Of a DNA stretch of 32,257 nt, positions 1 through 32,257 are shown piece after piece. A program made the position numbers and the translations under genes. The DNA lies in NCBI GenBank assembly GCA_016873095.1, contig VGYC01000077.1, forward strand, positions 1-32,257, given 5' to 3'. Under the pieces are notes generated by a model. That model saw nothing but the letters and a program-made list of their open reading frames with translations. It was not told the DNA's origin and did no database searches. Position 1 is the first letter of the stretch, and each line of letters begins with the position of its first letter. This DNA comes from Planctomycetota bacterium (GTDB taxonomy: Bacteria; Planctomycetota; Planctomycetia; Gemmatales; Gemmataceae).

Positions 1-132
1 AAACTGCAACCGCGGGCTTATTCTTACGAAGTCGAGAGTTCTGCGGGGGAAGAGATTTTTGCCCCTTGGTGAGAACCGAAAAAAGACTGGCTCGTCGTAC
101 ATCGCAACGGGCTCGAAAGGCGGACATCTCTA

Positions 133-161
133 TTGCAATACGACAAGAATTCTCCTATTCT
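133..161 (+). promoter_or_regulatory. Candidate promoter for the pqq operon
   Basis: A TTGCAA box (133-138) and a TATTCT box (156-161) are separated by exactly 17 nt, each matching the sigma-70 consensus at 4 of 6 positions. It is the best pair I see upstream of pqqB, but it lies about 200 nt before the start codon and the match is weak. The remaining 1-368 stretch has no recognisable gene. I looked for a PqqA-type peptide (Glu-x-x-x-Tyr) in the three forward frames and found none. Confidence 0.25.
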
Positions 162-164
162 CTT

Positions 165-181
165 GAGAGTTGTAAACTCTC
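165..181 (+). terminator. Small hairpin followed by a T-rich run upstream of pqqB
   Basis: GAGAGTT (165-171) and AACTCTC (175-181) form a 7-bp stem with a 3-nt loop. A run of six T starts a few bases further on. It could end a transcript entering from the left, or be a leader hairpin of the pqq transcript if the candidate promoter just upstream is real. The stem is AT-rich and the T run is not directly adjacent, so this is tentative. Confidence 0.3.
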
Positions 182-368
182 TCGGTTACTCTTTTTTCTG
201 TCACATCTCGACACGGGAATGTAGAGATCGAATCGAGGGAGCAGCCAGCGTGGTGCACGGTTTCGATAAGGGGCCGCACCGTGGTCGATTACATTCATAT
301 TCCACTCAGCGAGTCCGCGAGGGTCGAGACTCCGGCAACTATGCGCCCAGGAACAGGGCCCGCCAACC

Positions 369-1277
369 ATGCGGATTCGCATACTTGGCTCGGCGGCCGG
401 CGGCGGTGTTCCTCAGTGGAATTGCCGCTGTCGCAATTGTGAAGCCGCCCGCGCCGGCTCGCCTCACGTCCGGCCGCGGACACAATCGTCCATCGCCGTC
501 AGCGCCGATGGAAACAGCTGGTTCCTGCTCAATGTTTCCCCTGACATTCGCCAGCAAACCCTTGACTTTTCTCCATTGGGGCCGCCGCCGGGCAACGAGC
601 GCGGCCAGTCCATAGCCGGCTGCGTTCTGACCGACGCGGAACTGGATCATACCGCCGGGTTGCTGTTGTTGCGCGAAGGCCTTACGTTCTCCGTCTACTG
701 CACATCTCGGGTTCGACGCTGGCTGAATCGGTTTCTGCCGATCGAACCGTTACTGGCAAATTTCGCCAACCCCCATTGGTTTGAGATACCACTAACCGAG
801 TCGTCTCGCCTGGGCGCGGCAGGTCCTGGCCTGATTCTGCGGGCGTTTGAGGTGGAGCGTCATGTGCCGCGCTTCGTGGATGAGGAATCGAGCATGGCAA
901 GCGGGGCCGTCATTGGCGTGTCCATTCTCGATCCGGTGACTGGTGGCAAGCTCGTCTATGCGCCTTGCGTCGGCTCGCTCAGTGAACCGCTGCTGAGCAT
1001 GGCCATGGAGGCCGACGCGGTCTTTATCGACGGCACGTTCTGGTCGAATGACGAGCCATTGCAGTTTGGGCGGCGGACGGCGCTCCAGATGGGACATGTT
1101 CCTGTGAGTGGGCCGGGCAGCAGCCTGGATTGGATGGCAGGACTGCCGGCCCGGCAGCGCGTCTACGTCCATATCAATAACACCAATCCCATGCTGGACG
1201 AGCGTGGTCCCCAGCACAGTTTGGCCATGAGCAAAGGCGTGCGCGTAGGCCAGGACGGCGACATGTTCGAGCTGTAG
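369..1277 (+). CDS. pqqB: PqqB, PQQ biosynthesis metallo-beta-lactamase-fold protein
   Basis: This 302-residue protein has the usual PqqB length and the hallmark N-terminus MRIRILGSAAGGGVPQWNC, followed by the Cys-x-Cys-x-x-Cys cluster (CRCRNC). The central DAELDHTAGLLLLREG segment matches the family's metal-site region. PqqB has a metallo-beta-lactamase fold and is known to act as an oxygenase that hydroxylates the Glu-Tyr cross-linked intermediate derived from PqqA. It is the first gene of a pqqBCDE run; the gap to pqqC is 81 nt and holds a short direct repeat. The start is set by the family's conserved first residues, since no strong Shine-Dalgarno is visible. The protein is expected in the cytoplasm. 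Identification is secure from sequence and neighbours. Confidence 0.96.
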   Translation: MRIRILGSAAGGGVPQWNCRCRNCEAARAGSPHVRPRTQSSIAVSADGNSWFLLNVSPDIRQQTLDFSPLGPPPGNERGQSIAGCVLTDAELDHTAGLLLLREGLTFSVYCTSRVRRWLNRFLPIEPLLANFANPHWFEIPLTESSRLGAAGPGLILRAFEVERHVPRFVDEESSMASGAVIGVSILDPVTGGKLVYAPCVGSLSEPLLSMAMEADAVFIDGTFWSNDEPLQFGRRTALQMGHVPVSGPGSSLDWMAGLPARQRVYVHINNTNPMLDERGPQHSLAMSKGVRVGQDGDMFEL

Positions 1278-1293
1278 CTTGGGCTTCGATCCC

Positions 1294-1326
1294 GACTTGC
1301 TGAGTGTCAGACTTGCTGAGTTGTCA
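1294..1326 (+). repeat. 16/17-bp tandem direct repeat between pqqB and pqqC
   Basis: GACTTGCTGAGTGTCA (1294-1309) is followed immediately by GACTTGCTGAGTTGTCA (1310-1326), a duplication with one extra T. It lies in the pqqB-pqqC spacer, shortly before the GAGGAG ribosome binding site of pqqC (1347-1352). It looks like a small slippage duplication with no evident function. Confidence 0.7.
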
Positions 1327-1358
1327 GGAATCGAATCCTGGCCCACGAGGAGAAGATC

Positions 1359-2069
1359 ATGAATCCCTGGTCGCCGGCACAGTTCAGCGAGCAGCTTCGC
1401 CAGGTGGGTCGCGACCGCTATCACGACAAGCATCCGTTTCATCTCTTGATGAATGAGGGCAGGCTTGACCGGCAGCAAATCTGCCTGTGGGTCGCCAACC
1501 GTTTCTATTATCAGAAGAACATTCCCATCAAGGACGCGTTGCTGCTGTCACGATGTCCTCTGCGCGAGGTTCGCCGCCGCTGGGTGCAGCGCATACTCGA
1601 CCATGATGGGTTTGGAGATGATCCAGGCGGGATCGAGAAATGGCTGCGCCTGGGCGAGGCCGTGGGACTGAACCGCGACGAGCTTGAACGCGATCTGATA
1701 CTGCTGCCCGGCGTGCGCTTCGCGGTCGATGCTTACGTGAACTTCGTCGCGACCCGGCCATGGATCGAGGGAGTGGCCTCCTCGCTGACGGAGTTGTTCG
1801 CGCCCGCGCTGATGACGGAGCGGCTGGCCGCTTTCGAGCGGCATTACACCTGGATCGATCCCGCGGCGCTGGCGTATTTCCGTTCCCGGCCATCGCTGGC
1901 CAGGCGCGACAGCGACCACGGGCTGACGCTGGTCACGGAATACTGCCGCACGCGTGCAGAACAGGAGTGTGCCGTGGCGGCCCTGCGCTTCAAATGCGAT
2001 ATCTTGGCGGCGCAGCTCGATGCGCTGTATCATCATTGCATCGCCCGGCCTGACCAACTTCCACGATAA
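1359..2069 (+). CDS. pqqC: PqqC, pyrroloquinoline-quinone synthase
   Basis: PqqC catalyses the last step of PQQ formation, a cofactor-free oxidative ring closure that consumes O2. The 236-residue protein carries the family signatures YHDKHPFH near residue 22, NRFYYQKNIPIKDA, HDGFGDDPGG, RPWIEGVASSLTELFAP, ERHYTWI and the C-terminal RFKCDILAAQLDALY. These contain the conserved His, Arg, Tyr, Gln and Lys positions lining the active site of the Klebsiella enzyme. Its all-helical fold is related to TenA/heme-oxygenase proteins. A GAGGAG ribosome binding site (1347-1352) precedes the ATG. The stop overlaps the pqqD start by one base (TAATG), indicating translational coupling. Length is slightly under the usual 250 residues. 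Cytoplasmic; identification is secure. Confidence 0.96.
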   Translation: MNPWSPAQFSEQLRQVGRDRYHDKHPFHLLMNEGRLDRQQICLWVANRFYYQKNIPIKDALLLSRCPLREVRRRWVQRILDHDGFGDDPGGIEKWLRLGEAVGLNRDELERDLILLPGVRFAVDAYVNFVATRPWIEGVASSLTELFAPALMTERLAAFERHYTWIDPAALAYFRSRPSLARRDSDHGLTLVTEYCRTRAEQECAVAALRFKCDILAAQLDALYHHCIARPDQLPR

Positions 2070-2341
2070 TGTCAGGAAACCTGAGCCGCCCCCTGCTTGT
2101 CCGTCATGCACGCTTGCGCTGGGATGACCGCCGCGGCCAGCATCAGCTCGTTTTCCCCGAGGGGATGCTCGTGCTCAATGAGTCGGGTGCTGCCATCGTG
2201 CGGCTGTGCGACGGCCGGACCGTTGCAGAGCTGGTTGCCGCCTTGAGCCAGTCGTTTTCCGATGTGCCTCTTGCGGGGGACGTAACTGTCTTTCTGGATC
2301 GTCTGGCTCAGAAGGGATTGCTCCGTGACGCCAACACCTAG
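2069..2341 (+). CDS. pqqD: PqqD, PqqA-binding chaperone (RRE domain)
   Basis: This 90-residue protein matches PqqD throughout: VRHARLRWDDRRGQHQLVFPEGMLVLNESGAAIV, then LCDGRTVAELV and a C-terminal FLDRLAQKGLL. PqqD is the prototype RiPP recognition element; it binds the PqqA precursor peptide and presents it to PqqE. It starts inside the pqqC stop codon and its last 17 nt overlap pqqE, as expected for partners made in stoichiometric amounts. Because this domain exists to bind PqqA, a pqqA gene should exist somewhere in the genome although none is seen here. Confidence 0.95.
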   Translation: MSGNLSRPLLVRHARLRWDDRRGQHQLVFPEGMLVLNESGAAIVRLCDGRTVAELVAALSQSFSDVPLAGDVTVFLDRLAQKGLLRDANT

Positions 2342-3428
2342 GCCGTTGTGCTTGCTGGCGGAGTTGACCTATCGCTGTCCGCTCAAGTGTCCGTATTGCA
2401 GCAATCCACTCGAGCTGCGCCGTTATCGCGACGAGATGGTTACGACGACCTGGCAGCGCGTGCTGAGCGAAGCAGCCGCGTTGGGCGTGGTTCAAGTTCA
2501 CTTTTCCGGTGGCGAGCCGCTGCTCCGCCGCGACCTGCACGATTTGATCAGGAGTGCCCGGCGGCTTGACCTGTATACCCACTTGAGCACCGGCGCGACG
2601 CTGGCTGATGAAGCGACGTTCGAGCGCCTCCGTTCGGCGGGGCTCGATGCCGTGCAGATCAGCTTGCTGGATGTCCGTCCTTCGCAGAACGACTGGCTGG
2701 CCGGTGCGGCATCCTTTGACAAGAAGCGCCGAGCGGTCGAGGCGGCTCGACAATGTGAGTTTCCGGTCACGCTCAACGTGGTGCTGCATCGGCATAATCT
2801 CGACCGCATCCAGGAGATTGTCGAGCTGGCCGTGCAATGGCGCGTCAATCGACTGGAGCTGGCACACGTGCAATACGTCGGCTGGGCTTTTCGCAATCGT
2901 GCGGCACTACTGCCCACGAAGGAGCAAGTCGAACGCGCAGAGAGGGTTGTCGCCAGGGCGCGCGCTCTCTGCGAGGCACAGCTTGAGATCGTCCACGTTC
3001 TGCCCGACTACTTTCAGCAATACCCCAAGGCCTGCTTGCACGGATGGGGTCAGACGTTCTTGACGGTGGCGCCGGACGGTGCGGTCTTGCCCTGCCAGGC
3101 GGCCCGCGAGATTCCCGGGCTCACGTTTCCGAATGTGTGCGACGTTGCCCTGGCAGACATCTGGTTTGAGGCTCCGGTGTTTCAGCGTTTTCGCGGCGAA
3201 AGCTGGATGTCCGAGCCTTGCCGGAGCTGCGAGCGCCGTGATCTGGATTTCGGCGGCTGTCGCTGCCAGGCATTTCTGCTCACCGGCGACATCGCGGCCA
3301 CCGACCCCGTTTGTCATCTATCGCCTGTCCATGAGCTTGTCGAGCTGGCCTTGAGAGAGTCGACTGCTGGAAAGATAGCCTTCCGCACTATGCCTCCTGA
3401 CGGCAGCCGTCCGGCCATCCCGGATTGA
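2325..3428 (+). CDS. pqqE: PqqE, radical SAM PqqA Glu-Tyr crosslinking enzyme
   Basis: PqqE uses a radical SAM [4Fe-4S] cluster to form the C-C bond between a Glu and a Tyr of PqqA. The radical SAM motif is C18-x3-C22-x2-C25 within AELTYRCPLKCPYCSNP, followed by SGGEP at 61-65, which contacts SAM. The C-terminal SPASM region contains C237 (CLHGWGQTFLTVAPDG), C257, C299, C302, C312, C314 and C330, the ligand set for the auxiliary clusters. The 367-residue length is normal. The start overlaps pqqD by 17 nt and the N-terminus aligns with the family. No PqqF/PqqG-type protease follows; the next gene is convergent, so the operon ends here. Confidence 0.96.
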   Translation: MTPTPRPLCLLAELTYRCPLKCPYCSNPLELRRYRDEMVTTTWQRVLSEAAALGVVQVHFSGGEPLLRRDLHDLIRSARRLDLYTHLSTGATLADEATFERLRSAGLDAVQISLLDVRPSQNDWLAGAASFDKKRRAVEAARQCEFPVTLNVVLHRHNLDRIQEIVELAVQWRVNRLELAHVQYVGWAFRNRAALLPTKEQVERAERVVARARALCEAQLEIVHVLPDYFQQYPKACLHGWGQTFLTVAPDGAVLPCQAAREIPGLTFPNVCDVALADIWFEAPVFQRFRGESWMSEPCRSCERRDLDFGGCRCQAFLLTGDIAATDPVCHLSPVHELVELALRESTAGKIAFRTMPPDGSRPAIPD

Positions 3429-3525
3429 AAGGCACACCGCCACGGCCGGCAGAGCGGCGCCAGACCACCTGCGAACGCGGGGGCAGACTGAGCAGTGGTC
3501 TTGCACGGACAATGCGACAGAAAAC

Positions 3526-3542
3526 GACGATTCTTCATCGTC
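3526..3542 (-). terminator. Possible terminator of the glcD-like gene
   Basis: Read on the minus strand, GACGAT-GAAGA-ATCGTC makes a 6-bp stem with a 5-nt loop, directly followed by GTTTTC. It lies 27 nt past the stop codon of the minus-strand FAD oxidase gene, in the 140-bp convergent spacer with pqqE. The stem and T run are both short. Confidence 0.35.
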
Positions 3543-3568
3543 ACTCAATCATGGCGGCTAGTCCCAGG

Positions 3569-4999
3569 CTATGTGGCTCGGCGGGTCGCCTTGGCTGGCT
3601 CAATGCAGGCGCCCGCGGTGGGGAGCATCTTGCGCGGGCTGCACAGGCCGTCAGGGTTGAAGGCGTTGCGCAGGCGCAGCATCATGCCCAGGTCTTCTGG
3701 TGTGAAGAGCCGCGGCATGAAGTCGATCTTTTCGACGCCGATGCCGTGCTCGCCCGTGACGCTGCCGCCACACTGGACGCACTCTTCCAGGATCTCGTGA
3801 CTGGCCTTGAGCACGCGCTGCACCTGATCCTGGTCGCGCTCGTCGAAGAGCAGGATGGGATGGATGTTGCCGTCGCCGGCGTGGAAGACGTTTGCGATCT
3901 TGAGTTGATACTTGGCGCCGATGTGCTGAATGACGCGGAGAATGTGCGGCAGCTTGGTGCGCGGCACAACGCCGTCTTGCGTGCAATAGCTCGGTGCCAG
4001 GCGGCCGACGGCGCCGAAGGCCTGCTTTCGCGACTTCCAGAGCAGCAAGCGCTCCGCCTCGGTCTTGGCTTGGAGCACTTCGCGGGCATGGTTCCGCTTG
4101 GCGATCTCGATGATGCGCTCGGCGTCCTGGTCCAGTCCGGCGTCGAGGCCATCCACCTCCATGATGAGCACGGCGCCGGCGTCGAGAGGAAAGCCGAAAT
4201 GGAAGGCCGCCTCGACTGCCTGCAAGATAAGCGAGTCAAGCATTTCCAGCGCAGCGGGGACGATGCCGGCGCCGATGATGTCGCTGATGGTGCTGGTGGC
4301 GTCATCCACTGTCTCGAAGACGCCCAGCAGCGTGCGCCGTGATTGCGGATTGCGCGTGATGCGCACCCAGACCTTGGTGGCGACGCCGAACGTTCCCTCC
4401 GAGCCGACGACGACCCCTGTGAGGTCGTAGCCCGGGCAGTCCTCGACCGGCCCGCCGGTGACGACGACCTGGCCATCGGGCAGGACCATCTCAGCGCCGA
4501 GCACGTGGTTGACCGTGACGCCGTACTTGAGGGTGTGCGGTCCGCCGGAGTTGGTGGCCACGTTGCCGCCAATGGTACACGCGCCCTGGCTGGATGGATC
4601 AGGCGCGAAGTGATAGCCGTGCGTGTTTAGATGATTCGTCAGCCACAGATTGACGACTCCGGGCTCCACGACCGCATAGCGGTCGCGACTGTTGACCTCG
4701 AGGATGCGCTTCATGCGCGTCAGCGCGATCATCACGCCACCGCCCACCGGCAGGCAGCCGCCGGCCAGGCTCGTCCCGGCGCCGCGCGGCACAAACGGCG
4801 TCCTGGTCTCGCTACACAGCTTGACGATGGCGACGACTTGCTCAGACGAGATTGGGAAGATCACCACATCGGGCCGATTCTTCTCGATCGTGTAGCCGTC
4901 GCATTCGTAAACGACCAGCTCGCTGGGAGAGGTCAGCAACCCGTCGGGGCCGACGATGGCGCGGAGACGGTCGAGGAAAGACGCAGTAGTCGTTGCCAT
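3569..4999 (-). CDS. glcD: GlcD-like FAD-linked (S)-2-hydroxy-acid oxidase
   Basis: The protein belongs to the VAO/PCMH flavoprotein family that includes glycolate oxidase subunit GlcD and D-lactate dehydrogenases. The 476-residue sequence has the FAD-binding PRGAGTSLAGG loop (71-81), the PDPSSQGACTIGGNVATNSGG segment (from 133), and the C-terminal cap motifs FHAGDGNIHP (372-381) and GEHGIG (416-421), ending in NPDGLCSPRKMLP. It oxidises a 2-hydroxy acid such as glycolate or D-lactate to the keto acid, passing electrons to a quinone or partner subunits. GlcE and GlcF partners are not adjacent, so the substrate cannot be fixed from context. No strong ribosome binding site precedes the ATG. It is convergent with pqqE and separated by about 100 nt from the next minus-strand gene upstream. 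Confidence 0.9.
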   Translation of the reverse strand: MATTTASFLDRLRAIVGPDGLLTSPSELVVYECDGYTIEKNRPDVVIFPISSEQVVAIVKLCSETRTPFVPRGAGTSLAGGCLPVGGGVMIALTRMKRILEVNSRDRYAVVEPGVVNLWLTNHLNTHGYHFAPDPSSQGACTIGGNVATNSGGPHTLKYGVTVNHVLGAEMVLPDGQVVVTGGPVEDCPGYDLTGVVVGSEGTFGVATKVWVRITRNPQSRRTLLGVFETVDDATSTISDIIGAGIVPAALEMLDSLILQAVEAAFHFGFPLDAGAVLIMEVDGLDAGLDQDAERIIEIAKRNHAREVLQAKTEAERLLLWKSRKQAFGAVGRLAPSYCTQDGVVPRTKLPHILRVIQHIGAKYQLKIANVFHAGDGNIHPILLFDERDQDQVQRVLKASHEILEECVQCGGSVTGEHGIGVEKIDFMPRLFTPEDLGMMLRLRNAFNPDGLCSPRKMLPTAGACIEPAKATRRAT

Positions 5000-5100
5000 C
5001 TGAGAAGAACTTCAACGGGAGAACGTCGTCTTGTGCTACTGGGGGTGATTCGTGAAGGGATCAGTTGATCCCGTCGCGGAGGCGCATGCAATGACGCATT

Positions 5101-7125
5101 TTACTTGGTCTTCTGTCCCACGAGTTCGGTGATCGCCTTGGTCAGGAATCCGGGCGGCTTGTAGCCAGTCATGTGCTGGACCAGTTCCAGGCCCATCATC
5201 CCGACCAGGAACATGACGATGACGCATGGGAGCATCACGATGACCGGCAGAACTCCCCACGGCGCCGCCCTGGCCGGGACCGAGACGAGTTCACGGCGAG
5301 CTGGTGCCAGTTCCTCATCTTCCTGATCGATCTCGGCCACCGCGTCTTCATCAGCAATCTGCTCGAAACCGAGATCTTCATCGGCTTCGAGGTCAGCCCC
5401 GGCGGGATGGCGCTTGGCGGAGATGGTGGCGGCGCCCTCGTCGGCTTCCTCGTCGACGGCCACCACGTTGCTGCCGCTATCGTCGTCGGAGGCCACGTCG
5501 GAACCGTCGAGCGCCAGGTCAAAATCGGAACTATCGAGGTCGGTCTCGAGAGCAGCGACCTGCGAGCCGGATTCTTCTTCCAGACCTGGCACCTCGAAAT
5601 CGGTCTCGAAAATGTCCTTTTCTCCGGACTTCGCCACCGGTTCGTCGAGGGAAGGCAGGCTACCGCTGTCGTCGAGAGTTAACTCGAACTCGCTGCTGTC
5701 GCCAGCGGATGGTTCCAGGCCGTGGCCACCTGAATCTTCGAGGCTCAGTTCGAATTCCGAGCTCTCGGGCTTGGCTGCCTTGGCCTGAGCCGGCTTGGGT
5801 GTGGCCTGAGCATCGACGCTCAACTCGAACTCGAGTTCATCGCTGCCTTCGCCGCCTTGTTCGAGCGAGATGCCGGAATCGACGGGATTGCCCAGGGAGA
5901 TGCCGCTGGACGCGCCTTTCAGCTCGCCTTCGATAGAACCGCCCAGATCGAGGCTGAAATCGCTGTCACCAGGCAGCTCGAGACTGAAATCGTCGCTGGA
6001 ATCATCCTTGGGCTTGACGGGCGCGGGGCTGAGGTCGAAGTCACTGCTATCCGGCTTCGCACCGGCCGGGGCGAGATCGAAATCGCTGCTATCCGGCTTG
6101 AGGCCCGCCGGGGTCAGATCGAAATCGCTGCTGTCCGGCTTGACCGGACTGGCCGCGGGCGACAGGTGCAGCTCGGAATCGGAGGATAACTCGAATGGCG
6201 ACGCGGACGGAAACTTTGGCAGCTTCGACTTGGGTTTAACCTTGGCCTGGGGCTTTTGAGCGCGCTGCGCCTCGGCCTTCTTGAGTTCCTCGTCGAGATT
6301 GATCTCCTCGGTGAGCATGCCTTCATCGCTGTGTCCGGGAGAACGCTTGGCAATGCTGGGTTCCAGGCGGATGTCGCTATCGGTCGGAGCACGGCTGCCC
6401 ATGTCTCCTAGCGAAACCTCGTCCGAGCCCGCACCGACGATCTTGACGTCGCTATCGCTATCCATCGGCACGAGACGCACGGGGCTGTCCTGAGAGGGGG
6501 AATTGCTCGCCTTGCGTGGCAACGGTGAATCCGGCGCGGGCCTGCCAGGCGTGGCTAACTTGGACTTGCCAGGTGATTTTTGCCGACCGCTGTCGGGTCC
6601 GACCAGCTTGACATTGCTGTCACTGGCAAGACTGGTGCCGGCTCGATTTGGGCCGTCGAAGACGAAATCGAGATCACTGTTGTCCGCCACCAGGCGTACG
6701 TCGCTATCGCTTCCCGGTGGCACGGAGGGAGTAACCGGACCGCGCTTGCTGTCTGGCTTGGCGCCGCGACGGCTGGGTCGTTCACCAAGCACTTCTTCGC
6801 CGATGCCAACGTTTTCGTCGTCGCCGAGGGAAAAGTCGAAAACGTCGGGCGGCTTGGCCGCGGGTTTCGGCGACTTGGTTGGGGACTTCGCACCCTTGCC
6901 GGAGGAGCGCGGCGGCGTGGATTTCACGTCGCCCAGCACCAACTCCATGTCGCTGGCCGCGCCGCGCTGGCGGGCCAGTTCCTGAATATCCTGCACACGG
7001 AAGCGCCATGTGCCCCGATCCTGGAAAGAGCGGATCTGGTTCTTCTGGGCCATCTGTTTCAGTTCCTCGGGCGCCATGCCGAGAACCTGTGCGGCCTCTT
7101 GAAGTGTGTAGTAACCTTGCACCAT
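5101..7125 (-). CDS. HTH-domain protein with long acidic repeat region and C-terminal membrane anchor
   Basis: From the chosen ATG the protein has 674 residues. Residues 1-60 (GYYTLQEAAQVLGMAPEELKQM ... GTWRFRVQDIQELARQRG) form a MerR/excisionase-type winged helix of the kind common in planctomycetes. A very long Ser/Asp/Glu/Pro/Lys-rich region of low complexity follows, with recurring 'DSDVRLV / DSNVKLV / DSDVKIV' motifs and three exact-length 14-residue repeats (KPDSSDFDL core). The C-terminus has one hydrophobic helix (VLPVIVMLPCVIVMFLVGMMGLELV) and a short basic tail. The start at 7125 is preferred over an upstream in-frame ATG at 7161 because AGGA lies correctly before it and the helix-turn-helix begins at once. 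Function unknown; a membrane-tethered DNA- or protein-binding scaffold is an inference. Confidence 0.8.
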   Translation of the reverse strand: MVQGYYTLQEAAQVLGMAPEELKQMAQKNQIRSFQDRGTWRFRVQDIQELARQRGAASDMELVLGDVKSTPPRSSGKGAKSPTKSPKPAAKPPDVFDFSLGDDENVGIGEEVLGERPSRRGAKPDSKRGPVTPSVPPGSDSDVRLVADNSDLDFVFDGPNRAGTSLASDSNVKLVGPDSGRQKSPGKSKLATPGRPAPDSPLPRKASNSPSQDSPVRLVPMDSDSDVKIVGAGSDEVSLGDMGSRAPTDSDIRLEPSIAKRSPGHSDEGMLTEEINLDEELKKAEAQRAQKPQAKVKPKSKLPKFPSASPFELSSDSELHLSPAASPVKPDSSDFDLTPAGLKPDSSDFDLAPAGAKPDSSDFDLSPAPVKPKDDSSDDFSLELPGDSDFSLDLGGSIEGELKGASSGISLGNPVDSGISLEQGGEGSDELEFELSVDAQATPKPAQAKAAKPESSEFELSLEDSGGHGLEPSAGDSSEFELTLDDSGSLPSLDEPVAKSGEKDIFETDFEVPGLEEESGSQVAALETDLDSSDFDLALDGSDVASDDDSGSNVVAVDEEADEGAATISAKRHPAGADLEADEDLGFEQIADEDAVAEIDQEDEELAPARRELVSVPARAAPWGVLPVIVMLPCVIVMFLVGMMGLELVQHMTGYKPPGFLTKAITELVGQKTK
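6011..6136 (-). repeat. Three 42-bp in-frame tandem repeats
   Basis: Three consecutive 42-bp units (6011-6052, 6053-6094, 6095-6136) each encode a 14-residue block with the core KPDSSDFDL followed by a Pro/Ala/Gly-rich tail. The copies differ at several positions, so they are not an assembly stutter. A degenerate fourth copy begins next to them. They lie in the disordered acidic part of the HTH/membrane protein and likely change copy number by slippage. Confidence 0.85.
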
Positions 7126-7232
7126 GATCGTTCCTCGCCTCACCGTGGACAACCGCGGCAAAGAAATGAGGTCTTTCCGACGGGAATTGGAGAATCCGGC
7201 CTCCGCGCAAACTTCCTATTCCATCATTATCG

Positions 7233-7260
7233 ATTGTAAACGAAGCCGACTTGAATGCAA
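7233..7260 (-). promoter_or_regulatory. Candidate sigma-70-type promoter of the HTH/acidic gene
   Basis: On the minus strand a TTGCAT -35 (7255-7260) and a TACAAT -10 (7233-7238, 5 of 6 matches) are separated by 16 nt. This puts a transcription start about 100 nt before the ATG at 7125. The surrounding 7162-7504 stretch has no gene I can support; apart from this promoter it holds a 13-bp inverted repeat. Confidence 0.5.
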
Positions 7261-7421
7261 GTTCTTTGCCGGTCAAGAGTAGAGTGGCGGTTACGCAGTT
7301 TGCGCGACCTGGGCGGAATGCAAAAAACCTCGATGACCGGCCAACAGTTGCTCGCTTGCGCTGTACCGCCCGTCCTGCAGCCAGCAGGTCACTAACGCCT
7401 TGAGCAGCAATTCGGGAGCGC

Positions 7422-7480
7422 GAGGCTCCTGCCGAACCGTGAACCCGCTGGTAATGGCGCCCATGGCCGGCAGGAGCCTC
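7422..7480. repeat. 13-bp perfect inverted repeat downstream of the propeller gene
   Basis: GAGGCTCCTGCCG (7422-7434) is matched by its exact reverse complement CGGCAGGAGCCTC (7468-7480), with 33 nt between. It begins 25 nt beyond the stop of the minus-strand beta-propeller gene. There is no T run, so it is not a classical terminator. It could be a small mobile or REP-type element or an RNA-stabilising hairpin. Confidence 0.7.
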
Positions 7481-7504
7481 ACCTCTGAATCAATCATCCA
7501 GGGC

Positions 7505-8911
7505 TCAGTCCTTCTTCCCCAGGCAGTACAGATACTTGTTGGAGCGGACGTAGATGTGGCCGTCGCTGACGGCGGGGCTGGCGTTGAAGATGCTATCGTC
7601 TCCCTCGAATGTGAGGTGACCGAGCTTCTTGAATTTGTCGCCTCCGTCCAGGACGAACAAGCCCTCGAAGCGCGTCAGTGAGTAGATCTTGTTGTCGGCG
7701 GCGACCGCAGAGACGTACTCTTGCCGGGCGTCGTAAAGTCTTTGCTGGTAGGCGGTCGAGCCGTCGGTGACGCTCAGGGCATTGGCGATGCCGGCAACCC
7801 AGCAGAACTGGTCGCCGCTGAGCACGGGCGAGCAATTGCCGGCGCCGACGCTTTTGCGCCACAGGACATGAGTCTTGTCGACATTGCCCTTGCCGCCGGA
7901 CTTGATGGCGATTGAAGTGGAGCCGCCGCGTCGGCCGCCGCCGCCCATCGCATAGACGATGCCGTCGCGAGCCAGAGGCGTCGAGGACGCGGTCGGCCCG
8001 CCCATGCCGAAGCCGCCGAAGCCGCCCGGTTCCTCGTCGTCGCCACTGCCGCCGATGCCCTGGCAATGCCACAGATCCTTGCCTGTTTCTGGATCATAGG
8101 CGGCGATCTTCTTGGGAATGCTGACCACGACTTCCGACTTGCCCTCCTTCGTCTCGACCAGCACCGGCGACGACCAGCTGGCGCCGATGCCCTTGACACG
8201 CCACAGCTCCTTGCCGGTCTTCTTGTCGAGGCCCACGAGCGAGCCGCTCTCGATGGAGGCGTTGACGATGACCACGTTCTTGTAGACGACAGGACTGGCA
8301 GCCGAGCCCCAAAAGTGCGTCTTGGAGCCGACGTCCGCACGCCAGAGTTGCTTGCCTTCCATGTCAAAGGCCAGGACTCCCGACTTGCCGAAGAAGACGA
8401 AGCTGTTCTTGCCGTCGGTGGCCGGTGTGCTCGAGGCATAGCCGTGCTCGCGCAGAAAGCCGGAGAACTTCGCCTCGGGCAACCTGGGTTCGATTTCCTT
8501 GGTCCAGAGCGTCTTGCCGTCCTTGCGGTCCAGACAGACGACGACGAGGCGAAGTTTTTTCTGGTCGCCGCCGGTGTCCGGTCCGCCGAAGCCACCCTTG
8601 CCGAAGCCGCCTTTGCCGAAGCCACCCTTTCCGCCGCCCATGCCCTTGAAGCCCTTGCTGATGGTGGTTCCGTAGCCGGTGTAGGCGGTCAGGAAGATCC
8701 TGTCGCCGTAAGTGATTGGCGTGGAGGTTCCCGGGCCCGAGACTTCAACCTTCCAGAGGATGTTGTCCTTGCTCAACGCGGCAGGCAAGCCCTTGTCGTC
8801 GCTGGCCCCGGTTCCTTTGGGACCGCGAAAACCGGTCCAGTCCGAGGCCGAAAGGGCGTCTATTGAGAAGAAAAGGAGGGCCAATGCCGCCAGACGCATC
8901 GTGACATTCAT
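7505..8911 (-). CDS. Secreted PQQ-repeat beta-propeller protein
   Basis: The 468-residue protein begins with a signal peptide (MNVTMRLAALALLFFSIDALSA) and continues DWTGFRGPKGTG, the usual opening of exported planctomycete propellers. Several blades carry the WD/PQQ-like motif 'LD-x-x-x-GK-x-LW' (LDRKDGKTLW, LDKKTGKELW, YDPETGKDLW). The family resembles BamB and quinoprotein propellers, but most such proteins do not bind PQQ. A Gly/Lys/Phe-rich insert at residues 88-115 with GGFGKGGFGKGGFGG is unusual. The start at 8911 is chosen over an earlier in-frame start because GGAGG lies 8 nt before it and the signal peptide starts there. No catalytic motif is evident; the product is probably periplasmic or surface-exposed, with unknown role. 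Confidence 0.88.
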   Translation of the reverse strand: MNVTMRLAALALLFFSIDALSASDWTGFRGPKGTGASDDKGLPAALSKDNILWKVEVSGPGTSTPITYGDRIFLTAYTGYGTTISKGFKGMGGGKGGFGKGGFGKGGFGGPDTGGDQKKLRLVVVCLDRKDGKTLWTKEIEPRLPEAKFSGFLREHGYASSTPATDGKNSFVFFGKSGVLAFDMEGKQLWRADVGSKTHFWGSAASPVVYKNVVIVNASIESGSLVGLDKKTGKELWRVKGIGASWSSPVLVETKEGKSEVVVSIPKKIAAYDPETGKDLWHCQGIGGSGDDEEPGGFGGFGMGGPTASSTPLARDGIVYAMGGGGRRGGSTSIAIKSGGKGNVDKTHVLWRKSVGAGNCSPVLSGDQFCWVAGIANALSVTDGSTAYQQRLYDARQEYVSAVAADNKIYSLTRFEGLFVLDGGDKFKKLGHLTFEGDDSIFNASPAVSDGHIYVRSNKYLYCLGKKD

Positions 8912-9061
8912 GATCGTCGCCTCCAGAACGGTCGTCGGAATCGCGTGAGAGAGTGTCGTCGATGATTGCACAAACGGGATTAAGAGGCAATGAGAAATGC
9001 ACATTTACACGCGTCGCCGGCGTGAATAAGCTGACACCAAACAGCAAAGCCAGGGGCACGT

Positions 9062-10213
9062 ATGCACGACTTGCTCATCCGCAACGGCCGGCTCGTCGAC
9101 CCGGCCCATTCGCTTGACCAGCGCCTGGATATTGCCATCAAGGATGGCCGGGTTTCAGCGGTCGAGTCCGGGCTGGAAGTATCGTCGGCCAGCGAAGTCA
9201 TCGATGCGTCCGGCCTGCTGGTCACCCCGGGAATGATCGATCTGCACGTGCACATCTATGCCGGCGTGTCGCACTACGGCATTCCGCCGGATCCGACGTG
9301 CCTGGCCCGTGGTGTGACCACGGCGGTGGACGCCGGCACGGCGGGAGCGTCCACTTTCGACGGGCTGCGCCGCTACGTGATCGAGGCCTCGGCAACACGG
9401 CTGTTCGCGCTCCTGAACATCAGCCGCATCGGCATGGTCAGCGGCGCGGAACTGGACCCTCCGCTCGGCGAACTGGAGGACCTTCGCCATCTCAACGTGC
9501 CCGCGGCCGTTCGTTGCATCAACGCCAACCGCGATGTCATCCTGGGCGTCAAGCTCCGACTGAGTGCGAACCTGGCTGCCGACGGCAAGAACGAATTGCA
9601 AGCGCTAAAGCTGGCCCGCGAGGCCGCCGACGCTGTTGGCCTGCCCATCATGATCCACACGCCGCAATCGTCGCTCGGCTTGCCGCGCATCCTTGCCGAG
9701 ATGCGGTCGGGCGACATCCTCACGCACTGCTTCCACGCCCACTCCAGCGGCATCCTGAACAGCAGTGGCGAGGTTCTTCCTGAGGTCCGGCAAGCCATCG
9801 ACCGACGCGTGCTGCTGGACGTCGGCCACGGCAAGGGCAGCTTCGGCTACGAAATTGCCCGCCAGGCCATGAGCCAGGGCATCATTCCCAACACCATCTC
9901 CAGCGACCTGCACTTCTACAACCTGCACGGCCCGGTCTTCGATCTCGCGACGACCGTGTCGAAGTTTCTGCACCTGGGCATGGACCTCAGCGAGGCGCTG
10001 CGGCGCGTGACCAGCACGCCGGCTTCCGTCATCAAGATGGACAAGGAACTGGGCACGCTGGCGGTCGGCGCCATCGCCGACGCCGTGGTATTCCGCCTGC
10101 GTGACGGCAGCCGGCCCGCGTCCGACACCGTCGGCCGCGTCGAGGAACTGCGGCAATGGCTGGAGCCGGTGTATGTGGTGAAGGCGGGCAAGATCGTGGC
10201 TCGGTATGTGTGA
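9062..10213 (+). CDS. Amidohydrolase/deacetylase-family metallohydrolase
   Basis: This 383-residue protein has the amidohydrolase TIM-barrel metal ligands in order: H62-x-H64 (DLHVH), K164 (GVKLRLSAN, likely the carboxylated bridging lysine), H199 (IMIHTP), H222 (LTHCFH) and D282 (SSDLH). The N- and C-terminal ends form the small beta-sandwich typical of dihydroorotase-like enzymes. The closest group I recognise is the amidohydrolase/deacetylase family (related to COG3964), which includes enzymes acting on N-acyl amino acids. The exact substrate is not known. AGGGG lies 5 nt before the ATG. The gene is divergent from the propeller gene and convergent with a hypothetical gene, so it appears to be monocistronic. 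Confidence 0.88.
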   Translation: MHDLLIRNGRLVDPAHSLDQRLDIAIKDGRVSAVESGLEVSSASEVIDASGLLVTPGMIDLHVHIYAGVSHYGIPPDPTCLARGVTTAVDAGTAGASTFDGLRRYVIEASATRLFALLNISRIGMVSGAELDPPLGELEDLRHLNVPAAVRCINANRDVILGVKLRLSANLAADGKNELQALKLAREAADAVGLPIMIHTPQSSLGLPRILAEMRSGDILTHCFHAHSSGILNSSGEVLPEVRQAIDRRVLLDVGHGKGSFGYEIARQAMSQGIIPNTISSDLHFYNLHGPVFDLATTVSKFLHLGMDLSEALRRVTSTPASVIKMDKELGTLAVGAIADAVVFRLRDGSRPASDTVGRVEELRQWLEPVYVVKAGKIVARYV

Positions 10214-10223
10214 CGCAAAAAAG

Positions 10224-10257
10224 AAAGGCGCCGGCCCCTGGCGGCGCCGACGCCTTT
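10224..10257 (-). terminator. Strong hairpin terminator between convergent genes
   Basis: AAAGGCGCCGGC (10224-10235) and GCCGACGCCTTT (10246-10257) pair over 12 positions with one mismatch around a 10-nt loop. On the minus strand the stem is followed by CTTTTTTG, an intrinsic terminator for the hypothetical gene ending at 10280. On the plus strand it lies 10 nt after the amidohydrolase stop and could act there too, although without a T run. Confidence 0.75.
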
Positions 10258-10279
10258 GCAATGCACATCATCGTGAAGG

Positions 10280-10810
10280 TTAGCGGACGCGTTGCCACAT
10301 GGCTTGCGTCAGAACCATGCGGTGGTTGAAGCGCGGGTCGTAGTTCACGAAGGAAACAGGCCGCGTGCTGGTACTGGGAGACACGCGGGCAGTATCGTCC
10401 TCGTCATCTTCCTCGCCGCGGCGGCGTTTCTTCTTTTTCTTCTTGTCCTTCATGTCGTGCTTCATGTCGTCCTTGATTTCCGAGCCGATCATGAAATCGA
10501 CGGTGGGCGGCAGGCACCACGGCGAAAAGCACGGCGACTGGCCCCAGGTGGGACAAGGCGCTGGAACAAAGACCGGGCGCGGATAGTTGCAGCAGCCGTT
10601 GTCGACGAAGTAGACGTAGCCGGGGCCGGGCCCGCAGCCGGTGTAGCGCGAATAGCTGGCGTAACCGCTGTAGCCGCAGCCGGAGCCGCCGAAACCGCCG
10701 TAGCTGCCGTAGCCGCCGAACACGCCGTTAATTTCGTCCAGGGCCCGCATGGGGTTGCCTGGCACGCTGCTGGTCCCCGCGAGGACCACCGTCATGAGGA
10801 TGCCGTACAT
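10280..10810 (-). CDS. Gly/Tyr-rich hypothetical protein with Lys/Asp tract
   Basis: This 176-residue protein is not recognised by function. After a short hydrophobic N-terminus (MYGILMTVVLAGTSSVPG) it has a Gly/Tyr/Ser-rich stretch (GGYGSYGGFGGSGCGYSGY), Cys- and Pro-rich segments, then DMKHDMKDKKKKKKRRRGEE with an acidic DDEDD tail. Planctomycetes encode many such low-complexity small proteins. The start at 10810 is preferred over an upstream ATG because GGGAGGGAAGA directly precedes it. Composition suggests an exported or surface-associated protein, but there is no clear cleavage site. A strong terminator follows it. Confidence 0.65.
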   Translation of the reverse strand: MYGILMTVVLAGTSSVPGNPMRALDEINGVFGGYGSYGGFGGSGCGYSGYASYSRYTGCGPGPGYVYFVDNGCCNYPRPVFVPAPCPTWGQSPCFSPWCLPPTVDFMIGSEIKDDMKHDMKDKKKKKKRRRGEEDDEDDTARVSPSTSTRPVSFVNYDPRFNHRMVLTQAMWQRVR

Positions 10811-11110
10811 TCTTCCCTCCCGTTGTTGGAACTCAAGCCGCTGCATGACCGACTGCGCCTGGCCGAATGCCGGAAAACCGCCGCACGTCGGTCTCCCGCA
10901 GCGAATCGTTCACGACATCTACTGACGTTAAAATCCGCGGATGAAAATTACAATCGGAAGGAAGGCAGGTGCGGCGGGAATCTTCAAGAACGTGGCGGCA
11001 TAAGAGGCATACTCGCCGTTTGTGGCACGTCCGGCGCCACTTGCCCTTTCACGCAGCAACGTGCGGCGACGGCCCGAAGGGGGACGGACGACTGCTCGGC
11101 CGCCGTTTCT

Positions 11111-12403
11111 TTATTTCTGAAACCGGCTCACGACCAGTGAAATGTTCTGCCCCCCGAAACCGAAGCTGTTGCTGAGCGCGTGGTTGATGCGCTTGCTGCG
11201 GGCAGTATTGGGGATATAGTCGAGGTCGCACTCCGGATCGGGGAACTCGTAGTTGATCGTGGGCGGCAGCGTGTTCTCGCGGATGGCCATCACGCAGGTG
11301 ATCAACTCGACGGCGCCCGCGGCGGCGATCAAATGGCCCAGCATGCTCTTGCTGCTGCTGACAGGCGTCTGATAGGCCGCCTCGCCAAAGACGTTCTTGA
11401 TGGCGACGGTTTCGACCTTGTCGTTTACCTGAGTGCTGGTGCCGTGGGCGTTGATGTAACCGATGTCGGCGGGCTTGAGGCCGGCGTCAGCGATGGCGGC
11501 GCGGATGCAGGCAATGGCGCCTCGGCCGTCGGGATGGCTGTCCGTCACGCGGTAGGCATCTCCCGTCGAGCCATAGCCGGTCAACTCGGCGTAGATGGTG
11601 GCATGGCGACGCTGCGCGTGCTCCAGGTCTTCGAGGATGATCATGCCCGCGCCTTCGCCCAGCACGAAGCCGTCACGCTGAAAGTCGAACGGCCGCGACG
11701 CCTTGGTCGGATCCTGGTTGCGCGTCGACAGCGCGGTGAGCAGGTTGAAACCGGTCACTCCAAGGGGATGGATCATGCTGTGCGAGCCGCCGGTGAGCAT
11801 GAGGTCGGTGTCCCCGGACCGGATGATCTCGGCGGCTTCACCGATGGCCTGGCTGCTGGCGGCGCAAGCGGTGAGGCAATTGTAATTTGGTCCTTCGAGA
11901 CCGAAGTAGCCGGCCACGTGTCCAGTGGTCGTATGCAGCTCCTGCTCGTATTCACGGCCGGCGTGAAACTTTTTGAGGCCGCCTTCGCTGAAGGCGACCG
12001 CATTCATCTGATTCGTCTCTTTGAGATAGGTGTGAGCCACCAGCGGAATGAGATGATCGAAGTCCTGGATGCCCTCGCCGGAGCCGAGGTAGACGCCAAT
12101 GCGAGCCGGATCGATCTTGTTATGATCGAGCAGGTCGGCATCGCTGAGCGCCTGGTGAGCGGCGGCAAGGGCGAAGCGGGTATTGACGCCGGAATTCTCC
12201 CAGCGTTGCGGGTCGCGCACATAGCCGCCAAGATCGAAGTTCTTCACCTGGGCGGCAAAATTCGTCGGAAAGGCGCGGGCATTGAACAGCGACACCGGCC
12301 CAACGCCTGTCCGGCCTTCGAGCTGGGCGTGATACAGCTCGGCCGGAGAATGTCCCAGGGGCGTGATCGCTCCCATGCCCGTGATGACGACGCGTCGACG
12401 CAT
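11111..12403 (-). CDS. fabF: Beta-ketoacyl-ACP synthase (FabF/KAS II type, intact active site)
   Basis: This 430-residue ketosynthase has the full Cys-His-His triad: C180 in NCLTACAASS, H320 in NAHGTST and H357 in KSMLGHLIAAAG, with K352 conserved. The N-terminal RRVVITGMGAITPLG and the C-terminal SNSFGFGGQN are typical of FabF. It condenses malonyl-ACP with an acyl-ACP primer. It is the last gene of a minus-strand operon that includes a second, catalytically altered ketosynthase 112 nt upstream, an ACP, a ketoreductase and two dehydratases. The pairing with the altered copy suggests a heterodimer as in type II polyketide or aryl-polyene systems (inference); an ordinary fatty-acid role is also possible. 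The 10811-11110 stretch downstream holds no gene I can support. Confidence 0.93.
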   Translation of the reverse strand: MRRRVVITGMGAITPLGHSPAELYHAQLEGRTGVGPVSLFNARAFPTNFAAQVKNFDLGGYVRDPQRWENSGVNTRFALAAAHQALSDADLLDHNKIDPARIGVYLGSGEGIQDFDHLIPLVAHTYLKETNQMNAVAFSEGGLKKFHAGREYEQELHTTTGHVAGYFGLEGPNYNCLTACAASSQAIGEAAEIIRSGDTDLMLTGGSHSMIHPLGVTGFNLLTALSTRNQDPTKASRPFDFQRDGFVLGEGAGMIILEDLEHAQRRHATIYAELTGYGSTGDAYRVTDSHPDGRGAIACIRAAIADAGLKPADIGYINAHGTSTQVNDKVETVAIKNVFGEAAYQTPVSSSKSMLGHLIAAAGAVELITCVMAIRENTLPPTINYEFPDPECDLDYIPNTARSKRINHALSNSFGFGGQNISLVVSRFQK

Positions 12404-12429
12404 ATCTTTGGCCCTCGGCTATCGGCAGT

Positions 12430-12476
12430 CAGCTAAATCAGCAGACAGCTAAATCAGCAGACAGCTAAATCAGCGG
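12430..12476 (-). repeat. Three tandem 16-bp repeats between the two ketosynthase genes
   Basis: The unit CAGCTAAATCAGCAGA occurs at 12430-12445 and 12446-12461, with a third copy (last bases altered) at 12462-12476. It occupies the spacer between the altered ketosynthase stop and the intact ketosynthase start, 27 nt before the latter. It could tune translation or spacing, or simply be a slippage product. Confidence 0.85.
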
Positions 12477-12515
12477 TTCACGATCAAATGTCGGTCACCG
12501 GCTTCTTGCCACAAG

Positions 12516-13796
12516 CTACTTCCATCGCTTGCACACCGCGACGGCGCATTGGCCCATCTCGGTGAAGGCGATCTTGATGAAATAGTCCTTGGTCATGGGC
12601 TGTGTAGAACGGATGACGTTGACCGGGCAAGCGGGGTCGGGCTCGGTATAGTTCAAGGTCGCGGGGACCAGTCCGTGTTCCATGCCAAGCAGGCTGGCGG
12701 CCAGTTCGGTGGGGCTGCCGCCGGCACTCAAATTGCCGAAGTAACTCTTGGGCGCGAAGACCGGCACCGGCTGGGGCAGGGAACCGAAAACCTCGAGCAG
12801 GGCGCGCGACTCCCAGGCATCGGACTTGATTGAGCTCAGACCGTGAGCGTTGACGTGATCGACATCGCCCGGACCGATGCCTGCATGCTTGAGGGCGGTG
12901 CGGATGGCACGGGCTAATCCGCGGCCAGAGGTGTCGCGGTCAAAGGCGGCGCCGAAGCCGACAATCTCGGCGTAGATACGCGCGCCGCGTGCCAGGGCGT
13001 GGTTGGCCTCTTCCAGGACCAGAACGCCCGACCCCTCGCTGATGACCCATCCGTCGCGGCCGCGATCGAAGGGGCGGACCGCCGACTCCGGCGACTCATT
13101 GCGTTGCGACAAATGTCCGAACAGGCACTGACGAACCATGCTGAGCGGATTGACGCGGCCGTCGGCCCCGCCAACGAGGAAGAAGTCGGCCTGGTCGCGC
13201 TTGATGATGCGGTACGATTCGCCCAGCGCCAGCAAACCGGCCACGTCCCCCTCGGTGATCGTGTTGTTGGGGCCTTGGGCATTGTGGAAGATGGACACGT
13301 GGCAGGCGAGCATGTTGGGCAGATACTTGAGCATCCACAGCGGCGGAATGCAGCCGAGGCCCTGCTTGCCCCATTGTTCAAGATCGACGCTGCCGGGCTG
13401 GCAGTTGACGCTGGCTTGCGAGGCCGCCCCCAGTTCCTCGAGTTCGGTGGGCAGCAAACCTGCGCCGAACTCGACGCCAAAGCGCGTGGGGTCGAGCTTG
13501 TCCTTGTCGACCTTCGAGTCGTCGATGGCCAGCTGCGCGGCGGCGACGGCGAGTTGAATGGCCCGAGCCATCAGGCGCAGGCTTTTACGATCCTTCTTCT
13601 CGATATAGTTCTTGGCGTCGAAGTCGCGGATTTCGCCCGCGATGCGGCTGGGGAGGCCGCTGGCATCGAATGTCTCAACAGCTCGAATGCCGCTCTGGCC
13701 GCGACTGAGCGAATCCCAGAAGCTGGCCGCGTCCAGCCCGATCGGGTTGACGATCCCGATACCGGTGATGACGACGCGGCGAGAAGACGAAGACAT
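12516..13796 (-). CDS. Ketosynthase-like protein lacking the catalytic Cys (chain-length-factor-like)
   Basis: The 426-residue protein is a full-length KAS II fold homologue (RRVVITGIGIVNPIG ... NAHGLSS), but its active site is changed. At the nucleophile position the neighbour's TAC180AASS aligns with EGD184VAGL here, so Cys is Asp. The second catalytic His (KSMLGH in the neighbour) is Asn355 (KSYFGN). H318 in NAHG and K350 remain. It therefore cannot form the acyl-thioester, as in KS-beta/chain-length factors of type II polyketide synthases, which act as the non-catalytic half of a heterodimer. That role is inferred from the adjacent intact KS. The start at 13796 is preceded by AGGTG; an upstream in-frame ATG at 13916 would add 40 non-homologous residues. 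Confidence 0.9.
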   Translation of the reverse strand: MSSSSRRVVITGIGIVNPIGLDAASFWDSLSRGQSGIRAVETFDASGLPSRIAGEIRDFDAKNYIEKKDRKSLRLMARAIQLAVAAAQLAIDDSKVDKDKLDPTRFGVEFGAGLLPTELEELGAASQASVNCQPGSVDLEQWGKQGLGCIPPLWMLKYLPNMLACHVSIFHNAQGPNNTITEGDVAGLLALGESYRIIKRDQADFFLVGGADGRVNPLSMVRQCLFGHLSQRNESPESAVRPFDRGRDGWVISEGSGVLVLEEANHALARGARIYAEIVGFGAAFDRDTSGRGLARAIRTALKHAGIGPGDVDHVNAHGLSSIKSDAWESRALLEVFGSLPQPVPVFAPKSYFGNLSAGGSPTELAASLLGMEHGLVPATLNYTEPDPACPVNVIRSTQPMTKDYFIKIAFTEMGQCAVAVCKRWK

Positions 13797-13957
13797 TTCG
13801 CACCTGCAAGTATGTTCCGAAACGCTGCTCGGCTGGTTCCGATGAACCGAGGCATTCCGGGACTCGGGCGTGTCCCCGAAACCCTCAGGCGGCCTGAATG
13901 CCCGTTTCCTGGACAATTTTAGGCGGGTTTCGAGGAACGGCCCCCATTTTCAGTTTA

Positions 13958-14473
13958 TCAGGAGCCGTCCTTGTGGTCGGTCGTGGCCTTGACCAGACCC
14001 AGCAAGTGCTTCAATTCTCCGGTGAAGACAAAGTTATGGTCCCCGAAGATCTGCTGGGAGCGAGCCTGATCGAGATGGGCGAAGAAGATCTCGGCATCGG
14101 CGACGCGTTCCAATTCTGTCGAACTGACGCCTGGAGGCGGGGCCGCAAAAATTCGGCCCTGCACCGAGGCGCCTTCCGGTCTCAAAAAAACCAAGTCGGT
14201 TTCATAGATCAGCTGACGGCCCGCCAGCACTTCACCGTGAAATCGCGCTTGCAGGATCTTGGCCAGGATCACCTTCTCGCGGTAGTCGTTGGCCTCGCCC
14301 ACCAGGATGCCCCCGGTCTGCGCGAGCCCCTCGAGCATCAGGGCCGCCGGCATGACTGGATAGCCTGGGAAGTGATCGGCAAAGTAGTCCTCCGCCAGGC
14401 TCAGGTTCTTGACGGCGCGGGCGAACTGGCCGCTCTTGAACTCCACAAAACGGTCAATCCAGATCCAGCGCAT
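13958..14473 (-). CDS. FabA/FabZ-like hotdog dehydratase (copy 1)
   Basis: This 171-residue hotdog-fold protein has the dehydratase active-site segment DHFPGYPVMPAALMLEGLAQ, with catalytic H34 and E48. It should remove water from 3-hydroxyacyl-ACP. Residues after about 150 form a short extension. It is paralogous to the first gene of the operon (15814-16326), sharing the DHFP-x-x-PVMP and LMLE elements. The two may form a heteromeric dehydratase, or act at different chain lengths (inference). It lies 38 nt after the ACP gene, with 161 nt before the altered ketosynthase. Confidence 0.88.
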   Translation of the reverse strand: MRWIWIDRFVEFKSGQFARAVKNLSLAEDYFADHFPGYPVMPAALMLEGLAQTGGILVGEANDYREKVILAKILQARFHGEVLAGRQLIYETDLVFLRPEGASVQGRIFAAPPPGVSSTELERVADAEIFFAHLDQARSQQIFGDHNFVFTGELKHLLGLVKATTDHKDGS

Positions 14474-14511
14474 GGTCCTGCGTTCCCGCGATCCCGCGTT
14501 ACTGCCGACAC

Positions 14512-14928
14512 CTACTTGCCGTTCACGGCCCCGTTCGTGTGTCCGTTCAACTTGTCCTGGATGTAGCGCGTGATCATCTCGACCGTGAACAGGTCGCTGA
14601 TGGCGCTCAGCTCAGGGTTCTGCTCGAACTTCGCAAGGTTTGCGAAGGGCATGCGGGCACGCAGCTCGGCGATGCCCTTGTCGGTGACGCGGCCGTTCTG
14701 CACGAACTCCGGGTCGCCCTGAAAGATCGATTCCGGGAACAGCTCGCCCCGCGGAATCTTGATGCCGAATTCGCGCTCCAGGCGGAAGACAATGTCCAGG
14801 AAATCGATGGACTCAGCTCCCAGGTCGCCCTGCAGCGTCGAAGTGGGCTTGATGTCATCCTCATCCACGTTCAGCGCCTCGACCAGGGTCGCAGACACTT
14901 TCGTGTAGATCTCGTCCTGACTCGGCAT
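14512..14928 (-). CDS. Acyl carrier protein, long form
   Basis: From the ATG at 14928 the protein has 138 residues. The phosphopantetheine site is S40 in DLGAESIDFLDIVFRLE, on the normal ACP helix II, and the first 60 residues match ACPs well. It is much longer than the usual ~78 residues: about 50 extra residues (roughly 64-112, containing RVTDKGIAELRARMPF) lie before a final ACP-like helix (TVEMITRYIQDKL). The start is supported by GGAGG 5 nt upstream; an ATG 48 nt earlier is less likely. It sits between the ketoreductase and a dehydratase and is presumably the carrier for all enzymes of this operon. Confidence 0.9.
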   Translation of the reverse strand: MPSQDEIYTKVSATLVEALNVDEDDIKPTSTLQGDLGAESIDFLDIVFRLEREFGIKIPRGELFPESIFQGDPEFVQNGRVTDKGIAELRARMPFANLAKFEQNPELSAISDLFTVEMITRYIQDKLNGHTNGAVNGK

Positions 14929-15035
14929 GGAAACCTCCAAGTTAAACCTCGTTGGCAGACAGCTTCGACGGCTCACTGGACCGGCGAAGATTTTTCACTC
15001 TCGTTCGCGGAACCTGCCCGGGAACGAATTCTTGT

Positions 15036-15794
15036 TCACACCGGAGCGGCGCCCAGCCCCAGTCCCCCATCGACCACCATCACCTGGCCGGTAATGTAGG
15101 AGCTGTCCGGGCCGGCAAGAAACACCACCATGCGGGCGATGTCTTCGGGCTGGCCCAGCCGCCGCATCGGGATCATTTTCTTGATGAGGTCGCCCGCCTT
15201 GTTGCGGACGGCCTCGCTCATGTCGGTCTCGATGAAGCCGGGAGCGACGGCGTTGACCGTCACGCCTCGGCTGGCCAGTTCGACCGCCAGCGCCCGTGTC
15301 AGGGAGTTGATGGCCCCCTTGCTGGCCGCGTAATTGCATTGCCCCGGGTTGGCATGGTCGGCAGCGATGCTCGAGATATTGATGATCCGACCGCGACGCT
15401 GCTTCATGAACGTATAGGCCAGGGCCCGGCAAAAGTTATAAGTTCCCCCCAGATTCGTTTGCAGCACACTGTGCCACGCTTCCGGCTCCAGCCGCACGAA
15501 GAGGTCGTCGCGGATGATGCCGGCGTTGTTGACCAGGATGTCGATGCGGCCAAACTCCTTTTCCGCCCGCTCGGCGCACTTCTGTGCCTCTTCGAGGCTG
15601 GCGACGTCGGCCTGCAAGGCCAGCGCCACGCCCCCCAACTCGGCGACCTCGGCGGCTAGGCTTTCGGCCGCTTGCTGACTGCCCTTGTAGACAAAAGCCA
15701 CCTTGGCGCCTTCGGCGGCCAGGGCCTTGACGATGGCCCGGCCGATTCCGCGGCTGCCGCCGGTCACCAACGCTCCCTGATCCTTCAACTTCAT
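15036..15794 (-). CDS. fabG: 3-oxoacyl-ACP reductase, FabG type
   Basis: This 252-residue short-chain dehydrogenase has the NADP-binding TGGSRGIG motif (11-18), NNAG (89-92), N114, and the catalytic S142, Y155 and K159 (YAASK). The C-terminus (PGFIETDM ... VDGGLGLG) is also typical. It reduces 3-oxoacyl-ACP to 3-hydroxyacyl-ACP in the cytoplasm. It starts 19 nt after the stop of the upstream dehydratase gene and is followed by the ACP gene, as in fatty-acid and type II polyketide clusters. All catalytic residues are present. Confidence 0.94.
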
Positions 15795-15813
15795 GTTGCC
15801 TCTTCTCGCACTC

Positions 15814-16326
15814 TCAGTTCGCCGCCCTGGCGCCGACTGCTGTACTTACCAGGGGCATACTGTTCGTCAGCACGGCATGCAAGCCGCGCAGGTGTTCCAC
15901 GATGCGTTTGTCAGCGGCCTGCATGGCAGGCACGCGATCGCGAAGGTTGTAGCGCGCCAGCGTTAGCTTGGCCGACACCGTCGAGCTGCCATCAACTTCG
16001 CCCTTGCCCTTGAATGTGGCCAGCTCGTCGGTGCACTCCACCAGCTCAGCGCTGGCCACCAGGTTTTTTCCAGGAATCATGAAGTTTCCATACTTCACGT
16101 TTTTCACTTCCCGCAGGACGATGACACTGTGTCGAAAATCCTCGGTGATGCGCAACAACCAGGCGCCGGCTTCCACCAGGGTCTCCAGCATCAAGACCCC
16201 TGGCATGACAGGGAAGGTGGGAAAGTGGTCGGCCAGGTACTCCTCGCCAAGGGTCAGGTTCTTGACGATGCGAATGCGCTTCGCGGGCTCGAAATCCAGG
16301 ATTCGATCCACGAGGTTGAATCGCAT
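15814..16326 (-). CDS. FabA/FabZ-like hotdog dehydratase (copy 2)
   Basis: First gene of the operon, 170 residues. The active-site segment [18 protein letters not shown] has H34 and E48 at the same positions as in the paralogue at 13958-14473. It probably dehydrates 3-hydroxyacyl-ACP, either alone or with the paralogue. The start codon has no clear Shine-Dalgarno; it is set by the conserved MRFNLVDRI opening, which aligns with MRWIWIDRF in the paralogue. A promoter and a small palindrome lie in the upstream region. Confidence 0.87.
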
Positions 16327-16342
16327 GGTCTTAAACCCGACG

Positions 16343-16357
16343 CCTAAATGGTTTAGG
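16343..16357. promoter_or_regulatory. Palindrome in the leader of the FAS/PKS-like operon
   Basis: CCTAAA-TGG-TTTAGG (16343-16357) is a perfect 6-bp palindrome with a 3-nt centre. It sits between the candidate promoter and the first start codon, where an operator for a repressor would be placed. No known operator is recognised. Confidence 0.3.
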
Positions 16358-16393
16358 GCAAAAACCGGCCGCCATGTTTTGCTGCAAATGGGC

Positions 16394-16422
16394 AGTATAT
16401 CGGGGGCTGTTTATCCCGGCAA
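16394..16422 (-). promoter_or_regulatory. Candidate promoter of the FAS/PKS-like operon
   Basis: On the minus strand TTGCCG (16417-16422) and TATACT (16394-16399, 5 of 6 matches) are separated by 17 nt, giving a leader of roughly 60 nt before the ATG at 16326. The 16327-16725 stretch otherwise contains no gene I can support. Confidence 0.5.
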
Positions 16423-16725
16423 CCCGAATCTCCGGAGCCGACGGGCCAGCTTCCCTTGTCCATACCGCCTTCCCTGCTGGCAATCCTTGCCCAGCTCACG
16501 TGTCTTCCCCACGCAGGTCTGTCGATATTTGCAAAATTGCTTGGATTTCGCAATTCGGAAAAACCGCAAAGACTGGAGAAACCTTGAGTTGAAGTCAGGC
16601 TGCGCGGTCTGCATGAACTTGGCCGGTTATGCACGGGAACATGACGATGTGACCGAATCTGCCGACAGGCGACGATCACCATGTCGGATCGCGGACAGCT
16701 GTTGCCCTCTGCACGGCGTGCGACC

Positions 16726-19185
16726 TCACCATCGTTTCTGCCCGGGTGGGGCCGGGTCATCCAGCACACTCAGCCCGAACGGGGCAAAAAGGAACACGCC
16801 GCTGTAGTAGCCGGTCTGCCCCAGAGTTTCGTTATCAGCCAGTGTCTTGACGCCGGCTGTGATGGCGGTGCGCAGAGCTTCGCGCATGATGCGCCGATGT
16901 TCCTCGTTGCCGGTAACGGCCGCCTCGTAGGCGAACGCCTCGGAGGCGTGAAACGTGGCCGCACAGAATCCCGGCGGTGGAGAGTTCCGGAAGTGCCGGC
17001 AAGAAGTGAGATAGAACGACTTGTGCCTCTCGCTCCAACAGTCACGGATCATCTGATCGATCCCGGCCGACAGGGCTTTCAGGACTTCGGGATCGTCGGT
17101 GATGCGGTGGTAGCGTGCCAGGGCCGTCAGGGTCAAGCCGAGCATGTACATGTTATTGCCTCGGCAACGCCCCGACTCTGCCGAGACGGCACAGTGCCCA
17201 TGCGCGAGCACGACAACCCAGCCTTTCTTCGGATCCAGGTTTTTCTTGAGCACCAGCCATTGCTTGTGCGCGGCGGTCAGGTACTTCTTGTCGCCTGTGG
17301 CTTCATGGGCGTTGAGCAGCAGGTGCAGCGGCCAACCGATGTTGCGGATGTGGTCGGTGTATCGTGTCGGGCACAGTTCTGCCATGGCGTCGCTGGCCAA
17401 AACTCCAACCTCGCGGGCCCGCCGGTCGCCTGTGAGGAGGTAGTAGTCGAAGACACCGCCGATCCACACGTGGCCGAAGTCCCAGAGTCCGACCTGATAG
17501 GCGCCCTTCATCTTCAGCGGGGCCTCGTTCTCGTACTTGCCGCCGACGAAGCGAGCATAGTATCCGCCGGTATGGCCCACGCAGTGAGGCCAGATCTGAC
17601 CGGGTCGCATGTTCGCGGAACCAGGGTACGCCCGAATGTGCGGATTCGAAACGTGCAGAACATCAACGTCCAGAAAGTGTCGGGCCGCCTGCTCGGCCCG
17701 GTCGAAGAAGCGCCGATTTCCGGTGCGCAGGTATTGTTGAAACCAGATGCGGGATGTGTCGTATTCCAGGTTGCCCCACGAGTCCCAGTTGGTGTTGTAC
17801 CAGTCACCGTAATTCAGCATGCCATACTCGCGAAGGCGGTCGCGTTCAGCACGGTGACGGTCCAAGAAATCGGTCACGAGAGTATCGTAGGCGCGATACT
17901 TGATCGGATCGCTGGGTGGCAGCGGGCCGACCGCTCGACTGACGCTCACCTGAAGCGGTTCGCAAGAAGCGAGCAGCGGCTTTTCAGCGGCTTGAAAAAA
18001 GTCGGCAAGCCGGACTGCATCCGGTTTGCCTGCGAAAAAGGTAGCCCAGAGTTCCTGAGTACGCGCCACCCCGCACTTGAACGAGTAGACTCCCTGGCGC
18101 AGGTAGTACGATAGTTTGCACTCCTCAGCAAGCGATTTGCCGTCGTACAACCCGTTGGGACAGATGCCGATGCGAAGCTGACCGGCTGCGGCCTCGATGT
18201 CCTTTGGCCAATTCTGCCACCATTCGCGCACACCGACCGCCATGCCAAGGTGGTCGCTGCCGACGGCGGCCCAGCCGGCGCCGCGCCGACCTGCCGGCTT
18301 ACCGTCCAGGTCATAGCGGCCATCGTCCACTTGAAAGAGTAGGCCGGCGGCGCGTTCCTTGCCATCGAGCATGATGCGACTACCATCTTTTCGAGCATGA
18401 GCAAACACCAGGTCGAGCGCATCAATCTTGGCCATCATGTCGTCCTGATGATCGTTGATAAACGTGTGATGGAATCGCAAGAATGGCTGGCCGCGAAAAG
18501 CATGGATACGGACGATGTAACGGAACAGCGCACCTCTTGCTGAACGGTGAACACCTTCGATGCGAACGCTGGCGCGCAATGGTCCGGAATCCTCAACAGT
18601 CAACTTTGCGGGCGCCCGATCTGCGCGGAAAACGGTCCCATCGGGCGAAGTAAGGATGATGCCGGCGCCTTTGGAACCCGTGACCCGTTCTGCGGCGGAG
18701 AACCGGCCGTCCTGGTTGGCGTCGAGCCACACTTCATCCAGCAAGCGAAACGCCGTCGAGGAGAGCCGCAGTCGAAGCGGACCGGTGTTGATGGCGATGG
18801 CATGTCCTTCGTTGCTCACGGTGACTGGCTTTGAGACCGCATGACGCTTCACGCCAGGACCGTAGCGCAGGGAGAAGGTTCTTTTCTCAAACGCCTTGAG
18901 GTCGGTCTGAAAATCCAGTAGCAGCCAGCGCACCGAACCATCCGGCCAGCGCGAAAGCACCTCGGTTTGGAGCGGAGTTTCACGATCGTCCGCGCTGAAG
19001 AGCACTGCCGCCTGGGGATCGCGGAGCAGGCCCCTAGCAATGGGGACGCCGGAACTGACCGGCCAGCCGATCCGGTGCACTCCCGCTGGTTCGGTAACCG
19101 TAACAGTCAGCTCAGCAGCGAGCCCCGCGCAAGGAAATACGGCAAGAACCGTGTAGCTCATCAAGCAGGCTGCCATTCGGTTCAT
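16726..19185 (-). CDS. Secreted PcRGLX/YetA-like polysaccharide-lyase-type protein
   Basis: The 819-residue protein starts with a signal peptide (MNRMAACLMSYTVLAVFPCAGLAA). It then follows the PcRGLX/YetA layout: an N-terminal RIFT-barrel-like region (VHRIGWPVSSGVPIARGLL; RWPDGSVRWLLLDFQ), a beta-rich middle region, and a C-terminal alpha/alpha-barrel-like region with YGDWYNTNWDSWGNLEYD, WPHCVGHTGGYYARF and IGWPLHLLLNAHEATGDKKYL. The fungal prototype is a rhamnose-glucuronate exolyase acting on side chains of gum arabic-like polysaccharides; the substrate here is unknown. Two starts are possible (19194 and 19185). 19185 is preferred because GGGG lies about 9 nt before it. It is divergent from the thioredoxin-like gene at 19313 and separated from the FAS operon by 399 nt. 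Confidence 0.82.
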   Translation of the reverse strand: MNRMAACLMSYTVLAVFPCAGLAAELTVTVTEPAGVHRIGWPVSSGVPIARGLLRDPQAAVLFSADDRETPLQTEVLSRWPDGSVRWLLLDFQTDLKAFEKRTFSLRYGPGVKRHAVSKPVTVSNEGHAIAINTGPLRLRLSSTAFRLLDEVWLDANQDGRFSAAERVTGSKGAGIILTSPDGTVFRADRAPAKLTVEDSGPLRASVRIEGVHRSARGALFRYIVRIHAFRGQPFLRFHHTFINDHQDDMMAKIDALDLVFAHARKDGSRIMLDGKERAAGLLFQVDDGRYDLDGKPAGRRGAGWAAVGSDHLGMAVGVREWWQNWPKDIEAAAGQLRIGICPNGLYDGKSLAEECKLSYYLRQGVYSFKCGVARTQELWATFFAGKPDAVRLADFFQAAEKPLLASCEPLQVSVSRAVGPLPPSDPIKYRAYDTLVTDFLDRHRAERDRLREYGMLNYGDWYNTNWDSWGNLEYDTSRIWFQQYLRTGNRRFFDRAEQAARHFLDVDVLHVSNPHIRAYPGSANMRPGQIWPHCVGHTGGYYARFVGGKYENEAPLKMKGAYQVGLWDFGHVWIGGVFDYYLLTGDRRAREVGVLASDAMAELCPTRYTDHIRNIGWPLHLLLNAHEATGDKKYLTAAHKQWLVLKKNLDPKKGWVVVLAHGHCAVSAESGRCRGNNMYMLGLTLTALARYHRITDDPEVLKALSAGIDQMIRDCWSERHKSFYLTSCRHFRNSPPPGFCAATFHASEAFAYEAAVTGNEEHRRIMREALRTAITAGVKTLADNETLGQTGYYSGVFLFAPFGLSVLDDPAPPGQKRW

Positions 19186-19312
19186 GATTTTCATCCCCGT
19201 GAAGGCGGGCACGGCCCCCCGGACCGTGGTACGACACTTTTTTGCCAACGATCTTTGGCCCTTCGGTGTTTGCCAATGTAGGATAGGTTGGATCTCAGGG
19301 CGAGGGTCATTC

Positions 19313-20566
19313 ATGTATACACCAGTCTTCGGGCGACCGGCCACTGGCTTGCTCGTATCGGCGAGTTCTGCGAGCGATCTGTCAACGCCGCCGGTTTCGC
19401 CGTCATCGGTGCTGCCGCTACCCGCAGCGGTGCCCGCGACGCCGCCGTGTCGGGCCCGATGCGCTAGCTCGTTCCTGTCCACGTACTGGTCGGTGTTTGC
19501 CGGCTGCGGGCTTGCTCTGCTTGTCGTCGTCACGGGACTGGCGCTGGCGATCAACTACCTGGAGCGCGCACCGGGCGAAGAAACCGTCGCGGCTTCCGCA
19601 CCGATCATCGCGCCGTCCCCTTCTGCCGCGGCGCCAGTGCCTCTGCAGGCTCCACGCAATGTGCCGGTGCCGGCAATCGTCAAGATCGTCGATTTGAAAG
19701 TATCGCCGCCCCCGGCTCCAGCGTCCGCGGCTCCAACCTCGCCTGTCAACAAGGGCGATGAACCGCCAGCCCCCAAGCTGCCGGATTTTCTACTCGACGA
19801 AGCTGGCATCGGTATCGATGTCGCCAAGGACGGACCGAAGGTGGGCAAGGCCTTGCCGGAGGAGCCGCCAGGGGCGCTTCCCAGATGCGAAACCTACGGC
19901 ACGGCGATCAACTTCGTGCGCAGCCCGTTGCAGGCCGCCAAGTTTGCCCAGACCGAGGACAAACTGGTGTTCACGCTGCATGTGTCCGGCAACTTCGAGG
20001 ATCCCGGCTTCACATGAAACAACGCCCAGGCCCTCCGTGAGAAGGCCCTTAACAATGAAGATGTCGGTAGCTACATGAACGAGTTCTTTGTCAATTCCTT
20101 TCAGAAAGTCGCCACCTTTCGCAAGAATGGCGATAACAAGCAAGGCGGCAACGTGGCCAGCTATTTCTGCACGCCCAAGGGGCAGGTGGTTCATGCCATC
20201 GCCGGCCCCGTCGATGCTGCCACTTTTCTGCGTGAGGCCCGCTGGACCGTCGAGCTTTGGAAGCTGGCCCAGCTGGAGGGCAACGACAAGGCCACCAGAC
20301 TTGCTGCCTTCATGCGCAAGGCTCATCTTGACCGCCTTCGCCAGGACTTTCCCGGAACCCATGCCCAGAGGACGCCCGGCTTCGCCGTCCAGGCCCTCAT
20401 CGCTCCCGGCCGCGGCAACCAGCTGATCCAGAACCTCGACAACCAGGCCAAGGTGCACCTGCTACTGGGCAACTATCCCCTGCCCAAGGTGCAACAGATC
20501 TACTCGCTCGTCTTCGAGAGAATCCTGAACGAACGACTTTCCACCGTGCCGGTGGTGCAGAAGTAA
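19313..20566 (+). CDS. Membrane-anchored thioredoxin-fold protein with in-frame TGA (candidate selenoprotein)
   Basis: The frame from ATG 19313 (GAGGG upstream) runs 417 codons to the TAA at 20566, with one internal TGA at codon 235 (20015-20017). Residues 58-82 form a single membrane helix (FAGCGLALLVVVTGLALAI) and 90-160 a Pro/Ala-rich linker. From about 215 there is a thioredoxin-like domain: strand LVFTLHVSGNFEDPGFT, the TGA, helix NNAQALREKAL, then VASYFCTPKGQVVHAIAGP and AATFLREA. The TGA is where such folds place a redox Cys. A hairpin resembling a bacterial SECIS starts 11 nt after it. An independent downstream gene from ATG 20075 is unlikely: it lacks a ribosome binding site and the 19 codons between TGA and ATG encode continuous domain sequence. 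A recent nonsense mutation or sequencing error remains possible. The active domain would face the periplasm. Confidence 0.7.
20029..20047 (+). promoter_or_regulatory. Candidate bacterial SECIS hairpin
   Basis: GGCCCTC (20029-20035) pairs with GAG (20039-20041) and GGCC (20044-20047), leaving an AA bulge on the 3' side and the apical loop CGT. The stem is 7 bp. The loop G (20037) lies 20 nt after the TGA at 20015-20017. Bacterial SECIS elements are short stem-loops within the coding sequence, with a G in the apical loop about 16-37 nt after the UGA, so position and form fit. The sequence also has to code protein, and GC-rich DNA forms hairpins easily, so this is supportive rather than decisive. 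Confidence 0.5.
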
Positions 20567-20589
20567 AGGCCCGGTTCAACTTCAGATTG

Positions 20590-20607
20590 CCCGCCGTTGA
20601 CGGCGGG
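20590..20607. terminator. Hairpin between convergent genes
   Basis: CCCGCCGT (20590-20597) and ACGGCGGG (20600-20607) form a perfect GC-rich stem, closed by two bases (or a 4-nt loop with 7 bp). It lies 23 nt after the plus-strand stop at 20566 and 58 nt after the minus-strand stop at 20666. There is no T run, so termination efficiency is uncertain. Confidence 0.45.
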
Positions 20608-20665
20608 TGCTTGGGCGCGCTTTGAGGGCCGTTGGCGGGCCTTCCAATAGGTTCTTCGCTCGGCC

Positions 20666-23600
20666 TTATTTGAGTCGGTTCAGGCCCACGCTGGCCTCGT
20701 AACGCACCGGCGCCGCGTTGGCGGGTTCGGCGGCCTGGCGTAGCAAGTTGGCGATGCCGGGGGCATCGGTCTCGGCCAGACCTCGCAGCGCGCCCGCACG
20801 TACCCATACGTTGTCCTCGCGCAAGAACCTGGCCACGTCCTTGTCTTCTGGATCGGCGACAATCCGGGCGATGGTTCGAGCGGCGATGTAGCCGAGTGGC
20901 ATTCCCTCCGGGCCGAACGTTCCTTGCGGATTGGCGGGGACGGCGAGTCGCGTCAACGCTGGCAAGGCGTCGCGGGCTTGCAGCTTGCCCAGGGCCTCGC
21001 ACACCCACCAGACGCCGACCGTGTCGCGCACCTTGGCGAAGGCGTCGAGCTTTTTGATGAGCGTAGGGACCGCGGCCTTGTCGCCGCGCGCGGCAAGGCC
21101 CTTGGCTGCAAGGTAGTGGGCGTACGGATACGGCGTCTCCAGCCCCGCGAGCAGCGTACCGAAGCCTGCTCGTCCGTAACCCTGGCGTGTCTCCTCCGCC
21201 TGCACGATCATCATGCGATCGGCTCCGCCGGCCTGGGCCATGTTCAGATTGCGAAAATGCCCGGGCGTCAGGCAGGCATCGAGATACTTCTTGAGCGCTT
21301 CGCCATCCTCCGGCGGTTTCGCGACGGACAGGTCGAACTCGCGGAACGTCGTGTCCCGCCACTTCAAGCCGCGCGGCGGATACCATGCCTCCAGCGGTTG
21401 CGGCTCCGGCAGATGTACTTCGGGAACCGGCTTCTCGGCGAGGCGATAGGCGTCCTGGATGTCGGACAGGGCGTAGCGGGCCTGCTGGCGGATGAGCGTG
21501 ATCGGGTCGCGCGTGGCGATGTCGATCAGCAGTGGAATGGCGTCAGCGTTGCCACGCCGGGCCAGGCCGCGCACCAGGCCGTAGCGGATGTCGCGGAACA
21601 TCGTCCGCGGATCGGCGATCGGCTTCAGCCTGGCAACGTCGGCGATTCGCTGAGCGAGCGCCTGGGCCATGTACGCCTTGTCGCGCTCGTTGTCGTCGGG
21701 CATGCCCTTGCCCATGCTGGCGATTTCCGGGAACGGATATGGCCTGGCGATCTCGGCAGCCAGTGTGTCGGCGGCCTTGGCGCTCACGCCGATTCGCCCA
21801 AGCAGCACGGCGGCATCGACGCGCTCGCGCTGGTTTTTCGAAGTCAAGAACAGGACAACGCGATCTTGCAAGTCGCGGCGTTCGGCCGGCGTCTTGAGAT
21901 CGGCATCTTCGAGCAGGCAGCTGAGCAGCCACAAGGCTTCCTCGCCGCCGATGGTCTTGACAACATTGAAAGGACGGCCGTGCTCGCTGAATGGCCTTTC
22001 GAGGTTGATGCCCTTGACGAGTTGCTGATAGATCGGATCGTCGGCATGCTGCTTCCCCTTCAGGGCAGCGAGCAAGACCTCGACGGCGCGGCGGCGATGG
22101 CCCGCACGCTCAAGCAAGATGCGTGGCATGAGGACGCGCTGCGTTTCGTCGCGCATGCGGTCCTCGAAGCGTGGCTTCTCCGTGAAGGTGTTGGGCAGCA
22201 GCGCGATCAGCAGATGGATGTCTTCGATGCCGACCATGGCGCCGGCGATGATGAGCGCCTTGATGAGGGCATATTCCTCCGGCCGGGGGCCGTGCTGGAG
22301 ATACCGGCTGATGTGGACTTTCTTGTTGGGGACTTCGCGGCGGATGGCCTCGCGGATGGCGGCGACGGCCTCCGGCGTGCCGATGCGGCCCAGCGCGATC
22401 GCCGCCTCCGCTGCGTGATACTCCTGCACGTGCTGCTTCAGCCAGGGAATCAGCAGATTGACGGCCTCGGCATCGCGCAGCTTGCCGGCAGCACGGACGG
22501 CACCGATGTCAGGCAGCTTCTTCGCCAGTTCGCCGCGAACCTTGGCGAGAATCTCCGGCGTCGGTTGCTGACGGCCGAGGGCGTCGAAGCCGGATTCCTT
22601 GTTGATCGCCTCCAGGGCGCTGGTCAGCGCGAAGCGGACCTGCCAGTCCGTGTTGTGCAGCAATGCGTTGTGCAAGTCCTTCGCGTCCGAGGAGCTCGAC
22701 AGCCTCGTCAGTGCCAGCGCCGCCGAGCGCCGAACCTGGACGACCTCGTCCTTGAGCAGCGTCTTGATCGCCGGAACGTCCTTGACCGCTTCGTCCTCGA
22801 GGTACATCAACATTTCGCAAGCCCGGGCGCGTAGCTCCGGACTCTTGCTTGCCAGCATCTTTCGGAAATAGCCCGAGTCGCCGAGCCGCGCTTGCCGGCG
22901 ATACGCCTCCGGCTCGTTGCGGCGGTATTGCATGTCGGTGGATTCGCGGGTGATGCGGACGGGCGGCAGCTTGGCGGCGGCGACGGAGACGTTGGGGACC
23001 GCCTCGGTCTGCGGGGCGTGGCAGCCGTAGCAGGAGCGGGTCTCGCCGGCCCGGCCGACCATGTAGGCCATCTGCGTGGCCGGGTAATGCGCGCCCATCT
23101 CCACCGACGTCACAGGATAGTTCCACTTCATCAAGAGGCGATTGCCGCCGGCATCGAGCGGGTCGAGGAAGATCGGCGTGTCGGCCGGCGCCTCGAAGTA
23201 GGCGCTGCCGTCCGGGAGGATCGGCACGACGCCGAGGATGCGCGTCTCCAGGTTCGTATGGCTGCTGGTGGTGACGCCGGTGTATTCCGCCTCGATGACG
23301 CGGAGGAAGCGGGCCTGCTTCAGCACCTTCGTCCGTTCCGGATTGTCGGACTCACGGCCGGCGACCACCAGGAACTTCGTCATCGGCGTCGCCTCGCCGG
23401 CTTTCGGTCGTCTGTGCTGCGTCGGCAGCACCGCCGGTCGCGGCTTCTCGACCAGCACCGGAACGGCGTCGAACTCGGCGTAATTCGGGATATTGAGGAC
23501 AAGCTGCTCGTCGCGCGTGTTCGGGTCACAAACGTAGATTCCGGAATCACGGGCGCCCGGCAACGTCGCCGAGAAGAGGAAGCGGCCATCCTGCAGCGGC

Positions 23601-24643
23601 TGCGGCGTGGACCGCGTCCCCAGCGGCGACAGGTGGCTGCGATGGGTTGTGCCGCCCAGTTGAACCGATGTCGTGCCGGGAAAGATCGGCGCCAGAGCGT
23701 CGCGCACCGATAGCCCGGCCCGGAGGTCCAGGATGGCGGGGCCCATCTCCGATTGCAGGAGAATCCGGCCATCGGGCATCTCGCGCGCCTGCGTCAGGCC
23801 GATGCCGCTGTGCCGCTCGCGGTTGAAGAAGCGATACTGCCCGCTGCCGAACAGGTGGCGCTCTTCCGTGCCGTCCGGATTGACGGTCATCAGGAAAGTT
23901 TCGTGCTTGTCGTAGGGTGGCACGTCGATGTGGAAGGCGTCCCAGAAGGTGAACATGATCCGGCCGTCACGGAGAACGGTCGGCTCGAAGTACGTTCCCG
24001 GCGCGAAGGTGAGCTGCTCGATGCCGGTGCCGTCGCCATTCATCACGAACAGCGTCTCGGTGCGTTCCTCGTGGTATTCCTCCAGGTAGCCGGTGCGGTC
24101 CGAGCAGAAGACGATCCGGCCATCGGGAAGATAGGTCCCGCCGAAGTCGTTGAATGGACCATCGGTGAGCTGCTTCAATTCGCTGCCGTCGACGTTGATC
24201 TCGTAGAGATGGAACCAATCTTCACCGTCGCGGCGCATGGCGAAGAGCACTTTCTTGCCGTCGAAGGATGGCTCCGGCTTGAAGACCGAGCCGGTCTTGA
24301 GATGCGTCAACCGTGTCAGCTTGCCGTCCGGGCGCGCCGGCACGAGTGCATAGAGATTTCGTCCGGGGCGGACCGGTCCCATGGTCCGCTCGGGACGATT
24401 GTAGGTGGAGCTGCGGGCGTAGACGTAACCATCGCGCCAGTGGTACGACCCCTGGTAGACGCCGACGCCGCCATCGGTGCGTTCGTCAAACATGGGAGCG
24501 CCGACGAAGACAATGCCGGGGATGTCGGCGACGAGACGGGAGCGTGATGGACCGGAGTCCTCGCCAGGACCAGTCGCCTGCGGTTTCCCGCTAAACGAGA
24601 CGATGATGGCGACCACGCCGAGGGAGAAAGCGATCTTGCGCAC
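20666..24643 (-). CDS. Giant secreted protein: TolB-like propeller, c-type heme site and HEAT repeats
   Basis: From a GTG start the protein has 1325 residues. It has a signal peptide (VRKIAFSLGVVAIIVSFSG), then a TolB/PD40-like propeller with repeats such as EPSFDGKKVLFAMRRDG and TYLPDGRIVFCSDR (about 50-400). A region reminiscent of the hydrazine-synthase alpha middle domain follows, ending in a heme c motif C538-Y-G-C541-H542. From about 590 to the end it is HEAT/PBS-lyase-type repeats (e.g. VRRSAALALTRL, EAAIALGRIGTPEAV). One heme c implies export and a redox or sensing role, but substrate and partners are unknown. The GTG at 24643 is chosen because GGGAGGG lies 6-7 nt upstream and the signal peptide begins there. 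The longer upstream frame runs through an inverted-repeat element and is not a credible N-terminus. Confidence 0.85.
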   Translation of the reverse strand: MRKIAFSLGVVAIIVSFSGKPQATGPGEDSGPSRSRLVADIPGIVFVGAPMFDERTDGGVGVYQGSYHWRDGYVYARSSTYNRPERTMGPVRPGRNLYALVPARPDGKLTRLTHLKTGSVFKPEPSFDGKKVLFAMRRDGEDWFHLYEINVDGSELKQLTDGPFNDFGGTYLPDGRIVFCSDRTGYLEEYHEERTETLFVMNGDGTGIEQLTFAPGTYFEPTVLRDGRIMFTFWDAFHIDVPPYDKHETFLMTVNPDGTEERHLFGSGQYRFFNRERHSGIGLTQAREMPDGRILLQSEMGPAILDLRAGLSVRDALAPIFPGTTSVQLGGTTHRSHLSPLGTRSTPQPLQDGRFLFSATLPGARDSGIYVCDPNTRDEQLVLNIPNYAEFDAVPVLVEKPRPAVLPTQHRRPKAGEATPMTKFLVVAGRESDNPERTKVLKQARFLRVIEAEYTGVTTSSHTNLETRILGVVPILPDGSAYFEAPADTPIFLDPLDAGGNRLLMKWNYPVTSVEMGAHYPATQMAYMVGRAGETRSCYGCHAPQTEAVPNVSVAAAKLPPVRITRESTDMQYRRNEPEAYRRQARLGDSGYFRKMLASKSPELRARACEMLMYLEDEAVKDVPAIKTLLKDEVVQVRRSAALALTRLSSSSDAKDLHNALLHNTDWQVRFALTSALEAINKESGFDALGRQQPTPEILAKVRGELAKKLPDIGAVRAAGKLRDAEAVNLLIPWLKQHVQEYHAAEAAIALGRIGTPEAVAAIREAIRREVPNKKVHISRYLQHGPRPEEYALIKALIIAGAMVGIEDIHLLIALLPNTFTEKPRFEDRMRDETQRVLMPRILLERAGHRRRAVEVLLAALKGKQHADDPIYQQLVKGINLERPFSEHGRPFNVVKTIGGEEALWLLSCLLEDADLKTPAERRDLQDRVVLFLTSKNQRERVDAAVLLGRIGVSAKAADTLAAEIARPYPFPEIASMGKGMPDDNERDKAYMAQALAQRIADVARLKPIADPRTMFRDIRYGLVRGLARRGNADAIPLLIDIATRDPITLIRQQARYALSDIQDAYRLAEKPVPEVHLPEPQPLEAWYPPRGLKWRDTTFREFDLSVAKPPEDGEALKKYLDACLTPGHFRNLNMAQAGGADRMMIVQAEETRQGYGRAGFGTLLAGLETPYPYAHYLAAKGLAARGDKAAVPTLIKKLDAFAKVRDTVGVWWVCEALGKLQARDALPALTRLAVPANPQGTFGPEGMPLGYIAARTIARIVADPEDKDVARFLREDNVWVRAGALRGLAETDAPGIANLLRQAAEPANAAPVRYEASVGLNRLK

Positions 24644-24680
24644 GATGAACCCTCCCGACTCGAACTTCGGATTTCGGGTC

Positions 24681-24714
24681 GGGTGCCATGCCCACGGCTT
24701 TGCGTGGGCATGGC
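24681..24714 (+). repeat. 34-bp palindromic element, left copy of an inverted pair
   Basis: This unit contains a 12-bp stem, GCCATGCCCACG (24685-24696) and CGTGGGCATGGC (24703-24714), around a 6-nt loop, with GGGT on the outer side. Its exact 34-bp reverse complement lies at 24762-24795. The arrangement of two facing palindromes resembles REP/BIME elements. It lies just upstream of the GTG start of the HEAT protein. Confidence 0.9.
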
Positions 24715-24761
24715 CAACCCGCTTCCCACTTGAGGCATGTGAGCCGAGGCGCGTCGGGACT

Positions 24762-24795
24762 GCCATGCCCACGCAAAGCCGTGGGCATGGCACCC
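24762..24795 (-). repeat. 34-bp palindromic element, right copy of an inverted pair
   Basis: Perfect reverse complement of 24681-24714, separated from it by 47 nt. It too folds into a 12-bp stem with a 6-nt loop. It starts 14 nt past the stop codon of the upstream minus-strand gene (stop at 24810), so it could act as a terminator or a mRNA 3'-end stabiliser for that gene. Confidence 0.9.
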
Positions 24796-24809
24796 AGATC
24801 TCTTGGCAA

Positions 24810-26471
24810 TCAGTTGGCGCCCGGGATCAACTGCTTGATTTTCTGAACCAGGTCGCCGACGCCTTCCTGTACGGCGGCGGGGACGACCAGGCGAGCCTCC
24901 ATGCCGCTTGCGGAGAGCCGTAGGGCGGCGCCCACGGGCGGCGTGTCAGGAAAAGCCGGCAGCTGAATCGGCAGAAACCCACCGACGGCGCGATTGACGA
25001 GTTCCATCGTGCCCTTGGGGCTGAAGTAGCCAGCGAACTGCGAGCCTTTCGGCAGCATGGCAGCGGTCTTGAGGACCTCCGGATCTTCTCCCAGGAATGC
25101 CTTCTTTCGGTAAGCATCGAGGACGCTCTTTATGCCGGCGGCCGAAGTGTAACCGATCAGCACGGTGGTCTTGTCCGCCGGAACGATGCTGTTGCGCAGC
25201 TTGCCGCCCTCGCCGAAGATCATCTCGCCGATCTTGCCGCCGAGACCGCCGGGGATTTTCTCAAACGTTTCGCTCATGTCGGTCGTGGTCTCAAGTGCGG
25301 GAATCTGACCAACCTTGACGTCCTTGATCTCGGCGGGTTTGGCGCCGGGAATCTTGCCGTCCTTGTAGACCTCGTTGACCTCGAGGGTGGCACGCTTGAA
25401 GCGCTTCAAGTACGCGGCGGAATCGTCCACCTTCATCACCATCATGGTGCCGCTGAAGATCGGTTCGCCGGCCTTGGCGACGCCCATCATGAACGACGCG
25501 CCGCTGACGCCCTTGTACATGTCCGTCATGGCCGTTTCGAGTTTCTTGGCTTGCTCGGCCGGGAGATCGGGGGCCGAGACCTTTACGAGGTCGATAACAA
25601 GCTTGGTCATGCTGACGCCGTCGGCCAGGCCGCCGCCGCCGGCGGCGATGACAAAGGGCCCGGCCGGCAGTCCGACCAGCGGCCCGCCCGCCGGCGCCTT
25701 GGCCTGGGCTCCGAATTTCGCGAACGGCCCCTCCTGCGCGAACAACGCCTGCACGTCCACGATCAGGTCGCCCTTGTCCGCGAACTTGCCGCCCACAGCG
25801 ATATGCGTGACTTCAATGGCGCATTTCTTCAGGAATTGCTCGATGCCGTCAACATAGCCCATGATGAACTTGGCTTCATCCGGAAGGGGCTGGTTCTTGA
25901 ACTCCCCCAGTCCTTCACGGGCCTTGGCGACAAGAAACTCGATGCCCTTGGAGGTGACGACGGCGCCGAGATCGACCTTGGCAATCCAGCCCTCGAGCGG
26001 CTTGACGACGCCGGCGATGCCGCCCTGGCCGGTGACGATCTTCTTGAGTGCGTCCTTGTTGGCCCCTTCGGTGACGATGGCGTAATCGCCCTTCTGCTTC
26101 ACCAGCAACGATTCGTCCTTCGCCTTCACAGCGTCGGCAAAGTCCTTGAAATTGCTGACCGGAACAATGGCGACGACGACCGGCCTCTCGCCCGGAAAAA
26201 CGGCGGCCACGATGCTGCCTTTTTCATTGATTCCCTTGTTGACTCCGAGTTCGCCGAGAGCCTTCTTGAGCGGCGATCCATCGAGCGGAACCTGCAACCG
26301 CTTGAACATGGCCTCGATCTTGTCGCTGACGCGGTCCAGGTTGTTGACAAAGCCAAAGCCGAGCGCGTCTGCCGGGACCAGGTCGAGGGCGCCCTTTGGC
26401 TGAGCCAGCACGGGCGCCGCCGCCAGCAACAAGATCGCCAGCCCCAGCACCACATTCCTTAGCCGTTGCAT
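24810..26471 (-). CDS. Secreted hypothetical protein
   Basis: The 553-residue protein has a clear signal peptide (MQRLRNVVLGLAILLLAAAPVLAQ) and is otherwise not recognised by function. It opens with DLVPADALGFGFVNNLDRVSDKI, a pattern seen in exported planctomycete proteins of unknown role. It contains alternating amphipathic strands and helices with no visible catalytic motif, Cys pairs or metal sites. The start at 26471 is supported by GGAGG 8 nt upstream and the signal peptide. A TATAAT box lies about 40 nt before the start. It is followed by the inverted-repeat element and then the HEAT/heme gene on the same strand. Confidence 0.82.
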   Translation of the reverse strand: MQRLRNVVLGLAILLLAAAPVLAQPKGALDLVPADALGFGFVNNLDRVSDKIEAMFKRLQVPLDGSPLKKALGELGVNKGINEKGSIVAAVFPGERPVVVAIVPVSNFKDFADAVKAKDESLLVKQKGDYAIVTEGANKDALKKIVTGQGGIAGVVKPLEGWIAKVDLGAVVTSKGIEFLVAKAREGLGEFKNQPLPDEAKFIMGYVDGIEQFLKKCAIEVTHIAVGGKFADKGDLIVDVQALFAQEGPFAKFGAQAKAPAGGPLVGLPAGPFVIAAGGGGLADGVSMTKLVIDLVKVSAPDLPAEQAKKLETAMTDMYKGVSGASFMMGVAKAGEPIFSGTMMVMKVDDSAAYLKRFKRATLEVNEVYKDGKIPGAKPAEIKDVKVGQIPALETTTDMSETFEKIPGGLGGKIGEMIFGEGGKLRNSIVPADKTTVLIGYTSAAGIKSVLDAYRKKAFLGEDPEVLKTAAMLPKGSQFAGYFSPKGTMELVNRAVGGFLPIQLPAFPDTPPVGAALRLSASGMEARLVVPAAVQEGVGDLVQKIKQLIPGAN

Positions 26472-26511
26472 GACCAATACCTCCAGGGGGTTTGTGTTTC
26501 CGTGAGGCGAC

Positions 26512-26517
26512 ATTATA
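26512..26517 (-). promoter_or_regulatory. Candidate -10 box for the secreted hypothetical gene
   Basis: A perfect TATAAT on the minus strand lies about 40 nt before the ATG at 26471. No good -35 is visible at 16-18 nt. The spacer also carries GTTTCGA direct repeats near 26527-26548 and a nearly matching inverted copy near 26580-26592, which can fold into a hairpin after the upstream tlpA-like gene. Confidence 0.4.
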
Positions 26518-26600
26518 TGTGACTTTTGCGTTTCGAGTTTCGAGTTTCAGGATTCAGGTTTGACCTTCGACCGACCCTTGAACTCGAAACTGCATGGGGG

Positions 26601-27125
26601 CTATGGGATGCTCTTCAGAAACTTGCGGGCCTGGTCGGTATCCCAGTCCATGGCTCCCGGGAACTCGAAAACGACCTCACCCTTGCGATTGACGACGTAT
26701 GACACCGGGATGAATTCGGGGTTCAGGATTGGCGGCACGCCTTCGGTGGCGATGTGGACGGGGAGCGTCCAGCCCTTCTTCTTGACAAACTCCTTGACCT
26801 TGGCCGCTTTCTCGGTCGTGACGATGAGAAAGGCAATATCGGAGTCCTTGACGGAATCGTGCAGCGCTTGAATGCCGGGCATTTCCCCGACGCAGGGCGG
26901 GCACCAGGTGGCCCAGCGATTGATGAACACGACCTTGCCGCGCAACTGGTCCATGTCGACTTCCTTGCCGTCGAGCGATGTCACGGTCCAGCTTCCCGGC
27001 AACTTGCCTAGGACCTTGAGAGATTTGACGGGCGGAAACGGACCATCGCTCCGCTCGGGTGAGCAGGCCGAAACCAGGGCAGCATTCGCTGCTACCAGAA
27101 ACAAGAAGGCGGCACGCCGACACAT
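26601..27125 (-). CDS. TlpA/ResA-like thioredoxin lipoprotein
   Basis: This 174-residue protein has a lipoprotein signal ending LVSAC21, so it should be lipid-anchored on the outer face of the cytoplasmic membrane. The thioredoxin-fold domain contains WC75PPC78 in INRWATWCPPCVGEMP and a cis-Pro region (EFIPVSYVVNRKG). Such proteins reduce disulfides or apocytochrome c thiols, or act in the oxidative stress response. The c-type heme protein downstream on the same strand may be a client, but that is conjecture. The gene follows the DJ-1/PfpI gene by 28 nt, so the two are probably co-transcribed. GGGAG lies 8 nt before the ATG. Confidence 0.9.
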   Translation of the reverse strand: MCRRAAFLFLVAANAALVSACSPERSDGPFPPVKSLKVLGKLPGSWTVTSLDGKEVDMDQLRGKVVFINRWATWCPPCVGEMPGIQALHDSVKDSDIAFLIVTTEKAAKVKEFVKKKGWTLPVHIATEGVPPILNPEFIPVSYVVNRKGEVVFEFPGAMDWDTDQARKFLKSIP

Positions 27126-27153
27126 GGCACGATCTCCCAGGGATGAATGGCAA

Positions 27154-27702
27154 TTACTTCTTCAGCAGCTTCATAAACTCGCGCATGAACGCGTGGTTGT
27201 CGTGCCAGGTGCGCGACGTGACCAGGTGGTCGTCCACCACGACTTCGCGGTCCACGTAGTTCGCGCCGCAAACCTCGGCATCAAAGCGACACTTGCGGAC
27301 GGTGGTGACCGTCCGGCCCTTGATGACGCCGGCCGTCGCCAGCACCTCGATGCCGTGACACACCGATGCAACCGGCCTTCCCTTGTCGCAGAAGTAGCGG
27401 ACGGCGCGTAAGAGATCGGCATCGTAGCGCAGATACTCGGGCGCCCGCCCGCCGCTGATGACGATGCCGGCGTATTCTTCCGGCTTGATGTCGCGAAAGG
27501 CGATGTCAGCCGCCAGCTTGTAGCCAGGCGACTCGATAGTGATGTCCCAGTCCGGATGGGTGTCGTGCTGCACGAGGTGGTAGATGCGCTTCTCAGGCCC
27601 GGCAACAACAACCTGGAAGTCATCCTCGCGGATGCGATACAGCGGATACAGCGTATCAAACACCTCGGCAGCGTCGCCGATGATGAGCAAGACCTTTTTC
27701 AT
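27154..27702 (-). CDS. DJ-1/PfpI family protein
   Basis: The 182-residue protein has the DJ-1/PfpI fold: MKKVLLIIGDAAEVFD at the N-terminus with the conserved acidic residue near position 13, the ISGGRAPEYLR loop (83-92), and the nucleophile elbow VASVC115HG followed by ATAGVIKGR. Family members include proteases, glyoxalase III-like enzymes and stress-response proteins; C115-H116 is the usual nucleophile-His pair. Which activity applies cannot be read from sequence. It is the first gene of a minus-strand pair with the tlpA-like gene, and an extended -10 promoter lies about 90 nt upstream. Confidence 0.9.
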   Translation of the reverse strand: MKKVLLIIGDAAEVFDTLYPLYRIREDDFQVVVAGPEKRIYHLVQHDTHPDWDITIESPGYKLAADIAFRDIKPEEYAGIVISGGRAPEYLRYDADLLRAVRYFCDKGRPVASVCHGIEVLATAGVIKGRTVTTVRKCRFDAEVCGANYVDREVVVDDHLVTSRTWHDNHAFMREFMKLLKK

Positions 27703-27797
27703 CGCTGTCCACTAAAGTTGTTCACGTTTCGCCCGGCTCTGGCCACATCCTGCAGCGCGTCGCCCATCTGCATCGTAAACCGATTATTTGCCGTGGT

Positions 27798-27806
27798 ATT
27801 ATAACA
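27798..27806 (-). promoter_or_regulatory. Extended -10 promoter of the DJ-1/tlpA-like pair
   Basis: On the minus strand TGTTATAAT gives a perfect TATAAT (27798-27803) with a TG-n extension. The -35 region is poor, as is acceptable for extended -10 promoters. It lies in the divergent spacer between the DJ-1 gene and the plus-strand gene at 27852. Confidence 0.5.
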
Positions 27807-27851
27807 GCCGTCTGCTACGATAACCACCAACCCCACCGACAGGACCACTCC

Positions 27852-29009
27852 ATGCCAACCGAACTTTACAAAGACTTGAAGGAAACCCTTGCCGGCAAGG
27901 GCGCGGCTCAGGCCATCGATTCCCTCTGCGAGTCGCTGCGCGAGAACAAGGACTACACGAACCTGTTCTACGCGCTATTGCTGAAGAAACGGCACGAGCT
28001 AGGCGTGTCGCCCGTGCCGACAGGGGCGTCGGCAGACCTGCCCCCCGAGATGCATGAGCCCTACGAAGACGCGATCCGCCAGGCCGGCAGGCGTGTCGGG
28101 CAGCTTTATCTCGACGAAGGCAACATCGCCGGCGCCTGGGCCTTTTACCGCATGCTCGGCGAGACGGCGCCGGTCAACCAGGCCATCGACCAGTTCCAGC
28201 CGGTTGAGGGAGAAGATTGTCAGTCCGTCATCGAGATCGCCTATCATCAGGGCGTGCATCCGCGCCGCGGCTTCGACATGATTCTGGAGCGCTACGGCAT
28301 CTGCAGCGCCATCACGATGCTCGGCGGCCAGGAATTCCCGCACGGCCCGGAAGTCCGCGACTACTGTGTCAAGAAGCTGGTGCGCGCGTTGCACCGCGAA
28401 TTGATGGAGCGTCTCAAGGCGGAGATCACGCGCACCCAGGGATTCGCGCCGACCGGCAAAAACGTCCGCGAGTTGATCGACGGGCGCGACTGGTTGTTTG
28501 GCGAGGACTTCTATCACATCGATGTGTCGCATCTGTCGGCCGTGGTGCAGATGGCCACCCAGCTTTCGACCAGCGAGGAGCTGGAGCTGGCCCGCGAGCT
28601 GTGCGCCTACGGCGAAAAGCTGTCGCCGCGCTTCCAGTACAACTCCGACCCGCCCTTCGAGAATCAGTATCGCGACTACGGCATCTACCTCGGCATCCTG
28701 GCCGGCGACGATGTCGAGGCCGGCCTCGATCACTTTCGTGCCAAGGCCGAGGAGGCTGACCCGGAGAATGTGGGCACGTATCCCGCCGAAGTGCTGGTGA
28801 ATCTACTGCTGCGCCTCGACCGCACGCATGAGGCGCTCGCCGTCTCGCGCAAGTACCTTGCGCATGCCGAGGAGGGCCGGCTGGCTTGCCCCACGCTCGT
28901 CGAACTGTGCCAGCGAACCGGTGACTACGAAACGCTTGCCGACGTCGCCCGCGAACAAAACAACCCGGTGCATTATCTGGCGGGACTGATCGCGGCCAGG
29001 AAAGGTTAA
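27852..29009 (+). CDS. Conserved hypothetical protein, helical repeat type
   Basis: I do not recognise a named family for this 385-residue protein. It has no signal peptide and looks cytosolic. The sequence is mainly alpha-helical, with TPR-like pairs (AGRRVGQLYLDEGNIAGAWAFYRML; VLVNLLLRLDRTHEALAVSRKYL; TLVELCQRTGDYETLADVAREQ). It contains conserved-looking His/Asp/Cys segments (HPRRGFDMILERYGICSAI, EDFYHIDVSHLSAVVQMA) that might form a site. AGGAC lies before the ATG. It is convergent with the ECF sigma gene (50 nt between stops) and divergent from the DJ-1 gene. Confidence 0.82.
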   Translation: MPTELYKDLKETLAGKGAAQAIDSLCESLRENKDYTNLFYALLLKKRHELGVSPVPTGASADLPPEMHEPYEDAIRQAGRRVGQLYLDEGNIAGAWAFYRMLGETAPVNQAIDQFQPVEGEDCQSVIEIAYHQGVHPRRGFDMILERYGICSAITMLGGQEFPHGPEVRDYCVKKLVRALHRELMERLKAEITRTQGFAPTGKNVRELIDGRDWLFGEDFYHIDVSHLSAVVQMATQLSTSEELELARELCAYGEKLSPRFQYNSDPPFENQYRDYGIYLGILAGDDVEAGLDHFRAKAEEADPENVGTYPAEVLVNLLLRLDRTHEALAVSRKYLAHAEEGRLACPTLVELCQRTGDYETLADVAREQNNPVHYLAGLIAARKG

Positions 29010-29058
29010 TGCGGGATGGAAGTTTAACCAGCGCATTGCGAGGCCGAAGCCGTCGTCA

Positions 29059-29667
29059 TCAGCCGTCGTGCTCCGGCCATTCCTTCTCCCACGTCAGCCG
29101 GATCAACGCCAGCTTTCTCTCGACCTTGCGCTCGGTGCAAGTCAGCGCGTCGGCGATCTCACGGTTGCGGTAACCGAGCATGCGCAGGACGGCGAAGACG
29201 CGCAGATCGTCGTCGAGCGTTAGCAGCAGTTCCTCGCAATGCAGGTCAAAGTCGCGTGCGGGCATGTCGCCGGCAATATCGTCGAGGCGGAGCGGCGAAC
29301 CGTCCGGCCAGAACAGGGCCGCCTCGCCGACGACCTTGCCACCGCCGCGTTTCTGCGCCCCTTCGCGCCGCGCCTGCTTGCGGGCCTTGCGGACCGTGAT
29401 GAGCCCGAGCAAGTTCCACAGGTCGTCCCGGTCCAGGGAACCGGTCACCCGGTGCTGCTCGACGCGCTGGTAGAAACTAACAAAGGCGCTCTGAACGGCA
29501 TCGTCGGCGTCGGCAACCTGCTGCGGCCGTCCAGAGAGAGTCTTGCGTGCTAGACCCAGCAGGCGCGGCAAGAAATGCTCCCACAATCCGCGCGCCGCCG
29601 CGGCGTCTCCCTCGCGCAGCCTCTCAAACAGTCCCGTCACGGAACCACTTGCTTCGTCCGCGGTCAT
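29059..29667 (-). CDS. ECF-type RNA polymerase sigma factor
   Basis: The 202-residue protein matches the ECF sigma group expanded in planctomycetes. Region 2 is about 30-70 (LPRLLGLARKTLSGRPQQVADADDAVQSAFVSFYQRV). Region 4 is about 150-195 (DDLRVFAVLRMLGYRNREIADALTCTERKVERKLALIRLTW), with a clear helix-turn-helix for -35 recognition. AGGAT lies 6 nt before the ATG. No anti-sigma gene or kinase is adjacent, so the stimulus is unknown. An 8-bp palindrome lies about 40 nt upstream. Confidence 0.9.
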   Translation of the reverse strand: MTADEASGSVTGLFERLREGDAAAARGLWEHFLPRLLGLARKTLSGRPQQVADADDAVQSAFVSFYQRVEQHRVTGSLDRDDLWNLLGLITVRKARKQARREGAQKRGGGKVVGEAALFWPDGSPLRLDDIAGDMPARDFDLHCEELLLTLDDDLRVFAVLRMLGYRNREIADALTCTERKVERKLALIRLTWEKEWPEHDG

Positions 29668-29703
29668 GTGTTCATCCTGATGGAAGCTGCGCCGTCAAAG
29701 TAG

Positions 29704-29723
29704 CACGGAATCGGAATTCCGTG
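29704..29723. promoter_or_regulatory. 8-bp inverted repeat upstream of the sigma factor gene
   Basis: CACGGAAT (29704-29711) and ATTCCGTG (29716-29723) are perfect inverted repeats separated by CGGA. The element could be an operator for the sigma gene or a hairpin. No T run follows on either strand. Confidence 0.4.
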
Positions 29724-29808
29724 GTTCATTAGCCGCGCAGCCCTCAATAGCAGCCGGGCCGCGATCCTGAGGAGCCAGCCGAACGCTACCCGTCATGTCG
29801 CTGCCTGC

Positions 29809-29814
29809 TAGAAT
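29809..29814 (+). promoter_or_regulatory. -10 box of the broken tRNA gene
   Basis: TAGAAT matches the sigma-70 -10 at 5 of 6 positions and lies 16 nt before the tRNA-like 5' end, the spacing expected for a tRNA leader. The -35 region is poor. Confidence 0.4.
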
Positions 29815-29830
29815 GGCATGGCAACCTCGA

Positions 29831-29852
29831 GCGCCCGTAGCTCAACTGGATA
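29831..29852 (+). pseudogene. 5' fragment of a tRNA gene (probably tRNA-Arg), truncated in the D arm
   Basis: The 22 nt read as acceptor strand GCGCCCG, TA at positions 8-9, D stem GCTC, and D loop AACTGGATA. This is the exact start of common bacterial tRNA-Arg genes. The D stem's partner GAGC, the anticodon arm, T arm and acceptor 3' strand are absent. Sequence from 29853 onward is protein-coding instead. Identity as tRNA-Arg is inferred from the 5' sequence alone. Confidence 0.65.
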
Positions 29853-29897
29853 ACCAAGCTCCTTGGCTGCCTCAAGCGACACCGCGATGCTCTTGCC

Positions 29898-31289
29898 TTG
29901 CTTGACGGACCTGATGCAGACTTCCTCACTGTCCCTGCCGCCAAGGTGATTCGATCCGGCGTCTTGTTGCGATCAGGACGGATGGAAGAGGCTCGTGTCT
30001 GCGCCCTAGACGGACTTCAGGCCCTTGGGCAGGACCCGCGAGAGACTGATCGGATCCGAGTGGCAGAAGCACTTGGGTTTGTCAATGAACTGCGTCCGGC
30101 CCTCACGCTATGGAAATCAATTCTAAAGCCCGATCGGGTCGACTCGTTCGTCTGCACTTCTCTCGAATGCGCCAAAAAAACCGGAGACGATGCTTATATC
30201 CTGTCGTTCTGCAAGCAGCTTCGGACGGCCGGTGTCCATAATCCCTACACGACGGAACTAGAGGTCGTCACACAAGAAAAATACAGGCTATTCGACGAGG
30301 CTATCGAGGTCATGCAAGCCTACCTTTCCGCGACGCCAAAAGACGATTTGGCTCGCGTTTTCCGGGTGCGCTTGGCAATCCTTGGCATGCGCCTCGGCCG
30401 CACCGAACTGATTGAGAAGGACATCGCGAACCTGCCACCCGTGGAGACGGCGCCGGTGAAAATCGCGGCGGCGGTGGCTTACATTCTCAGGAATGGCCCG
30501 TCCCCAAAGCAAGGAGTTCATTATGCCTATGAGTTGGTGCGCCGCCATTACGATGACGCCCTTGCGCGACAAGCTTATGTCGGCACAATCGGCGTGGGCG
30601 ACGACCTCAGCGAACTCTTCCCCAAGCCTGCCACTGTTGCGCCGGGCTGTGCGGTGAAGTACAAGGCTGACGATACCGGCGAAGAGAAGTGGGTCATCAT
30701 CGAGGATGCAGACGACCCGAGCTTTGAGCGCGAAGAAATCTCACCTAACCACGTCTGGGCGGTAGAGATGGCGGGACAGTCGGTCGGTGGAAAGTTCCAC
30801 CTGCGCCGCGATCCGGTTCAGAATCGAATGGCGACGATTCAGGGCATTATCAGCAAGTTCGTCTACCGCAAACTCGAGATCATCAACAACTGGGAAGATC
30901 GCTTCCCCGACCAGTTTTTCGTCCGCAAATACACCTTCCCTACCAAAGAGGATGGCTCGCCCGACATCTCGCCGATCTTGAAAGTTATCGACCTCAAAGA
31001 GCAGCACCAGGAGGAGATGCACGCTCTCTACCGCGATAACCCAATTTCGGCAACGACCTTCGCTAGGTTTTCGGGTGCCGGACTGCTCAAATCCCTCTCC
31101 CAAATCGCGTCGCAAGGCACTCTTGCCACCTTTCTCGGAAAGATTCGCACGCTCGTGACATGGAAGACGGGAAGGAGCTTGGTCAGTCGAGCAGGCTTCC
31201 TAGCGTTCGCCCAGCCGATTGCAATCCGCACGGTTGGCCACCAACGTGTTAGGCAGCATGTATGGCCGCAATCGGCCGCGTGTCATTGA
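29898..31289 (+). CDS. Truncated helical-repeat protein with possible GreA-C-like domain
   Basis: The frame is listed from a TTG, but protein-like sequence continues upstream in frame (TKLLGCLKRHRDALALLDG) to about 29853, where the tRNA fragment begins, so the true N-terminus has been lost. Residues 1-240 are helical/TPR-like (VLLRSGRMEEARVCALDGLQAL). Residues about 247-325 (VAPGCAVKYK ... SKFVYRKLEI) resemble a GreA/GreB C-terminal-like beta domain, at low certainty. Residues to about 400 (HQEEMHALYRDNPIS) look ordered. Beyond about 415 the sequence loses protein character, so the C-terminus may be lost too. The function of the intact family is not known to me. This is a probable pseudogene remnant. 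Confidence 0.5.
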   Translation: MLDGPDADFLTVPAAKVIRSGVLLRSGRMEEARVCALDGLQALGQDPRETDRIRVAEALGFVNELRPALTLWKSILKPDRVDSFVCTSLECAKKTGDDAYILSFCKQLRTAGVHNPYTTELEVVTQEKYRLFDEAIEVMQAYLSATPKDDLARVFRVRLAILGMRLGRTELIEKDIANLPPVETAPVKIAAAVAYILRNGPSPKQGVHYAYELVRRHYDDALARQAYVGTIGVGDDLSELFPKPATVAPGCAVKYKADDTGEEKWVIIEDADDPSFEREEISPNHVWAVEMAGQSVGGKFHLRRDPVQNRMATIQGIISKFVYRKLEIINNWEDRFPDQFFVRKYTFPTKEDGSPDISPILKVIDLKEQHQEEMHALYRDNPISATTFARFSGAGLLKSLSQIASQGTLATFLGKIRTLVTWKTGRSLVSRAGFLAFAQPIAIRTVGHQRVRQHVWPQSAACH

Positions 31290-31307
31290 TTCTCGATGTT
31301 GGCACGA

Positions 31308-31502
31308 TCACCCGGAGACGTACTCAAAGCAGATCAACTCCAGGTCGGTTTGGTTCAGCCGTTTGACGGTACCGTCCTCTGCCTTCTGCTTCCCGAACTG
31401 CTCTGACAAGCTGACCACTTCCTCGACCAGGGTGGCGTCCTCCTTCGACGACTTCCAGGTCTCGTTCGCCGTCTTCAGTTTGGCGTGCAAAGCTCGGCCC
31501 AT
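31308..31502 (-). pseudogene. C-terminal coding remnant in a different frame from the helicase fragment
   Basis: An open frame encodes GRALHAKLKTANETWKSS, then VEEVVSLSEQFGKQKA and a terminal LELICFEYVSG, which has normal protein character. The same frame is open further upstream, to about 31590, with a CSGCERPRQKAT segment. It overlaps the degraded end of the helicase fragment, so it appears to be the tail of another gene joined there by deletion or frameshift. I cannot name the family. Confidence 0.3.
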
Positions 31503-32257
31503 CGGCTGGCCCAGGAAGGTGATGCACGCCGTGGCCTTCTGGCGAGGCCGCTCGCAACCGGAGCAAACTGGCCGATGATGTGGCCCCGCTCGTTGGGGTG
31601 ATTGCCACTGTCGATGCGGCGGATGTGCGGGTTGCCCGCCACCTTGAGAAACTTGGCGTCCCCGGTCAATCGCTTGTGCAGGTACCTGGCCGTATCCTTG
31701 AACGTGCTGAAGATCAGCACCTTCTTACCCTTCAAGTCGCCGGCCAGCAGTTCCTTGAGCCGTTCGAATTTGCCTTCGCTTTCCGCCAGCCCCTCGGTGC
31801 GTGCGTACAAGGTCTTTAGCAGCTTCACGTCGGCTTCCACGTCATGCGTCAGCTTCCGCAGCTCGTACTGGTTGAGATCGACGGTCGGCAGGCTCTCGAT
31901 GTACTCCCTCGCTTCGGCCACGGCGTCCAGTTCATCTGCCATGCTCCCGGCGGTGATGTCGTCTTCCTCGTCTCGGGCAACGAAGCGAAGCGCCCGTTGA
32001 AAATCCTTTGAGGATACCACCTTCCTGTCCAGCAGATAGTCCTTGTACGTCTCCTCGAACGTCAGCGCCCGGCGCAGGCTCAGGCGGAACGCCTCGATGC
32101 TTGATTCTAGTCGCTTCAGAAACCGGGTCTTGAAGATACCGACGAGTCCTTCTTCACGGACTTGCTCGAACTGGTGCTGTTCCTCGTCCTTGATCGCCGA
32201 CTTCTTCTTGTACGCCTCTAGCGTCCTTGAGCCCCAGAAGTTCTCTCGTTTGAGGCA
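31475..32257 (-). CDS. SNF2-type helicase fragment, C-terminal part, cut by window edge
   Basis: The frame is open to the window's right edge, so the N-terminal ATPase half would lie outside. The visible part has the linker typical of these helicases (FKTRFLKRLESSIEAFRLSL) and the start of the C-terminal helicase domain (KFERLKELLAGDLKGKKVLIFSTFKDTARYLHKRL), then HPNERGHIIGQFAPVAS. The essential later motifs (the 'STDVLSEG' and 'QRxGRxxR' region) are missing. After FAPVAS the frame runs 25 more residues of Arg/Ser/Pro/Trp-rich sequence to a stop. The protein is therefore truncated and probably inactive. Such helicases often belong to restriction or other phage-defence modules; no partner is visible here. 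Confidence 0.65.
   Translation of the reverse strand, partial: CLKRENFWGSRTLEAYKKKSAIKDEEQHQFEQVREEGLVGIFKTRFLKRLESSIEAFRLSLRRALTFEETYKDYLLDRKVVSSKDFQRALRFVARDEEDDITAGSMADELDAVAEAREYIESLPTVDLNQYELRKLTHDVEADVKLLKTLYARTEGLAESEGKFERLKELLAGDLKGKKVLIFSTFKDTARYLHKRLTGDAKFLKVAGNPHIRRIDSGNHPNERGHIIGQFAPVASGLARRPRRASPSWASRWAELCTPN

Follow-up and report, generated by a model that had tools for sequence, protein, structure and literature searches.

The window analysed here, a stretch of 32,257 nucleotides from a planctomycete draft genome, carries on its forward strand a gene whose reading frame is interrupted by a TGA codon. The frame opens at ATG 19313, runs through 234 sense codons to the TGA at 20015-20017 (codon 235) and proceeds through a further 182 sense codons to TAA 20564-20566; the TGA is the sole stop before that TAA, so that the first-pass annotation, which had described a frame halted by the TGA and then open to 20566, was correct on this point. 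A possible ribosome-binding site precedes ATG 19313, and an in-frame ATG at 19184 might serve as the start instead. For ATG 20075, by contrast with the first start, no clear ribosome-binding site is visible by eye, as had been claimed. The features of the locus are the following.

19313..20566, forward strand: candidate selenoprotein gene, 417 residues with selenocysteine at position 235; homologues read through the same TGA
19302..19306, forward strand: GAGGG, possible ribosome-binding site for ATG 19313 (by eye)
19484..19564, forward strand: predicted membrane helix, residues 58-84 (model blocks with pLDDT 47-82; hydrophobic by eye)
19565..19879, forward strand: Pro/Ala-rich linker, residues 85-189 (from the sequence; low pLDDT)
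19889..20278, forward strand: predicted thioredoxin-like domain, residues 193-322, DsbD-gamma/DsbH-like (pLDDT 87-98; structural match to 3f9u_A)
20015..20017, forward strand: TGA, predicted selenocysteine 235, motif T-U-N-N-A (109 TGA, 11 TGC and 1 GCC among 121 distinct members)
20029..20047, forward strand: predicted SECIS hairpin, loop at 20036-20040 (CGUGA) with G20-U21 at 20037-20038 (homologue comparison and published constraints)
20279..20563, forward strand: C-terminal tail, residues 323-417 (mostly helical in the model; conserved block near VHLLL..Y..VFE.ILNE..S..PV in the alignment)

A promoter scan found no sigma-70-like site, and terminator-like sites occur at the chance level (2 versus 2.1). 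One recurrent neighbour frame is shared by the window, a short-chain-dehydrogenase-like frame (by eye) present at 4 loci including this one; the other recurrent neighbour frames either recur within small clusters of relatives or overlap with the gene itself. Farther away, frames resembling pqqB, pqqC, pqqD and pqqE lie at 369-3428, and the reverse strand encodes, at 11111-16326, frames resembling two ketosynthases, an acyl carrier protein, a ketoreductase and dehydratases and, at 26601-27125, a TlpA-like lipoprotein whose WCPPC site is normal, an ordinary Cys thioredoxin of the same window (all by eye).

The TGA at codon 235 recurs throughout the homologues of the gene. In a first search of 59 genomes, the window's own included, matches were obtained in 22; leaving out one genome with a weak match covering residues 27-78 only (G047), the family is present in 21 genomes; 29 listed matches extend across residue 235, 27 of them with one in-frame TGA (hand count). 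The two without it, L026 (Ala, with a Cys one residue earlier) and L028 (Ser), are paralogues without the Sec codon whose genomes also hold a TGA copy. With two peptide patterns derived from alignment A1, a scan in which each bacterial and archaeal species was represented by one genome recovered 62 loci, all in planctomycete records and all with TGA at the site; the phyla outside Planctomycetota were covered by pattern scans only, and the window protein (P0001), used alone as the query in the same one-genome-per-species scan, retrieved no relative. When 120 rows, among which the same gene may occur twice, were placed on profile A1, the codon was TGA in 118, GCC in one (L026) and TCG in one (L028).

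A wider search covered 392 genomes, at least 173 of which have a match at 1e-6. Among the matches listed, 92 reach E <= 1.1e-30; of these, 81 contain one in-frame TGA, whose position at the Sec column was checked for the loci that were fetched, and 11 contain none (hand count); all 11 stop-free matches have TGC at the Sec column. On the broader profile A6, this column is TGA in 109, TGC (Cys) in 11 and GCC (Ala) in one of 121 distinct planctomycete members, which differ in sequence around the site, have E <= 1e-25 on A6 and form a non-random sample, the best matches having been fetched and members without the stop having been fetched deliberately. Weaker members with Ser or Ala in the Sec column are L028 and L260-L263. 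The check on homologues suggested in the first-pass annotation thus returns TGA or, in a distant branch, Cys, with a few Ala or Ser exceptions (L026, L028 and L260-L263). Many of the genomes compared are draft metagenome assemblies, and all of the evidence is sequence; since the same TGA recurs in other assemblies, a local sequencing error is ruled out as its source, and a sense codon misread as TGA, the objection foreseen at the outset, is disfavoured.

Two more TGA members are encoded in the window's genome, L259 (G000:C34:43813-44187) and L025 (G000:C70:20958-21470), and in both the sequence after the TGA can form a hairpin (by eye for L259). A different case is L184 (G284:C15), a more ordinary thioredoxin-like frame in which TGA occupies the position of the first Cys (U-G-A-C); it is possibly a separate UxxC selenoprotein.

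A quick tree was built for 80 of the 121 members after masking the Sec column, with a midpoint root only; in it, the 11 Cys members make up one side of one branch (support 100) inside the Sec groups, and 11 of the 12 placed members without TGA belong to that single Cys branch. If the midpoint root holds, Sec was replaced by Cys. Such a replacement is described in the text of PMC13188914 as commoner in eukaryotes than in bacteria.

Downstream of the TGA, the first-pass annotation had drawn a hairpin with a three-base loop, CGT, and an AA bulge. The hairpin is present and its four lower pairs are the same, but the loop is the five-base CGUGA, and the stem (GGCC/GGCC) begins 12 nt past the TGA, at 20029. 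The register kept by the homologues comprises the pairs 12-30, 13-29, 14-28, 15-27, (16.26), 17-25 and 18-24 around the loop C19-G20-U21-G22-A23. Published constraints on bacterial SECIS elements are a loop of 3-9 nt, an upper stem of 4-16 bp, a G in the first two loop bases, a spacing of 16-37 nt and MFE <= -7.5 (PMC13188914, Fig. 2 legend). The window hairpin falls within these bounds, with a 5-nt loop, CGUGA, in which G is second and is followed by U, a spacing of 18 nt and a stem of 4+2 bp round a C.A mismatch. Its MFE of -7.5 over 50 nt lies exactly at the published limit, a value reached by 54 of 55 family genes. The loop G-U is located 20 and 21 nt past the UGA, which we take to be the spacing of G23/U24 in the SECIS of E. 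coli fdhF; the stem sequence and bulge of the latter are, presumably, unlike those of the window hairpin.

The constraint on this segment is apparent at synonymous sites. In 55 non-redundant genes, synonymous conservation is in excess at codons +5 to +9 (z 4.0 to 15.3), where the members with the commonest residue use GCG in 45 of 53 cases, CTC in 39 of 40, CGT in 47 of 55, GTG in all 41 and AAC in all 34. The mean stem length of the TGA members is 5.95 versus 4.70 in synonymous reshuffles (maximum 4.91; none of 100 as high), and the mean MFE of bases 10-40 is -8.79 in the 109 TGA members versus -4.32 in the 11 Cys members. An excess of synonymous conservation is also seen upstream of the UGA, at codon -6 (19997-19999), where GAA is used by 41 of 51 commonest-residue members (z 14.7), and at codon -1 (20012-20014), with ACC in 47 of 55 (z 10.0); the window itself has GAG and ACA at these codons.

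Across an alignment of 50 genes, the hairpin pairs in 83.5% of the cells versus 34-42% when the structure is slid. Pair 15-27 is a standard pair in all 50 sequences, occurring as GC, AU, CG, GU and UA (C-G in the window, G-C in 44 sequences), and changes on both sides are found for pairs 12-30 (n=8), 15-27 (n=5), 16-26 (n=10) and 9-33 (n=1). The cells paired and the covariation score exceed all 500 shuffles and the cells changed on both sides exceed all but 3, whereas the number of pairs with two-sided changes (102 of 500 shuffles as high) and the pair types (69 of 500) show no excess; with the structure slid by +1, the covariation score is nearly equal (0.133 versus 0.144). Pairing is missing in 8 to 25 of the 50 sequences at the lower stem pairs and at pairs 12-30 and 16-26, and 38 of these genes have the hairpin in their minimum-energy fold, the other 12 folding otherwise. 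Five of the 55 genes (L142, L143, L146, L149 and L150), with a different downstream sequence and fold, are outside this alignment. Taken as a whole, the 51-nt stretch does not fold with lower energy than synonymous shuffles (mean z +0.24, 54 genes); it is the local hairpin and the choice of codons, rather than the stability of the whole stretch, that carry the SECIS signal. Among the distant homologues, 18 genes share a six-pair hairpin with the loop CGUGNN or, once, CGGGAC, in which 108 of 108 cells are paired; its covariation score is reached by 2 of 500 shuffles and its pair types by all 500, and 4 of the 18 genes (L157, L159, L161 and L175) have another minimum fold. The predicted hairpins of the remaining 7 of 25 distant rows, which are outside that alignment, have a four- or five-base loop.

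An AlphaFold2 model built from 46 rows shows a single helix (58-84), then a linker modelled with low confidence and, at about residues 191-345, a domain modelled with high confidence. This is in keeping with the membrane anchor and Pro/Ala linker originally proposed, and the thioredoxin-like domain delimited in the model (193-322) spans residue 235, as anticipated from the sequence on both sides of the TGA. The best structural match is 3f9u_A (VIA Z 12.8, rmsd 1.9 over 105 residues, model range 197-320); the structural matches listed are DsbD-gamma/DsbH/AGR-type thioredoxin folds, and Foldseek returned one match at E <= 0.001, 7tkv_B. In profile alignments, the Sec column falls on the first CxxC cysteine of 2kuc, 3ira and 2lst, an alignment that is weak with A1 (E 0.59) and better with A6 (3ira, E 5.4e-06). 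A CxxC or UxxC active site is absent: the motif is U-N-N-A, set within DPGFTUNNA in the window, and Ala stands where the second Cys would be in all 46 rows of alignment A2 (the window and 45 of the 62 pattern-scan loci). Residues T234, Sec235, N236, N237, A238, A240, R242 and C286 are invariant in these rows, and C286 could be a resolving residue. The alignment also places GGNVA at the position of the cis-Pro that we take to be usual in thioredoxins.

As to the machinery of selenocysteine insertion, for which the first-pass annotation had asked for selA, selB, selC and selD, the window's genome encodes selA (571 bits), selB (381 bits) and selD (287 bits), all above cut-off, and retains the tRNA-Sec gene (selC) as two pieces only, no intact copy being found in this 95.5%-complete draft assembly. 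The selA and selB genes are neighbours on contig C81, and selD lies on C117 inside a longer frame (G000:C117, L049:1-2532), of which it constitutes the C-terminal part, the N-terminal part resembling an FAD/NAD-dependent oxidoreductase (by eye). The 5′ piece of the tRNA-Sec gene, 40 nt at C6:70507-70546 (L192:1501-1540), is identical to the tRNA-Sec of a relative used as the query and stops where the anticodon loop ends (by eye), in the interior of an 85-kb contig; the 3′ piece is 18 nt long (C242:9228-9245, L193). The upstream flank of the former is weakly like that of one relative, and the downstream flank of the latter is similar to those of relatives. The two pieces may reflect an integrated element or an assembly gap. 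Genes for tRNA-Sec in separate pieces occur in some archaea; for the window's genome we dropped this possibility, given that the relative-like 3′ flank fits an integrated element or an assembly gap equally. The single pattern match for a middle piece, on C358, is inside a protein frame, with no tRNA there, and was taken as chance. Of 17 tRNA-Sec family hits in this genome, all but the nine weakest were checked and proved to be other tRNAs (Leu, Ser and Gly by ARAGORN); the L035 hit is a tRNA with anticodon GCU (by eye).

Of the 59 genomes searched, the window's own among them, 43 have a tRNA-Sec match, namely, 17 of the 21 with the family (those without are G000, which is the window's genome, G002, G016 and G030) versus 26 of the 38 without it; the anticodon is TCA in all 8 of the relatives' tRNA-Sec loci checked. 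Genome G016 (95% complete), with two TGA members, yielded neither a tRNA-Sec nor a selA match. A selA match was found in 26 of 31 genomes with distant TGA members, with none in the other 5, and in 8 of 11 genomes with the Cys form, with none in 3.

From the conserved UGA, its exchange with Cys, the constrained hairpin, the presence of selA, selB and selD, and the predicted fold, we infer that the in-frame TGA at codon 235 very probably encodes selenocysteine, the central claim of the first-pass annotation, which the homologues, the SECIS hairpin and the sel genes support. The UGA would be decoded by SelB and tRNA-Sec, directed by the hairpin within the coding sequence that starts 12 nt downstream. 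Alternatively, the TGA could be a true stop, so that the gene is broken or yields a short product, with a second product perhaps starting at ATG 20075. The draft genome with no intact tRNA-Sec and the loss of the site in the paralogues L026 (Ala) and L028 (Ser) would suit this explanation; it is nevertheless very improbable, given that one conserved domain spans the TGA, that the TGA is common to 109 of the 121 distinct members, that T-U-N-N-A is invariant in the 46 A2 rows and that codon choice past the TGA is constrained. It is scarcely credible that a changed code or a suppressor inserts another residue, Trp or Cys, without selenium: of the 21 other frames inspected in the window, 9 end in TGA, the non-TGA members among the 121 have Cys (11) or Ala (1) and never Trp, and the conserved hairpin occurs together with selA, selB and selD.

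The selenocysteine-containing product would be anchored by one N-terminal membrane helix, probably N-in, and its flexible Pro/Ala linker would carry the thioredoxin-like domain, most likely outside the cytoplasmic membrane. With Sec apparently replacing the first Cys of CxxC and Ala the second (TUNNA), a single-selenol enzyme is probable rather than a two-Cys thioredoxin; it might be a peroxidase, or a reductase that finishes its cycle with another thiol, the type of reaction being a guess from the motif and the fold. Topology, redox activity and reaction are all inferred, and we consider it likely that the protein is a redox enzyme acting outside the membrane. A selenocysteine-containing protein with a chaperone-like, metal-binding or selenium-binding role in place of redox catalysis is the less favoured, rather unlikely reading, to which the loss of the second Cys of CxxC, the replacement of cis-Pro by GGNVA and the presence among the fold matches of AGR2/AGR3, with their single active-site Cys, lend some weight. 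However, Sec occupies the nucleophilic Cys position of a thioredoxin-like fold, and section 7 of PMC13188914 holds that most uncharacterised selenoproteins serve redox functions.

Searches of Pfam and NCBIfam with the window protein and 23 family members gave no credible match (best E 0.007, unrelated names), and the window domain has no Pfam match at E <= 1. The 2026 inventory in PMC13188914 comprises 119 prokaryotic selenoprotein families and subfamilies; the rows of its Table 1, some of which give no motif, contain no TUNNA-like motif in a comparison made by motif rather than accession, and the phylum name Planctomycetota is absent from the main text of that article. More generally, the family was not met in Pfam, NCBIfam or the literature searched, including PMC13188914, PMC12013277, PMC9312934 and PMC1794560, with the list of selenoprotein candidates from the one planctomycete study retrieved (PMC4807772, table S9) lying outside the comparison; within that scope, the layout appears unlike those of described selenoproteins, as first noticed.

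The nearest known relative is the VPGUxxT family thioredoxin-like (seleno)protein (NF041382/NF041383), with the link running through distant members. Both families have a thioredoxin-like domain with Sec and occur in Planctomycetota, and the A6 profile (here, 19 distant rows and the window) aligns with 10 VPGUxxT rows with probability 97 and E 1.2e-10, Sec column on Sec column. The VPGUxxT proteins, however, have the motif EVPGUxxC and a second part, which in several members contains a TGA of its own (GMTUFWVGE), whereas the window protein has TUNNA, no VPGU motif and no second part. Furthermore, the profile of the window's subfamily, A1, matches VPGUxxT weakly (probability 5.8, E 0.0065), the window Sec landing on the second Cys of UxxC; neither P0001 nor the 23 A1 members match NF041383 at E <= 1, and the best of 10 distant homologues, L163, scores 20.3 bits against a curated cut-off of 275 bits. 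Proteins of the DsbD-gamma/DsbH/Thioredoxin_7-like type (3f9u, 2lst, 3ira, 2kuc and 1vrs) share the predicted fold (VIA Z 12.8 to 9.2) but differ in their termini and in that the window motif is without the second Cys. Known thioredoxin-like selenoproteins with UxxC, UxxT or TxxU, such as thioredoxin, GPX-like proteins and peroxiredoxin in PMC13188914 Table 1, share Sec in a thioredoxin-like fold and an in-frame SECIS-type hairpin.

On these sequence comparisons, we would call the window family a putative selenoprotein family with a thioredoxin-like fold and a one-selenol centre, absent from the catalogues compared. For the proposal in its entirety, we see roughly even chances: an undescribed family across Planctomycetota that normally uses Sec and whose one Cys branch derives from Sec ancestors, and in which a single-selenol TUNNA centre, without a second motif Cys or the usual cis-Pro, would perform, outside the cytoplasmic membrane, a redox step not known for thioredoxin-like proteins. 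Because gene callers that stop at each TGA would cut these proteins short, annotations probably carry the family in truncated form or overlook it. The family would extend the list of 119 prokaryotic selenoprotein families and subfamilies (PMC13188914) and would make testable what Sec does in a thioredoxin fold without an adjoining second Cys.
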